Below, piece after piece: positions 1 through 56,266 of a stretch of DNA of 56,266 nucleotides (position 1 is its first letter; every line of letters starts with the position of its first letter). The notes under the pieces were generated by a model. That model ran no database searches, was not told the DNA's origin, and worked only from the letters and a program-made list of their open reading frames with translations. The position numbers and the translations under genes were made by a program. The stretch spans positions 1 through 56,266 of the forward strand of contig WTBT01000077.1 of NCBI GenBank assembly GCA_013138965.1. The letters are read 5' to 3'. This DNA comes from Candidatus Aegiribacteria sp. (GTDB lineage: Bacteria; Fermentibacterota; Fermentibacteria; Fermentibacterales; JCC-6).

Positions 1-141
1 ATAAACTCACTTTGTTAGTGTATACATGAAAATTAGTAAAAAGAATTACCGTAACCGCTTCAGGTCTAGCAAGTTACGGCACTCAATCTGTATGGGATTT
101 TCTATTTCATAGGAAACTCACGCTAGATCGAAGGAAGTATT

Positions 142-489
142 ATGAAATTCAATTTCCTCTTCAGCATCGCAGTTATCTTATCACTGCTGGCACAGCAGTT
201 GGTTATGTCATGCGCGGTAAACAGGGTTATCTACAACGAAAAGATGGAAATGGATGGTGTTCTTGTCAGAGTTGTGCTTCTTGAATCTCGTGAAATGCAT
301 GAACTCGTGATATCCATGCAGGAACCGGGACACTTCGTAAAAGAGCGGGTCTTCCTTGTCAACTGGATTCCGCACCTTGTGGAAGTAGACGATTACAACG
401 GCGATTCCAGGTTGGATATAAAGATACTGAGCACCGGCGATGAGGCGCACTATTTCTACAGTACCGAACTCGGATTCGTTGATATTTAA
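142..489 (+). CDS. small putative lipoprotein, unknown function
   Basis: The 115-residue product starts with a hydrophobic signal (about residues 4-23) ending in VMSC, a plausible though not perfect lipobox, so it is probably exported and lipid-anchored. The start follows GAAGG about 8 nt upstream. The C-terminal half contains DDYNGDSRLDIKIL, which resembles the calcium-binding loop of FG-GAP/VCBS repeats (DxNxDxxxD) found in secreted propellers elsewhere in this window. I do not recognise the family. A 28-nt piece of this gene (348-375) recurs at 1821-1848, downstream of the toxin-antitoxin-like cassette. Confidence 0.6.
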   Translation: MKFNFLFSIAVILSLLAQQLVMSCAVNRVIYNEKMEMDGVLVRVVLLESREMHELVISMQEPGHFVKERVFLVNWIPHLVEVDDYNGDSRLDIKILSTGDEAHYFYSTELGFVDI

Positions 490-594
490 TATTCTCTGTT
501 TACACTCTTGCGCTTTTCACAGTGTTTAAGGTAATATTCTAATTCTCTGCCTCACATTTTTGTGATTTTCAAATGATGTTCTTCAAAATTACAT

Positions 595-683
595 TGTAAA
601 TACATATATTGACGTAGCAGCTCTCTATGTCAATATTTGTATTGACGATATAGGCGTATCTGTAAATACATATATTGACATAC
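595..683 (+). promoter_or_regulatory. probable operator region of the mmpAB cassette
   Basis: A 19-nt direct repeat, TGTAAATACATATATTGAC, occurs at 595-613 and 661-679. Between the copies lies an inverted pair, TGTCAATA (628-635) and TATTGAC (640-646). All these sites share a TATTGACA core. The region ends about 15 nt before the ATG of the Xre-type gene, with GGGGGG as ribosome site. This layout fits autorepression by the HTH protein. That is inference. Confidence 0.5.
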
Positions 684-697
684 AGGGGGGTTATGAA

Positions 698-1159
698 ATG
701 AAAACGAACAACAAGCTTGTCAGAGAACAATTACAGATAACATTAGCAAAGTTTCAACCAATGCTTGCAATACCGATTCCGCCCAAGGGCTGGATTAGAG
801 CTGTCAGAAATGCTTTGGGAATGAGTGGGAGACAACTTGCCGAGCGCATGGGCGTTACAAAGCAACGAGTATCCATAATAGAGAAGCGGGAAATCGATGC
901 CTCAGTCACCCTCAAAACTTTGCGAAGAGCTGCTGAGGCAGTGGAGTGTGTTTTCGTTTACGCTATTGTTCCTCGAACGAGTCTTGAAGAAATCACTCGG
1001 AATAGAGCACAGCGAGTTGCAGGCAAACGCCTTGCTCGAGCCTCTCACACTATGAAGCTTGAGAATCAGGCACTCGGTAAAAAGGAAAACATGGAAATCC
1101 TGTCCAATATGATCGAAGAAATCATGGATAAGCTTCCATCAAATCTATGGGATGAATGA
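698..1159 (+). CDS. mobile mystery protein A (Xre-type HTH regulator)
   Basis: The 153-residue protein has a helix-turn-helix at about residues 35-75 (ALGMSGRQLAERMGVTKQRV). Its overall pattern is that of mobile mystery protein A, the DNA-binding partner of Fic-domain protein B in small mobile cassettes. The stop overlaps the start of the next gene by 4 nt (ATGA), so the two are translationally coupled. It probably represses its own promoter through the repeats at 595-683 and may act as an antitoxin-like partner; that role is inferred from family context, not shown here. Confidence 0.85.
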   Translation: MKTNNKLVREQLQITLAKFQPMLAIPIPPKGWIRAVRNALGMSGRQLAERMGVTKQRVSIIEKREIDASVTLKTLRRAAEAVECVFVYAIVPRTSLEEITRNRAQRVAGKRLARASHTMKLENQALGKKENMEILSNMIEEIMDKLPSNLWDE

Positions 1160-1746
1160 TGCCTGATTTCAACTATCCAGTTGGAGCCACACCCATTGAT
1201 CCAGACGAAGCAGAAGAGCTCATTCTCACTCACATAACAACACGTATTGAATTGGATCGCTGGGAAGAGGAAAATATTCTTAAGGCGATGGCTTGGCTTG
1301 ACAGTACAAAACCGACAGATATTCTGAATGAACAATTCGTCAAAGAACTCCACAGGCGCATGTTTGCCAGTGTTTGGAAATGGGCAGGACACTTTCGGCG
1401 CAGCGACAAGAATATCGGCGGACCGTGGTATCAGATTTCAACGAACCTGAAAAACCTCTTCGATGATGTGTGCTTATGGATAGAGCTTCAGGAGTATCCG
1501 GCTGATGAAATGGCAGTCCGTTTTCATCATAGCCTGGTGTTGATTCATCCGTTTCCCAACGGCAATGGTCGTCATGCTCGGTTAATGACTGATCTACTCC
1601 TTGAAAACATCCTCAACTGTTCAAGATTTACATGGGGAAGTGAATATTTATCAAGAGCTGGTAGCGCCAGGCAAAGATACATCGCAGCTCTTCACGCAGC
1701 AGATAAGTACAACTATGAACCTTTACGGGAGTTCGTACGAACATAG
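1156..1746 (+). CDS. mobile mystery protein B, Fic-domain protein
   Basis: The 196-residue protein carries the Fic core HPFPNGNGRHAR near residue 132, matching HxFx(D/N)GNGRxxR, the motif for transfer of AMP or a similar group to a hydroxyl side chain. The position usually held by Asp/Glu is Asn here, as in several mobile mystery B proteins. No inhibitory motif in the partner was identified. It overlaps mmpA by 4 nt. The likely role is the toxin or effector half of a mobile two-gene module. Transposase debris follows within 300 bp. Confidence 0.85.
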   Translation: MMPDFNYPVGATPIDPDEAEELILTHITTRIELDRWEEENILKAMAWLDSTKPTDILNEQFVKELHRRMFASVWKWAGHFRRSDKNIGGPWYQISTNLKNLFDDVCLWIELQEYPADEMAVRFHHSLVLIHPFPNGNGRHARLMTDLLLENILNCSRFTWGSEYLSRAGSARQRYIAALHAADKYNYEPLREFVRT

Positions 1747-1820
1747 GAGACTGTCCGAGAAAGGAGCAAAGCAGGTTATGGGATTGCAGAATAAACCATT
1801 GTCATACCGCGAATTGCGAA

Positions 1821-1848
1821 GGTCTTCTTTGTCAACTGGATTCCGCAC
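1821..1848 (+). repeat. 28-nt copy of part of the 142-489 lipoprotein gene
   Basis: This stretch matches 348-375 at 27 of 28 positions and would encode FFVNWIPH, the counterpart of FLVNWIPH in the lipoprotein. It lies in 1747-1984, which otherwise shows no convincing gene; the + frame running on from mmpB codons is a shadow. The copies flank the mmpAB cassette on both sides, suggesting that the cassette arrived beside or between duplicated target sequence, or that a second paralogue has decayed. Confidence 0.5.
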
Positions 1849-1984
1849 ATTCTCAACTGCCTGTGAATCGTGTTTACAGGCTGTCTGAGGGATTGCGCTG
1901 GTGATCAGCTGAACTTCATTCTTATCTTAACTGAAGAGCGAAGATTAATATTACCGACAGGAAGAACATATTGTCGCTTGACAC

Positions 1985-2125
1985 TTAACAGGTCTCAGAT
2001 AGCTGAACCTGGTAATCAGGACTCTTGTGCCCATCATATGTAGTATCAGGATCAGAAGGGCTCTGAATCACATTGCCGCCAGGCTTGTCATTGACGTCAA
2101 CCATTTCTTCGGTGACCATAATTTG
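1985..2125 (-). pseudogene. fragment of an IS1182-type DDE transposase
   Basis: The minus-strand reading contains SPSDPDTTYDGHKSPDYQVQ followed by LSETC and a stop. This resembles the segment (S/N)PSDPDAxYDGHKGxGYQVQxxETC that I associate with IS1182-family transposases. Only about 45 residues remain, with neither the N-terminal domain nor the rest of the catalytic core. The hydrophobic residues upstream in the same frame are not transposase. The family assignment is from memory and unverified. The remaining 2126-2267 shows no other gene. Confidence 0.5.
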
Positions 2126-2267
2126 ATAAGTAATTATCATAGTTAATAGGCACGTCATTGTCAAGAGCCAAAACGACACTTATATTGCATCATAATATAG
2201 CTTTACAAGGTTCTATCAATGGCTTGTGCTTTTGTCAGGGGCGTCAGATTTGGTTTATACCGATGCT

Positions 2268-3044
2268 TTATTGTCTGACGCATTCCTGGGATTCTCTGTT
2301 TCGTTCTTCGTGAAGGATAGCGTACCTGACGGCCATAAGCCTGATTGAAGCGTCCGCTTCAGGACTGGCCAGAATTTCCCTCCATATTCCCGAAGCCTGG
2401 TAGTAATTTCCTGTGACAGTGTAAATAAGGGCTGCCGCCGCCAGTGCTTCAAAAGGAGGAGATTCGTCCATAAGGCATATCTCAAGCTGCCTCAGCGCTT
2501 CGTCAGGATCGCCGCAGTTCCAGGCTATCTCGGATTGGATAAGAGCAGCGTCGTATTTATGGGCAATGGGCTCAAGTATCTCAAGGACAGCCCCGGGACC
2601 TTCCTGTCTGAGGATTATCAGAGAAATATTGTAGGTCGGAATGGACCATTGGGGATCCCTTTGCATCGCTGATTCCAGCAGCCTCCTTACAGAGGTTGTG
2701 TCCCCGGTTTCAAGCACTTCGGTAGCTTCCCTTACCAGCCGCGCGGCTTCAAGGCGGTTCTCAAAAGCTTCGGAGAGTTCTTGCGGAAGTGGCAGCGTTA
2801 TTTCTTCCCCCGGCTGTGGCCGCTCCGACGGGGAATAACCTGACTGTATCGCGAGCGTCTCAGCTCCGCCATCGATTTCTATCGCCCAGGCGATGAAAGC
2901 CCATCCGTCGTTCTCCTGCCAGGTGTATCTGCAGCGCTCATCAGCTGTGTACTGTGCAATATCCGGCAGGACAACGGTATCTTCCGGTCCGCAGGAGAGA
3001 GTAAAGAGGATAAATAGAGCGATGAACGCCGCTGCTTTACTCAT
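2268..3044 (-). CDS. putative lipoprotein with TPR-like helices
   Basis: The 258-residue product begins with a signal peptide ending LFTLSC, a probable lipoprotein site. Residues from about 90 onwards are alpha-helical with repeated Ala/Leu/Glu patterns (for example RRLLESAMQRDPQW, and YTVTGNYYQASGIWREIL), resembling two or three tetratricopeptide-like repeats. Such proteins usually act as periplasmic scaffolds. Its start lies inside the last codons of the dus gene (8-nt overlap), so the two are probably co-transcribed. No specific function can be assigned. Confidence 0.7.
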   Translation of the reverse strand: MSKAAAFIALFILFTLSCGPEDTVVLPDIAQYTADERCRYTWQENDGWAFIAWAIEIDGGAETLAIQSGYSPSERPQPGEEITLPLPQELSEAFENRLEAARLVREATEVLETGDTTSVRRLLESAMQRDPQWSIPTYNISLIILRQEGPGAVLEILEPIAHKYDAALIQSEIAWNCGDPDEALRQLEICLMDESPPFEALAAAALIYTVTGNYYQASGIWREILASPEADASIRLMAVRYAILHEERNRESQECVRQ

Positions 3045-4020
3045 TCTTTCGCTGCCTTTCCGCGTTAAGCAGTTCCTCCAGTTCGGATAGAATATCTGAC
3101 AGATCCTCTTCGCAATCCACCCCCACAGCTCTGCCCCGAAGCCCGGCAGCGCCTCTGAACCCCCCTATGTAATGAAGCAGCTGCCCTCTCAGGATATGAT
3201 AGAGGTGATTCACCGGTATATACTCACTCATCATCTTGTACTGCTGCCGGATTGCTGATACAACCTCCTCGGGAAGGGGAGAGGCATCCTCGGTTTTCCC
3301 TGTAACAAGTCCCCTGAATATCCATGGATTGCCAAGGGCACCTCTGCCTATCATCAATCCTGAAGCTCCGGTTGCATCCAAAAGGTCAAGTGCATCGCGG
3401 ACGCTCCTCGAATCACCGTTTGCGATTACGGGAACCGGTGAATTACGCACGATTCGCTCAATCTCCCCTTTTCTGACTTCTCCCGCGAACATATCCGATC
3501 TGTACCTTCCGTGAACAGCTATTGCCGCAGCCCCTTCGTCGGCGAGCAGCGCGGGAAGACTGTCCGGAACAGGCTCCGAAGGTGACCACCCGATACGGAT
3601 CTTCACGGTTACAGGCAGCGAAGTATGAGACGAAACAGCCCTTACAATAGCTGTAAGCGCGGGAATATTCCTCAGAAGAGCCGAACCTGAACCGCTGTTG
3701 AGCACCTTTTTCACAGGACAGCCTGCATTGATGTCAATGAAATCAAAACCCATCACGGAAACAAGCTCGGCCGCACTCTCAAAATCTCCAGGCCTGTTCC
3801 CGAAAAGCTGAACCCCTATCGGTTTTTCTTCAGCGTGGAAACGAAGTAATCTGTGTGATTTAACTGATTTTCTTGATAATCCCGCGGCTGCCACCATTTC
3901 AGTCACCACCGCGGTAGCCCCCATACGGCGGCATATCCTTCTGAACGCCGAGTCGGTGGAACCTGCCATCGGCGCAAGAACCACTCCGTGGGTATATTCC
4001 CTTAAAGTGCTGTTTTCCAT
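3037..4020 (-). CDS. dus: tRNA-dihydrouridine synthase (DusB-like)
   Basis: FMN enzyme that reduces uridine to dihydrouridine in the tRNA D-loop. The protein starts with the family pattern VVLAPMAGSTDSAFRRICRR. It has the catalytic cysteine in NAGCPVKKV, the TVKIRIGW strand, AVHGRYRSDMF, PVIANGD and the FMN-phosphate segment GLMIGRGALGNPWIF. The length of about 327 residues is normal. I prefer the ATG at 4020 (MENSTLREY...), because the upstream ATG at 4038 adds a poorly conserved MYMFAF; neither has a clear ribosome site. The downstream lipoprotein gene overlaps by 8 nt. Confidence 0.9.
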   Translation of the reverse strand: MENSTLREYTHGVVLAPMAGSTDSAFRRICRRMGATAVVTEMVAAAGLSRKSVKSHRLLRFHAEEKPIGVQLFGNRPGDFESAAELVSVMGFDFIDINAGCPVKKVLNSGSGSALLRNIPALTAIVRAVSSHTSLPVTVKIRIGWSPSEPVPDSLPALLADEGAAAIAVHGRYRSDMFAGEVRKGEIERIVRNSPVPVIANGDSRSVRDALDLLDATGASGLMIGRGALGNPWIFRGLVTGKTEDASPLPEEVVSAIRQQYKMMSEYIPVNHLYHILRGQLLHYIGGFRGAAGLRGRAVGVDCEEDLSDILSELEELLNAERQRKNE

Positions 4021-4083
4021 GAAGGCAAACATATACATAGAATGACTTGCGGCGCAATTACAAAATGATGGAAGTGATTTGTG

Positions 4084-4635
4084 ATGGCATGTGACATATG
4101 TCTTTTTCTTGACAGCGAGACTGAAAACACAATAAGACGGGCCTGGAGCATTCTGAGAACAAGGGGATTGTCATCACCGCTTCTGCGGTCAGGCGGCAAA
4201 CCGCATCTCACCCTGGCTATATGGGAGAATCTGGATCCTGATTTCATCCTGGATGACCTTGCGGACTTTGCCAAGACCCACAGGGTATTTCCAGTTACCT
4301 TCTCTTCTATAGCAACCTTCGGCCCCGAAAGCGGGACTGTGTTCCTCGGCCCGGTTTTTACACCTTCACTCATAATCGTACACGATCAGCTTTACAGGAT
4401 ATTCAAGGAAATGAAGGATTTCTCGGAGGGGCTATACCGCCCCGGCTCATGGGTACCACACTGTTCACTGACCCTGGGGCTCCCGCCGGAAGATCTTCCG
4501 GAAGCGATTAATACCTGCATGGAAATCATCAATCTTCCAATACGAGGATGGATCAGGGAAATCGGCCTGCTCACCTTCGACCGCGAATCGGTACACTCGA
4601 TAAGAAGCTACAAGCTGGGTGAACCGGATAATTAA
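4084..4635 (+). CDS. 2H phosphoesterase / 2'-5' RNA ligase family protein
   Basis: The roughly 183-residue protein contains two HxT/S-type motifs, HLTLA near residue 41 and HCSLT near residue 149. These are the paired histidines of the 2H phosphoesterase fold (LigT/ThpR, cyclic phosphodiesterases). Such enzymes act on 2'-5' or cyclic phosphate bonds in RNA or nucleotides; the substrate here is unknown. ATG 4084 is preceded by GGAAG at 4070-4074; GTG 4081 is an alternative. It diverges from dus, with about 60 nt between the starts. Confidence 0.75.
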   Translation: MACDICLFLDSETENTIRRAWSILRTRGLSSPLLRSGGKPHLTLAIWENLDPDFILDDLADFAKTHRVFPVTFSSIATFGPESGTVFLGPVFTPSLIIVHDQLYRIFKEMKDFSEGLYRPGSWVPHCSLTLGLPPEDLPEAINTCMEIINLPIRGWIREIGLLTFDRESVHSIRSYKLGEPDN

Positions 4636-4753
4636 TGTAAGCTCTCGGTCATGCCGAGTAGCAATCTATTATATTTACCTCGTCATTATCAGCCAGCAAA
4701 ACGTATCTGGCATCTTTTTACCGCTCCGCAGGAATGGATGTGAAGAAGGAACT

Positions 4754-7700
4754 ATGTCATCGACTCGGATAACAGGAGCGGTACTCGTTGTCGGCGGCGG
4801 CATAGGCGGTATCCAGTCATCTCTTGACCTTGCTGAGTCCGGGTTCAAAGTATATCTGGTGGAAAAATCCCCCGCAATAGGCGGAACAATGCCTCAGCTT
4901 GATAAAACTTTTCCTACCAATGACTGCTCCATGTGTATCCTCTCTCCCAAACTTGTGGAATGCGGAAGGCATCTCAACATTGAAATTCTCACCAACGCGG
5001 AGCTGAAAGGGATCAGCGGAAAGCCCGGAAACTTCAAGGCGGTCATTGAGCAGAAGCCAAGATACGTTGCTATGGACAAATGCACAGGATGTGGTGACTG
5101 TGCTGAAAAATGCCCGGTAAAGCTGCCTGATTTATTCAACAAAGGATTAAGCCAGAGAAAAGCAATCTTTCGTCTTTTTGAGCAGGCGTATCCCCCAACC
5201 TTTGCCATTGAAAAAGAGGCATGCCTGGAGTGCGGGATATGTGCCAGGCACTGCGCCGCAGAAGCTATAGATTTCGAAATGGAGCCGAATACTCTGGAGA
5301 TCAATATAGGCTCCATAATACTATCTCCGGGATTTGAAGAATTTGATGCCGGTCTCATCGCAAATTACGGTTATGGCATTTTCAAAAACGTGATTACCAG
5401 CATTGAATTTGAAAGAATCCTGAGTGCTTCCGGCCCCTATCAGGGGCAGCTGCTCCGGCCCTCTGATATGAAACCACCGCAAAGAATTGCCTGGATTCAA
5501 TGTGTGGGCTCCAGAGATATTCATAAAGTAAACAACAACTACTGTTCAGCGGTATGTTGCACATATGCGATAAAGGAAGCAGTAGTAGCGAAAGAGCACA
5601 GTTCAACTGACCTGAATACAACCATCTTTTACATAGATATAAGGACATACGGCAAAGGTTTCGAAAATTATTATGAGCGCGCAAAAGAGGAGCACGGAGT
5701 CAGATTCGTTAAATCAGAGATTCACCGGATTTACCGCGATGAGAATGAAAACCTCATTCTCAGGTTTTCTGAGAATAACAAAATAAAAGAAGAGGAGTTT
5801 GACCTTGTTGTGCTTTCCGTAGGGGTTACTCAAAGTGAAGCAAATCAAGAGCTGGCTAAAACATTAGGCATTCAACTGAACCAGCATGGATTTTGCCGGG
5901 TTGAAGACTTCTCACCGGTAAGCACATCTCGAGCAGGAATATTTACCGCCGGTGTATTTTCAGAGCCAAAGGACATTCCTGAAACAGTGATGGCAGCAAG
6001 CGCTGCAGCCGGCGAGGCTTCCGGCATTCTTGCTGCTGCACGGCACACCCTTGCAAGGGATAAAGAATACCCTCAGGAAAAAAACATTATCGGCGAGAAG
6101 CCAAGGATCGGGATTTTTATCTGTCACTGCGGTATTAATATCGGCAGTGTGGTGGATATATCCGCTGTTAAAGACTACGCAGCCACTCTACAGAATGTGG
6201 TTTTCGTTGAAGATTCCCTTTTTACCTGCTCACAGGACAGCCAGCAGAAAATAAAGGAAAGAATAGAGGAGCATAATCTCAATCGTGTTGTAGTTGCCGC
6301 ATGCACCCCGAGAACCCATGAGCCGCTTTTCCAGGAGACACTAAGAGAGACCGGGCTCAACAAATACCTCTTTGAAATGGCAAATATCCGTGATCAATGC
6401 TCATGGGTACATCAGGGCCAGCCGGAGAAAGCAACAGAAAAGGCAAAAGATCTCATTAGAATGTCCGTCGCAAAGGCGAAACTGATCGAACCTCTTTTTC
6501 AGACAAACCTGGAGGTTAACCATTCAGCCCTGGTTGTTGGAGGTGGCATTTCAGGAATGGTGAGCGCATTGACCGTTGCCAGGCAGGGTTTCAAGGTTCA
6601 TGTGATAGAAAAATCCTCGCGGTTTGGAGGAATCGCCAATAACATTTATTCCACTATAGAAGGTTTTGATGTTCAGGTGTATTTAAAGGAGCTGATTGAT
6701 GAAGTATCAAACAATCCATTGATTCACCTTTATACAGAAGCTGAAATCCTGGATGTGAGCGGGTATGTCGGCAATTTCAAGACCAGACTTGTAATTGGCG
6801 CGGGTAAAGAAGAAAAGGAAATTACACACGGAGTGGTTGTAATTGCCAGCGGTGGTGATATCTATAAACCGAATGAATATCTTTACGGTAACAACCCGAA
6901 TGTTTTCTCATTAATTGAGCTGGAAGGTGAAATAGCGAAGAAGAATAACCTGATTTCAACGAGCAGGAACATCGTTCTGATCCAGTGTATTGGTTCACGA
7001 GATGATGAAAGGTCCTATTGTAGCCGGACATGCTGCAGTAAAGCGGTAAAGCTCTCTCTGGAATTGAAGAAACTGAACCCTGACGTAAATATCTATGTTC
7101 TGTATCGGGACATAAGAACCTATGGTTTCAAGGAACAGTATTATCTTGAAGCGCGGGAAAAGGGTGTACTGTTTATTCCGTATGATGTTTCAGACAAACC
7201 TGAGGTAGAGGCAATCAGCAAAGAAGGAAAAGACTTTATCAAAGTAACTGTTAATGACTTGATACTTAATGAAAGCTTCTCGATAGATGCTGATATCCTT
7301 GCCCTCGCTACAGCAATCATTCCTTCTCCGGACAGTAAAAAGCTGGCAGGGCTATTCAAAGTACCGTTAGATGAGAACGGTTTCTTCATGGAGGCTCATA
7401 TAAAACTGCGCCCTGTAGATTTTCCGACCGAGGGTGTTTTTGTGTGCGGCCTGGCTCACAGCCCTAAACTGATTACTGAGAGTATTATTCAGGCAAAAGC
7501 CGCCGCATCCAGAGCCTGCATTATACTCAGCAGGGATAAAATCGAATCGGGCGCTACGGTAAGTACTATTAACAAGGATAAATGCAGCGGTTGTGGTATG
7601 TGTATGGAATTATGTCCGTTTATTGCAATTGAAATTGACGGGGAAGATAACACGGCAACAGTCAACGAAGCCCTCTGTAAAGGGTGTGGCGTGTGCGCCT

Positions 7701-7795
7701 CATCATGCAGGTGCGGCGCTGTTGATATCATGGGATTTACAAATAATGAGATTTACTCGATGATAAAGAATGGAGCATTTGGAGTGTTGGAGTAA
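4754..7795 (+). CDS. hdrA: HdrA-like flavin/Fe-S electron-bifurcating subunit (double-length form)
   Basis: The 1013-residue protein is a tandem HdrA. Its order is a Rossmann flavin site GGGIGG (residues 14-19); the HdrA cysteine region FPTNDCSMC; two 4Fe-4S motifs starting at Cys110 (CTGCGDC) and Cys157 (CLECGIC); a linker beginning IGIFICHCGINIG; a second flavin site GGGISG (about 596); and a C-terminal bacterial-type ferredoxin pair at Cys944 and Cys975. It is the flavin-based bifurcating core of heterodisulfide-reductase-like complexes. ATG 4754 is chosen because AAGGA lies just before it and the GxGxxG follows at the expected distance; the open frame extends upstream but has no such signal. 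It leads the Hdr/Flx operon. Confidence 0.93.
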   Translation: MSSTRITGAVLVVGGGIGGIQSSLDLAESGFKVYLVEKSPAIGGTMPQLDKTFPTNDCSMCILSPKLVECGRHLNIEILTNAELKGISGKPGNFKAVIEQKPRYVAMDKCTGCGDCAEKCPVKLPDLFNKGLSQRKAIFRLFEQAYPPTFAIEKEACLECGICARHCAAEAIDFEMEPNTLEINIGSIILSPGFEEFDAGLIANYGYGIFKNVITSIEFERILSASGPYQGQLLRPSDMKPPQRIAWIQCVGSRDIHKVNNNYCSAVCCTYAIKEAVVAKEHSSTDLNTTIFYIDIRTYGKGFENYYERAKEEHGVRFVKSEIHRIYRDENENLILRFSENNKIKEEEFDLVVLSVGVTQSEANQELAKTLGIQLNQHGFCRVEDFSPVSTSRAGIFTAGVFSEPKDIPETVMAASAAAGEASGILAAARHTLARDKEYPQEKNIIGEKPRIGIFICHCGINIGSVVDISAVKDYAATLQNVVFVEDSLFTCSQDSQQKIKERIEEHNLNRVVVAACTPRTHEPLFQETLRETGLNKYLFEMANIRDQCSWVHQGQPEKATEKAKDLIRMSVAKAKLIEPLFQTNLEVNHSALVVGGGISGMVSALTVARQGFKVHVIEKSSRFGGIANNIYSTIEGFDVQVYLKELIDEVSNNPLIHLYTEAEILDVSGYVGNFKTRLVIGAGKEEKEITHGVVVIASGGDIYKPNEYLYGNNPNVFSLIELEGEIAKKNNLISTSRNIVLIQCIGSRDDERSYCSRTCCSKAVKLSLELKKLNPDVNIYVLYRDIRTYGFKEQYYLEAREKGVLFIPYDVSDKPEVEAISKEGKDFIKVTVNDLILNESFSIDADILALATAIIPSPDSKKLAGLFKVPLDENGFFMEAHIKLRPVDFPTEGVFVCGLAHSPKLITESIIQAKAAASRACIILSRDKIESGATVSTINKDKCSGCGMCMELCPFIAIEIDGEDNTATVNEALCKGCGVCASSCRCGAVDIMGFTNNEIYSMIKNGAFGVLE

Positions 7796-7883
7796 TTGAT
7801 AAAACCAACAGTCAGCAGTATATCCAGTATTCCAACTCTACAAAGATATTGAAATAGAGAACAGATCGGATTAACAAACAGGT

Positions 7884-8324
7884 ATGAAAATGGGAAATAA
7901 AGAGACCAGCTGGGAGCCGAAAATAATCGCGTTTCTCTGCAACTGGTGCAGCTACGCGGGCGCTGACCTGGCAGGGGTCGGCAGGATGCAGTATCCAGCG
8001 AATGTCAGGGTCATACGGGTGCCGTGCTCAGGAAGGATAAGCCCTTTCTTCATACTTTCCAGTTTGCAGAATGGCGCGGACGGTGTTCTGGTCAGCGGCT
8101 GCCATCCCGGTGATTGCCATTACCTAACCGGCAACTACAGCGCCAGAAGAAAATTTGCCCTGCTGAAAAGCCAGCTGGAACACATAGGTATTGAAAAGGA
8201 ACGGGTGCAATTTACCTGGGTATCTGCATCCGAGGGTGGAAAATTCGCAGAAGTAATCAACAGGGTAACCGAAACAGTAAAAGCGCTGGGGCCAGCGAAG
8301 AGATTGGTTAAGAAGTGTTTGTAA
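7884..8324 (+). CDS. flxD: MvhD/FlxD-type 2Fe-2S electron-transfer subunit
   Basis: The 146-residue protein matches the MvhD family (delta subunit of F420-non-reducing hydrogenase; FlxD in Flx-Hdr systems). Conserved cysteines are in FLCNWCSYAGAD, VPCSGRI and GCHPGDCHY, where the 2Fe-2S cluster is held. It passes electrons between HdrA and the input module. It is a cysteine form throughout; methanogen VhuD can carry selenocysteine at GCxxGxC, but here the codon is TGC. It sits directly behind hdrA, as in other Hdr loci. The flx name follows from gene context. Confidence 0.88.
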   Translation: MKMGNKETSWEPKIIAFLCNWCSYAGADLAGVGRMQYPANVRVIRVPCSGRISPFFILSSLQNGADGVLVSGCHPGDCHYLTGNYSARRKFALLKSQLEHIGIEKERVQFTWVSASEGGKFAEVINRVTETVKALGPAKRLVKKCL

Positions 8325-8387
8325 AGTTGATCTCGCGCTCCCTGAAGCCCTGGAATTGGGATTTAAAGGAATAATCAAGTAATTATA

Positions 8388-9341
8388 ATGACAGACGTAT
8401 CAAACAAAATCAGGGAAGAGGCAGGAAAGCTTTTGGAAAAGGGCGAAGTCGATGTAATAATCGGCTTTGAGAAGGGGTCAATACCTCTTTCCGCAACCCC
8501 TTGCTTCATTAGAAATGAAGCGGATATTGAAAAGCTGATATGGAATGAATATTGCGGAAATAATCTGAGCCTGTACCTGTCGAAAGCCAGAGGCAAAATC
8601 GGTATCATCGCAAAAGGATGTGATACCCGCGCAATCGTTGAGCTTATAAAAGAAAAACAGGTTCAAAGAGAGCGGATCGTAATAATCGGCGTACCGTGCG
8701 AAGGGATGCTTGACAGAAAACGAATAATGATAAGGTGTCAGAGTAGAAATATTACAGGTATTGAAGATCAGGGCAGGCAGTTGTTGATTACGGGTGATTC
8801 TCTGAATGTAGCTGTTGAAAAAGATGAATTCTTTTATCCAGCCTGTCAGGTCTGCGCTAACAGGAATCCGGTTATGTGCGATGTATTTATTGGAAACACA
8901 ATCGAGGAACAGAAGACTGATGAGTTTACGGATGTAACTGATTTTAACGAAAAACCCTCTGAGGAAAGATGGGCGTACATCACTGACGAGATAGACAGGT
9001 GCATACGCTGTTATGCCTGTAGAAACGCCTGCCCGCTATGCTATTGTAAAGAGTGCTTTGTTGATGCTACACAACCACAATGGGTTGGCAAAACAATTGA
9101 GCAGAGTGATACGCTTTCATTTCATATTATGCGCTCTATTCACCTTGCCGGCAGGTGTATTGAGTGTGGCGCGTGCGAGCGGGCCTGCCCTGTGATGGTG
9201 GACATAAGAAAACTCAACAGAAAAATGTCTGCTGACGTTAAGAATATGTTTGGTTATAAAACCGGCCTGGATATAGATCAACCGGCTCCCCTGTCAGTAT
9301 TTAAGCCTGATGACTCAGAGGAGTTCATACTTGATATATAG
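8388..9341 (+). CDS. Fe-S subunit of the Flx-type module (F420-hydrogenase/Fdh beta-like)
   Basis: The 317-residue protein has an N-terminal alpha/beta domain with GIIAKGCDTRAIVELI and GVPCEGM, typical of F420-hydrogenase beta-like and formate-dehydrogenase beta-like subunits. The C-terminal part holds two 4Fe-4S clusters: CIRCYACRNACP followed by LCYCKEC, and CIECGACERACP. It corresponds to one of the two Fe-S proteins (FlxB or FlxC) of Flx-Hdr clusters; I cannot decide which. It probably conducts electrons from the flavin/NAD subunit toward FlxD and HdrA. Confidence 0.8.
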   Translation: MTDVSNKIREEAGKLLEKGEVDVIIGFEKGSIPLSATPCFIRNEADIEKLIWNEYCGNNLSLYLSKARGKIGIIAKGCDTRAIVELIKEKQVQRERIVIIGVPCEGMLDRKRIMIRCQSRNITGIEDQGRQLLITGDSLNVAVEKDEFFYPACQVCANRNPVMCDVFIGNTIEEQKTDEFTDVTDFNEKPSEERWAYITDEIDRCIRCYACRNACPLCYCKECFVDATQPQWVGKTIEQSDTLSFHIMRSIHLAGRCIECGACERACPVMVDIRKLNRKMSADVKNMFGYKTGLDIDQPAPLSVFKPDDSEEFILDI

Positions 9342-9358
9342 TATTATGGAATAGTATT

Positions 9359-10396
9359 ATGGATTATAGAATAATTAAAAAAAGTAAAATAACCGAATAT
9401 CTTAATAACCTGATCAATGAGTATGTAATATTTGCTCCAATCGAGAAAGATGATATCGTTCTCTATGACAGAATAAAATCCGGTGATGAGGTGATCCTTG
9501 ATTACTCCAATTCTGTGAATTCACCGAAAGAAGCTGTTATCCCTCAGCTGGAAACTTTGATATCCTGTAAAAATAACGAGGATATAACATGTGTGAAAGA
9601 ACATCTTGATGAACAAAAACGGTTTCTTCTCTTTGGAGCAAGGCCCTGTGACGCAAGAAGCCTGTTATTCCTTGATAAAGTTTTTAACGATGAAAAATGC
9701 AGAGATGTCTACTACATGAATAGAAGAAATGCGCTGACCATTATCTCACTTGGCTGCACTCGGCCGCAGGAAACCTGCTTCTGCACAACAACCGGAGGCA
9801 GCCCGTTCTCATCGGAAGGTTCAGATCTGCTGTTCGTTGATATTGGTGACGACTACATCATTCAGGTGATTACTGAAAAAGGCGCGGAGCTTGTTGAGAA
9901 GCTTGACCTTGAAAACACGCAAAATGACGAATTAACTAAAATGGACATAGTTATAAATAAGAGCAAGGCAAGGATAGAGCCCGAGATGGAGCTGAAGATA
10001 CTGAAAGATAAACTGGACAGCTCTTTTGAGGGATCAGCCTGGGAAATCCTTACCGAAAAATGTTTAAGCTGCGGCATATGCACCTATCATTGCCCTACGT
10101 GCCATTGCTTCGACATGATTGACGAGGAGACAAAGGGAAAAGTAGAGAGGATTCGCCTCTGGGATTCCTGTCAGTTTCCCCATTTCACCATGCAGACATC
10201 AGGATTCAATCCCAGACCGACGTATAAAGAAAGATACCGGCAGCGCATTATGCATAAATTCAGCTATTGCTTCGATAATTATAACATGGCTGGCTGCGTG
10301 GGGTGCGGGCGGTGTGTTTCGCAATGTCCTGTGAACCTGGATATTCGCCAGGTCTTAACTGCTTTTTATGGCAAGCATGAGGAAATCAGACTATGA
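9359..10396 (+). CDS. 4Fe-4S dicluster subunit (sulfhydrogenase beta / AsrA-like)
   Basis: The 345-residue protein has the N-terminal pattern LLFGARPCDARSLLFLDKVF, then SLGCTRPQETCFCTTTGG. Two C-terminal ferredoxin motifs follow: CLSCGICTYHCPTCHC and CVGCGRCVSQCPVNLD. This matches the beta subunit of cytoplasmic sulfhydrogenases, anaerobic sulfite reductase subunit A and FlxB/C-type proteins. The next gene starts in its stop codon (4-nt overlap) and encodes the matching flavin/NAD subunit, the usual pair. The role is electron relay, inferred from family and context. Confidence 0.82.
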   Translation: MDYRIIKKSKITEYLNNLINEYVIFAPIEKDDIVLYDRIKSGDEVILDYSNSVNSPKEAVIPQLETLISCKNNEDITCVKEHLDEQKRFLLFGARPCDARSLLFLDKVFNDEKCRDVYYMNRRNALTIISLGCTRPQETCFCTTTGGSPFSSEGSDLLFVDIGDDYIIQVITEKGAELVEKLDLENTQNDELTKMDIVINKSKARIEPEMELKILKDKLDSSFEGSAWEILTEKCLSCGICTYHCPTCHCFDMIDEETKGKVERIRLWDSCQFPHFTMQTSGFNPRPTYKERYRQRIMHKFSYCFDNYNMAGCVGCGRCVSQCPVNLDIRQVLTAFYGKHEEIRL

Positions 10397-11232
10397 AGAA
10401 CCTGTATCTCCCGATACCGATGAAAGTAGAAAATAATCATATTGAGACAGAGGACAGGAATATCAAGACCCTTACCCTCTCATTTCTCAATAATAAGGAT
10501 GAAGAAACCTTCAACTTCATACCGGGACAATTCGTTGAGCTGTCAGTATTGGGCGCCGGTGAAGCCCCTTTTGGCATCGCATCATCGCCGATGGATAAAA
10601 AACATCTCGACTTTTCAGTAAGCAGGGTGGGGCTTGTAACAACCGAGCTGCACAACCTTGACCCCGGAGATACGGTTGGCATGAGAGGGCCACTGGGAAA
10701 CGGATATCCTTTAGAAAAACTCCGGAATGGGAATGTTCTGATCATCGGCGGTGGATTTGGTTTCTCCACTCTGAGGGCTTTCACCAACTTCATCCTGCAT
10801 CCTCAAAACCGAAAGCAGTATAAAGATATAGCTGTCGTTTACGGAGCAAGAAATCCGGGGCTGCTGCTTTACAGGAATGAGCTGTCGGAATGGGAACAGC
10901 GCAGTGATGTTCAACTGCATGTAACAGTTGATAAAGGCGGTGAGAGCTGGGAAGGCAAAACAGGAGTGGTCCCTGTTATTGTTAAAGAACTCAGCATAGA
11001 TACAGATAATACCACGGCTCTGGTCTGCGGGCCGCCTGTAATGATTAAATTCACTCTGCCGGTACTTGCGGAAATGGGGCTTGCCCCGGAGCAGATATTT
11101 CTTTCTTTGGAAATGAAAATGAAATGCGGAATTGGTAAATGCGGGCGGTGCAATATAGGAAGTAAATATGTTTGCACTGACGGCCCGGTCTTCAACCTGG
11201 CGCAGTTGAATCTGTTGCCGCAGGAATATTGA
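10393..11232 (+). CDS. flxA: FAD/NAD(P)-binding diaphorase subunit (FlxA / sulfhydrogenase gamma-like)
   Basis: The 279-residue ferredoxin-NADP reductase-type protein has a flavin site APFGIASSP, a nucleotide-binding stretch NVLIIGGGFGFSTLRAF, TALVCGPPVMI, and a C-terminal 2Fe-2S motif CGIGKCGRCNIGSKYVC. This is the architecture of PyrK, AsrB and HydG. It would let the complex exchange electrons with NAD(P)H. ATG 10393 overlaps the previous stop (ATGA). The flxA name rests on the neighbourhood. Confidence 0.86.
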   Translation: MKNLYLPIPMKVENNHIETEDRNIKTLTLSFLNNKDEETFNFIPGQFVELSVLGAGEAPFGIASSPMDKKHLDFSVSRVGLVTTELHNLDPGDTVGMRGPLGNGYPLEKLRNGNVLIIGGGFGFSTLRAFTNFILHPQNRKQYKDIAVVYGARNPGLLLYRNELSEWEQRSDVQLHVTVDKGGESWEGKTGVVPVIVKELSIDTDNTTALVCGPPVMIKFTLPVLAEMGLAPEQIFLSLEMKMKCGIGKCGRCNIGSKYVCTDGPVFNLAQLNLLPQEY

Positions 11233-11235
11233 GAT

Positions 11236-11745
11236 ATGATTGACCTGACAAAGACAAATACCGGGCTATGGCGGGAAATAACAGATAACTGCGGTGATAT
11301 CAGGAAATGCTTCAACTGCAACACCTGCGTTGCAGGCTGCCCGGCAGCTGAAGGTGACCCGCCGCTTTTCATACGCAATCTGGTGCGGAAGGTTCTTCTC
11401 GGGCTTGAGGACGAACTTCTTGAAGATGAAACACCCTGGCTCTGTGTTACCTGCTCTGCCTGTGAAGAGATGTGCCCGATGGGAGTACACCCATTTGAAG
11501 TATGTCTTGATATAAGAAGGTGGCAGAGTAAAAACGACGAAACGTACATTCCCGCGGCAACAGCGGAAATATTTGAAACCGGTCATACCCAGGCAGTAGG
11601 GCAGGTTCAGGAAAAAAGGAAAGCAGTGGGGCTGGAGGCGGTGCCTCCTACGATTATTAAATTTCCTGAATTATTGAAGATATTTCAGGAGATGCTCAGA
11701 AATACTGATATTGTCAGAGAAAACGATTATATGTTCAGGAGCTGA
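11236..11745 (+). CDS. hdrC: HdrC-like 4Fe-4S subunit
   Basis: The 169-residue protein has two HdrC cluster motifs, CFNCNTCVAGCPAAEGDPP and CVTCSACEEMCPMGVHPFE, at the usual spacing. HdrC carries electrons from HdrA to HdrB. It begins 3 nt after the flavin subunit and ends 3 nt before hdrB, so all are one transcription unit. Confidence 0.92.
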   Translation: MIDLTKTNTGLWREITDNCGDIRKCFNCNTCVAGCPAAEGDPPLFIRNLVRKVLLGLEDELLEDETPWLCVTCSACEEMCPMGVHPFEVCLDIRRWQSKNDETYIPAATAEIFETGHTQAVGQVQEKRKAVGLEAVPPTIIKFPELLKIFQEMLRNTDIVRENDYMFRS

Positions 11746-11748
11746 TTT

Positions 11749-12642
11749 ATGAAATATGGCTTATTCCTCGGCTGTAATGTTCCGGCAGTAAGGCCTGATG
11801 TCGAGCGTGCGATCAGATTGACCATGCCGGTGCTGGGAGCGGATCTGGTTGACCTGGAAGGAAGCGCGTGTTGCCCCGCTTTCGGTTCATTCCCCTCTGC
11901 GGATGAGACAGCAAGCCTTGCGATCAGCGCATGGAACTTCTGCATTGCTGAAGAAGCAGAAGTCGATCTTGTCACCGAATGCGGCTCCTGCTACAGCTCA
12001 CTGAGAATAGCAAGAAGCAAACTTCTGGAAAGTGAAGAGAAAAGGGAACAGGTTAACAGATTGCTTGAGCCAACCGGAAAACAATTCCGTGGGACTGTTA
12101 AAGTACGCCATATGCTCGACGTCCTGTTCAACGATATCGGCCCGGAGAAGATCAGAGAATCTATTAAATATCCCCTTGAAAATATTAGCGCGATAGTTCA
12201 ATACCCGTGCCACACTCTCTTTCCAAGCGAGATCGTCGGATTTGACAGCCTTTCCGGACGGCCACGCATGTTTCAGAAACTTGTCGAAGCTCTGGGAGCC
12301 TCTGTTCAAACCTATAGCAGGGAACTTCAATGCTGTGGCGGGGCCGGAGGTTTCGTAAAAGGAAGTTTCGCTGATGCATCGGAATTTGCTTTTAAAAAAT
12401 TGAGAGCTATCAAAAAAGAAACAGATGCTGAGTTTATTGTAGCTTCTTGTATAACCTGCCTTCAGCATTTGGACAGGATGCAGGATGAATTGAATAAGAA
12501 GAATAATGACAACGCTTATTCTCTCCCTGTCTTCGATTACAATCAGATATTAGCTGTCTGTATGGATTTTAACCCCGGGGAAGTAGCTTCCATCTCAACT
12601 ATTTCAAGAGATGAATTCATTAGAAATATTAGAAAGAAGTGA
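11749..12642 (+). CDS. hdrB: HdrB-like CCG-domain subunit
   Basis: The 297-residue protein has two cysteine-rich CCG domains. The first is exact: Cys9, Cys41-Cys42 and Cys78-x2-Cys81 (CX31CCX35CXXC). The second includes YPCHTLF, QCCGGAGGF and SCITC. These hold the noncubane 4Fe-4S clusters that reduce a disulfide in HdrB. With dsrC immediately downstream on the other strand, the natural substrate may be the DsrC disulfide or a small-molecule disulfide, as proposed for Hdr-Flx in sulfate reducers; that is inference. Confidence 0.93.
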   Translation: MKYGLFLGCNVPAVRPDVERAIRLTMPVLGADLVDLEGSACCPAFGSFPSADETASLAISAWNFCIAEEAEVDLVTECGSCYSSLRIARSKLLESEEKREQVNRLLEPTGKQFRGTVKVRHMLDVLFNDIGPEKIRESIKYPLENISAIVQYPCHTLFPSEIVGFDSLSGRPRMFQKLVEALGASVQTYSRELQCCGGAGGFVKGSFADASEFAFKKLRAIKKETDAEFIVASCITCLQHLDRMQDELNKKNNDNAYSLPVFDYNQILAVCMDFNPGEVASISTISRDEFIRNIRKK

Positions 12643-12652
12643 TTCTATCATT

Positions 12653-12686
12653 AATTTAAGCCCGGACAAATACCCGGGCTTAAATT
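12653..12686. terminator. bidirectional hairpin between hdrB and dsrC
   Basis: A perfect 13-bp inverted repeat (AATTTAAGCCCGG, 8-nt loop, CCGGGCTTAAATT) lies 10 nt after the hdrB stop and 35 nt from the dsrC stop on the other strand. The outer A/T part supplies a U-tract in both directions, so it can end both converging transcripts. Confidence 0.85.
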
Positions 12687-12721
12687 CTGAACACTCTTTT
12701 AAATCAATTTAACACTGAATA

Positions 12722-13039
12722 CTACACACACCCATCAGGCTTTGGAAGGCCTGCTATTTTGCATGCGCCTCTTGCCGGTCCCATCGGGAAAAGGCCATAA
12801 ATCTCACGCAATTTGAGGCCGGTATTTTTGCATATCTTACGCACCGGAGGAGCCATATCAGTCTCTTTCCAGTGGTCTCTTATCAGATTTATTGTTTCCC
12901 AGTGTTTTTCAGTCAATTCCCCTGTGCCGTCAAGTTTCGCAAACTCAGCTGCCACCTCTTCATCCCAGACCTCAGGCTGCTGTAAGAATCCGTCTCCGTC
13001 AACGTTCAGCTCTTTGCCATTTACATTAACAATTCCCAT
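12722..13039 (-). CDS. dsrC: DsrC, sulfur-carrier protein with both redox cysteines
   Basis: The 105-residue protein is a full DsrC rather than TusE/RspA. It has both C-terminal cysteines, Cys93 and Cys104, in CX10C with Cys104 penultimate, plus the DsrC segment GELTEKHWETINLIRDHW and the C-terminal arm. DsrC carries sulfur as a trisulfide from DsrAB or other donors and is re-reduced by Hdr/Dsr membrane or soluble complexes. No dsrAB or other sulfite reductase gene is in this window. It converges with hdrB across a shared terminator. Confidence 0.93.
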   Translation of the reverse strand: MGIVNVNGKELNVDGDGFLQQPEVWDEEVAAEFAKLDGTGELTEKHWETINLIRDHWKETDMAPPVRKICKNTGLKLREIYGLFPMGPARGACKIAGLPKPDGCV

Positions 13040-13186
13040 ACTCTCAAATCCTTTGCTGTTGAAACCATAACCCGAATAGAATTATTAGACTTAACCGGAA
13101 AAGTATACTATTGAAGGCTGTAGATACAGGTTTTAATACTACTCGTTCACGATTACCCGTTTGTAAGCTTATATAAGCTGGGGAAG

Positions 13187-14350
13187 TCATGTTTTCTTGA
13201 TAGATGCAATCTCCCGAACCGCTTCAATAGCCTTATCAATGTGTTCTTCCGTATTGAAGGGGCCGACGCTGAACCTGACGGTTCCATGCATTTTATCGGT
13301 TCCCAACTGTACATGAACCAGCGGAGCGCACTGTAATCCTGTACGGGTCGCAATATTATAATCAACATCAAGCATGGTTCCCGCGTCTCCCGCGACCCAG
13401 CCTTCGATATTTATGCTGAGAACGGCGTTCTGGTTCTCGGTATCATCAGCGCAATAGGTAGTAACGCCGTCAATTTCCTGAAAACTTCTCCGCAGTTTGT
13501 CCCACAAAGCCAGTTCTTTATTATGAATCTTTTCCATTCCCTCTCTCTGAACCCATTTCACACCAGCGTTAAGCCCGGCGACACCAACGGTATTCAAGGT
13601 TCCGGCTTCCATCCTGTAAGGGAATTCCTCAAGGTGAAAGGGGTAAGCGGAGCGAACGCCGGTTCCTCCAAATCGTGTGCCTTTTATAGGCACATCCTCG
13701 CCAATGTAAGACCCGCCGATACCGGTCGGGCCCATGAGACACTTGTGACCGGTAAATACAAGTATGTCAATATTCATCGCCTCAACATCAATGGGAACAG
13801 CTCCGGCGCTCTGGCTTGCGTCCACGGCAAAACAGATGCCTGCTTCCCTGCAGTATTTGCCGATCTCCGTAATCGGTTGAACCGTACCAATAATATTTGA
13901 TGCATGGTTTATGATCACGAGAGTCGTGTTCTTTTTGAAAGCCTTCTTAACATCATCGGGATCGATATATCCTTTGTCATCAAACGGTATATAGGTCAGC
14001 TCAATCTCTCCGTCATGCATTTTATGATACAGTGGGCGCAGCACAGAGTTATGCTCAACATTACTGGTGATAACATGATCTCCTTTTGAAACCATCCCCT
14101 GAATTATCATGTTGAGGGAATCAGTAGCATTATAGCTGAATGTCAAGTGATTCGGATTTGTGCCATTGAATAATTTCGTTAACATTTTACGTGTAGAGTG
14201 AACAACTTCCTCAGCTTCAAGAGCTTTATCAAACCCGGAGCGTCCTGGATTCACTCCGTGTGACTGATAAAACTCCTTCATATAATCGTAAACCTCCTGG
14301 GGTTTTGGATAACTGGTGGCAGAATTATCCAGATATATTAATCCGTCCAT
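13187..14350 (-). CDS. class V aminotransferase, cysteine desulfurase family
   Basis: The 387-residue PLP enzyme contains YLDNSATSYPKPQ, NVEHNSVLRP, FAVDASQSAGAVP, the PLP lysine in FTGHKCLMGPTG, RFGGTG, EAGTLN and RTGLQCAPL, whose cysteine is the likely persulfide-carrying residue. It fits the EF2568-type cysteine desulfurase family, which supplies sulfur or selenium from cysteine or selenocysteine. ATG 14350 is preferred over GTG 14356, since GGAAGGAG ends just upstream. It is about 150 nt downstream of dsrC on the same strand; sulfur donation to DsrC or selenium supply to SelD (35.8 kb) are both possible and unproven. Confidence 0.85.
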   Translation of the reverse strand: MDGLIYLDNSATSYPKPQEVYDYMKEFYQSHGVNPGRSGFDKALEAEEVVHSTRKMLTKLFNGTNPNHLTFSYNATDSLNMIIQGMVSKGDHVITSNVEHNSVLRPLYHKMHDGEIELTYIPFDDKGYIDPDDVKKAFKKNTTLVIINHASNIIGTVQPITEIGKYCREAGICFAVDASQSAGAVPIDVEAMNIDILVFTGHKCLMGPTGIGGSYIGEDVPIKGTRFGGTGVRSAYPFHLEEFPYRMEAGTLNTVGVAGLNAGVKWVQREGMEKIHNKELALWDKLRRSFQEIDGVTTYCADDTENQNAVLSINIEGWVAGDAGTMLDVDYNIATRTGLQCAPLVHVQLGTDKMHGTVRFSVGPFNTEEHIDKAIEAVREIASIKKT

Positions 14351-14627
14351 TCTCACTCCTTCCAGGTAATTGAAAAGTATTAAATTCTGTTATTTTGATA
14401 CACTTTGATTCTATATACTGGCTTGCGTATGCACAAGACCCGGCTGACGAGTTTGTGCAGGGCCGAAAAAGACTCTGCTGTATCAGGCTACCTTGAAGCA
14501 AACATAGCAACTGACCTGCCAATAGTAAACTGGTTTTCAGAAGGCAAAACGGCTCTTCAGAGCCCCTGCTGCGTTACTGATTCAATTACACAGCGTTGCT
14601 ATGCGCATTCATCAGTGCCTTGGAGGT

Positions 14628-14777
14628 TGTCCGATAATGGGCATTGAGCAGAAGAGCCTCATAGCTGAGATAGAATGATTACAGATTTGAGGAGAATACT
14701 GGAATGTATTTGACGATAATATGTGGTCATTATAGCCAGATATGTGGTTCCTTATGCCGATGCTGCATTCTCGGACA
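14628..14777. mobile_element. 150-bp MITE-like repeat, copy 1
   Basis: The element is bounded by imperfect 12-nt terminal inverted repeats, TGTCCGATAATG and CATTCTCGGACA (11 of 12 match). Its interior closely matches the copy at 38735-38882, in the same orientation. It has no coding capacity. It lies in the 14351-14885 gap, whose remaining parts (14351-14627 and 14778-14885) show no convincing gene. Non-autonomous transposon origin is inferred from size, TIRs and copy number. Confidence 0.7.
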
Positions 14778-14885
14778 GCCTTCCAGGTTCGATACTGAGT
14801 GAAGGAAGCATTGTTGAAGAACAGGGATTTACTCGGAATAGATGAGTATTCAACTGAAAGTCATTTAAGGAATTGATGAACGACT

Positions 14886-16100
14886 ATGAATTCGCTAAAA
14901 AATACAGACGCCCCGAACATCGGGAATATTCGAGAGATCTCACTTCATAAAACCGACGTTCTAGGTGTAACATTGTTTGATCTCGACTGCTTTTCATCAG
15001 GTATTATGCCAGGAATGATCGTAGATGAGGATGGTCTGGGAACTTCAGCGATCACCAGCTTTACAATAGCGGTGAATATCGGACGAATGTTCGATATCGC
15101 AGAGGCAGAGTCTATTCTCGTAGAGTATTCAAATCGCATTGTCATAATCACTCCTTTCGCCTTTGATTCTCTTATTCTGGTGATTCTTGCGCGGAGGACA
15201 GCTTCACTGTGGAATCTCAGGCGGAAAATCAATAAGCTGATTGCTGTTATCGATGAGGTTCTCGATACTGATACCGCTTGGAAGCAGAAAATAGATGATC
15301 CGGCATCTCAGCGACTGACCTGTAACGTCATTAGGCCAGCATTATCGCTGATCTGCTTGTCCGGTGTTTCGATGCAGCGGATATTACTTCTGTTCCAGGG
15401 CTTTCTCAGAGATTTCGGTTATCCTGAGCAATTGCTCGAAGCCGATGCAAAACGTCGTCAGATGATTGAGCATCTAAGATGTGCATGTGCAGGCATATGC
15501 GACGGTGACAGTATTGAGTTTGTTTCTCGCATTTGCGAAGCAGAAGGTATTCCCCGCATAGAGCATTTCCTCGGAAAAGGTTTTTGGGGCGCGGTATATA
15601 TGTTAACGAATAACACAGTTCTCAAGATAACCAGAGACGAAAAGGAGGCTCGAACCTCCGCCTCGATCATTGGTAAACACAACAGCTGCATAGTGGATAT
15701 CTTCCAAGTGTATAGACTGTCCATATGCAGATTGAGGACACCGTATTACTTTATAGTGCGGGAGAACATAGATACTCATGGGATGCTTGGTGACGAAGAT
15801 GCCGAACTGCTTGAGTTAACGCAGCAGATTATGTCGGAATCGTATAAGGAGCAGCGGATCGAACCCTTTGAAGAGAGAAAGGGAAGCCTTGGAAAAAACA
15901 GATGCCGGCATCTGCGCGAGAAGGCTGGTATCGCAGCGATGAAGATCATGCGGGAGTTAAAGAACAACAGCATTGTCTTCAACGATTTTCATAAGGATAA
16001 CATAGGCGTCAAGAATGGGCAATTCTGTATATTCGATTTATCTCTCAGTGAGGGTCAACCCGTTTCGATGGATGAGATTGAGATCGATCTGAATTTGTAG
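14886..16100 (+). CDS. Roadblock/LC7-like domain fused to a protein-kinase-like domain
   Basis: In the 404-residue protein, residues about 35-125 have the Roadblock/LC7 pattern: GIMPGMIVDEDG, then a helix, then ILVEYSNRIVIITPF, LILVILARR and an R-rich closing helix. The C-terminal half is a kinase-like fold: glycine loop GKGFWGAVY from Gly230, the lysine of VLKITRD, a catalytic Asp367 in FNDFHKDNIG with its Asn, and the metal Asp384 in IFDLSLSEG. HRD-type His is replaced by Phe, as in some small-molecule or atypical kinases. It may couple a GTPase-regulating module to phosphotransfer. Substrate unknown. ATG 14886 has only a distant AAGGA. Confidence 0.65.
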   Translation: MNSLKNTDAPNIGNIREISLHKTDVLGVTLFDLDCFSSGIMPGMIVDEDGLGTSAITSFTIAVNIGRMFDIAEAESILVEYSNRIVIITPFAFDSLILVILARRTASLWNLRRKINKLIAVIDEVLDTDTAWKQKIDDPASQRLTCNVIRPALSLICLSGVSMQRILLLFQGFLRDFGYPEQLLEADAKRRQMIEHLRCACAGICDGDSIEFVSRICEAEGIPRIEHFLGKGFWGAVYMLTNNTVLKITRDEKEARTSASIIGKHNSCIVDIFQVYRLSICRLRTPYYFIVRENIDTHGMLGDEDAELLELTQQIMSESYKEQRIEPFEERKGSLGKNRCRHLREKAGIAAMKIMRELKNNSIVFNDFHKDNIGVKNGQFCIFDLSLSEGQPVSMDEIEIDLNL

Positions 16101-16255
16101 TATGAGCTACCAAGATATCGTCGCCATCTCCAATTGCGGTTTGCCGGGAAAGCATAGCTTCCAGGTTCTTCAACTTCACTTTCGGAGGATGGATAATAGA
16201 CAGAAAGCCGCATACGGCGTATTGATGGGCTAATATCTTAAGAACGAGGTACTTC

Positions 16256-16693
16256 TTACCTGGGAGTCGCTGTCTCGAAGCAGATCCTGGTTCCTTCATC
16301 TCTCGACACCAGTTCAATCTTAGCCCTTATACCCGTAAGCCTGAAGAACGTTTCCTCTACCAGTCCGAAACCGAAATAGCAGATGGCCTGTTTTCCGCAG
16401 GGCTGACCACTGGCTTCAACAAACGCGGAGAAGGCGCAATCCCTGAATTCAATCACACCCGAACTCGGATCATCACCGGGGATCATCTTGAAATCGCCAA
16501 ATCCTCCGAGTTCCGAAACTCCATTAGCCATGATCTCACCAGCCTCTTGCACCGATTTGCCGGATGGAAGATCGGGCCAGATACGTAGCGATGCCTGTCT
16601 GCCCGCCTTGCGCATAACGGCCGCAGCAGATGTTCCAAGAACAGAGGTAATTGCGGCAGATATCTCCGCAATGATCATATCTTTATTATCCAT
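16256..16693 (-). CDS. V4R-like small ligand-binding protein
   Basis: The 145-residue protein begins at ATG 16693, behind a clear AAGGAGG. The frame extends upstream to 16750, but the extra residues lack a signal. The second half, with CGKQAICYFGFGLVEETFFRLTG and then a C-terminal strand with Cys, resembles the V4R (4-vinyl reductase/hydrocarbon-binding) fold, where the C-terminal cysteines can bind metal or ligand. It converges with the Roadblock-kinase gene, with about 155 nt between stops. V4R and Roadblock proteins often share neighbourhoods in signalling loci; function is unknown. Confidence 0.5.
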   Translation of the reverse strand: MDNKDMIIAEISAAITSVLGTSAAAVMRKAGRQASLRIWPDLPSGKSVQEAGEIMANGVSELGGFGDFKMIPGDDPSSGVIEFRDCAFSAFVEASGQPCGKQAICYFGFGLVEETFFRLTGIRAKIELVSRDEGTRICFETATPR

Positions 16694-17144
16694 GATTCCT
16701 CCTTCAAATTGGAAACTGAATTTCATAAATATCATTAGTTTGAATGACATTCATTTCCCACAAGAAGACTATGTAAAGATCAGGCTTTGATGGCAACAGC
16801 GAATATTCCCCTCGAACTGACTTCTGGCATGATACAGCTCGAAGACCGGAACGTGGCAACTCCTGTAACTGATTCAATCATAAACACCAGATTAGATCAT
16901 TTTCTGGAATAGCCAGGAGTAGCGTTAACGCATTCCCGGGCGCATCGTCAGCGGTGCGTAAACATTATTCGATGGATGTTATTGAATTAAAAGCTATGGC
17001 AATATTGACCTGTACAGAATGTTTCTGCAAGTTATCGTAATTGTCATGCGTTTTCAAGGAACTGACATATAAGGAGGTTACAGTGTGATAATAGTGTGCG
17101 ACTGCAGGATGTAGTGAATAACCCCACCAATCAAGGAGAGAAAA
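16694..17144 (+). other. 450-nt gap before the ABC transporter operon
   Basis: No secure gene is visible. A 40-codon frame at 16789-16911 reads like protein (MATANIPLELTSGMIQLEDR...) but lacks a good ribosome site. A strong AAGGAGG at 17071-17077 is followed only by GTG TGA. The 3' part is the likely promoter and leader of the transporter operon; I see no recognisable riboswitch. Confidence 0.3.
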
Positions 17145-18317
17145 TTGAAAAGACTATTCAAGTCTGCTGTGGTGATTCTATTTCTGGCTTCAACCTTTAT
17201 TTATACCGGTTGTGGTGAACAGGCTGAGCAGAGTCAGGCTGAGGAAACGGCATCGGAAGTGCTGGTTGACCTGACGGTCGAAGTGCCGCTGCTGCAGGTA
17301 GGACACTGCAAGCATGATCATCACTCGGCAGTATTCATATCAGCGCTTCGAGGCGAAGAGATGAAAGAACTTTATGGCATATATCTTGAGCCCCTGGGCG
17401 AAAGCTACTATGCGCTTGTAGAAGATGATAAGAAAATCCTTGAGATTCAATTCATTCAGTCACAGGGCGCAATTAACGTTCCGAACAATATGATTGCAGG
17501 ATTATTCGATATTGGTTTCGGAGGAGTCATACCATTCGCAGCCAGCGCGGATCAGGGAAGCGGAATTAAAATTATCAGCCCCCTTCACAGCAGGGGTGAT
17601 ATGCTTGTAGTTGCTGATGACAATACTGAAGTCAACGACTGGAACAGTTTCATCGAATGGGCAAGGAACAACGACGAACCGCTTATAATAGGATACAAGA
17701 GCCCCAAGGCAGTTGCTCTGCTTATTTTCGAATCGGCTCTTACTGAAGAGGGCATTGAATGGAGTATGCAGGGTAATCCTGAGCCGGGTTCACAGATTCT
17801 TCTCTTCAACGCGCAGGGTCAGCCTAACCTTAATCCGGCCCTCCAGAATGGAACGATTCACGGGTACGTTTCCAACAATCCGGCATGTGCGCTAGCCGAG
17901 CATAACGGCATAGGTAAATGCGTGGCCGAGTTGTCTGATCTCCCACCTGGAAACTTCACGAACCACCCATGCTGCGCTATTGCTGCGACAGAGACAGCTA
18001 TTAACGAAAGACAAGAGGATATTGCCGCGGCTCTTCGTCTCTTTGCCGCAGCCACTCAGTATATTAACAGTCATCCGGAAGATGCAGCATCCGCCGCGGC
18101 GGAATGGATAGGAAATCCTGTTCAGGTTGAATTAATATCAATGGCAACCAGCGGTTACAACATGCAGGTTTCGGAAGACTGGCTCAATAATATGATTGCA
18201 ATCGTTGGGAACATGAGGAACCTCGGATCTTTCACAGGACCACTGGATGCTCCGGACGATGAGGCCAACGCAGCGTTCCTGTACGATTTTTCATTGATGC
18301 CTGATGATCTAAGGTAA
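17145..18317 (+). CDS. ABC transporter substrate-binding lipoprotein (NrtA/SsuA/TauA type)
   Basis: The 390-residue protein has a signal peptide ending IYTGC (Cys23), which would be lipidated. The body has the two-lobed NMT1/ThiY-like pattern: GLFDIGFGGVIPF, IISPLHSRGDMLVV and IIGYKSPKAVALLIFESAL. Near the mature N terminus is an unusual His/Cys cluster, HCKHDHHS (around residues 50-57), and NHPCC occurs later, so the ligand may be metal-related or sulfur-containing; this is a guess. The start is TTG 17145, with AAGGAG six nt upstream. Permease and ATPase genes follow in the operon. Confidence 0.82.
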   Translation: MKRLFKSAVVILFLASTFIYTGCGEQAEQSQAEETASEVLVDLTVEVPLLQVGHCKHDHHSAVFISALRGEEMKELYGIYLEPLGESYYALVEDDKKILEIQFIQSQGAINVPNNMIAGLFDIGFGGVIPFAASADQGSGIKIISPLHSRGDMLVVADDNTEVNDWNSFIEWARNNDEPLIIGYKSPKAVALLIFESALTEEGIEWSMQGNPEPGSQILLFNAQGQPNLNPALQNGTIHGYVSNNPACALAEHNGIGKCVAELSDLPPGNFTNHPCCAIAATETAINERQEDIAAALRLFAAATQYINSHPEDAASAAAEWIGNPVQVELISMATSGYNMQVSEDWLNNMIAIVGNMRNLGSFTGPLDAPDDEANAAFLYDFSLMPDDLR

Positions 18318-18322
18318 ATGAT

Positions 18323-19189
18323 ATTCCATCTGGCAAAACCGTAGTAATACGCATACTGCGCAGGATCTGGAAATACCTGCCTGGACTTGCGGTTCCATGC
18401 CTGCTTATTGTCTGGTGGTTTGCAGTTACAGGGGGCGGGAGGGATACCCTCCTGCCCTCTCCGGAGAAAGTTACATCCATACTCTTTCATCCATTTCAGG
18501 ATCAGATATCTACAGGATCAATGGCCTGGAGTACCCTGGTGAGCCTGGTCAGGGTCATTCTGGGCTTCTCACTCGCGGCAATTTTCGGGATTCCAATCGG
18601 TCTTCTTATGGGGGCATCTGTTCATGCAAGGAAATTTCTGTCGCTTATGGTCGAAATGGCGAGACCCCTTTCCGCCATTGCCCTTCTTCCCCTTTCAATA
18701 ATCATCTTCAAGGCAAGAACTTTCTCACAGCTGTTCGGTCTCGAGTACCTGAGATATCAGAAGAACCTTCTGAATGAAATGCAGCTTGGAATGATATTCA
18801 TCCTCTTCTGGGGGGGTGTCTTTCCAATAATACTTGGAACCATTCAGGGCGTTCGAAGTGTTCGGAAAATGCATCTGGAAGCTGCCCGGATCCTTGGAGC
18901 CGGAAAACTTTCCACTTTCAGGCATGTTATCATACCATCGGCACTTCCGGATATCTTTCACGGGCTGAAGCTGGGTATAGGAAGATGCTGGATGGTTATT
19001 ATTGCCGCGGAAATGCTTCCGGGAACCAATTCGGGTATAGGATACCTGATAAGATACTCCTACCAGCTGTCCAGATACGATATCATGCTGGCAAGCATTG
19101 TAGTCGTAGCGTTCATCGGAGCGCTTTTTTCCAAGGGCCTTGAATCCCTTGGAGAAAGATCCCTTGTTCTCAGAAGTAAAGAAAGATGA
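18323..19189 (+). CDS. ABC transporter permease (SsuC/TauC type), non-canonical start
   Basis: The permease has the EAA-loop EAARILGAGKLSTFRHVIIP and about six membrane helices. ATG 18521 would remove the first helix: the same frame is open back to 18308 and encodes a typical N terminus (WKYLPGLAVPCLLIVWWFAV, then LLPSPEKV). No ATG, GTG or TTG is available there. Candidates are ATT 18323 behind AAGG (18311-18314), or CTG 18356. Alternatively, ATG 18318, directly after the upstream TAA, could be used with a -1 shift at AAAA (18335-18338). The coordinates given use ATT 18323 (288 residues, normal for the family). Confidence 0.72.
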   Translation: MPSGKTVVIRILRRIWKYLPGLAVPCLLIVWWFAVTGGGRDTLLPSPEKVTSILFHPFQDQISTGSMAWSTLVSLVRVILGFSLAAIFGIPIGLLMGASVHARKFLSLMVEMARPLSAIALLPLSIIIFKARTFSQLFGLEYLRYQKNLLNEMQLGMIFILFWGGVFPIILGTIQGVRSVRKMHLEAARILGAGKLSTFRHVIIPSALPDIFHGLKLGIGRCWMVIIAAEMLPGTNSGIGYLIRYSYQLSRYDIMLASIVVVAFIGALFSKGLESLGERSLVLRSKER

Positions 19190-19190
19190 T

Positions 19191-19943
19191 ATGACGGCAT
19201 TGAAGGTGATCAATCTGTCGAAAACCTACAGGGAATCCACAGGAGAAGTTCATGCACTGGGCCCTGTGAGCTTTGAAATGGAAACTGGCGAATTTCTATG
19301 TTTTCTCGGCCCGACAGGATGCGGCAAGACAACCCTGTTGCGCACCATTGCCGGGCTGGAAAAACCCGATACCGGCAAGGTTATCATTCCGTCACGTTCT
19401 GGTGGCGAAGAACCGGTAATAGGTTACGTTTTCCAGCAGGGCGCGCTTTTCCCCTGGATGAGCATCTTCGCCAATTTAGAGTTTCCTCTCAAGGCGAAAA
19501 AGATCGTTAAGGATAGCCGCCGGGAGAAGGTTGAATCCATGCTTGAAATGATGGGACTTTCATCCTTTGCTTCCTCATATCCCCATCAGCTTTCGGGGGG
19601 AATGCAGCAGCGTGCTGCACTTGCGCGGTCTCTTGTTATGGAACCTGATCTTCTTCTTATGGATGAACCTTTCAGTTCCCTGGATACGAGGACCAGCCAG
19701 AAATTACAGGAGAACCTCCGGGATCTCTTGAAGAAGGCGTCCACCACGGTTCTCTTTGTAACCCATAATATTGAAGAAGCGGTTTACCTGGCCGGGGAGA
19801 TTATAGTTCTCGGTCACCGGCCTGGAAGAATCGTGCGAAGGGAGACCATAGACCTTTCTGATCCCAGGTCACGCGTGTCCGAATCTTTTACAGAGTACCT
19901 GGTCTCCCTGAGAAAAACCTTTGAATCACTGGTTTCAGACTAG
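19191..19943 (+). CDS. ABC transporter ATP-binding protein (SsuB/TauB type)
   Basis: The 250-residue ATPase has Walker A GPTGCGKTT, the Q-loop in VFQQGALFPWMS, signature LSGGMQQRAALAR, Walker B LLLMDEPFSSLD and the H-loop VTHNIEEA. This is the nitrate/sulfonate/taurine transporter subfamily. ATG 19191 lies 1 nt after the permease stop; the longer open frame starting at 19140 would run inside the permease. A short inverted repeat (ACTAGG-CCTAGT, 19939-19955) overlaps the stop and may help to separate it from the converging TonB-like gene. Confidence 0.9.
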   Translation: MTALKVINLSKTYRESTGEVHALGPVSFEMETGEFLCFLGPTGCGKTTLLRTIAGLEKPDTGKVIIPSRSGGEEPVIGYVFQQGALFPWMSIFANLEFPLKAKKIVKDSRREKVESMLEMMGLSSFASSYPHQLSGGMQQRAALARSLVMEPDLLLMDEPFSSLDTRTSQKLQENLRDLLKKASTTVLFVTHNIEEAVYLAGEIIVLGHRPGRIVRRETIDLSDPRSRVSESFTEYLVSLRKTFESLVSD

Positions 19944-19950
19944 GGCAGTC

Positions 19951-20604
19951 CTAGTTAAGCACGAACTCGTACACAACGGAAGTCCAGACTCCAACCGGTA
20001 CTCCGTCAGCCCTTTTTGCCGGTGACCAGCTGCTCTTCATTACTGATGCCAGGGCAGCGTTATCCATAATCCCAAGCCCGGAACTAGCGGTAATAACCGC
20101 CTCCACCGGAACGCCTTCAGGGGATATGAATACCTGAAGAATCACTCTTCCTTCAACACCAGCCTGCCTGGCTATATCAGGATACTCCGGAACCGGCCTG
20201 TAAGTGCATACGGGCTGAACACTATGCGGGATGAAAGTTCCCGGTTCAGGGATGGAATTCTCGGGATCTTCGCCCGGTGTAAGAATGTTCGTGTTGACGG
20301 TAATCGCATGACTCAGACCCGTAGTATCTACATCTGTACTGATAATGAGAATCGGCTCTACTATATCCGGGATTTCGTTCAGTATGATATTTTCCACATC
20401 TATTGGATCGTCCTCCGGCATCTCGGGAGGAATCTCGTAAAGCTCTCCCGGGTCGAATCCCTGCATTTCATCACTTGCCGTTCTTGACGACAGCCTTCCG
20501 ATTGATGATCCGGGGATAACCTCGAACGCCAGTACCAGAAGTACAAATCCCCAGAGGATCCCGATATCCATGGCTCCCGCTTCTGCTGTATTCTTCCCTC
20601 TCAT
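19951..20604 (-). CDS. TonB-family protein
   Basis: The 217-residue protein has one N-terminal membrane helix (about residues 12-30), a Pro/Glu/Asp-rich middle, and a C-terminal TonB domain from about residue 135: PVPEYPDIARQAGVEGRVILQ, then ASSGLGIMDNAALASV and a final strand. It should span the periplasm and energise outer-membrane transporters, needing ExbBD elsewhere. A strong AAGGAGG precedes ATG 20604. No TonB-dependent receptor gene is in the window. It converges with the ABC ATPase gene. Confidence 0.85.
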   Translation of the reverse strand: MRGKNTAEAGAMDIGILWGFVLLVLAFEVIPGSSIGRLSSRTASDEMQGFDPGELYEIPPEMPEDDPIDVENIILNEIPDIVEPILIISTDVDTTGLSHAITVNTNILTPGEDPENSIPEPGTFIPHSVQPVCTYRPVPEYPDIARQAGVEGRVILQVFISPEGVPVEAVITASSGLGIMDNAALASVMKSSWSPAKRADGVPVGVWTSVVYEFVLN

Positions 20605-20793
20605 TTCTGAACCTCCTTCAGCCGTTATACCTCTGAGAGTGGTTCTGTATTCCGAGAAAGCGCTCAGTTACACAAATTATCTGTTATGCATTGACAAGAT
20701 ACGGCAGCGAAGCAGAATGCTTCTCTTCGATCCTGCCTGTGGTTGAGAGATGGAAAGCTGGTTAATCAGTGTATTGTGGGTATTCCACAGCAT

Positions 20794-20952
20794 CTATCCA
20801 ATAGGGGAGACTTCCGGCATACGCTTCCATTGTGATCCGCATTCACACATGAATGAAATGCAGTTATCAGCGACTCCGAACAGACTACCCTCCAGTTCCT
20901 CCGGAGTGAAAGAAAGCCTGATATCGAGGATATTTTGAATCTGTTCATCCAT
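20794..20952 (-). CDS. small hypothetical protein with CxC motif
   Basis: The 52-codon frame reads MDEQIQNILDIRLSFTPEEL..., ending with FMCECGSQWKRMPE and a short tail. In-frame ATGs at 20955 and 20964 are alternative starts; none has a strong ribosome site. The composition looks like real protein, with acidic helices and then a Cys-rich turn, perhaps half of a zinc ribbon. I do not recognise it. It lies in the 20605-21283 gap, where nothing else except the next entry is coding-like. Confidence 0.4.
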   Translation of the reverse strand: MDEQIQNILDIRLSFTPEELEGSLFGVADNCISFMCECGSQWKRMPEVSPIG

Positions 20953-21018
20953 CATCCAACCCATCGGGGCTTGCGGTTCCTGAAGAGATCTGCAGCAACT
21001 TCAGTGTCGGGGCTGCCG

Positions 21019-21156
21019 TCAGGGTTTTATCTTCAGTTTGAGAAACAGCACAAGTGCGATCGTATCAAGAGAGATAAGAGTTGCAATGGTCTGGCCGTCT
21101 CCCTCGCAATTGTACCCGAAAATCAGCCTGAGAACCAAAAATACAAGTGTGCCCAC
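21019..21156 (-). CDS. small putative membrane protein
   Basis: The 45-codon frame starts at GTG 21156, with GGAGG four nt upstream. It encodes two hydrophobic segments (GTLVFLVLRLIFGY and TIATLISLDTIALVLFLKL) around a short polar loop with GYNCEGDGQ. The frame upstream is closed by TAG. It may be an intact miniprotein or the tail of a decayed membrane protein. The family is unknown. Confidence 0.4.
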   Translation of the reverse strand: MGTLVFLVLRLIFGYNCEGDGQTIATLISLDTIALVLFLKLKIKP

Positions 21157-21283
21157 AATGCCTCCAATGGTTTTGTTGCAATATAACTAATTGTAACCTG
21201 TCTATGCTTGGTGAAGAGTATTTACATTTTATAGATTATCGCTTATTAACTGTGAAATTACTGTATCCGAAGAAAGGGGTCAA

Positions 21284-22417
21284 TTGGCAAACCCGGGGAA
21301 ACTTATTTACAGCGGTTTCACATTGAGTGTTCACGGAGTGCTTGAGGATAATGAAATTGATTCAATCCGTGAATTCATCGATGAGCACAAGCGTTCGATA
21401 TACGATGCCGGGAAACTTGTTCTGGATTTCTCGGACAGCCCCGGGATAGAATCAGTTGCGGCCGCAGTCCTTTACGGATCATGCAAACGATTTATCTGTG
21501 CTGGTGTCAAGGTAAGAAGGAACGGGGCTTCGGCTGTTATTGAAAAACTGTTTGAAACCCTCGCTAAATTTGACTCGATGCCGGATCCTCAAAAAAAAAG
21601 ACTGTCTATCCGTGATTATTTTGAGAATATCGGTGAAAACGTATATGAACTGGGAAAGACACTTTATGCACTGGGACATTTTTTTGGTGAAACCATATAT
21701 GCTTTCACAGGTATGCTCCTTCACCCTCTGAAGGTTCGATGGGCAATGGTGTTTTATTACATGGAGGAGTCCGGGTATAAGGCAATTCCTATCATAGCAG
21801 TTCTTACATGGCTTCTTGGCGTGGTCCTGGGATATCAGGCCGGGTTTCAGATGAGGGAGTTTGGCGCTGAGACATTCATGCCCGCAATGATTGGATACAT
21901 GGTAACCTGGGAGATCGGACCAATGCTTACAGCTGTTCTCGTTGCCGGCCGCTCGGGCTCAGCTTACGCCGCAGAGATCGGAACCATGCAGGTAAGGGAA
22001 GAAGTTGATGCTCTGCGAGTAATGGGTTTCGATGTATTCAGCTACCTTGTTACACCCAAGATGATCGCTCTTCTGTGTGTAATGCCTTTTCTTGTACTTC
22101 TTGCGAACTTTGCGGGTGTTTTCGGCGGGTTGCTCGCCGGTTCACTGTTCCTCAATCTTCCTGCGAGCACATTCATATCGCAACTGGGTAAGGCGCTCAT
22201 ACCTCTTGATGTTCTCTGGGGAATGCTGAAAAGTTTGATATATGCCGTAATAATTGCGAATACGGGCAGTTTCATGGGCATGAGGGTACGGGGCGGAGCG
22301 TCCGCCGTAGGAAAGGCGACTACAGCAGCCGTTGTGCTGAGTATTTTCATGGTGATAATCGCCGATGCGCTGCTTTCACTGGTGTTTGTACATATCAGAC
22401 CCGGATTGAGTATGTAG
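21284..22417 (+). CDS. mlaE: MlaE-type permease with N-terminal STAS-like domain
   Basis: In the 377-residue protein, residues 1-100 resemble a STAS domain (KLVLDFSDSPGIESVAAAVLYG). From about 130 it is an MlaE permease, with QMREFGAETFMPAMIGYM, GRSGSAYAAEIGTM, EEVDALRVMGFD and several membrane helices. MlaE carries phospholipids between inner membrane and the MlaD ring. The STAS domain, often a separate MlaB, is fused here. The start is TTG 21284 behind AAAGGGG. The stop shares one base with the start of mlaF. Confidence 0.9.
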   Translation: MANPGKLIYSGFTLSVHGVLEDNEIDSIREFIDEHKRSIYDAGKLVLDFSDSPGIESVAAAVLYGSCKRFICAGVKVRRNGASAVIEKLFETLAKFDSMPDPQKKRLSIRDYFENIGENVYELGKTLYALGHFFGETIYAFTGMLLHPLKVRWAMVFYYMEESGYKAIPIIAVLTWLLGVVLGYQAGFQMREFGAETFMPAMIGYMVTWEIGPMLTAVLVAGRSGSAYAAEIGTMQVREEVDALRVMGFDVFSYLVTPKMIALLCVMPFLVLLANFAGVFGGLLAGSLFLNLPASTFISQLGKALIPLDVLWGMLKSLIYAVIIANTGSFMGMRVRGGASAVGKATTAAVVLSIFMVIIADALLSLVFVHIRPGLSM

Positions 22418-23190
22418 TGGAACCAGTAATAAAGGTTGAGAAACTTCAGGGAGGATGGGATGAATTCCTCGTACTCGATGACATCAACCTCGAGGTCAGG
22501 AAGGGTGAGGTACTTGCCATCGTCGGTAAGAGCGGATGCGGGAAAAGTACGCTTATGCACTACTTTCTGGGGCTTCTTAAACCATGGAAGGGAAGAATTC
22601 TTTTCAAGGACTCCGATATCTGGTCCAGTCCGGAAGCACTTCAGAAAGCAAGAAGAAGATGGGGTGTGACCTTTCAGTCCGGAGCGCTGCTGGGTAATTT
22701 GACTCTTCTTGAGAACGTGATGCTTCCCCTTAAGGAGTACACTGATCTATCCGAACGTGATCTAAGGATTGTCGCATTCAGCAAACTTGACACGGTTGGC
22801 CTCGCGGATTTTGCCAATTCAAAGCCGTTGGAGGTTTCAGGTGGAATGCAGAAACGGGCAGGTCTTGCCCGTGCCATGGCGCTTGACCCGGAAATACTTT
22901 TCTTCGATGAGCCTTCTGCCGGCCTGGATCCTGTCACTTCCGCAAATCTTGATGAACTGATAGAAACCATCAACAGCTCTTTGGGAACAACCATTGTTAT
23001 TGTTACACATGAACTGACCAGTATATTTGCAATCTCAGACAGAGTGATCATGCTTGATGCGGATGTACATGGAATAATCGTCTCGGGAACTGCAGCTGAA
23101 CTGAGAGACAGTTCAAGCGACGAACGTGTCAGAGCGTTCTTCGGAAGAAACCTGGCCGCTAAGAAGAGGAGTAACAGAAAATGTCGATGA
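22417..23190 (+). CDS. mlaF: MlaF-type ATP-binding protein
   Basis: The 257-residue ATPase has Walker A GKSGCGKST, VTFQSGALLGNLTLLENV (MlaF-type Q-loop), signature VSGGMQKRAGLARAMALDP, Walker B ILFFDEPSAGLDP and H-loop VTHELTS. It energises MlaE. It starts with GTG overlapping the mlaE stop and overlaps mlaD by 10 nt, so expression is tightly coupled. Confidence 0.92.
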   Translation: MEPVIKVEKLQGGWDEFLVLDDINLEVRKGEVLAIVGKSGCGKSTLMHYFLGLLKPWKGRILFKDSDIWSSPEALQKARRRWGVTFQSGALLGNLTLLENVMLPLKEYTDLSERDLRIVAFSKLDTVGLADFANSKPLEVSGGMQKRAGLARAMALDPEILFFDEPSAGLDPVTSANLDELIETINSSLGTTIVIVTHELTSIFAISDRVIMLDADVHGIIVSGTAAELRDSSSDERVRAFFGRNLAAKKRSNRKCR

Positions 23191-24050
23191 CCGGGAATAA
23201 ATTCAAACTCGGATTGTTCTTCTCCATTGGAATTTTCTTTACGATTTTTCTGATATTCTGGCTCAGCGGAGGATTGAAGGAGAGAAGAACCACTACTTAT
23301 GCTTCCTACTTTCCGTGGTCCGTCCAGGGTTTGAATGAAGGCAGCAATGTAATGTATAACGGTGTTCCGATTGGTCGTATAGCGAGGATCGACATAGCCC
23401 CGGACGAAAGACTCGTGGAAGTCCTGATGAAGATAAGGTCGGAATTCTCCGTAGACCCGACAATTGTTGCAGTGATGCAGCTTACCGGAATAACCGGTTT
23501 ACGGGTGATAAACCTTAGCGCGGACTCAACACGTACCATTCAGCCAGTTAATTATAGTTTTGAAGTAGATTACCAGGTTATTCCAGTGGGTGAGGGTGCC
23601 ATCCAGACTGTAACTTCAACGCTGACAAGGATCGCGGAGATTATTCATGAAGTTGATTTCAAGAATATAAGTGATCAGTTCTCACTTCTGCTTGAGAATA
23701 CAAATGCCATTCTGGCAAGCGATAAGATCGAAAGGATTGAGGATTCCATCCTGAGAAACTCGGAAAACCTTGATTCGCTGCTTATCACGTACACAAGACT
23801 CGGAGAGAATTTGAACCAGCTGGTTCTTACGTTGAATACAATGGCGCCGGAACTTGCCGTAAGTGTAGATTCGCTTATTGGAGAGCTGCGGGCGCTTTCG
23901 GAACCTCTGAACCGCTTCGTATGTAAAATAGATGATTTACTCATAAACAGCTCCGAGATGATGAACAACCTGTCTAATTTTCTGGAGATACTGGGCAGAG
24001 ATCCATCGGAACTATTCATTCGGACTTCAGGAGAGGGGGTCTGGCAGTGA
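23181..24050 (+). CDS. mlaD: MlaD/MCE-domain protein
   Basis: The 289-residue protein has a single N-terminal helix (about residues 8-30), then the MCE domain with the signature LNEGSNVMYNGVPIGRIARI and TGITGLRVINL. The C-terminal part (about 150-280) is a long helical tail with coiled-coil character. The MCE ring binds lipid in the periplasm. The stop overlaps the next start (TGATG). Confidence 0.92.
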   Translation: MSMTGNKFKLGLFFSIGIFFTIFLIFWLSGGLKERRTTTYASYFPWSVQGLNEGSNVMYNGVPIGRIARIDIAPDERLVEVLMKIRSEFSVDPTIVAVMQLTGITGLRVINLSADSTRTIQPVNYSFEVDYQVIPVGEGAIQTVTSTLTRIAEIIHEVDFKNISDQFSLLLENTNAILASDKIERIEDSILRNSENLDSLLITYTRLGENLNQLVLTLNTMAPELAVSVDSLIGELRALSEPLNRFVCKIDDLLINSSEMMNNLSNFLEILGRDPSELFIRTSGEGVWQ

Positions 24051-24670
24051 TGCGCAGACCGGTTGTATTTGTATTGACAGCGATCCTTATCTTATCGTCA
24101 TGTATTACAGTAAACGTGCCTATAGGGGGCGACCCGCAATCATCAGCGACAGTATGGACAGTTGATCCGGACAGGATGGACTCATGGGGTCTTTCAACCT
24201 GTTATATCGTTCAGATAAAGGATTTTTCTTCATCTCAGTCCGTCCAGGGAGTACAGATGATCGTTCGGAACGAAGATGGTACGATCAATAAAACCACCAC
24301 TGATATCTGGAGCAGTCGCCCCGTAGAGCTTCTTCCCGATATTCTTCACAGGGATATGATTTCCGCCGGTGCCTGGGGCGCTGTACTGCGAACATCCACG
24401 TTGCTGCAGGAGAACCTTGTAGTTGAGGGATTCGTGAGGGAGTTTGGCGGAATGGTAGTGCCTGGCGGCTGGGAAGCTGTTCTGGATGTTGATGTTACGG
24501 TGCTGGATGGAGATCACTTCGACCTTGTCTTTCAGGAGAACTACCGTTTTCACTGGGAGCTTTCAGAACCGAGTTATTCGCAACTTGCCGGTGCGATGGA
24601 TATCCTTGTTGAAATCTGGAGCGAGGAAGTCATGGGAGATATCTGGTCGGCGATGCTTCCCATTCGATAA
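24050..24670 (+). CDS. ABC-type transport auxiliary lipoprotein (PqiC/LptE-like)
   Basis: The 206-residue protein has a canonical lipobox, LILSSC, near residue 18. The body resembles the auxiliary lipoproteins found with MCE transporters: CYIVQIKDF, IWSSRPVELLPDILHRDM, VVEGFVREFGG. It is expected at the outer membrane as the partner of the MlaD tail. ATG 24050 overlaps the mlaD TGA. Confidence 0.7.
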   Translation: MRRPVVFVLTAILILSSCITVNVPIGGDPQSSATVWTVDPDRMDSWGLSTCYIVQIKDFSSSQSVQGVQMIVRNEDGTINKTTTDIWSSRPVELLPDILHRDMISAGAWGAVLRTSTLLQENLVVEGFVREFGGMVVPGGWEAVLDVDVTVLDGDHFDLVFQENYRFHWELSEPSYSQLAGAMDILVEIWSEEVMGDIWSAMLPIR

Positions 24671-25594
24671 ATGGGGCTCTTCGGCAGAAATAAGAAAAAC
24701 AGCGAACCGGAAAAAGGAGCTACTTCGGCTCCTCATCCGGCATCGGATGATCTTCTGAATTACATCATTGTAATTCTCGACAGCTGCAGATACGATACGT
24801 TTATGGAAGCCAGGCCTTCAACCATCATGAAACTTGGTGAAACGGAACAGCGTTATTCCTACGCATCATGGACAGCTCCGTCTCATTACAACCTCCTGAT
24901 GGGTCTCATGCCTCACATAAGTCCCAGGCATGTTTTCGCGTCGGAATACTACAAGAAGGATTTTATGAAGTTCAACGAGAGGCTTGGAGCAAAAGGTGTG
25001 GAATTCAAGAGCTTCATTCCCCGTCTCTACCTTCCGGATTTTTTGCGGAGTTCCCTTGGATACATAACAAGGGCCATGGTTTCGCTACCTGTACTGAACA
25101 GTTATACTCCGGTCAACAGCGGGTTCGATTCGTGGAAGCTCATGCCCGAGCATAACGATATGGCGGCGATGCTGGATTGCATGACCTTCAGCCCGAACAG
25201 GCCTTCATTCTACCTGCTGAATGTGGGAGAGACTCATTACCCCTACGCGCTTCCCTCAGAACCAAAGAACAAATGGCCCAGGATAAGCGGTGTTCACGGA
25301 GTTTTCAAACATCTGGACGATCATATGGTCGGAGGTAAACTGGTAAAGGACGATGCCCCGCCCAGGTTCTTTGACCAGCAACAGCTTGACCGGCTTCGCG
25401 CCCGGCAGGTAGATACTGTACGCTACCTTGATACAGTCTTTGAAAGGCTGTTCGATATTGTACCGGAGAAGACCTACATAACCGTGACATCCGATCACGG
25501 GGAACTTTTTGGCGAGAACGGTTATTTTGGACACGGACCTGTTTTTCACGAAAAAGTATTCCAGGTCCCGTTTCTGGAAGGCAGAATCCGCTGA
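24671..25594 (+). CDS. sulfatase/alkaline-phosphatase superfamily hydrolase
   Basis: The 307-residue protein has the metal- and nucleophile-bearing start IIVILDSCRYDTF and the C-terminal TVTSDHGELFGENGYFGHG typical of the superfamily. The residue after LDS is Cys followed by Arg rather than the CxPxR sulfatase signature, so a true formylglycine sulfatase is unlikely; phosphoester or phospholipid head-group chemistry is possible. There is no signal peptide, and the N terminus is charged. ATG 24671 directly follows the lipoprotein stop, placing it in the mla operon and suggesting a lipid-linked role (inference). Confidence 0.7.
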   Translation: MGLFGRNKKNSEPEKGATSAPHPASDDLLNYIIVILDSCRYDTFMEARPSTIMKLGETEQRYSYASWTAPSHYNLLMGLMPHISPRHVFASEYYKKDFMKFNERLGAKGVEFKSFIPRLYLPDFLRSSLGYITRAMVSLPVLNSYTPVNSGFDSWKLMPEHNDMAAMLDCMTFSPNRPSFYLLNVGETHYPYALPSEPKNKWPRISGVHGVFKHLDDHMVGGKLVKDDAPPRFFDQQQLDRLRARQVDTVRYLDTVFERLFDIVPEKTYITVTSDHGELFGENGYFGHGPVFHEKVFQVPFLEGRIR

Positions 25595-25628
25595 AGAAAA
25601 AATCAATAGAAATAGAGAAGGTGGTAAA

Positions 25629-27485
25629 ATGTCCAGCCATTCGCGAAAATTGAAATTCAAAGCAGAGACAAGAAAAGTTCTTGATATTGTGATTAACAGT
25701 CTTTATTCCCATCCCGACATTTTTCTGCGGGAGCTTATATCAAATTCATCCGATGCGCTTGACAGGCTCCGTTTCGAAATGCTTACAACCCCGGAACTGG
25801 ATGCCGACAGGGAGCTGAGAATCGACATTCTGCCGAATGAGACCACTCTCATTGTCCGTGACAATGGAATCGGTATGACCGAGGATGAGATGGCGAAGGA
25901 ACTTGGCACTATTGCCAGATCGGGAACTCGGAGTTTTCTGGAGGGGTTAAGCGAGCCTGATGGAGAGAAAACACCAGAGTTCATAGGGCAGTTCGGTGTG
26001 GGTTTCTACTCAACTTTCATGGTTGCGGATAAGGTTGAGGTTATTTCCAGAAAGACGGGAAGCGGGGAACCCGGACACAGATGGACTTCTACTGGCCATG
26101 ATACGTTTACCCTTAGCGAAGAGGAAGATATTCCGGAGGGAACCAGCGTTATCCTTCATCTGAAGAAGGATATGGATGAGTACCTGAAAAGCTACAAACT
26201 CAGAGAACTCGTGCGGAAGTACTCCGATTTCATCTCGTATCCGGTCTATATAAAGTCGGATGATAGCACCGATTGGGAAAAGGAACCGGTGAATTCACAG
26301 AAACCCATCTGGACCCGGCCCGAGGATGACGTTTCCGATGAGGAGTACAACGAGTTCTACAGACACCTGAGCTTCGATCCCCAGGAACCACTCTCCAGGC
26401 TCGTATTCCACGCGGAGGGCACAACTGAATTCTACTCACTGCTTTTCATACCTTCTTCGCGAACAATGGATATGCTCATGCCTGACTACAAAACCGGTGT
26501 AAGGCTCTTTGTTAAGAAGGTTATGATCGAGGAAGAGGCAGATGAGCTCCTGCCAAGGTATCTCCGTTTCCTCAAGGGTGTGGTTGAATCAAGCGATCTT
26601 CCGCTGAACATCTCCAGGGAGACCCTTCAGGAGAACAGGACTGTCAGGATCATAAGAAAAGCCCTGACCGGCAAGGTTCTTGGATTGTTTCAGGATATAC
26701 TTGAGAACGACATCGATAAGTACCGCAAATTCTTCACGGATTTCGGGGATATGATCAAGGAGGGCATCTACGCTGATATGCAGCACAGGGAAGAGCTTGC
26801 GGACCTCCTGCTGGTATGGACATCCCGGAGCGGAAACGAGCAGAAGAGCCTCAAGGAACTGGTTGAGGAGCTTCCTGAGGACACAGACCGCCTGTATTAC
26901 ATCACAGGAACCGACAGGAAGGAACTTGCGTCCTCACCCTACCTTGAATCTGTGGGCAAATCCGACGCTACAGTACTTCTCTTCGACAGCCCTGTAGATG
27001 AGTTCATGCTTCAGTCCCTTGGCGAGTACAGGGGCAAGAAGCTCGTATCACTTCTGAAGGAAGTGGATGAAGAGGATCTAAGTGATGCTGAAAAGGCTGA
27101 GAAGAAGAACGCTGAAGAGACCTACGCCGGTCTCCTTGAGTATATCAAAGACCAGCTTGGCGACAGCGTGGAGGATGTCAGGTTCTCACCCAGGCTTAAG
27201 GAGAGCCCCTGCATTCTGGTCAGCGACAGGAACGACCCCGGTGATATGCTGAGGCAGATGATGAGATCCATGAATCAGGAACTGCCGGATGCGAAGAAAA
27301 TACTGGAGCTGAATTCTGTTCATCCAATTATCGAAACCCTTCAGGATCTTTACGAGAAGGATAGATCAGGCGACAGGTTGAAAGATTACGTGCAGATTCT
27401 CTTCGACCTGGGAACGGTTATGGCCGGCGCAAGACCCGAGAATCCTGCTGAATTCGGCCAGCGGATAACCGACCTTCTCAAATAG
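25629..27485 (+). CDS. htpG: HtpG, Hsp90 chaperone
   Basis: The 618-residue protein has the GHKL ATPase motifs: FLRELISNSSDALDRLRF, DNGIGMTEDEM and GQFGVGFYSTFMV. The middle domain (RGVVESSDLPLNISRE-like) and the C-terminal dimerisation domain are also present. It is a cytosolic ATP-driven chaperone. ATG 25629 follows GAAGGTGG; the frame upstream to 25509 is inside the sulfatase gene. It is followed directly by a 28-bp hairpin repeat. Confidence 0.95.
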   Translation: MSSHSRKLKFKAETRKVLDIVINSLYSHPDIFLRELISNSSDALDRLRFEMLTTPELDADRELRIDILPNETTLIVRDNGIGMTEDEMAKELGTIARSGTRSFLEGLSEPDGEKTPEFIGQFGVGFYSTFMVADKVEVISRKTGSGEPGHRWTSTGHDTFTLSEEEDIPEGTSVILHLKKDMDEYLKSYKLRELVRKYSDFISYPVYIKSDDSTDWEKEPVNSQKPIWTRPEDDVSDEEYNEFYRHLSFDPQEPLSRLVFHAEGTTEFYSLLFIPSSRTMDMLMPDYKTGVRLFVKKVMIEEEADELLPRYLRFLKGVVESSDLPLNISRETLQENRTVRIIRKALTGKVLGLFQDILENDIDKYRKFFTDFGDMIKEGIYADMQHREELADLLLVWTSRSGNEQKSLKELVEELPEDTDRLYYITGTDRKELASSPYLESVGKSDATVLLFDSPVDEFMLQSLGEYRGKKLVSLLKEVDEEDLSDAEKAEKKNAEETYAGLLEYIKDQLGDSVEDVRFSPRLKESPCILVSDRNDPGDMLRQMMRSMNQELPDAKKILELNSVHPIIETLQDLYEKDRSGDRLKDYVQILFDLGTVMAGARPENPAEFGQRITDLLK

Positions 27486-27488
27486 GCC

Positions 27489-27553
27489 AGGGACGTACCA
27501 CATTTGTTCAACTTACCAATCAAATGTAAGTTGAACAAATGTGGTACGTCCCT
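27489..27553. repeat. 28-bp perfect hairpin of the AGGGACG class
   Basis: The arms at 27489-27516 and 27526-27553 are exact inverted copies with a 9-nt loop. They begin AGGGACG and end CGTCCCT, as does the hairpin at 37834-37874. It lies 3 nt after the htpG stop. This resembles REP/REPIN-type elements moved by Y1 transposases, and it could also act as an mRNA 3' end. The rest of 27486-27724 shows no gene. Confidence 0.8.
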
Positions 27554-27724
27554 ATCTTGCATCCCTATCTTGCACTGGTTACGGGGTCGACGTTTCAAGC
27601 GGGATACCGGTATGTTACAGCTATAGACTACTGGATTACTAACATTTCACCGGCACAGGATGGTGGAGCATGATCATTACTTTCTGAAACAGCAGTCAAG
27701 GCAGTTTTTTCAGAAAGGATTTTC

Positions 27725-29248
27725 ATGTATCAAACATATTTACGTTTCAGCAATGTCTCTTACACATACCCCGGTTCAAATCAGGAAGCGGTTTCAGCTG
27801 TTTCCATTAATCTCGACTCAGGCTGGACTGCGTTCGCCGGAGCCAACGGCTGCGGTAAAACAACTGTGCTGAAACTCGCGACGGGGCTCCTGACACCGGA
27901 TACAGGCTCGATCGTATCTTCGGCAGCCAGAGTCTATTGCCCTCAGAGAACTGATCATTCTCCCGAATATCTGGCTGAATTCCTCTTTGACTGGTCTTCG
28001 GACTCCATCCGATTGAGGGATATTCTTAAAATCGGAGATGACTGGGGAACCAGGTGGGACACCCTTTCCTATGGTGAGCGAAGACGCCTGCAGATTGCCG
28101 CCGCAATATGGACTCGACCGGCTGTTCTGGCCCTGGATGAACCTTTCAATCATCTTGATACGGATGGCAGATCCCTTCTGATTAAATCAATGAGGGAATA
28201 CCAGGGCTGTGGCCTGCTTGTAAGTCATGACAGACATGCCATGGACTTGCTGTGTACATCCTGCGTCCTGTTCTTCCGTGAGGGAATACAGCTTTACCGA
28301 ACAGGCTACACCTTAGCCATGAAAGCCGAACGAGTAAGACAGACATCCCTTGCGGGAAAGAGGAAAAGAGCCGGAGTAAAGTACATGCAATTGAAACGGG
28401 ATGCAAGGAGAAAGATGATACAGGCCAGGACGGTACAGGCCCACCTCTCCGGGAAGCGTATATCCTTCAAGGATATATGCAAGTACAACTACGATGGTCC
28501 ATCCCAGTATACCAGTAGAGTCCAGAATGCAGGGCGGAGAAGCAGGGAAGCCACTGCGAGAGCAGATAGAGCGAAAGAACACATGGAATCCATAAAATAC
28601 AGGAAGACTTACGGCAGCGGTATTGAACTCTTCGGGGAAGTATCCAGCAGAAACTACCTTCTTGAGATGCTTCCAGCGGAAATTCGGATTGGTGAGGCAA
28701 CCCTCTCGTATCCGCACCTTGAAATCCAATCCGAAGACAGGATAGCATTAACGGGCGGAAACGGAACAGGAAAAACCACACTGCTTACACATCTCAGTTC
28801 AGAACTGAACTGCCCTCCTGCAAAACTGATCTGGATTTCACAGGAGATCACCGCCGATGAGTGCAGTGGTTATCTGTCAGAGGTTAAGAAACTCTCCAGA
28901 GAAGACCTCGGGCGGATAATGACAATTGTCAGAAGGCTCGGAAGCGACCCGGAGAGGGTGCTGAGCTCCGAAGTTCCCAGCCCGGGGGAAGCCAGAAAAC
29001 TGTTGCTTGCGCTTGGGCTTTCAAAAACACCATGGCTTGTTATCATGGATGAACCCACAAACCATATGGATCTGCCATCAGTTGAGTGCCTTGAGAAGGC
29101 GCTTAACGATTATACCGGTGCACTGGTTCTGGTCAGTCACGACAGAGAATTTCTGGACAACACAACGAGTATTCGGTGGAATATCATGGACGGAAAACTG
29201 TCTGTTACAAAAAAAAAGTCTAGTGTCATATCCGGCCGGGTGTGTTAG
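27725..29248 (+). CDS. ABC-F type dual ATPase
   Basis: The 507-residue protein has two ATPase domains and no membrane segments. Domain 1 has GANGCGKTT, signature LSYGERRRLQIA, and LALDEPFNHLD with VSHDRHA. Domain 2 has GGNGTGKTT, the weaker signature SPGEARKLLLAL, and MDEPTNHMD with VSHDREFLD. An Arg/Lys-rich linker (about residues 205-290) joins them. The DEPxNHxD form marks ABC-F proteins, which act on ribosomes in translation or antibiotic protection. The subfamily is not clear. AAAGGA lies upstream of ATG 27725. Confidence 0.88.
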   Translation: MYQTYLRFSNVSYTYPGSNQEAVSAVSINLDSGWTAFAGANGCGKTTVLKLATGLLTPDTGSIVSSAARVYCPQRTDHSPEYLAEFLFDWSSDSIRLRDILKIGDDWGTRWDTLSYGERRRLQIAAAIWTRPAVLALDEPFNHLDTDGRSLLIKSMREYQGCGLLVSHDRHAMDLLCTSCVLFFREGIQLYRTGYTLAMKAERVRQTSLAGKRKRAGVKYMQLKRDARRKMIQARTVQAHLSGKRISFKDICKYNYDGPSQYTSRVQNAGRRSREATARADRAKEHMESIKYRKTYGSGIELFGEVSSRNYLLEMLPAEIRIGEATLSYPHLEIQSEDRIALTGGNGTGKTTLLTHLSSELNCPPAKLIWISQEITADECSGYLSEVKKLSREDLGRIMTIVRRLGSDPERVLSSEVPSPGEARKLLLALGLSKTPWLVIMDEPTNHMDLPSVECLEKALNDYTGALVLVSHDREFLDNTTSIRWNIMDGKLSVTKKKSSVISGRVC

Positions 29249-29304
29249 AATGTTACTGAAACCGGGAACTTTGCAGAAGCTGGCGCGTTAAATAACTGAA
29301 GGAA

Positions 29305-29613
29305 TATGCTTCACCTGACACGGGAGAGAAGTGTTCTGGAGTATTAACCTCTCCCGCGGAGTTTCAGATGGCTCTATCAGGCGTACCAACCACAGGCATG
29401 TTCTCTGTCAATCTGATTCTTCCAGGGGCTGCTGCGGCAGAGATCAATATCTTCGACGCATGCGGAAGGATCGTAGAATCCACCAGCGTATTCTGCCAGA
29501 CCGAAGCAGAATCCATTCAGATGAATGTCACGGAGAGTCCGGCGGGTATGTACATCGTGTCTGTGTCTGTGGAAGGAATCACAGAAACCGCAAGACTGAT
29601 AAAGATAAACTGA
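29305..29613 (+). pseudogene. orphan C-terminal sorting-type domain of a lost secreted protein
   Basis: The frame is coding-like from about 29305. It carries only the C-terminal beta-sandwich seen in exported proteins of this genome: FSVNLILPGAAAAEINIFD, ACGRIVE, PAGMYIVSVSVEG and ARLIKIN. ATG 29368 lies inside the domain and has no ribosome site, and no signal peptide is present. I read it as the 3' remnant of a deleted gene. Confidence 0.6.
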
Positions 29614-29626
29614 GCAATTAATCCGA

Positions 29627-29661
29627 ATACTCCTGGAGTTCGGCAAGACCTCCGGGAGTAT
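29627..29661. terminator. hairpin after the orphan sorting domain
   Basis: ATACTCCTGGAG (29627-29638) pairs with CTCCGGGAGTAT (29650-29661), giving 12 bp with one G-U pair and an 11-nt loop, 13 nt after the stop codon. There is no strong U-tract. It probably marks the 3' end of the lost gene. The stretch to 29855 contains nothing else that I recognise. Confidence 0.5.
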
Positions 29662-29855
29662 CTACAAGCTGGATCCATTTAGTGGTTCTGCTGATAATTC
29701 CCGGTTCTGCACCCGGAGTGCATGAGCAGAATCCGGACCATCAATATTTGCACCCGCTTCAGTGCCGGCAGAATGGGATTCGCATTGAATTCCCTGAAGG
29801 GGTTAGTGTTGAGCTTCCTCGATCTGCCGGTTCATTGCTGTTACCTTAGCAGGAA

Positions 29856-30305
29856 TCAATCACGAATGGAGAGGATGAAATCGCGATTGATGCAGAGGAT
29901 GTGTTCAGACTGGAAGAAGGTGAAAAACTGGATCTGCTGGTCCAGGTAATCCTTGACACGTCGGAAACCTTCAGGAAGGCTTATAAACAGGTCGGCCTCA
30001 AGGTCCTTATGAAGCAGGGTAGTAATATGCACACTGTACTTCTCACCCATCATGATGAGATCATGTACGTTCTTCTCTATCTCTGCCCGGGCGAGCATGA
30101 TGTGGGTGCTGTTTATAAGTATATAACCGTCAACCGTTTTTACAGGGATGAACGGGGTTCCCTCATTCAGAAGTTCGTCAATCCGCTGCGGTCCCATTCG
30201 ATTTGTGGAGTATAACCAGAGATGGATTTCACCCTTAATTTCTGTGCCATCGGTAAGCGTGAAGAGAACTTCCTTCTTTTTCTTGTCGATTATTTCATTA
30301 CTCAT
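29856..30305 (-). CDS. hypothetical protein coupled to pilT
   Basis: The 149-residue soluble protein starts in the last codon of pilT (4-nt ATGA overlap). Two similar halves can be seen: EVLFTLTDGTEIKGEIHLW...GTPFIPV...GYILINSTHIMLAR, and SVHITTLLHKDLEADLFISLPEGFRRVKDYL...ILCINRDFILSI. Each looks like a small beta-barrel of the kind found in DUF6812-like proteins. It may modulate the PilT-type ATPase. I do not recognise a named function. Confidence 0.65.
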   Translation of the reverse strand: MSNEIIDKKKKEVLFTLTDGTEIKGEIHLWLYSTNRMGPQRIDELLNEGTPFIPVKTVDGYILINSTHIMLARAEIEKNVHDLIMMGEKYSVHITTLLHKDLEADLFISLPEGFRRVKDYLDQQIQFFTFFQSEHILCINRDFILSIRD

Positions 30306-31372
30306 CGGTATTCGAGTCCTTCTGCTCCTAACGGGAAAAGTCTCTTATCGACAGCGTATTTGTAGGCCTCCTCTACGGATATTTTCCTGGCCGTCACAAG
30401 AGCCTCGAGATCCTGATCCAAAAGCTGCATCCCCTTACTTTTTCCGGTTTGAATAACCGATGGTATCTGGAACGTCTTTCCCTCTCTGATCAGATTGGAC
30501 ACAGCTGCGTTAACGAATAGTATCTCCAGAGCGGCACAGCGTTTACCATCAATTGTTCTGAGAAGCTGCTGGGCTACCACTCCGATTATAGATTCAGCCA
30601 GTATGGTGCGGATCTGCTCCTGCTTATTTGTAGGAAAAACGTTGATGATGCGATCGACAGTTTTTGCAGCACTGCTTGTATGAAGGGTGCCAAACACAAG
30701 ATGGCCGGTTTCTGCGGCTGTTATTGCCAGCTCAATAGTTTCAAGGTCACGCATTTCACCGACCAGAATAATGTCAGGATCCTCCCGAAGGGAGGCTCTT
30801 AATGCCGCTTTGAAGGATCTGGTATGACTGCCAACTTCCCTCTGGTTAACCAGGCACCCCTGGCTGACATGAACAAACTCGATGGGGTCCTCGATAGTGA
30901 TAATGTGTTCCTTCCGGGTTTTATTGATGTGGTCTATCATGGCGGCCAGGGTTGTTGATTTACCACTTCCTGTTGGTCCGGTTACAAGAACCAATCCTTT
31001 GGAATATCGAGTGAAATCCAGGATGATGGGGGAAAGCCCAAGTTGCTGCACCGTTAATATTTTGTTCGGAATCATACGGAGGACGGCGCTGATACCGCGG
31101 CGGCCAAGAAAGATGTTGACTCGAAATCTGGCATCCATTGAGGGAACCTCATAGGCGAAATCGATATCATAAGTAGCTTCGAACTCTTCTTTTTGCGAAT
31201 CGTTCATTATCTCGTATAACATCATCATACTCTGGTTAGAAGTAATCTTATTATCTCCTATTGGAAATAAATCGCCAGAAATTCTCACCAGAGGAGAATT
31301 CTCCGGTGATATGTGCAGATCGGAGCCATCCTTTTTTTGTAGAATGCGTAACAGGTTGTCAATGGTCGCCAT
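30302..31372 (-). CDS. pilT: PilT-family twitching motility ATPase
   Basis: The 356-residue ATPase has an N-terminal PAS-like domain with SDLHISPENSPLVRI, Walker A GPTGSGKST, the Asp box TIEDPIEF, Walker B PDIILVGEMRD and the His box AETGHLVFGTLHTSSA. It should depolymerise type IV pili or drive a related secretion machine. No pilin genes are nearby. GGAG precedes ATG 31372. Confidence 0.92.
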   Translation of the reverse strand: MATIDNLLRILQKKDGSDLHISPENSPLVRISGDLFPIGDNKITSNQSMMMLYEIMNDSQKEEFEATYDIDFAYEVPSMDARFRVNIFLGRRGISAVLRMIPNKILTVQQLGLSPIILDFTRYSKGLVLVTGPTGSGKSTTLAAMIDHINKTRKEHIITIEDPIEFVHVSQGCLVNQREVGSHTRSFKAALRASLREDPDIILVGEMRDLETIELAITAAETGHLVFGTLHTSSAAKTVDRIINVFPTNKQEQIRTILAESIIGVVAQQLLRTIDGKRCAALEILFVNAAVSNLIREGKTFQIPSVIQTGKSKGMQLLDQDLEALVTARKISVEEAYKYAVDKRLFPLGAEGLEYR

Positions 31373-31592
31373 ACTATGCTCCTAACACATCGGATATCTT
31401 CATACTGAAAACCCAGCGGAAACAAGCTGTGTTATTCCTGTTACCTTCACATGCCAGCCATCATTATTTGTCTGAATTGACAATACCGATAATAGCATAC
31501 CTCTGTCAAAGCCCTGTGATCTTCACAGATCCAGGTATTCCGACGCAAAGGTAATCGTATTATTTAATTAACCCCCATCCCCGACTGTCTAT

Positions 31593-32717
31593 TTATGGGA
31601 GTTCCATTATCCAGATCTTATGAAATAACTCCGGATTCAGGGAATAGGCCAGCATCCCGTGCTCGTCGATCATGAAATCCCAGTACTGGGCGTCCTCACC
31701 CGCACCTTCAACCTCGGCTATGAACAGCAGTTCGCCTTCCATATCGTAAACATCGAATACCGGTACAAGTTCCGTTCCCCGTCTCACCCATATTCTGTTC
31801 TGAGAATCGTATCCAATGTCAGTCGTCATGTATCTGTAAGGGTTCGGGTCGTAATCGATCAGCACTCCCTGGGGAACGATACTGGTTAGCCAGGCTTCCA
31901 TCCAGCGTTTCTCCTCGGCGATCTCATCTTCGGATTTTTCTACTCGATCGACTTCACGCTGGAATTCAAGTGTCATATTCCCATCCCGGTCGAACACCCG
32001 GACAATGTAATCCTCGGTTGACATGGGAGTCAGATATACATTCCCATTACGATCAGCTGCGTATTCGGTGCTGAACATAGTCCTGTTCAGAATTTCGGTG
32101 AGATCTTCGGGATTGAAGGGGAACTCATCCTCATAATATATGGCTGTGGGTTCGGGAATATCCTCGTACCTTCCAACAATAAAGGAAGTTGTGGGCTCCT
32201 CTTCAAATGCAATAGTGATCTTCAGCGCTACGAAGGCGTTGGAATCGGCGCCTGTCATTCGCATGGGAGGGTTGTTGTTGAATTCCATGGAGACGCCTTC
32301 CCATTGCCCCTCAGGAGTAAACGTGTTTATTCCGCGTTGCATGGGATCGCAGATGGCAATTCTTCCATTACCCAGTAGAGCCATCGCAAGGGGCATCATA
32401 AGCTCTCCCGGCCCGCTGCCCTGGTTTGCTATTCTTCTGATGAATTCTCCGTCGGAGGAATATACCGGCAGGGAGTACGTTCCCCGGTCAAGAACGTATA
32501 TGTTCCCATCCGGTCCGTATTCCACGGCCATGATATTGGCAAACACATAATTACTGTCACCAAGTTCAATTCCAATCGAATCAACAATGGCGATGGAAAC
32601 CCTCTCCTCGGTTTCCTGAGGGGAGACCTGCGATATCTCGGAGCCGTTGCCTCCGCAAGCTGAAAGCACTACTGCTGTTGAAATGATAAATAACGCGGCC
32701 AGCATCATCCTTTTCAT
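31593..32717 (-). CDS. 6-bladed beta-propeller lipoprotein
   Basis: The 374-residue protein has a canonical lipobox, VVLSAC, near residue 22. Repeats such as YGPDGNIYVLDRGTYSLPVYS, NGRIAICDPMQRGINTF, DRNGNVYLTPMS and DSQNRIWVRRGTELVPVFD are typical of NHL/6-bladed propellers. It is anchored at the cell surface or in the periplasm and likely binds protein or carbohydrate. ATG 32717 is preferred over the preceding GTG. It is a single-gene unit. Confidence 0.75.
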   Translation of the reverse strand: MKRMMLAALFIISTAVVLSACGGNGSEISQVSPQETEERVSIAIVDSIGIELGDSNYVFANIMAVEYGPDGNIYVLDRGTYSLPVYSSDGEFIRRIANQGSGPGELMMPLAMALLGNGRIAICDPMQRGINTFTPEGQWEGVSMEFNNNPPMRMTGADSNAFVALKITIAFEEEPTTSFIVGRYEDIPEPTAIYYEDEFPFNPEDLTEILNRTMFSTEYAADRNGNVYLTPMSTEDYIVRVFDRDGNMTLEFQREVDRVEKSEDEIAEEKRWMEAWLTSIVPQGVLIDYDPNPYRYMTTDIGYDSQNRIWVRRGTELVPVFDVYDMEGELLFIAEVEGAGEDAQYWDFMIDEHGMLAYSLNPELFHKIWIMELP

Positions 32718-32868
32718 CACTTAAACATCCTTTCCGGTTAATCTTACAACTATCAATATTCTCGTTACACAGTGCCCGATGCGTTCATTTTCAGGAAATA
32801 AGCCTCCGGAATATGATTCCTGCTGCCGTGAAATTGAATTCCCGAAATTCTAATATACTTATCATTAA

Positions 32869-33056
32869 CGAAAAGCAAGGTATGCATGCTCAGAAACACC
32901 GGTTGCAGGTGACCTGCGCTTCCTTTTCGCAACCATGCAGATAGCTATGGAGCTGGAAAGAATTGCTGATTATGCAAAGGGTCGGAGACAGGGTTGTAAA
33001 CATATGCGAACGCGTTGTCTACCTCGTGTACCGGTGAAGTGGTGGATATGAGCTTA
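32869..33056 (+). pseudogene. phoU remnant with two frameshifts
   Basis: One frame reads TPVAGDLRFLFATMQIAMEL followed by ERIADYAKG, the PhoU helix pattern. After a frame change it continues as GDRVVNICERVVYLV, and after another as TGEVVDMS, again matching PhoU. Only about 60 residues remain. The pieces together show a decayed phosphate-transport regulator gene. The rest of the 32718-33123 gap holds nothing else clear. Confidence 0.6.
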
Positions 33057-33123
33057 AAAAAGCTATATAACCGGGTTTGAATAACATAGCTTTTCACACT
33101 CCGAGTTCAGAACCATGACGGGG

Positions 33124-34623
33124 TTAATCGATCCTGTGGGGAAATGTTGCGTGAATTGCTTTGGAGCCTCCTGAGAACCACCATATCGGTATGTAGATTG
33201 CAGCAGGTATGAGGAGAGCAGGAAGAAATGGTAATCTGCGAGTCAGAGGAATAACGGCGAATGCAGGCACCGAAGCAAGAATGGAAATGAGCGCTTCCCT
33301 CCAGATCGGCAGGGGATATCCTCTCCACCTGAGAAATACCCAGTAGCAGACAAGCATCAGTAAATTCCCCGCCACATAGAAAATTCCCGCGGAAGGCAGT
33401 CCTATTACGGGCATTAGCAGGAGGTTACCTCCAATAACAAGTATTACTGCCATGGTGGTAACGGGGACTACTATCCTGATTCTGTTCACGGCCAGGAGAG
33501 ATGCAAGCAGTATGTTCATGAGATATACGATTGCAAGCCCCGCCAGACATAGATACATACATAATTGCATGTCCTGAGAGCTGATGTCTCTCAGGTATTC
33601 ACTTCCCCATACGAACCTCAGGAATCTGTCTCCCGTAGATAAGATCGAAAGAGATGGTACCACAGCAAGGCCGGTGAAGATTCTGGCCATATTGCCGGTC
33701 TGCCGCTGATAGTTGCCATCCCTGAAGGCTCTGCATAAAGACGGAAACAGGGCACCGGGCAATAATGTCGGAACAACCACCAGGAGTATTATCTCTATTA
33801 TCTTTAGACATTCCTGCCATGCGGCTACAGCATTTTCACCGAGTATCTGTCTGATAAGGATATTATCCACCCTCTGGTGAATAACGATAATGATAATCAT
33901 GATACCAAGCGGTAGTGCCGCAACGAAAAGTTCCTTCAATTTTCTCTTGTCGATGGAGGGTATCACAGAGAATCCTATCCTTCTCAGGAATAGCATTGCA
34001 GCAATGGCAGCAGCAAAAGCTCTTAGAACGTAAGCTGAAGCAATTGCGGTAAGATTCATGTTAAGCCGAATAAGAAGCAGTACAGCAATCAGGCCTATAA
34101 TGCCCATCAGGGTCCTGCAGATAGATTCGTAAACCATTTTTTCTCTTGCTCTGAAAACCGAATAGTACATTTCAGCAAAGGACTCGAAGAAAACCGATAG
34201 GCCGATTATCCCTAGAATCAACATTCTGCCGGGAGTTAGCTGAAGAAGAAGACCTGAGATCATCAGCAGGGGGAACCCAAGCAGCGAAAGGATTATCCTG
34301 AGTGTAAGTGATGTTGATAACAGTTCCTGAGTATCGACAGGGCGAATACTTGAGCGCATGTTAAGAACCAGCGAAATGCCCATGTCGGACATGATCAGAT
34401 AAAACTGCCCAAGTACTATTACGAAAAGAAGGCCTCCGAAATCCCCATCAGACAGATACCTCGCGAGGAACATTATCGATACGAAGAGCGCACCTTTTCC
34501 TATGAACTGGCCAACCAGCATGAATCCGGTATTTGCAGCCTTTGATGATCTCTGCACACCTGAGATGTTATTCTTCTCGGCAGGAAGGAAGATGTTTATG
34601 AATCTCGATATAATGCTTTTCAA
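33124..34623 (-). CDS. polysaccharide flippase (Wzx/MATE-like)
   Basis: The 499-residue membrane protein has about 12-14 helices. Its start, SSKAANTGFMLVGQFIGKGA, then LARYLSDGDFGGLLFVIVLG, matches the oligosaccharide/polysaccharide flippase family, which moves lipid-linked sugars across the inner membrane. The annotated start is TTG 34623 with no good ribosome site; the true start may lie a few codons away. No glycosyltransferase genes are adjacent, which is unusual for a Wzx. Confidence 0.85.
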   Translation of the reverse strand: MKSIISRFINIFLPAEKNNISGVQRSSKAANTGFMLVGQFIGKGALFVSIMFLARYLSDGDFGGLLFVIVLGQFYLIMSDMGISLVLNMRSSIRPVDTQELLSTSLTLRIILSLLGFPLLMISGLLLQLTPGRMLILGIIGLSVFFESFAEMYYSVFRAREKMVYESICRTLMGIIGLIAVLLLIRLNMNLTAIASAYVLRAFAAAIAAMLFLRRIGFSVIPSIDKRKLKELFVAALPLGIMIIIIVIHQRVDNILIRQILGENAVAAWQECLKIIEIILLVVVPTLLPGALFPSLCRAFRDGNYQRQTGNMARIFTGLAVVPSLSILSTGDRFLRFVWGSEYLRDISSQDMQLCMYLCLAGLAIVYLMNILLASLLAVNRIRIVVPVTTMAVILVIGGNLLLMPVIGLPSAGIFYVAGNLLMLVCYWVFLRWRGYPLPIWREALISILASVPAFAVIPLTRRLPFLPALLIPAAIYIPIWWFSGGSKAIHATFPHRID

Positions 34624-35005
34624 GGTGTTTGGCCCGGAAGGAATCCCCGTGGGTTACAGAAGAGCCGCTTCACAACCTTGTATTTGTTATAATTTTCGTA
34701 CGGCAGTGCAGTTCTCCTGTCTCCGGGGAAATTTAATTCTCACCTGATATAAGTCTAAAATACGCAACTGAATGACAAGTTACAATACTGTCTAGCCCTG
34801 CTGAAAGAGGCTTCCTGAAGATTGATACAGGATACTGTTCCGGATGTCTTTACTTCTTGTTAAGTCATACTGGCGATTAATCGTCGAAACGATTTGTCCT
34901 GATGTGACAGGGAGTTTTCCCGTTATTCCTGTAGTAATTCTGATGGTTGTTCTCAGCAACCCAGAAGTCTTCAAAGGGTTCGATCCGGGTGACGATATCG
35001 TAACA
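34624..35005. other. gap without a supported gene
   Basis: Open frames occur on both strands at 34792-35053, but neither has a recognisable pattern or ribosome site, and they contradict each other. I see no repeat or hairpin of note. Confidence 0.3.
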
Positions 35006-35749
35006 TCATCCGGAGGAGGCGAGACGGCTGAACTGTCTGATCATCAGTATTAGACCCCAGAGAAGTGATATGGACATTATCAGCTTGCCACCGGTGGCTG
35101 CCATGCCCGCAATCAGGTGATCATGCCTGAGCAGATTCAGTTCGGTAAGTATAAAATTCCAGTCATGAAATCCGTAAGGGGCAGAAACACCTGTATTCCC
35201 TCCGAGAAGCTGAAGGCTGAGAGATCTCGCGTCATTTATATAGGGGGCCATGTCCAGTATGCTTTCGCCCATCCACCACAGACCTATGGAGGCGCCGAAG
35301 GTGTCACGGGTTTTGATAAGGAGGACAAGGGTACAGATCAATGGCATTATAACCTGTCCCAGGCTTCCGCCGAGGGAATGCATGACCCTGCCCAGTGGCC
35401 TGAATACTATGTGTCCCGCTTCGTGGAAAGGCAGGTTGACAAGATGCATGAAGGATCTTCCCACATAGTTGCTTTCGATGGAAGATTGGAAGAATTTAAT
35501 GCTCCATATGAACAGGAAGACAAAAACGATCATCCTTCCGACGAAGTACACAATTTCTATTTTATCCTTTGTATGGAACATGTAATCGATAATGCGCTTC
35601 AGCGGTGACCGTTTTTCAGTCTTATGGGAAGATTGCCTTTTCAGTATCCGATCGTAATCCAGCGGTTTGTACCTGCTGAAGATAAGCCCGCAGCGGAGGC
35701 ATTCCCTGTTTTCATCATTCTGTTCAAGTCTGCACTTGGGGCAGTTCAT
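35006..35749 (-). CDS. zinc-ribbon membrane protein with HEAGH motif
   Basis: The 247-residue protein begins with a zinc ribbon (CPKC near residue 3, CLRC near 17), then a charged linker, then four or five membrane helices. FHEAGHIVFRPLG supplies an HExxH metal site as in intramembrane M50-type proteases, and WWMGESILDMAPYINDA may supply the third ligand. Protease activity is inferred only from the motif. It lies 22 nt downstream of selD on the same strand and is probably co-transcribed. Confidence 0.65.
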   Translation of the reverse strand: MNCPKCRLEQNDENRECLRCGLIFSRYKPLDYDRILKRQSSHKTEKRSPLKRIIDYMFHTKDKIEIVYFVGRMIVFVFLFIWSIKFFQSSIESNYVGRSFMHLVNLPFHEAGHIVFRPLGRVMHSLGGSLGQVIMPLICTLVLLIKTRDTFGASIGLWWMGESILDMAPYINDARSLSLQLLGGNTGVSAPYGFHDWNFILTELNLLRHDHLIAGMAATGGKLIMSISLLWGLILMIRQFSRLASSG

Positions 35750-35771
35750 ATCGCCAGTTTCAAGTTCGGGT

Positions 35772-36992
35772 TCAGACTATTTCGAGCAGTACTGATGGGT
35801 CATCCTGTTGCTCAACATGTCCGATGATAGCGGTTTCGGTATCCCCATGCTCCCTGAGCGTCTTTACCAGAGCATCCGCCTGATCAGGCCTGACGGTAGC
35901 AAGCAGTCCTCCGGAGGTCTGGGCTTCAGCGAACAGGAGATAGTATTTCCTGTCAACGTTTTCTCCGATTTTCAAATAAGGGTCGACGTAATCAGAACAC
36001 TTACAGACACCCTTTGGATTGAATTTATCAAGTAGATCGGGCAGGCCTGGCAGGAGTGGCACATCTTTCGAATTTATCACTATCCTGACTTCCGCATTCC
36101 TGGCCACGGGGAGCGAATGGCCCAGAAGGCCAAAACCTGTAACATCAGTCAGGCAGCTCACATCGAACCTCTGTATTATCTCGGAGGCGTACTTGTTCAG
36201 CCGCTCCATCCAGTAAACGAAGGTACTGAACTGGTTATCGCTCAGACCGCCGTTCATCATGGCATCGCAGTAAACTCCCGTACCAATGGGTTTTGTCAGG
36301 ACTATCAGATCGCCCGGTTTAGCGTTGTCATTCGTTAGAACCGTCCGTGGGCTTGTGATTCCAGTTACACTCATACCGAAACAGAAATCATCCTGTTCCA
36401 TGGTGTGTCCTCCAAGGAGAACCACACCTGATTCATGAAGCTTTTCAGCGGCCCCGGTCAGCAGTTCCAGAATAACTTCAGGCGGGATCTTTCCCGCCGG
36501 GTAAGCCAGATGGTTCATCGCCGTGATGGCCTTGGCCCCCATGGCCCAGATATCCGAAAGACTGTTCGCGGCTGCTATCCTTCCGAAACTTCTTGGATCG
36601 TCAACTATGGGGAAGAAGAAATCAACGGTTTGAACGATAGCTATCTCGTCAGTAAGCCTGTATACCCCTGCATCGTCCATCGTTTGCATCCCGATAATAA
36701 GATTGGGTGAATCGGGCAGAGGCAGCTTTTCAAGTATCCCGGCCAGCCTGGTCGGGTTAAGTTTGCCTGCTCAACCGGCGCAGGGGCCATACTCCGTCAG
36801 CCTTATCTCTTTACCTGATGGAAGGGAACGCTGGGGAATACCGCCTTGCTGCAGTTTTTCCTGGAGAAATTCACAGTAGGTCTGCTGGTGTCTGTCATGA
36901 TGAAATGCTATGCATTCCGAACAATTCCCCCGTCTTTTACAGTCGGAGGGGCAGGGACAATTTTCTCCGTTATAAAGCCCAAAATCTGACAA
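35772..36992 (-). CDS. selD: selenide, water dikinase SelD, selenocysteine form with N-terminal Cys-rich extension
   Basis: SelD makes selenophosphate from selenide and ATP. Read through one in-frame UGA (36771-36773, codon 74), the frame gives 406 residues. Before the UGA is EIRLTEYGPCAG and after it AGKLNPTRLAGIL, so the UGA replaces the catalytic Cys of the GCGCK-type motif, as in known Sec-containing SelD. Later motifs are DDAGVYRL, DFFFPIVDDPRSFGRIAAANS, LLGGHTMEQ and TDVTGFGLLGH. Residues 1-45 are an extra Cys-rich domain (CPCPSDCKRRGNCSEC, HHDRHQQTYC) resembling DUF6485-type miniproteins, fused in frame. The start is weak (TTG 36992). Ignoring the UGA would leave a 305-residue SelD lacking its active site. 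Confidence 0.9.
36738..36756 (-). promoter_or_regulatory. SECIS-like hairpin in selD
   Basis: On the minus strand CCCGACCAGGCTGGCCGGG folds as a 4+3-bp stem with one A-C mismatch and a GGC apical loop. It starts 14 nt after the UGA, so the loop is 22 nt away, within the range used by bacterial SECIS elements. Confidence 0.7.
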
Positions 36993-37070
36993 ATCGTCTC
37001 ATTCCATAGGATAATGGTGTTGATTACCTGCCTACAGTCAGAATATACAAAAGCAGCCAGTTGGAAACAG

Positions 37071-37502
37071 TTATTCATAATCTTCTTTTGAAGGTTTGTA
37101 ATTCCTGCTTTTCTTCAGAAGGCCACGTTTTTTCTTTTCCGCCAGTCTTTCCCTTCTCGATGTCGCTGAAGGCTTCGTCTGCTTCCTTTTCACCGGAATT
37201 TCAGAAGCCTTTCTAATAAGTTTGATCAGCCTGTTCACAGCGCTTTCCCTGTTTCTTACCGGTGAGCGGTACTGCCTTGCGTGAATTACGAGAATACCTT
37301 CCCTGTTCACACGTTTGCCGCAAATCTTCTCAAGACGGTTCCTTACCTCTTCCGGAAGGGAGGGTGAGTTTTTTACATCGAATTTCAGTACGACTGCGGA
37401 TGATGTTTTGTTAACCTTCTGTCCCCCGGGGCCTCCCGAGCGGACGAATTCGAAACTCAGCTCACTCTCCAGTATACATATTTCATCCGTTATTACTATC
37501 AT
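37071..37502 (-). CDS. arfB: ArfB-type peptidyl-tRNA hydrolase (ribosome rescue)
   Basis: The 143-residue protein has the release-factor GGQ loop in FEFVRSGGPGGQKVNKTSSAV and a basic C-terminal tail (KPSATSRRERLAEKKKRGLL). This matches ArfB/YaeJ, which frees stalled ribosomes without a stop codon by inserting the tail in the mRNA channel. It lies 78 nt upstream of selD on the same strand. Confidence 0.9.
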   Translation of the reverse strand: MIVITDEICILESELSFEFVRSGGPGGQKVNKTSSAVVLKFDVKNSPSLPEEVRNRLEKICGKRVNREGILVIHARQYRSPVRNRESAVNRLIKLIRKASEIPVKRKQTKPSATSRRERLAEKKKRGLLKKSRNYKPSKEDYE

Positions 37503-37598
37503 GAATCAGTTTTCCGTCTGTTGATGATGCTTGACCTCTATATCCCAACGTATCATTGTGTCCTTATCAATACGTAATGCGGTCTGGAAAAGAAAGGG

Positions 37599-37835
37599 AT
37601 GATTATGAATCCAGTAATTCCGATAATCGCAGTTCTGGCAATCGTCGCAAGTATAATATGGATTGTGATAATGATGGGTAAGAAGCGGACAGCCGCCTGG
37701 GAAGGGTTCAAACGTTTTTGTGACCTTTCCATTCCAGCTTTTCAACGCAGGATCGAGCAGGAAGATGAAAGATCATCTTCAGTGGGAATCCGTAGGTGTT
37801 ACCGTTCACCTGTCCGATTATCAGTAAATAATTAG
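37599..37835 (+). CDS. small membrane protein, possibly truncated
   Basis: The 78-residue frame has a clear N-terminal membrane helix (NPVIPIIAVLAIVASIIWIV) followed by GKKRTAAWEGFKRFCDLS. That pattern is seen at the start of longer membrane proteins with a cytosolic domain after KKR..AW...A. The remaining 30 residues are low in hydrophobic pattern and end in the AGGGACG hairpin, so the 3' part may have been lost. AAAGG precedes ATG 37599; ATG 37605 is an alternative. Confidence 0.5.
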   Translation: MIMNPVIPIIAVLAIVASIIWIVIMMGKKRTAAWEGFKRFCDLSIPAFQRRIEQEDERSSSVGIRRCYRSPVRLSVNN

Positions 37836-37874
37836 GGACGGAGGTAATTAAGAAATCCAATTACCTCCGTCCCT
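37834..37874. repeat. 16-bp perfect hairpin of the AGGGACG class
   Basis: The arms at 37834-37849 (AGGGACGGAGGTAATT) and 37859-37874 are exact inverted copies with a 9-nt loop. The right arm abuts the stop of the minus-strand EamA gene (37875), and the left arm overlaps the stop of the plus-strand small gene. The outer heptamer is shared with the hairpin after htpG. Confidence 0.8.
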
Positions 37875-38744
37875 CTATCCTCTGCTTCTGTAGTTGATCC
37901 AGCCACCGAGTAGAATCAGTCCAGCGCCGATGAATACTGTTGCATCGGGTACCGAATCGAAGATGAGTATCTGCCATGACATAGAGAATAAAACGCTTAG
38001 ATAACCGTATATGGCGACTTCTCCGCCGGGGGCGCAGCGGTAAGCCTTTGTCATCAGTAACTGCCCTGCTGTTCCCGATATGCCTATGCATACAAGGAAA
38101 ACAAGCGATTCTAAATCGGGCATGACTCCTCCCAGTATTACTGAAGGGAGGAAGAACAGTGTGATAGCAATCGAGAACCAGAAAACGACGAGCAGAGGTC
38201 TGTCGGTTTTCCTCAGAGCTCTCAGAGTAGTATAGGCGCTTCCCGCGAACAGAGCTGAAAGGACAGCAAGTCCGGCGGGAAGTGTAAGCGGAATGGAGCC
38301 GGGCCGCAGTATCACAGCTACCCCCGCGAAACCGAGGAATACGGCAAATACCTGGATTTTTTTCAGTTTTTCACTCAGGAAGAGCCATGAGAGAATCAGT
38401 ACGAAAAAGGGACTGAGTTTATTGATCGTCACTGCTTCCGCCAGGGGCATACCTTCTACCGCGATGAAATAGGTGAGCATTCCAGCTATCCCGAACAGGG
38501 ATCTTGCTCCAAGCAGGACCGGACTGCCCGGTCTGAATGAAATACCCCTAGCACGAAGTACAATCGCCAGAACAATGGTCGCTATAACCCCCCTCATGAA
38601 AAGTTTCTGCGTTGTGGGTATTCCTGAATCCGCCGGGATAAGCTTTACAAATACGGGTACTATTGAAAGGAAAAGGGCGGCCAGGATCATGAACAGAGCA
38701 GCTTTTCCCCGTGGAGTGTCAAACACTAGGAGTGTGTCCGGCAA
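37875..38744 (-). CDS. EamA/DMT-family transporter
   Basis: The 289-residue protein has about ten hydrophobic helices in two EamA repeats. Motifs include MRGVIATIVLAIVLRARG, FIAVEGMPLAEAVTINKLSPF and GISGTAGQLLMTKAYRCAPGG. It is a drug/metabolite exporter family member of unknown substrate. The frame opens with TTG 38744, which lies inside the left end of a MITE-like repeat; a GTG six codons later is an alternative. The element may have replaced the native start region. Confidence 0.82.
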   Translation of the reverse strand: MPDTLLVFDTPRGKAALFMILAALFLSIVPVFVKLIPADSGIPTTQKLFMRGVIATIVLAIVLRARGISFRPGSPVLLGARSLFGIAGMLTYFIAVEGMPLAEAVTINKLSPFFVLILSWLFLSEKLKKIQVFAVFLGFAGVAVILRPGSIPLTLPAGLAVLSALFAGSAYTTLRALRKTDRPLLVVFWFSIAITLFFLPSVILGGVMPDLESLVFLVCIGISGTAGQLLMTKAYRCAPGGEVAIYGYLSVLFSMSWQILIFDSVPDATVFIGAGLILLGGWINYRSRG

Positions 38745-38882
38745 TGTGCATTGAGCAGAATATCCTCACGGCTGAGATAGAATGCTCGTAGATTTGAGGA
38801 GAATACTGGATGTATTTGACGATAATATGCGAGTATTATAGCCAGCTGTGTGGGTTTTATGCCAATGTTTCATTGTTGGTCA
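38735..38882. mobile_element. MITE-like repeat, copy 2
   Basis: This copy aligns along its length with 14628-14777. Terminal repeats are degenerate (TGTCCGGCAATG and CATTGTTGGTCA). It fills the whole space between the EamA and DUF362 genes; its ends reach into the start of one and supply the stop and last codons of the other. Confidence 0.7.
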
Positions 38883-39970
38883 CGCTCCAGGACTTTTAGC
38901 AGCTCGTATTCCATGGAACCCAGTCCAAGGGATTCGGCGATGGAAAGCTGAAGGGTTCCGTTGATATCCGGCCGGTAGGCGCTGAATTTGTCTATTCCAG
39001 CTTCGGCTCTGACGGGAGAATTCTTTGCAGCGGGAGCCGCCGTGACAAGATCAAGCGATGCCATATCAATGGCGACAGGATCAGCTGATGCCAGTATGCC
39101 TATATCGTCAACAAGTGGTGGAGCTATATCCTTCATACAATCGCAGTCGGGAACAACCGACGTAACGAAATTAACGTATAGTAACGGGTTGGAAACGCTG
39201 ACTGCTGCGTACGCGTATTCAATCATTCTTCTCATGAAAACGCTCATGTTCTGATCCCAGCTTACCCTTACTGCCCCCTCCGGGCAGCGTCCCAAACATT
39301 CTCCGCAGCCGGTACAGATATCGGTATCTATTGAAGCGTGGCTGTCGATACTGATGGCTTTCACATGACAGTGGGCAGCACAGATACCGCAGGCGGAACA
39401 CTTATCAGTATTTATCAACGGCTTCACCGATGAATGCTGATACAGCTTGCCTGCTCTGGAAGCACAGCCCATGCCAAGGTTTTTCAGAGCTCCTCCGAAA
39501 CCTGTTAGAAGGTGTCCCTTGAAATGGCTGATTATAACCATGGCGTCCGAATTTGAGATAATGGAGGCAATATGAGCTTCATCGGCCTGGAAGCCTTCAG
39601 GCATCTTCACTATTGTCTCATCTTCACCGTGAAGGCCATCGGCAATTATGAACGGTGGTGTCCATGGCAGACCGAATCCATGTTCATGGGCCAGATGAAG
39701 GTAATCGGGCGCGGACATTCTCTTTCCCGGATAAAGGACGGTGGTATCGGTAAGAAATATCCTGTCCGTTCCCGGGCCGATGGCTTCGATAACTCTGTTC
39801 ACATTATCGGGGCTTACATATGAGGAATTCCCCTCTTCTCCGGGATGTATTTTCACCGCAACAGTATCCGTCGGGAGTATTCTCTTTCCGCTTACTATCT
39901 TACTCAGCAGTTTTGTAAATCCTCCCTCCATCGAGGCTTTATCAATCGGCAGAAAGAAAACTTTTGACAT
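38870..39970 (-). CDS. DUF362 / 4Fe-4S ferredoxin-domain protein
   Basis: The 366-residue protein has the N-terminal DUF362 pattern (VAVKIHPGEEGNSSYVSP, and SHFKGHLLTGFGGALKNLGMG). It carries two 4Fe-4S motifs, CSACGICAAHC and CTGCGECLGRC, inserted in the middle, then ASADPVAIDMASLD. Such proteins are common in anaerobes; the reaction is unknown. The last four codons and stop lie in the MITE-like repeat. It diverges from alr. Confidence 0.85.
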   Translation of the reverse strand: MSKVFFLPIDKASMEGGFTKLLSKIVSGKRILPTDTVAVKIHPGEEGNSSYVSPDNVNRVIEAIGPGTDRIFLTDTTVLYPGKRMSAPDYLHLAHEHGFGLPWTPPFIIADGLHGEDETIVKMPEGFQADEAHIASIISNSDAMVIISHFKGHLLTGFGGALKNLGMGCASRAGKLYQHSSVKPLINTDKCSACGICAAHCHVKAISIDSHASIDTDICTGCGECLGRCPEGAVRVSWDQNMSVFMRRMIEYAYAAVSVSNPLLYVNFVTSVVPDCDCMKDIAPPLVDDIGILASADPVAIDMASLDLVTAAPAAKNSPVRAEAGIDKFSAYRPDINGTLQLSIAESLGLGSMEYELLKVLERDQQ

Positions 39971-40028
39971 GATTCCGCTCCTTTCCCGGCCTGATTCAAG
40001 ATGCTCATCCTTGCATAGAGAATATACG

Positions 40029-41189
40029 ATGTTTATAAATTATGCTATGGGATATCTTAAATGGATAGAGATCGAAGAGTCTGCGCCGGACTGGAATCTT
40101 GGACAGCTTAAATCCTGTTCTGAGAATGAGGACCTGCTTTTCTGCGCTGTTGTAAAATCAAACGCTTACGGACACGGGGCAGGTGAGATCACCTCTCTGC
40201 TTCCCTCGGCTGACTGGTTTGCCGTTAATTCCCTTGATGAGGGTCTTGAACTCAGACTTTGCGGTATCAAGAGGCCAATTCTGCTGCTTGGTCATGTGCT
40301 TATAGAGAGGCTTCCTGAAGCTGTCGACGCCAACCTGAGATTAACGGTTTACAACATGGAAACACTTGAAAAACTGGAGAAGATTCTGAATCATGGAGTA
40401 AACTGCAGGGTACATGTTAAAATAGAAACCGGTACAGGAAGACAGGGCCTCCTCCCCGAAAACGTTTCCGAATTCATACGTAGAGCCTCCGGGACCCCAG
40501 GCCTGGAAATAGAGGGGCTGTCTACTCACTTCGCCAACATAGAGGATACGCTGAATCATGAGTACGCTGAAGAACAGCTCCGAATTTTCAGGGAAGTGGT
40601 TGAAACAGTCAGGGAATCGGGAGTATATCCTCCTGTTATTCATACCGCATGCACCGCAGCGACCATTCTATTTCCTGAAACACATTTCAACATGCTCAGA
40701 ACCGGGATCGGTCTTTACGGGCTCTGGCCATCCAGGGAAACGTTCCTGTCGGCCCAGTCGAACGGTATTCCCGTTCCGGATCTAAAGCCTGTTCTATCCT
40801 GGAAGACCCGTATAGTTCAGATAAAGGAATTTCCCGCAGGCAGCTATATAGGCTACGGATGCACATTCAAAACAAGCAGAAGGACAAGACTCGGCGTGCT
40901 GCCGGTGGGTTATGCCGACGGTTACGACAGGAGATGCGGAAATTCGGCGCACGTACTGGTTAGAGGGAAAAGGGCACCTCTTCTCGGACGTGTATGCATG
41001 AATCTGATAATGATAGATCTCACCGATATTCCCGCAGCATCCCTCGAGGATACTGCTGTTCTTCTGGGTAGAGATTGTAATGAGATAATTACGGCTGAGA
41101 TGATGGCCGAATGGATCGGTACGATAAACTATGAAATTGTAACTCGTCTCAGCCCCTTTCTTCCAAGGATCATAGTAAGGAGAGGATGA
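40029..41189 (+). CDS. alr: alanine racemase
   Basis: PLP enzyme that interconverts L- and D-alanine for peptidoglycan. The 386-residue protein has the PLP lysine in AVVKSNAYGHG, ETGTGRQGL, LSTHFANIED, the MLRTGIGLYG strand, and the second catalytic Tyr in YIGYGCTFKTSR. ATG 40029 is used; the frame extends upstream to 39741 but only as antisense of the DUF362 gene. ATG 40047 is also possible. The next gene begins 4 nt after its stop. Confidence 0.92.
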   Translation: MFINYAMGYLKWIEIEESAPDWNLGQLKSCSENEDLLFCAVVKSNAYGHGAGEITSLLPSADWFAVNSLDEGLELRLCGIKRPILLLGHVLIERLPEAVDANLRLTVYNMETLEKLEKILNHGVNCRVHVKIETGTGRQGLLPENVSEFIRRASGTPGLEIEGLSTHFANIEDTLNHEYAEEQLRIFREVVETVRESGVYPPVIHTACTAATILFPETHFNMLRTGIGLYGLWPSRETFLSAQSNGIPVPDLKPVLSWKTRIVQIKEFPAGSYIGYGCTFKTSRRTRLGVLPVGYADGYDRRCGNSAHVLVRGKRAPLLGRVCMNLIMIDLTDIPAASLEDTAVLLGRDCNEIITAEMMAEWIGTINYEIVTRLSPFLPRIIVRRG

Positions 41190-41193
41190 ACAA

Positions 41194-41958
41194 GTGTACA
41201 TAGATGTAATTGGTGTTGACGGATCAAAGCAGTTTGGATGCAATCTCTGTTCCATGCTTCTGGGGGAATCGGTTCTGCTGGACGCAGGCTCGGCTTCCAT
41301 GCTGTCCGGACAGCAGCAGCGGAATGTAGAAATGGTTCTTCTTACTCATGCCCACCTTGATCATGTTCTAGAGCTGGGTTTCATGGTCGATGCAACGGTT
41401 GCCATAAGGGATGAGCCTCTCAGGGTCATGGGCAGTAAAGCATGCCTTGATATAGTGAGAAAGCATTACATGAACGATCTGATCTGGCCGGATTTCAGCC
41501 GGATAAAGACCTCTATCGGTCCTGCACTGGTTTATGAGACCATTGAAGACAGGAAATGGTTCGACCTGCCCGGGGGAATAACCGCATGGGCAGAGCCTGT
41601 CTGTCACGGAGCGGGTGCCAGGGGGTTCCTGTTAAGGTCGGAAACCGGTTCCATCCTTCATACCGGGGACACGGGGCCAACCTGTTCCATCTGGGAGAAA
41701 GCCGCGGAGTTGAAAGACCTTAAAATGATCATAGCTGAAATATCTTTCCCTGATCAGAAGACGGATGTAGCAATAGCAAGCAACCACCTGACTTCGTCAC
41801 TCCTCGAGCGGGAACTGAATAAGCTGAACAGGCCTGATGTTCCGGTTTATGTTTTTCATCTGAAACCGTGGGAAAGGCATGAGATCGAGAAGGACGTTGC
41901 CCGGAGATTCCGTGACAGAGTGGTAGTACTCCGGCGGGGAGACAGGCTGGAATTCTGA
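41194..41958 (+). CDS. MBL-fold hydrolase, class II cyclic-nucleotide phosphodiesterase-like
   Basis: The 254-residue protein has the metallo-beta-lactamase site THAHLDH, the further ligand Asp in HTGDTGPT, a second His in SNHLT and a final HLKPW. The pattern SKQFGCNLCSMLL...LLDAG near the N terminus and the SNHL segment match class II 3',5'-cyclic-nucleotide phosphodiesterases. Its substrate is not proven. GTG 41194 follows GGAG at 41180-41183. It is co-transcribed with alr. Confidence 0.75.
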   Translation: MYIDVIGVDGSKQFGCNLCSMLLGESVLLDAGSASMLSGQQQRNVEMVLLTHAHLDHVLELGFMVDATVAIRDEPLRVMGSKACLDIVRKHYMNDLIWPDFSRIKTSIGPALVYETIEDRKWFDLPGGITAWAEPVCHGAGARGFLLRSETGSILHTGDTGPTCSIWEKAAELKDLKMIIAEISFPDQKTDVAIASNHLTSSLLERELNKLNRPDVPVYVFHLKPWERHEIEKDVARRFRDRVVVLRRGDRLEF

Positions 41959-42018
41959 CGGTACCGGGTCTTTACTTTTAGCATTCTTATTCAATCGGGA
42001 TAACGAATTAAGGGGAAG

Positions 42019-43176
42019 ATGAGAACAGGCCTTGACAGACTTGACAGGGAAATGCTACCCGGCTGCAAGATAGGGCTTCTTTCCCATTATGCGGCTGTCA
42101 ATTCAGGATACCGCTCTTCGCTGGAAATCCTTGCAGCCATGCCGGAAGTTGAACTTCTAATGCTGTTCGGTCCCCAGCACGGCTGGAGCGGAGAGACTCA
42201 GGACAACATGATAGAATGGGAAGGATATACTCATCCTGAATACGGGATACCGGTTTACAGTCTGTACGGCAGATGCCGGAAACCTGACCCGGAGATGCTT
42301 CAGGGACTTGATTGTCTGGTGGTGGATCTCCAGGATGTGGGAGCAAGATACTACACTTACATTTACACAATGGCTTACTGTATGAGGGCATGCCGCTCCG
42401 CGGGTGTGCCCGTTGTCGTGCTTGACAGGCCCAATCCACTCGGTATTTCAGTAATAGAGGGAAAGCCGCTCAGGAAAGGATACGAATCCTTCGTGGGGCT
42501 TTACCCCATTCCAGTCAGGCATGGTCTGACTATTGGAGAACTGGCCCTTCTTTTCGCCCGGCTTGATGATCTGCCTGAACCTGAAGTTATCCGAATGGAT
42601 GGATGGGACGGAGAAGGCATCCCGGCTGATTGTCAATGGGTATCCCCTTCCCCCAACATGCCAACTGTAGAAACAGCATTGGTATATCCTGGAATGTGTC
42701 TTCTGGAAGCCACTAACCTCTCCGAGGGAAGAGGAACAACAAAACCCTTTAATGTTTTCGGAGCTCCATGGATAAATGGAGAAGAACTTTGCAGTAAACT
42801 TAACGGAACGATCTTTCTGGAGGGCGCTGTCCTCAGGCCGCACGCATTCATTCCAACATTCAACAAGCACGCCTGCGAAATGTGCTACGGTGGTGAGATT
42901 CACGTTTTGGACAGGTTCATGTTCAGACCATTAAGAACCGCACTGGGCATTCTGCTTGAATCTTTTAGATATTCCCGGACCAGGTGGAACGATCCGCCAT
43001 ACGAATACGAGTTCAGGAAAATGCCTGTTGATATTCTATCGGGAGGACCGGAGGTAAGGGAAGCCGTAAACGGAGATGATTCCGAAAAGCTCCTTGAGCT
43101 GGCGCGCGGCAATCCTGTCCGGCATTCGGAGTTAACCCGTGATATTCTTCTATACGAGAGGGAGTTCCGCAGTTGA
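42019..43176 (+). CDS. DUF1343 / NamZ-type exo-N-acetylmuramidase family protein
   Basis: The 385-residue protein matches DUF1343: RTGLDRL, KIGLLSHYAAVN, LFGPQHGWSGETQDNM, PVYSLYG, LVVDLQDVGARYYTYIYTM, LDRPNPLG, and LLEATNLSEGRGTTKPF. NamZ family members remove terminal MurNAc from peptidoglycan fragments. No signal peptide is present, so it acts in the cytosol, consistent with cell-wall recycling beside alr. The stop overlaps the next TTG start. Confidence 0.88.
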   Translation: MRTGLDRLDREMLPGCKIGLLSHYAAVNSGYRSSLEILAAMPEVELLMLFGPQHGWSGETQDNMIEWEGYTHPEYGIPVYSLYGRCRKPDPEMLQGLDCLVVDLQDVGARYYTYIYTMAYCMRACRSAGVPVVVLDRPNPLGISVIEGKPLRKGYESFVGLYPIPVRHGLTIGELALLFARLDDLPEPEVIRMDGWDGEGIPADCQWVSPSPNMPTVETALVYPGMCLLEATNLSEGRGTTKPFNVFGAPWINGEELCSKLNGTIFLEGAVLRPHAFIPTFNKHACEMCYGGEIHVLDRFMFRPLRTALGILLESFRYSRTRWNDPPYEYEFRKMPVDILSGGPEVREAVNGDDSEKLLELARGNPVRHSELTRDILLYEREFRS

Positions 43177-43952
43177 GAATAGGGATAATATCGGATATTC
43201 ATGGAAATCTGCCAGGCCTCGAGGTGTGCCTGAAAGCACTTGCTGAAGAGGGCGTTGACCAGATTGTCTGCCTTGGGGATCTTGTTCAGTTCGGCCCGTT
43301 TCCAACGGAAGTGATCGATCTCCTGCACCGAAATAACATTGATACAGTTCAGGGAAACTGTGACCGGGCGGTGGCAAAAGGGAGAGATAATACGGGAGAC
43401 CCGTTTGAGAATGTTCACTGGGAACACCTGGCCGCGGATATGCTTGAATGGACAAAGGACCAGGTAACCCTCGAGCAGAAGAGATACCTGAAGAAACTCC
43501 CGGCTGAACTGAGGTTCAAAGTTAGAAGCAGGCGCATACTGTGCGTTCATGGCCTGCCGGGCAATATCAACGGAAGTATACAGCGAAGCGCATCAAATGA
43601 AGTATACGATTTCATGCTTGAGAGGAATTCCTGTGATATTCTGATCGTGGGGCATACACATGAAATGTTTCTTCAGCCCAGAGGCAGGCGGATGATAATA
43701 AATCCGGGAAGCATTGGCGGAGGAACCATTCCCGGGGTAGCAACGATGGCTGTTCTTGATATCAGTGAAGAGAACACAACAGCATCCGTCTGCTGGCACA
43801 GGATCCCGTTCGATACGGTTTTGTATGAGAACAAGTACAGGCATGAAGGTCTGCCGGAGACCTTTCTTAAATGTATTCTCCTTGGCAGGGACCCAAGGGG
43901 GAAGTGGCATACTGATGATTATACCAGGAGGCAGAAATGGGCAAAGCTCTAA
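43173..43952 (+). CDS. metallophosphoesterase (YfcE/MJ0936-like)
   Basis: The 259-residue calcineurin-like phosphoesterase has metal motifs ISDIHGNLPGLE, CLGDLVQFGPFP, GNCD, VHGLPGN and IVGHTHEMF, then INPGSIG. It hydrolyses phosphodiesters; the substrate is unknown. TTG 43173 overlaps the previous stop, and the end overlaps the leuC-type gene by 16 nt, so four or five genes form one operon. Confidence 0.88.
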   Translation: MRIGIISDIHGNLPGLEVCLKALAEEGVDQIVCLGDLVQFGPFPTEVIDLLHRNNIDTVQGNCDRAVAKGRDNTGDPFENVHWEHLAADMLEWTKDQVTLEQKRYLKKLPAELRFKVRSRRILCVHGLPGNINGSIQRSASNEVYDFMLERNSCDILIVGHTHEMFLQPRGRRMIINPGSIGGGTIPGVATMAVLDISEENTTASVCWHRIPFDTVLYENKYRHEGLPETFLKCILLGRDPRGKWHTDDYTRRQKWAKL

Positions 43953-45187
43953 TTGAGAAGATCATGTCCTCGCACGGCGGGGAGGACTGTCGTGCCGGAG
44001 ACGTGGTCTGGATAGATATTGACAACAGAACAGCAAGGGATTTCGCGGGAGCGAGTGTTGTGGGAAATCTTGAGAAGTACGGAGGCGATTCCCCGATAGC
44101 CGAAAGATCGAAAACCTTTTTTACTTTCGACTGCAATGTCCCGGCAAATACCATTCCCTATGCCAACAATCAGCAGCGTATCAGAATATTTGCCAGAAAA
44201 AATGATCTGAAGGTTTACGATGTAGACGCTGGCATCGGTTCTCATGTCGTGATTGAAGAGAAATTCGCCAAACCCGGAACAACTACGGTGGGAACGGATA
44301 GCCACCTTAATATCATGGGTTCTGTGGGTGCCTTCGGACAGGGAATGGGAGACGTGGATATTGCATACGCTTTCAAAACCGGGAAGGTGTGGTTTGAAGT
44401 TCCGGAGTCCGTTAAGGTTACACTTGATGGAATGCCGGCTGCGGGAACCGAAGCCAAGGATATAGCCCTGGCCATGCTCAGACGCTTCAGCAGCCATGAA
44501 CTTCTAGGCAAGTCAGTTGAAATTTACGGCAAATGGGTGGAGGACGCCTCTCTGGAAGACTGCGTAACACTTTCAAGCCTTGCAACTGAAATGGGAGCGA
44601 TAATCGCGCTCATACCGCCGAACGACAACGTACTGGATTTCTTCGGCATAACCCGCAATGAAGCCGTTTATGCTGATCCGGATACTGTTTATCTGGAAGA
44701 CTACTCCCTTGATATAGAAGGGCTGGAACCTCAAATTGCTGCTCCACCCAGCCCTGCGAATGTATTTCCCGTATCGGAAAAGACCGATGTGAAGGTCGAT
44801 GGAGTCTTCATTGGAAGCTGCACCAACGGCACCTACCAGGATCTGAGGTATGCCGCGGAACTGCTGAGAGGCCGCACCGTGGCTCCCGGTGTCATGCTGA
44901 AGGTTGTACCAGCAACCAGGAAAACCTGGGCAATGCTTCTCGATGAGGGGCTTCTGAAGGATATATTCGATGCCGGCGGAATCGTCAGCAACGCGGGCTG
45001 CGGCGGGTGCGCCTCGGGCCAGATCGGGATGACCGGAGAGGGAGAAGTACAGATAAGTACATCCAACAGGAATTTCAAGGGCAAGCAGGGCAGGGGGAAC
45101 ACATACCTGGCAGGGATTGGAACGGCAGTGGCCTCCGCTGTGCTTGGCCGGATAGCTTCCGTGCACGAACTGAAGGAGGTGCGGTAA
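43937..45187 (+). CDS. leuC: 3-isopropylmalate dehydratase / homoaconitase family, large subunit
   Basis: The 416-residue aconitase-family protein has FTFDCNVPAN, TTTVGTDSHLNIMGSVGAFGQG, the cluster cysteine in FIGSCTNGTYQDL, and SNAGCGGCASGQIGM with the remaining cysteines. It isomerises hydroxy-acids (leucine or a related chain-elongation pathway). The archaeal-type short form fits LeuC or homoaconitase; the exact substrate cannot be told. The stop shares its last base with the start of the small subunit. Confidence 0.85.
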   Translation: MGKALIEKIMSSHGGEDCRAGDVVWIDIDNRTARDFAGASVVGNLEKYGGDSPIAERSKTFFTFDCNVPANTIPYANNQQRIRIFARKNDLKVYDVDAGIGSHVVIEEKFAKPGTTTVGTDSHLNIMGSVGAFGQGMGDVDIAYAFKTGKVWFEVPESVKVTLDGMPAAGTEAKDIALAMLRRFSSHELLGKSVEIYGKWVEDASLEDCVTLSSLATEMGAIIALIPPNDNVLDFFGITRNEAVYADPDTVYLEDYSLDIEGLEPQIAAPPSPANVFPVSEKTDVKVDGVFIGSCTNGTYQDLRYAAELLRGRTVAPGVMLKVVPATRKTWAMLLDEGLLKDIFDAGGIVSNAGCGGCASGQIGMTGEGEVQISTSNRNFKGKQGRGNTYLAGIGTAVASAVLGRIASVHELKEVR

Positions 45188-45705
45188 TGCCCCGCGAATT
45201 GATCTTAAAGGGAAGACTATGGATACTCATGGAAAATGAGAACCTCTTCAGCGATATCGATACGGATATGATCTATCACAACGCCCATCTTGCTGTAACC
45301 GAAATAGATGAGATGGGTCAGTACGCTTTCGGCAACCTTGAAGGTTACAAGGATTTTGCGGATAAAGCACAGCCGAGTGATATCATCCTCGCCGGTGACA
45401 ATTTCGGTTCGGGAAGCTCACGTCAGCATGCTGTAGATTGTTTCAAGGCTCTTGGTGTTCAGGCTGTTATAGCCAGGTCATTCGGCGCCATCTACAAGAG
45501 GAACGCCATTAACAGCGGTTTTCCGATCATTGAATTGCCGGGCCTGCCCGATAACCTTTTCAACCAGCATGACCAGGCAGAGCTGAATCTTGAAAGCGGT
45601 ACTCTCAGTGCGGGGGATAACAGGTATCAGGGCAATCTCATGAGCGAAGTTGCCAGGGATATCTATCTTGCCGGAGGACTGTTTCAGTACGCTGAAAGAA
45701 TGTAA
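45187..45705 (+). CDS. leuD: 3-isopropylmalate dehydratase family, small subunit
   Basis: The 172-residue small subunit has the swivelling-domain motifs DIDTDMIYHN, GDNFGSGSSRQHAVDCFKAL and ARSFGAIYKRNAINSGFP. It pairs with the preceding gene. ATG 45187 is chosen because it overlaps the large-subunit stop (TAATG); the open frame upstream is inside that gene. Confidence 0.87.
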   Translation: MPRELILKGRLWILMENENLFSDIDTDMIYHNAHLAVTEIDEMGQYAFGNLEGYKDFADKAQPSDIILAGDNFGSGSSRQHAVDCFKALGVQAVIARSFGAIYKRNAINSGFPIIELPGLPDNLFNQHDQAELNLESGTLSAGDNRYQGNLMSEVARDIYLAGGLFQYAERM

Positions 45706-45843
45706 GTATTTTTTGATGGGGAGTAAAACATTGCTTATAAGGATTATTTACATGATCCTCAGGAGAGTGAAGAATCGATACTCCGCTGGTGGAAACGCAG
45801 ATCAGCAATAGAACCGATAATATAAAAAGCAGAGAGGTTTATC

Positions 45844-46959
45844 ATGGTTGTCAAAAAAGAGACTGAATCAGATGTTTCAATGTCCAATACCAAAAAGGAG
45901 ATTCTGGAAGCATACGGCAATCTGGTCAGGCAGTTGGAGGAAAAAGCTGAAAGCGAGCTGAAACCGGAGAAAAAACTTGAGGAGAAAAAAGCGGTGGAAG
46001 TTGTGAGCGTGGCCGATGCTCTTGCGGAGGAGAGCGTGCTGACAAGAATCAGCGATTTAAAAATGGAGATGAGCAAAACACTGACGGGGATTTCCGAAAA
46101 ACTTGAGGTGGAGACGGAGAAGTACAAGAAGATCCAGGAAGCTATCACTATTAAAGATAATGAGCTGAAGGAGATCTTTGAAATCGAACGGTCGGCCCAT
46201 GCCCTGGCGGCATTGATTGAAGCCCAGAACCAGAAGAAGCTGGAGTACGAAACTGAAATTTCCCGAAAAAAAGCCGAGTATGATGATGAAATGAGTACTA
46301 AAAAGAAGCTTTTAGAAGAGGAGATTCAGTCAACTCGCGCCCTGTGGGACAAAGAAAAGCAAGCTATACAGGAGTCCGTCAAGGAGAGGGACGTCGAGGA
46401 AAAAAAGCTTCGACAACGACAAAAAGAGGAGTTTGATTATAATTTCAAGCGTGAGCAGGAACTGGTCAAGAACAAGTTGACGGATGAAATGGAGCAACTC
46501 GAAAAGAAGATGGCCCTTCAAAGAGAAGCCTTTGAGAAAAGCGTCGAAGAAAAGGAGAAAGAACTGCAGAGCAGAGAAACCAGGGCTGCAGAAAGAGAAA
46601 CACACATGGAAGACCTTGAGAAAAAAGTGGCTGCTTTTCCAGAAGAACTTGAAACGCACATAGTCAAAACCGTCAAGGAGACAGCGGACAGGCTGAACGA
46701 GGAAGCAAAGAAAAATGAAGCGTTCCTCAAAAAAGAGGCTGAAGGAAAGGTCAATGTCCTGCAGACGAAAATTGACTCCCTCGAAAGTGTTGTTAAGGAA
46801 CAGATCAGACAACTCGCCGGGATTAACGCCCGGTTGGAAGATGCATACGGGAAAGTACAGGACATCGCCGTGAAGGCCATTGAAGGCTCTTCAGACAAAC
46901 AGACCCTGACCGGCATCGAGCAGCTTGTGAAAAATAGCCGCCGACAGCCCCAGGAGTAG
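45844..46959 (+). CDS. coiled-coil protein of unknown function
   Basis: The 371-residue protein is dominated by Glu/Lys/Gln heptads from about residue 60 to 330 (for example EKDVEEKKLRQRQKEEFD-like stretches), which form a long coiled coil. Both ends are less regular. There is no signal peptide or membrane helix. An internal stretch with AAERETHMEDLEKKVAAFPE resembles SMC-like or cytoskeletal proteins only by composition. It lies 138 nt after leuD. I do not recognise the family. Confidence 0.75.
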   Translation: MVVKKETESDVSMSNTKKEILEAYGNLVRQLEEKAESELKPEKKLEEKKAVEVVSVADALAEESVLTRISDLKMEMSKTLTGISEKLEVETEKYKKIQEAITIKDNELKEIFEIERSAHALAALIEAQNQKKLEYETEISRKKAEYDDEMSTKKKLLEEEIQSTRALWDKEKQAIQESVKERDVEEKKLRQRQKEEFDYNFKREQELVKNKLTDEMEQLEKKMALQREAFEKSVEEKEKELQSRETRAAERETHMEDLEKKVAAFPEELETHIVKTVKETADRLNEEAKKNEAFLKKEAEGKVNVLQTKIDSLESVVKEQIRQLAGINARLEDAYGKVQDIAVKAIEGSSDKQTLTGIEQLVKNSRRQPQE

Positions 46960-47017
46960 ACGCGAGACGCCTGATCCATCCGGTCCGGAAGCGTTTTCAA
47001 GTCAACGTATGGTGATA

Positions 47018-47221
47018 TCAGATCACAGGCTGTACGGAAGAAGCAGGAGTATTATAGAGTTGGATATTCACAGCCGGCATGCCTTCATCCTGAAGTTCTA
47101 CTGAAGAACATCAACCGCCTCCTTCAGCCTCTGGCGGTTCACTCGGTGAATCACATGCCGGGAAAAACAAAGCAAAAACCGATATCATCAGAACAACAAG
47201 CAGTATTGAAAGAAACTTCAT
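47018..47221 (-). CDS. small lipoprotein with possible in-frame selenocysteine
   Basis: ATG 47221, behind AAGAGG, opens a frame encoding a signal peptide ending FFPAC, then an acidic, Pro-rich stretch and GGG. UGA follows at codon 37 (47111-47113). The next codons are CSS and 28 more residues to a UGA at 47018. A small hairpin CTTCA-GGA-TGAAG starts 15 nt after the first UGA. It may be a 36-residue lipoprotein or a 67-residue selenoprotein with U next to C. The second part has no family pattern. The rest of 46960-47353 shows no other gene. Confidence 0.4.
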
Positions 47222-47353
47222 ATAACCTCTTCAGCACTGGAATTGAACTATCCGTAATCTGCATTCATACAAACCAATATACCCATAACTGTGGAGTTGG
47301 GTTCCAGAACTGTGATCGCTTCAGTGGATAGTGCCGTTTCAGCTTCTCACTTT

Positions 47354-48322
47354 TTACACTATTCCTAAACGATCTTTTATAAACAGATCCCAGTCAGTAT
47401 TTGGAATATCAGATTTCTCCTCACCCCAGGGAACGGTCTTTGTTGGTTCCTCCCGGTAGGATGTCGTCTTGAATCTTCCTGATGCGGGATTACTAACGAC
47501 TATTTTGATGGTTCCGGTCCGACAGGTCAGAAGAACCTTTCTGGATGATCTGGACATATCATACTTTCTGAAAATCGCTGCCCCTATCAGATCCGGAAGC
47601 TCATCACGACCTTCCGGGTCGGAAGAGACTATAACAGTACCGGGTGACAGCTTTTCAAGCCTTTCCCACTGGGTGCCGTTCATGCTTCCATGGTGAGCTG
47701 TTCTCAGAACTTTGCATTTCCTGGCTAACATTCCTTCACTATCGTACTGGGCCCAGTTTTCCATCTGCGCGTCCCCTGCAAAGACCATGCTGAATCTGTC
47801 ATGTGTGAACCTTGTCATGATAGACAGGTGGTTGGTGTTGAGCTTCCCGCACTGGTGCAACTCTTTGAGAATATCGTTAGAAGGCCCCAGGAGCTCAAGC
47901 AGTGGTTTTTTCCCGAATGAGTTAAAGGTTCCACCATCAGGGTAAATTCGTTCGTAACCGGAAAGGAAGTGAAAGGATGAATCTGATTCGGGAGAATCAA
48001 GAAGGTTCAGAATATTATGATAACCCACATTAGTTGTAGTTTCATACCAGAAAGGAGAAAGAATGACTCTCTGCACATGGTATCTCTTCAGCATGCTCTG
48101 AACTCCACTGTAATGATCCTCGTGTGGATGTGTAATAATGAGATGAGAGATTATTTTCTTTCCATCTGAAGCAACCTTTGAATTCGGGATTATCATGTCG
48201 AGCAGTTTCCTGGTTTTTCTTGGTTTTACAGCATCAATAACAATCACATTGCCTTCAGGTGTCTTTAATACCGAAGTGTCTGCCTGACCGACATTAAGAA
48301 CATAGATTTCAACATTTGCCAT
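47354..48322 (-). CDS. MBL-fold hydrolase, ComEC C-terminal-like
   Basis: The 322-residue protein has LNVGQADTSVLKTPEGNVIVIDA, the metal motif THPHEDHYSG, FAGDAQMENW, LRTAHHGSMNGT, and VIVSSDPEG. This is the pattern of ComEC/Rec2-type metallo-beta-lactamase domains, here stand-alone and without signal or membrane helices. These domains may act on nucleic acid. AGGAAA precedes ATG 48322. It is 8 nt downstream of the next gene and forms a two-gene unit with it. Confidence 0.8.
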   Translation of the reverse strand: MANVEIYVLNVGQADTSVLKTPEGNVIVIDAVKPRKTRKLLDMIIPNSKVASDGKKIISHLIITHPHEDHYSGVQSMLKRYHVQRVILSPFWYETTTNVGYHNILNLLDSPESDSSFHFLSGYERIYPDGGTFNSFGKKPLLELLGPSNDILKELHQCGKLNTNHLSIMTRFTHDRFSMVFAGDAQMENWAQYDSEGMLARKCKVLRTAHHGSMNGTQWERLEKLSPGTVIVSSDPEGRDELPDLIGAAIFRKYDMSRSSRKVLLTCRTGTIKIVVSNPASGRFKTTSYREEPTKTVPWGEEKSDIPNTDWDLFIKDRLGIV

Positions 48323-48330
48323 AGTGTTTC

Positions 48331-48777
48331 CTATTCCATGAAGGAACTTCGTTGCAGATTCGGATCAGTACCATCAGACATTCCTGGTTTTGGGAGTATT
48401 TCTGCCCTTGAGAATACCTGTTCAAGATTTTCTTCCAGATTGTTTCCTGTTCGAATTGCAAGCGCCTGTTTCAATATTCTTTCCAGGCTTGCTCCATCAA
48501 CAAGGTCTGACTTATTCACTGAACCTCGATCCTGAAAGTATGAATAAACCCTGCAGATCGATTCCGGTGAAAAACCCAGCTTTATCTCATACTCATCAAG
48601 AGCTTCTGCTGAAACTTCTATCTCAAGGCCGGAAGGAAAATCTTCAATTATATCGTCAGGCGCATCACCACTGTTAATCATTTTTTTCAGTTCGCCTATT
48701 GGAAGCCAGCATAGAATTCGTGTTGAACCTGTTCTCGCGGGATAGTATGCCCGAGCTAATGGAATACTTATTGTCAT
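48331..48777 (-). CDS. hypothetical protein paired with the MBL hydrolase
   Basis: The 148-residue soluble protein starts at ATG 48777 behind AAAGGA; the frame extends 16 codons further upstream without a signal. It has an N-terminal strand pattern (TISIPLARAYYPARTGSTRILCWLP) and a helical middle (SPESICRVYSYFQDRG). I do not recognise it. The tight spacing suggests a functional link with the MBL protein, perhaps as a nuclease-associated or immunity-like partner; this is open. Confidence 0.6.
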   Translation of the reverse strand: MTISIPLARAYYPARTGSTRILCWLPIGELKKMINSGDAPDDIIEDFPSGLEIEVSAEALDEYEIKLGFSPESICRVYSYFQDRGSVNKSDLVDGASLERILKQALAIRTGNNLEENLEQVFSRAEILPKPGMSDGTDPNLQRSSFME

Positions 48778-48902
48778 ATTTTTCCTTTCAACTGCAGGCA
48801 AGCCTGATTTCGATGGCAAAGGCAACGCAACCTTGAATAACGCATCAATACATCATACAACCCGGCAACTACCGTGCCCAGTAGCATGAGGAAGGCAGTT
48901 CT

Positions 48903-49184
48903 ATGAAGGTAATTGCCATCCTTGCAGATTACGATATAGATGTAGCACGCCTTAATGCTGAAGCTCGATCAGTGAATTATCCAACCTATCTCTATCTCCG
49001 CGACATCATCTTGGCAGGGGACATAGTCCGCTTGATAAGAAGGGGCGATCTGAAACCGTCACCGTTCATGTCGTAGATGCTGGGCAAGCACCAAGAACTC
49101 TTCCTTCGGCATGCATCTATATTCACCGGTCTCCCCGTAGTAGCACACGGAACAGGTGTATTTGGTGACCGCAAATATGATTGA
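48903..49184 (+). pseudogene. small coding-like frame interrupted by TAG
   Basis: ATG 48903 with GAGGAAGG upstream opens 57 codons, ending at TAG 49074-49076. The same frame restarts at once with ATG 49077 and runs 35 codons to TGA 49184. Both halves look moderately protein-like (SVNYPTYLYLRDIILAGDIV; RHASIFTGLPVVAHGTGVFG). It may be a decayed gene. The remaining 49185-49380 is the leader of the radical SAM gene and shows nothing else. Confidence 0.3.
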
Positions 49185-49380
49185 AATCTTCCCTCAATAC
49201 AGAAAATGCTTGGAGATAATGGACCGAATTCTCAGAAATATCGGAATATTCCGCGAATGACTCGCGTTCCGCGAGTATCTTCCAGGACATCTCCCGCTTC
49301 CCTTGATCCATAACAGTGGCTAAGCAGCAGTATTTTATTATTATATCCGTCAGTATCTTGAACTGAATTTAAAACAGAAT

Positions 49381-50766
49381 ATGGAGATTACCATAGGTAA
49401 CAGTCGACGAAGAGTCCTTCTAATACAGTCTTACTGGGCTCCACCGGGGAAAGACTCCACATCAGACCCGGTATATCCCCTGGGTCTCGTATATCTTGCT
49501 ACCGCTATATCGGGGAAACATTCAGTTCGAATTATTGATCTGTGCATATCGGGTTCTCCATGGGATAATTTGTCCAGTGCAATAGCAGACTTCTCTCCAG
49601 ATGTTGTGGGAATCTCCATTAGAAATGCAGACTCATTCGGCTATTCTGACCTGTTAACCCATGAGGATGTTTCTGTTTCCTACTGTCTCAACAACCTCAC
49701 CAGGACCCTCAGCACAATTGAAAAGGCAGGATTTCATGGATGGATTATTATAGGAGGACAAACCTTCTCCATGTTTCCGGAAAGGATTATGGCGCATTCA
49801 AGCAGTATTGATTTCGGTGTTTTCCTGGAGGGCGAGAACACTCTTCCCGAGCTGCTGAACAACCTGGATAACCCCGATTCGGTAAAAGGTATTTATCTTC
49901 GCGAAGAAGGCAGGATCCTGTTTACGGGAAATAGAGAATACACTGATCTTGCAATCGCAGGTCCTCCCGATAGAAGCCTTTCCCCTGCTGACAGCTACAG
50001 TCATAGTCCAGCAGGTATTGGTATTCAATCAAAAAGAGGATGTATTCTCTCATGCAGTTACTGCATATATCCGTATCTCAGTGGCTCATCTCTTCGACTC
50101 CGTGAACCTTCAGTGGTAGTGGATGAGATAGAAGAAATCGGCAGAGAGGGCATAGAGTGTGTTCACTTCGTGGATCCAGTTTTCAATATACCACAGGAAC
50201 ATTCGGAAGATATCTGTCGGGAGATTCTCCGCAGAAATATTCGTATTAAATGGATTGCCTGGTTCCATCCTCGTTTCATGAATAGAGAATTTATCAGTTT
50301 ATGTGAAAAGGCTGGTTGTGTTAAATTTGAGCTTTCCCCGGACGCATACGGCCAAAGAGGACTTGATGCTCTCCAAAAACACATTACAACAAAGGAAATC
50401 CGCAATAGCCTGAAGCTGGCCAAGGGGTTAACAACAAGCATGATTACTTACAATTTTCTGATAAATCATCCAGGTGAAACCGTGGTTTCATTCTTAAGAA
50501 AACTGATTTTCTGCGTAAAGATCAAGCTTACCCTGGGTAACAGATCAAAAATCGAACTTCTTAACCACATACGAATTCTCCCGGGAACCGAGGTATACAA
50601 AAAAGCACTCTCGGAGGGGCGGATAAAAACCGATACAGACATGCTCCCTGTATGTGAAGAGAACATGAAACTTCTCTTCTACAAGAGAACCAGATCTATA
50701 AATGTTCTGTACAAATTTCTTATGCTGATTCTAAGATTGAAATACGCGTTACTGCGCGGTTCATGA
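49381..50766 (+). CDS. B12-binding radical SAM protein
   Basis: The 461-residue protein has an N-terminal cobalamin-binding-type domain (YPLGLVYLATAIS, DVVGISIRNADS, IIIGGQTFSMFPE) and a radical SAM core with CILSCSYC near residue 220. VHFVDPVFNIP and NFLINHPGET follow. This matches the BchE/HpnP-like group that modifies lipids, tetrapyrroles or natural products. The product is unknown. The last codons overlap a short ATG frame. Confidence 0.88.
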   Translation: MEITIGNSRRRVLLIQSYWAPPGKDSTSDPVYPLGLVYLATAISGKHSVRIIDLCISGSPWDNLSSAIADFSPDVVGISIRNADSFGYSDLLTHEDVSVSYCLNNLTRTLSTIEKAGFHGWIIIGGQTFSMFPERIMAHSSSIDFGVFLEGENTLPELLNNLDNPDSVKGIYLREEGRILFTGNREYTDLAIAGPPDRSLSPADSYSHSPAGIGIQSKRGCILSCSYCIYPYLSGSSLRLREPSVVVDEIEEIGREGIECVHFVDPVFNIPQEHSEDICREILRRNIRIKWIAWFHPRFMNREFISLCEKAGCVKFELSPDAYGQRGLDALQKHITTKEIRNSLKLAKGLTTSMITYNFLINHPGETVVSFLRKLIFCVKIKLTLGNRSKIELLNHIRILPGTEVYKKALSEGRIKTDTDMLPVCEENMKLLFYKRTRSINVLYKFLMLILRLKYALLRGS

Positions 50767-51090
50767 GAATTCTCATCAATTATGCTACCATGGCTTTCCA
50801 GCAGGGGGGAAGGCCCGCATGTTATCCCTTGGCAGGCTGTTGGTGTGCATGAACCCGGCTAATCCGTTTCTTAATCCCACCTGTTTACAGCCATACTGTC
50901 CGAAACACCAGCAGTCAATGTTGTTGTAAGCAAATATTCACTGGAGACTCGGTATCAGAATGTACATCTCTTCGCTAAACTGACAGAGGCTGCATTGTCA
51001 TATCAGGCGCGTGGTATCTCAAAAAATACACACATAATCAGGAATGCAAATCCTGTCAGGAGACTACCTGATTCTTCAGTTCATAAGTGA
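50763..51090 (+). pseudogene. decayed coding sequence(s) after the radical SAM gene
   Basis: A 29-codon stub from ATG 50763 reads MRILINYATMAFQQGGRP..., like the N terminus of a glycosyltransferase. After stops, a frame opens at 50875 and runs to TGA 51090, encoding a protein-like stretch (SETPAVNVVVSKYSLETR, LFAKLTEAALSYQARG, HIIRNANPVRRL) with no start codon. It overlaps the kelch gene's 3' end by 15 nt. I cannot name its family with confidence. Confidence 0.4.
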
Positions 51091-52392
51091 TATTACCTTG
51101 TTTGCCACCTCCGTACCGGTTTCGATTCTGAAGATGTAAATGCCGTTGCTCAGGTTCATACCGGAATCATCTGTACCATCCCAGATGATATTGTGGCTTC
51201 CCTGAGGCATGTCCTGATCAAGAAGATGCCGCGCCAAACGCCCTGCTGCATCATATATCCTTATGGTTACTATTTCTTCCCGGGGCAAAGTGAATTCAAT
51301 ATGCGCAACACCCTGAATTGGATTTGGAGAGACTGCCAAGCAAGACGACACTACACTCGATGACTCTTCATTGATACCAACATTTCCGGTACACCACACG
51401 TCGTTGAGGGGACCGGAGCCATTGTTACCGCCGATTACCCACATCTTATTGTTGTGAACAACCGAACTGTGTGACTCTCTCGCTTGCCACGGCGCAGAGG
51501 CGGTTGAGCGTGTCCAGTTCTCCCCATCAGTTGAATACCACACGTCATTATAAACGGTACTGGTGAGAGAAACCCCTCCGCCTAATAACCACATTTTATT
51601 ATCATACACAACAACTGTATGTCCCATTCTTTCAGCCCATTGCGCTGAATCTGTGACTTTTGTCCAGTCCACTCCATTCACACTGCTCCATACATCATTT
51701 TCACAATCAAACCCGACGGTGAGATACGCGCCGCCTCCGATCACCCACAACTTGCCGTCAAACGAAACTGCCTCATGACCGACTCTTCCGCTCCATGGGG
51801 CGGAAGTAGTTGCGCATGTCCAGTTTATACCGTCTGAGGAATGCCAGACGTCATTGAAGTAGGAGTTCGCACCGCACCCTCCCATCGCCCACATTTTCCC
51901 GTCGAACACTGTCGCCTCCTGACCTTCCCTGACCTCCCATCCGGGTGAGTCGGTTGCCATGCTCCAGCTGCTTCCATTGCTCGACTGCCAGACCTGGCAG
52001 TAGCGAAGTCCTCAACAGCCGTCCCGGCCGCTAAGAAGCCAGATCTTATCATCAAAAACAACACATCCCATGTTACTGCTCATGGGATACGGCACTGAGG
52101 TGCCCTGGCATGCCCAGCTGACTCCATCAGAAGAAGACCATATATCGTGCCACATGGTTCCAGTATCCTGATATCCGTTCAGAACCCAGATATCATCATT
52201 GAAAGAGACGGATGAATGAGAGGCCCGTACCGTCCAGGGAGCCGATGAAGTCATACATTCCCAGCTTTGCGCAATCCCAATCCGACAACAGACTAACAAA
52301 AGCATCATGGCCACCATGGGACCAATACACCTGTGATTTTCTTTATCCGCAGCACTTCCACTTGTTATTGAGGATTGTCTCTCTATAGGCAT
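51076..52392 (-). CDS. secreted kelch-like propeller protein with in-frame UGA (Sec127), paralogue 1
   Basis: Read through UGA 52012-52014, the frame gives 438 residues. A hydrophobic signal (MVAMMLLLVCCRIGIA, residues 26-41) precedes the mature QSWEC. Six or so kelch-like repeats follow (KMWxxGG...NDVWxSSDGxNW). The C terminus is a sorting-type domain (SPNPIQGVAHIEFTLP, YDAAGRLAR, NGIYIFRIETG). The UGA lies in SGRDGC-U-GLRYCQVWQSS, and both sides continue the same repeat. The gene ends with a UGA that has no hairpin. AAAGGAGG precedes ATG 52392 by 8 nt. It is the last gene of a three-gene unit. Confidence 0.85.
51985..52000 (-). promoter_or_regulatory. SECIS-like hairpin in kelch paralogue 1
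   Basis: On the minus strand CTGCCA-GGTC-TGGCAG is a perfect 6-bp stem with a GGUC loop, 11 nt after the UGA. The AGGUCU apex and the 11-nt spacing equal those I recall for the E. coli fdhF SECIS mini-helix. Confidence 0.85.
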
Positions 52393-52460
52393 TCTTCATG
52401 CCTCCTTTCATCGTTACTATTGGACAGGCAGGAAGCAGGAAACTGTCTGTTTCGTCATCT

Positions 52461-53723
52461 TCACAGTAGAACCGCATTCGCCGTAATGTTATGTGATCCG
52501 ATCTTACACACGATGTAGTATACACCTGCAGGCTGGCTGTTCATGCCAACATAGAAAGTACGGTCACCCGGATCAATTTCACCCAGATGCAGATCAACTA
52601 CCTGTCGACCGGTTATGTCGTATACGCTCAATTTTGCATTACTTCGTTCTTCAAGCCCGAGTCTGACCGTTATTGAGCCGCAAGACGGAGTATCAATTAC
52701 GGAAAAACTGAAATTATCACCGGCAGAGTTTTCAGGCTTCTCTATTCCAACCTGAGACCCCTCAAAGAGAATGACGTATCCATGCCCGTTGCCGCAAAGT
52801 AAATCCAGACATCCATCATCATTCCAATCAGTAACATAGGTTCTCGCGTAAGCCAGAAGGAAGATCGTAGATGAACCGTTATTGTATTTAAGGGAATCAA
52901 CGCTATCGAAGAGGGGGGATTCATTTGTGCCGGTATTCTCATAATACTGTAAATATCCCCCTGTTTCGCCTATAATAAGATCCTTTCTGCCGTCGCGGTT
53001 CAGATCCGCCACGTCAGGAAATCCTCGTCTTGTAGTAATCGGAGTTCCTCCGCAGTTGATAAAGGTATAATCCTCAAATATAGGATTACCCGTCGATCCT
53101 CTGTTGATATACATTCGAACACAGGCGGCGCTTCCACCGATATTTCCCTCATCCTCAACAAGCATGTCCAGTAAACCGTCCTCGTTCCAGTCTACAACTA
53201 CGGGAGCGGCATTGTAGCCGACATCAATTACCGTACTATTTGCAGTGATATGCCCTGCGTACGTTAACACAGGATAGGACACTCCTGAATCGACAGCCCT
53301 GTAGTGGTCAATCATCCCATCGTGTCCGCCAACAATAATATCCAGCATTCCGTCTTCGTCCCAATCCACAACCTGTGGACTCGTGGCTCCGGTGCATCAA
53401 CCGGCGGAACACTGAATATCTGACCCGTCTGCCTGGATATATATCCATGAAGCAAAGGAAGGATCAGTACTGGTTCCTACATTCTGATAGAACCTCATCT
53501 TTCCGTAATTTTCAACATTCTCGTCAAAATACTGACCAACAATGAGATCTTTCAGTCCGTCACCGTCAAAATCAACGAAAACCGGGTCGCTGAAAAAACC
53601 CACATCGATGCTGTCCCCGCCGCATTGAATGTAGGATATAGAACCGAATACAGGGGGGGCAGCCATCGATGGAAATGCACACAGAATCAGGAATACGAAT
53701 CCGATCACTAAACTTTTAGTCAT
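52461..53723 (-). CDS. secreted FG-GAP/VCBS propeller protein with in-frame UGA (Sec109)
   Basis: Read through UGA 53397-53399, the frame gives 420 residues. A signal peptide (MTKSLVIGFVFLILCAFPSMAA) is followed by at least five FG-GAP-like calcium loops: VDFDGDGLKDLIVG, VDWDEDGMLDIIVGG, VDWNEDGLLDMLVE, ADLNRDGRKDLIIGE and TDWNDDGCLDLLCGNG. The C-terminal domain is of the sorting type (SVYDITGRQV, QPAGVYYIVCKIG). The UGA sits in DIQCSAG-U-CTGATSP, directly before the second repeat, so the repeat register is continuous. It starts 10 nt after the stop of kelch paralogue 2 and ends 68 nt before paralogue 1. Confidence 0.85.
53365..53379 (-). promoter_or_regulatory. SECIS-like hairpin in the FG-GAP gene
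   Basis: TCCACA-GGT-TGTGGA (minus strand) forms 6 bp with a GGU loop. It extends by an A-U and a G-U pair. It starts 17 nt after the UGA, so the loop lies 23 nt away. Confidence 0.75.
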
Positions 53724-53733
53724 ATTTTTTCTC

Positions 53734-54972
53734 TCAAATCAGTATCAGTTGCTTTACCTGTGCAGCACCATCGAACTCACATCTGCAGAAATAGACACCG
53801 CTCTCTACCCTCTGTCCCGCAGTGTTCCTTCCATCCCACAGCACACTGTGGTCACCGGAAGCTGAGAACTGATCGGTTATTGTAAACACCTCACGACCCA
53901 TAATATCGTAGACGATCATCCTTACATTACCGTCATGGGGAAGGCTGCAGGAAATGGTTACTGCTGAAGCAGAGGGATTGGGGTATGCCGACAAGCTGGA
54001 CGGTTGTACGGTATTCGATGATTCTTCAGAGATAGCAACACCTGCCAGGCGCCACACATCGTTGCATTTACTGTTAGAGGCATCAGAGCCACCCATGATC
54101 CATAAAAAACCGTTATACACTAACGATGTATGGCTACTACGGGAATCCCAGGCAGCGGAAGCTGTCTGCTGCGTCCAGTTAACACCATCCGATGAATGCC
54201 AGACATCATTAAAGACCGTACTGCTATTACGCCCACCGGTAATCCACATTTCATTGTTATAAACCACGCACGAGAGAGAGCTTCGTGTATTCCATGGCGC
54301 TGATGCGGTCGCCTGCGTCCAGTTCACGCCGTCAGTGGAATACCACACATCGTTGTACGTATTGTAGTTAACATCCTGCCCGCCCATAACCCATATCTTT
54401 TCGTCGAAGGCCACAGCGGCCAGCCCTGCCCTGGCAGGCCAGGCACTGGAAGTAGCCTCGGTCCACTGGATCCCGTTCGAAGAATACCAGACATCTCCTT
54501 TAAAACCGCTGTTGGTATAACCACCCATAATCCATACCTTGCCGTCATGAACCACTGCCCCATGCGCCATCCTCTGGTTCCAGCCAGGATTAACGGTCAC
54601 CAACGTCCAATTTTCACCATCGTTAGATTGCCAAACCTGGCAACAATAGGGGGCTCAACAGGTAGCTCCGCCCATATTCAACATGAATCCGTTAAAAACC
54701 ACAGTGGGAAAACAGTAGGTCATATCCATACTGCCTGCTGTGCCTAGCAAGTTCCACGACAATCCGTCTGACGAAGACCAGATATCATAGATGGAAGTTG
54801 ATCCTGTATGTCCCCTGAGCACCCACATCTTATCGTCGAATACGACTGATGAGTGGTCGCACCTGTCTGCCCATTGGGCTGAGGATGTTACGCATTCCCA
54901 GGATTGTGCAATTGCTGTCGAAGAACAGGTCAGCAGAACCGCCAACCCGAAGGACCAAAAGTGTCGCATCAT
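53734..54972 (-). CDS. secreted kelch-like propeller protein with in-frame UGA (Sec106), paralogue 2
   Basis: Read through UGA 54655-54657, the frame gives 412 residues. The signal peptide ends STAIA, then QSWECVTSS, nearly the same mature N terminus as paralogue 1. Kelch-like repeats (NDVWYSTDGVNWTQAT, HTSLVYNGFLWIMGG) and a C-terminal sorting-type domain (YPNPSASAVTISCSLP, VYDIMGREVF, VLWDGRNTAGQ, SGVYFCRCEFDG) follow. The UGA is in MGGATC-U-APYCCQVWQS, at the same place as in paralogue 1. GGGAG precedes the start. It is first of the three-gene unit and may follow the 55124-55849 gene. Confidence 0.87.
54628..54643 (-). promoter_or_regulatory. SECIS-like hairpin in kelch paralogue 2
   Basis: TTGCCA-GGTT-TGGCAA (minus strand) is a perfect 6-bp stem with a GGUU loop, 11 nt after the UGA. 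Relative to paralogue 1 the outermost pair changes from C-G to U-A, which keeps the pairing. Confidence 0.85.
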
Positions 54973-55081
54973 GAACTCCCTTCTTCCTGGCGTCTTCCCT
55001 GAGGCCAGTTCAGTAGTTTCTTGAAATACTTCATATATTTAGCTTAACCGTTTATGCCTCAACTATCGAAAGAATTCACAA

Positions 55082-55110
55082 GAAAAGGAGGCGAACAAAG
55101 CCCCCTTTTC
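55082..55110 (-). terminator. hairpin terminator after the 55124-55849 gene
   Basis: GAAAAGG.GGC and GCC.CCTTTTC pair over 10 bp with one mismatch and a 7-nt loop, 13 nt after the stop. On the minus strand a T-rich stretch follows. The three-gene unit downstream therefore probably has its own promoter in 54973-55080. Confidence 0.65.
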
Positions 55111-55123
55111 CGGCGGATTCTGT

Positions 55124-55849
55124 TTAAAATGATGCCTTGATTCCAGCCCAGGTTCCGTTCTGGAGTGCCTGCGGGCCAAGCCACATGAATTCAAGGATGT
55201 TCTCCCATATTGCGACACCTTCAGTCGCAAAAGCCGGGGTGTATCCGCTGATAACGCTGCGACCATCGTTAGCGACACAGATTCCCGCTTCTCCAGGGGT
55301 TGGTGTGTCTGCCCAACCTGTGACAGGGGTGGCATCAGAAACAGCCATTTTGATATTAATAACATCGGGACCAGTGGGAGGCGCCCAGCTCCAGTCAGTG
55401 ATTCCGGAAGTGATATCATGTCCTGCTTCCCACGCATAGTGAGGAATCACAGTGGTGGTGATATCGATGTAGCCCGTTACTCCCATTGCGTCTCCCAAGA
55501 CTGCTCCCGAAGACCATTTCCAGCATGAAGCGAATACACGGACAGTACCGGCATCGTAAAGAACTTTGACGCCATCCCAGTCAAGGTCGCTATGGAAGCC
55601 GCACCAGCAGTCAATGATGATTATGTCCAGGTCGCTGCCAATGCTGCCCAGATCAGCGTTGAATGCTGCCATCCCTCCGGTGGAGTAGGTGTACGCCATG
55701 ACAGTAGCTGATGGCCAGAGGTTACCGATTGCGGTGAGCACTTCGTCACCGGCGCCGCCAAAGGAGTCATGATATATGAGGATATTGCCGGGGTCCTGTG
55801 CTATTGCCACTGCAGCAATAACAATTATCAGTACATATAAAAACTTCAT
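55124..55849 (-). CDS. secreted protein of unknown function
   Basis: The 241-residue protein has a signal peptide (MKFLYVLIIVIAAVAIAQ) and a Rossmann-like body: NILIYHDSFGG, then LDIIIIDCWCGFHSDLDWDG, RVFASCWKWSSG, and a C-terminal ATEGVAIWENILEFMW. The pattern recalls ThuA-like or class-I amidotransferase-like folds that are not catalytic. There is no sorting domain. GGAGG lies 7 nt before ATG 55849. It is followed by a terminator and then by the selenoprotein-type unit. Confidence 0.75.
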   Translation of the reverse strand: MKFLYVLIIVIAAVAIAQDPGNILIYHDSFGGAGDEVLTAIGNLWPSATVMAYTYSTGGMAAFNADLGSIGSDLDIIIIDCWCGFHSDLDWDGVKVLYDAGTVRVFASCWKWSSGAVLGDAMGVTGYIDITTTVIPHYAWEAGHDITSGITDWSWAPPTGPDVINIKMAVSDATPVTGWADTPTPGEAGICVANDGRSVISGYTPAFATEGVAIWENILEFMWLGPQALQNGTWAGIKASF

Positions 55850-55967
55850 AAAGTACCTCCGAATTGTATAAGCATCGCTATGATTACGTTCTTAATGCCC
55901 TGTGGTGTTCACCTCTTTCCATTCTGTAGCCTCTGTAATCCTGAAAATTTTGATTTCCATTACCTGT

Positions 55968-56266
55968 CTACTGGCAAAGCAACGTAATACGCTGCGCCCG
56001 GGAGCAGCCATCAATTTCAACAATGCAGAAATAGATGCCACTCTCAATCCTCTGCCCTGCGGTGTTCCTCCCATCCCACAGAACACTGTGGACCCCGGAA
56101 GTTAGAAATTGATCGGCAAGCGCAAAGACTTCGCGCCCAACTATATCGTAGACGATGATCCTCACATTTCCATCGTGGGGAAGGCAGTAGGAAATATTCA
56201 CAAAGGAACTGAAAGGGTTTGGGGAAACCGGGTACAACTCGAACACGGAAGTTGGATCAACAGCTC
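55968..56266 (-). CDS. C-terminal end of another secreted protein (partial, cut by window edge)
   Basis: The open frame enters from the window edge and ends at 55968. It contains a sorting-type domain nearly identical to that of kelch paralogue 2: SPNPFSSFVNISYCLPHDGN, IIVYDIVGREVF, VLWDGRNTAGQRIESGIYF and a final strand. The upstream part lies beyond the window. It could be a further member of the same secreted family. Confidence 0.75.
   Translation of the reverse strand, partial: AVDPTSVFELYPVSPNPFSSFVNISYCLPHDGNVRIIVYDIVGREVFALADQFLTSGVHSVLWDGRNTAGQRIESGIYFCIVEIDGCSRAQRITLLCQ

Follow-up and report, generated by a model that had tools for sequence, protein, structure and literature searches.

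Three adjacent genes in a Candidatus Aegiribacteria genome very probably encode exported selenocysteine proteins with propeller folds

Judging from sequence, three adjacent genes of Candidatus Aegiribacteria sp. very probably encode exported selenocysteine (Sec) proteins, and they seem to be part of a wider group of secreted selenium proteins, on propeller and helix scaffolds, that has apparently gone unnoticed. The genes lie on the minus strand of the window, by which we mean the whole stretch of 56,266 nt that was analysed (GCA_013138965.1, contig WTBT01000077.1). An initial annotation had described them as a kelch, an FG-GAP and a second kelch gene, each with a frame that continues through a single internal UGA close to cysteine. 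Rechecking of the frames and codon contexts bore this out, with C-U in kelch A and kelch B and U-C in the FG-GAP protein.

53734..54972, minus strand: kelch A, 412 aa through one UGA, with a signal peptide-like N-terminus, kelch repeats and a C-terminal FlgD_ig / Por_Secre_tail domain
54655..54657, minus strand: in-frame UGA of kelch A, proposed Sec106, context GATCUAPYCC (ATC-U-APYCC), aligned with the kelch B UGA
54627..54644, minus strand: SECIS-like hairpin of kelch A, GUUGCCA-GGUU-UGGCAAU, loop 17 nt past the UGA, −7.6 kcal/mol
52461..53723, minus strand: FG-GAP protein, 420 aa through one UGA
53397..53399, minus strand: in-frame UGA of the FG-GAP gene, proposed Sec109, context SAGUCTGAT
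53363..53381, minus strand: SECIS-like hairpin of the FG-GAP gene, AGUCCACA-GGU-UGUGGAUU, loop 23 nt past the UGA, −7.7 kcal/mol
51076..52392, minus strand: kelch B, 438 aa through one UGA, with a C-terminal FlgD_ig domain
52012..52014, minus strand: in-frame UGA of kelch B, proposed Sec127, context DGCUGLRYC
51984..52001, minus strand: SECIS-like hairpin of kelch B, ACUGCCA-GGUC-UGGCAGU, loop 17 nt past the UGA, −9.6 kcal/mol

The kelch B start was placed at ATG 52392, behind GGAGG, with ATG 52317 or 52308 as alternatives. Both repeat types scored above the curated Pfam cut-offs, as in known FG-GAP (PF13517, PF01839) and kelch (PF01344, PF24681) propellers; the top FG-GAP_3 stretch, residues 51-131, covers Sec109, and five DxDxDG-type repeats can be read by eye in the alignment of the FG-GAP protein. 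Its AlphaFold model reached a pLDDT of 88.9, and the weak kelch B model (pLDDT 67.5, two sequences) was given no weight. Foldseek matches were propellers, with likeness by fold to CRTAC1, integrin alpha and others; the PDB matches were loose, mostly at TM-scores of 0.2-0.45 with one of 0.56 by target length. A PDB sequence search gave no match, a PHROGs search gave one weak match, and an Rfam scan of the window gave nothing above threshold.

Each internal UGA is followed by a hairpin with a GGU-type loop, as the initial annotation had claimed; its spacings of 11 and 17 nt fit a shorter stem, and with the longest contiguous stem the two kelch hairpins (7 bp) begin 10 nt past the UGA and the FG-GAP hairpin (8 bp, GGU loop) 15 nt past it. 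All three internal UGAs satisfied the bSECIS model of PMC13188914 (section 5: spacing 16-37 nt, G in the first two loop positions, stem of at least 4 bp, −7.5 kcal/mol or lower), coded here for contiguous stems only. The true stop of all three genes is likewise UGA and, under the same coded model, no bSECIS-type structure follows any of these terminal codons, again as first described. The FG-GAP hairpin was rare among synonymous recodings (P = 0.005) and was matched at none of 359 other codon positions of the gene. The kelch hairpins were not (P = 0.41 and 0.39), as a sequence encoding the peptide CQVWQ can hardly avoid the palindrome; elsewhere within the respective gene, 9 of 351 and 8 of 377 sites reached the same stem.

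The FG-GAP family carries most of the comparative evidence. We retrieved 136 distinct frames that cross the Sec site and are 200 aa or longer; 115 have one internal stop, always UGA, and the other 21 have none, so that homologues truly ending at the UGA, named by the initial annotation as evidence against its reading, did not appear. The UGA falls in one column in 104 of the 115 frames and within two columns of it in the remaining 11, a stretch of four columns overall. Hairpins with at least 7 of 8 pairs occur in 102 of 116 genes, compared with 7.6 ± 2.6 in synonymous recodings (maximum 18 in 2000 sets) and with 1 of 202 homologous motifs in other blades; 14 genes form fewer pairs. The strict bSECIS model was satisfied in 78 of the 116 (3.5 ± 1.7 in recodings; maximum 7 in 40 sets) and failed in 38. 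Stem covariation exceeded shuffles for cells changed on both sides (24 vs. 8.5 ± 2.3); two of the five measures were no higher than shuffles, namely both-side-changed pairs (3 vs. 3.0) and further pair types (9 vs. 9.1). Cysteine directly follows U in 95% of 101 sequences. In genome G016 the FG-GAP gene has its UGA at the same place and the part downstream is under purifying selection. Sec insertion at the FG-GAP UGA is thus predicted with near certainty.

The initial annotation had proposed a search for homologues with U, C or G aligned to the Sec codons. UGA was found there; cysteine in place of Sec was seen in none of the 21 FG-GAP frames without UGA, and the six frames with cysteine in the Sec column each have a UGA adjoining. 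One paralogue, L057, has lost both Sec and Cys and kept the hairpin. MAGs assigned by label to at least five phyla besides Fermentibacterota contain UGA-bearing members as well, and selA exceeded its cut-off in 15 of 16 such non-Fermentibacterota genomes (the 16th has a fragment), compared with 10 of 21 genomes whose FG-GAP relatives have no UGA. Among 35 loci, no neighbour gene near the FG-GAP genes was common to several phyla; the largest shared neighbour clusters, FG-GAP aside, comprised 5 loci, which by their titles all belong to Fermentibacterota.

The kelch case is weaker, with three UGA-bearing sequences in all and a hairpin mostly set by the peptide. Only one other genome among 42, G016, has such a gene; its UGA is at the same place, and dN/dS downstream of the UGA in the comparison with G016 was about 0.16 for the FG-GAP gene and 0.17 for the kelch gene. 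Where distant kelch relatives lack the UGA, the residue in the aligned position is Phe, Met or Ile. We still regard Sec insertion at the kelch UGAs as highly probable.

The machinery to decode these codons is present. An absence of selA, selB and selC had been named among the findings that would weigh against selenocysteine, and the genome has all three: selA (511 bits), selB (334 bits) and a tRNA-Sec with anticodon tca. Across Fermentibacterota, whose genomes are drafts in many contigs, selA was matched in 38 of 42, with 35 above cut-off and 24 of 24 among those at least 90% complete. Together with the hairpins, the UGA-bearing homologues and purifying selection downstream, the machinery strongly supports the selenoprotein reading.

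Export of the three window proteins is likely, as predicted from their termini. The C-terminal domain of type IX substrates (Por_Secre_tail PF18962, TIGR04183) is predicted in both kelch proteins and weakly in the FG-GAP protein: the kelch A tail scored 28.7 bits (cut-off 27) for PF18962 and 30.2 (cut-off 23) for TIGR04183, the kelch B tail 26.6 and 28.6 against the same cut-offs, and the FG-GAP tail 19.9 for TIGR04183, below the cut-off of 23. SprA, the component for which we searched, scored 427 bits in this genome (cut-off 200) and was found in none of 14 control genomes.

Neighbour genes led to more secreted families in this genome that contain UGA. In a second phylum-wide family, 50 of the 55 frames examined have the UGA in a single column, C-U or CxxU occurs in 50, and a bSECIS in 43 of 49 (3.1 ± 1.5 expected); none of its five frames without UGA has cysteine at the Sec position. 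Ten beta-helix proteins carry UxxC, with the UGA near the middle, and no homologue with cysteine for Sec was found except in one 71-residue partial alignment in L253. A peroxiredoxin-like protein has the motif UGSC; it has no full-length relative in the 42 genomes, where other matches cover the C-terminal domain only. Sec is paired with Cys nearly throughout these families, and most of the proteins end in a sorting-tail-like C-terminus, some below cut-off.

We propose that each window gene yields one full-length secreted selenoprotein. The hairpin downstream of the internal UGA would allow SelB and selenocysteyl-tRNA-Sec to decode it as Sec, and translation would end at the terminal UGA, which has no hairpin. 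The signal peptide would direct the product through the inner membrane. Its C-terminal FlgD_ig / Por_Secre_tail domain, which is clear in kelch A and B and weak in the FG-GAP protein, would pass it to a type IX-like system including SprA, so that it may come to rest at the cell surface or outside. There, Sec and its adjoining Cys (U-C or C-U) on the propeller would probably form a reversibly reduced selenenylsulfide, a surface redox centre that may act toward peroxides, polysulfide or other oxidants. The whole explanation, with full-length secreted selenoproteins, type IX-like export and surface redox chemistry, seems to us probable; for the redox role of the Sec/Cys pair taken singly, the predicted chances are about even. 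Since several unrelated scaffolds of this genome carry the pair, the functional unit is likely the pair rather than the fold.

The in-frame UGAs could in principle reflect errors or another use of the codon. Sequencing errors or pseudogenes, suggested by the draft state of the genomes and by the TAA or TAG of a few broken copies, are next to impossible to reconcile with an identical codon across numerous genes and genomes and with purifying selection on either side of it. The broken copies include an FG-GAP copy in G028, split over two frames, with TAA in the position of Sec; a fragment of an FG-GAP gene in G025 with TAA away from that position; a degenerate kelch relative in G031 with TAG codons; a beta-helix match in G004 with TGA away from the Sec site; and two listed matches of the second family that combine TGA with TAA or TAG. 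An altered genetic code or simple readthrough, with some other amino acid inserted at UGA, would account for the many genes with in-frame UGA and is very improbable, given that all three genes terminate at UGA, that 115 of 115 internal FG-GAP stops lie inside the four-column stretch, and that Sec machinery and hairpins exist. On the identity and position of the stop codons we reject pseudogene, sequencing error and code change.

Two further readings accept Sec and differ over its purpose. Vicinal selenol/thiol pairs should bind soft metals tightly, and the pair might be an extracellular trap for soft metals and metalloids (Hg, Cu, As, Cd) rather than a redox centre. Conservation near the FG-GAP pair looks scarcely catalytic, the only possible site residues outside the Sec/Cys loop being R134 and R233 (81% each), and some CU families of the inventory in PMC13188914 are linked to metals; we nevertheless think a trap unlikely, as CxxU, UxxC and the UGSC member in the same genome point to redox chemistry. 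Alternatively, the UGA might be a selenium-dependent switch, with a short secreted fragment without sorting tail made at low selenium, the full protein made with selenium, and both of consequence. In each of the three window genes the UGA does lie between the part encoding the signal peptide and first repeats and that encoding the C-terminal domain. Its position, however, tracks the neighbouring Cys, and the beta-helix proteins have it close to their centre, so that it marks no fixed domain border; a switch is improbable. The selenenylsulfide redox centre remains our preferred reading.

We know of no Sec-containing FG-GAP or kelch propeller. The initial annotation had likewise not known this fold class to contain Sec, and the bacterial inventory of 2026 (119 families; PMC13188914 Table 1) names no FG-GAP, kelch or beta-helix selenoprotein in that table, a few entries of which are hypothetical and of unknown fold. 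As described there, most characterised selenoproteins have a thioredoxin-like fold, and cysteine homologues exist for nearly all, which is usual and not required. The proteins studied here share with bacterial bSECIS selenoproteins the internal UGA, a hairpin 16-37 nt downstream with G in the loop, selA/selB/selC/selD, and Sec near Cys (CU, CxxU, UxxC); they differ in scaffold, which is a repeat fold in secreted proteins that mostly end in a sorting tail. Three surface or outer-membrane selenoproteins listed in PMC13188914, the FCYXU TonB receptor (NF049945), the ExtKL cytochrome (NF040886) and the MtrB/PioB-like barrel (NF041027), are also expected to hold Sec outside the inner membrane and have unrelated folds. 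Our literature search returned no paper joining FG-GAP, VCBS or fermentibacter with selenocysteine, nor secreted or propeller selenoproteins; a groundwater-MAG study of candidate selenoproteins cited by PMC13188914 may hold an earlier mention.

These genes would add several selenoprotein families in folds absent by name from the table of PMC13188914 and would explain many apparent broken gene pairs. As no homologues with cysteine for Sec were found, the usual searches for Cys/Sec pairs would tend to miss such families. If export is right, a large share of the phylum's selenoproteome lies outside the cell, and the repeated Sec/Cys pairing on unrelated scaffolds becomes a testable claim on selenium's job at the bacterial surface. 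Tentatively, and with somewhat less than even confidence, we suggest that Fermentibacterota maintain a layer of selenium at the cell surface. Each genome would encode many secreted selenoproteins, exported by a type IX-like route for extracellular redox chemistry in anoxic habitats, with Sec/Cys placed independently on FG-GAP, kelch, second repeat family, beta-helix and peroxiredoxin-like scaffolds, the FG-GAP form being common to at least five other phyla.

Finally, selD was found in the same window, as the initial annotation had reported.

35772..36992, minus strand: selD, extended upstream through an in-frame UGA at 36771-36773 (GPCAGUAGKL)

Because its frame extends upstream through this UGA, the window SelD is itself probably a selenoprotein. 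The Sec-SelD motif is given as UxxK (PMC13188914 Table 1). The start is uncertain, TTG at 36992 being the only candidate found, and the hairpin test at this UGA failed under the bSECIS model as coded here. In a sample of the same genome (20 stretches by contig number; 253,009 bases, about 9% of the total), 43 raw candidates for readthrough turned up. Among the 12 that were viewed, one looked real, a second SelD-like gene with GUAAK.

The three adjacent genes recognised in the initial annotation, each with an internal UGA followed by a hairpin, were borne out, the sole difference being how stem length is counted. They lie on contig C49 of a draft genome of 2.9 Mb and 94% completeness, separated by 10 nt (kelch A/FG-GAP) and 68 nt (FG-GAP/kelch B):

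53734-54972, minus: kelch A, proposed selenocysteine (Sec) at codon 106
52461-53723, minus: FG-GAP gene, proposed Sec at codon 109
51076-52392, minus: kelch B, proposed Sec at codon 127
35772-36992, minus: selD

selA (511 bits) and selB (334 bits), adjacent on contig C88, and tRNA-Sec (75 bits; ARAGORN tRNA-SeC, anticodon tca) are all present in this genome. Among 42 Fermentibacterota genomes, selA was matched in 38 (35 above cut-off), including all 24 with a completeness of 90% or more. The selD gene was also found where the initial annotation had placed it, within the window. As a standard ORF it is without its N-terminus, and reading through an upstream in-frame UGA yields GPCAGUAGKL. This matches the UxxK motif given for SelD in PMC13188914 and serves as an internal positive control. 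The strict test for a bacterial SECIS (bSECIS) found no SECIS at this UGA. Another SelD-like gene, containing GUAAK, is found at L282:7029 (contig C74). The window also encodes a cysteine desulfurase family protein (13187-14356, minus; TIGR01977, 432 bits) that resembles the selenocysteine lyase SclA, below the SclA cut-off. Immediately upstream of kelch A is a secreted-looking protein with a DCWCG motif (55124-55849, minus), with no match in Pfam or NCBIfam at E 0.001 and a counterpart on contig C19 of a second Fermentibacterota genome, G016.

Searching 60 genomes for the FG-GAP protein, with at most 30 candidates per genome scored, gave matches in at least 46; among the matches listed, most strong full-length ones contained one TGA. 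We then scanned 216 loci (further fetched members and named loci) with a profile, masking stops. Exactly one stop, always UGA, was present in 115 of the 136 distinct frames that crossed the site with a length of 200 aa or more, and no stop in the other 21; a recount gave the same two figures. Because the query itself contained UGA and its best matches were the ones fetched, this share is not a survey estimate, and the evidence lies in codon type and position. The UGA occupies a single column in 104 frames and neighbouring columns in 6, 3 and 2. Two broken matches (TAA or TAG) were excluded from the fetch and examined separately; a copy split across two frames in G028 (L357, contig C381) carries TAA in place of the Sec codon itself (AG*CTGATNPQ). 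The usual motif, G-U-C-x-G-A/S-x-x-P, has variants such as CUPKTGARNP, UGHAATPNP, UATGANNP and UGVCAGSP. Judged by MAG labels, UGA-containing members extend beyond Fermentibacterota to WOR-3 (three), Zixibacteriota, Fibrobacterota, Chitinivibrionales, Lentisphaerae, Planctomycetota (including Phycisphaerae and a 'Kuenenia' MAG), 'Desulfuromonas' and further bacteria, and one MAG (L092) has five tandem genes with one UGA each. A Nitrospirae member (L107) is doubtful, with an odd context and no hairpin. When selA was sought in 37 genomes, behind 37 of the 80 named loci, it scored above cut-off in 15 of the 16 with an FG-GAP UGA gene (the 16th has a selA fragment) and was found in 10 of the 21 whose FG-GAP relatives are without UGA. 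Downstream of the UGA, dN/dS against the G016 counterpart was 0.157/1.012.

A hairpin that fits the bSECIS constraints, taken from PMC13188914 and coded with contiguous stems, follows the internal UGA of all three kelch and FG-GAP genes in the window and none of their terminal UGAs (0/3), in agreement with the hairpins seen in the initial annotation. In 116 FG-GAP genes whose available sequence, counted from the UGA onward, spans 63 nt or more, we examined the 21-nt stretch that encodes N-P-Q-V-V-D-W. It formed at least 7 of 8 pairs in 102 genes, compared with 7.6 ± 2.6 (maximum 18 in 2000 sets) after synonymous recoding with codons from the same genes, a control that tells selection on the RNA apart from conservation of the protein. 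Later blades of these proteins carry a homologous motif, which reached 7 pairs in 1 of 202 cases. The full bSECIS constraints were satisfied in 78 of the 116 genes versus 3.5 ± 1.7 (maximum 7) in 40 recodings; since the sequences are related, the hairpin figures, including the covariation counts below, are not strict probabilities. Covariation was assessed on 43 of 46 distinct hairpins, leaving out three WOR-3 hairpins with a shifted stem. Changes on both stem sides were present in 24 cells (shuffles: 8.5 ± 2.3), and the share of paired cells fell from 87.8% to 28-42% once partners were slid; the 43 hairpins showed no excess of pairs with both-side change (3 vs. 3.0 shuffled) or of further pair types (9 vs. 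9.1). In two MAGs (L102, L106), Glu replaces Val in the hairpin region, so that CCU pairs with GAG. One paralogue (L057) has lost both UGA and Cys and keeps the full hairpin, which looks like recent Sec loss; six other non-UGA relatives form 2 to 5 of 8 pairs.

The kelch genes are rarer. At E 1e-25, three full-length members were found in the 42 genomes, two in the window and one in G016, and their UGAs all align. There are also weaker relatives that have no UGA, of which three that cross the site carry Phe, Met or Ile there. The kelch hairpin is mostly dictated by the peptide CQVWQ; other blades read NDVWYS and similar, and by our reading of the sequences the Sec blade appears to deviate from the repeat at positions that the stem requires. 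Downstream of the UGA, dN/dS for kelch B against its G016 counterpart was 0.205/1.226. The G016 contig carries FG-GAP and kelch genes in a single cluster, adjoined on C19 by three genes for beta-helix proteins with C-terminal sorting tails and the motif UxxC-GGGGVHC. We examined ten proteins of this type (four in the source genome, three in G016, and one each in G031, G025 and G011):

L231, L232, L216, L237, L241, L242: beta-helix type, UxxC and GGU-loop hairpin

Their stem, GCGGUGG-GGU-CCACUGC, forms 70 of 70 pairs versus 54.2 ± 2.8 (maximum 63 in 2000 sets). From gene to gene the hairpins hardly differ, and this evidence is modest because a single gene attains the full stem with P = 0.09. 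The six closest non-UGA relatives are without the loop and others show various residues; a match in G004 has its TGA elsewhere. Pfam Beta_helix was reported for one of two proteins scanned.

A second, phylum-wide family of putatively secreted proteins, around L231:775-1824 (minus; contig C3; DVLCUGSPLW), has matches in 41 of 42 genomes. We examined 52 loci (including L304-L350), five chosen for having no stop. In 50 of 55 frames UGA falls in one column (one with an extra UGA elsewhere), preceded by Cys immediately in 28 and at three residues in 22 (CU or CxxU); the five frames without stop have neither U nor the paired Cys. The bSECIS constraints held in 43 of 49 single-UGA genes versus 3.1 ± 1.5 (maximum 6 in 60 sets), and their stems differ widely in sequence (GUCUCGUC-GGU-GACGGGAC, AGACCAGAA-GGU-UUCUGGUCU, CCCCGUC-GGU-GACGGGG). 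We read this family as possibly propeller-like; Pfam detects a sorting tail only, sub-threshold. A peroxiredoxin-like protein (L232:7545-8330, plus; AhpC-TSA 27.0 vs. cut-off 26), with UGSCC and a sorting tail, has a full-length match in its own genome only. Among the genes examined, this genome has 13 putative secreted Sec genes, three each in the window, on C3 and on C93 and one each on C108, C15, C48 and C80, plus two SelD genes.

Compared with known bacterial selenoproteins, the proposed Sec insertion here is of the ordinary bacterial type; the window proteins and the other families differ in fold, which is new, in their large number and probably in location. The 2026 inventory of 119 families (PMC13188914) names no FG-GAP, kelch or beta-helix family, and a few of its entries are hypothetical proteins. 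Among the papers covered by full-text search, none joined such fold terms with selenoproteins, and none of the three window proteins has a specific NCBIfam model.

An AlphaFold model of the FG-GAP protein, built with 31 relatives, has pLDDT 88.9 and pTM 0.77. The Sec/Cys loop immediately precedes strand 114-119; in a propeller, a loop at this place would be expected on one face, near the axis. The Foldseek matches are propellers (BBS7, CRTAC1, integrins, a GH130 phosphorylase) that superpose loosely. Near the site, 101 UGA frames conserve G108 (87%), Cys110 (95%), G112 (95%), T114 (87%), P116 (100%) and Q117 (95%), and elsewhere R134 and R233 (81%); P116 and G112 are also frequent among non-UGA relatives. 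As Sec is nearly always close to Cys, at redox-type spacing, we propose a redox centre on the cell surface in which the pair would form a selenenylsulfide; the main rival is that it binds metal instead. The presence of SprA in the genome (427 bits vs. cut-off 200; controls 0/14) makes type IX export plausible, although the scores of the sorting domains are close to or under their cut-offs. One sorting-tail protein (L216:9253-10062, minus) has its UGA within the tail (SCULTGNG) and may be a decayed gene.
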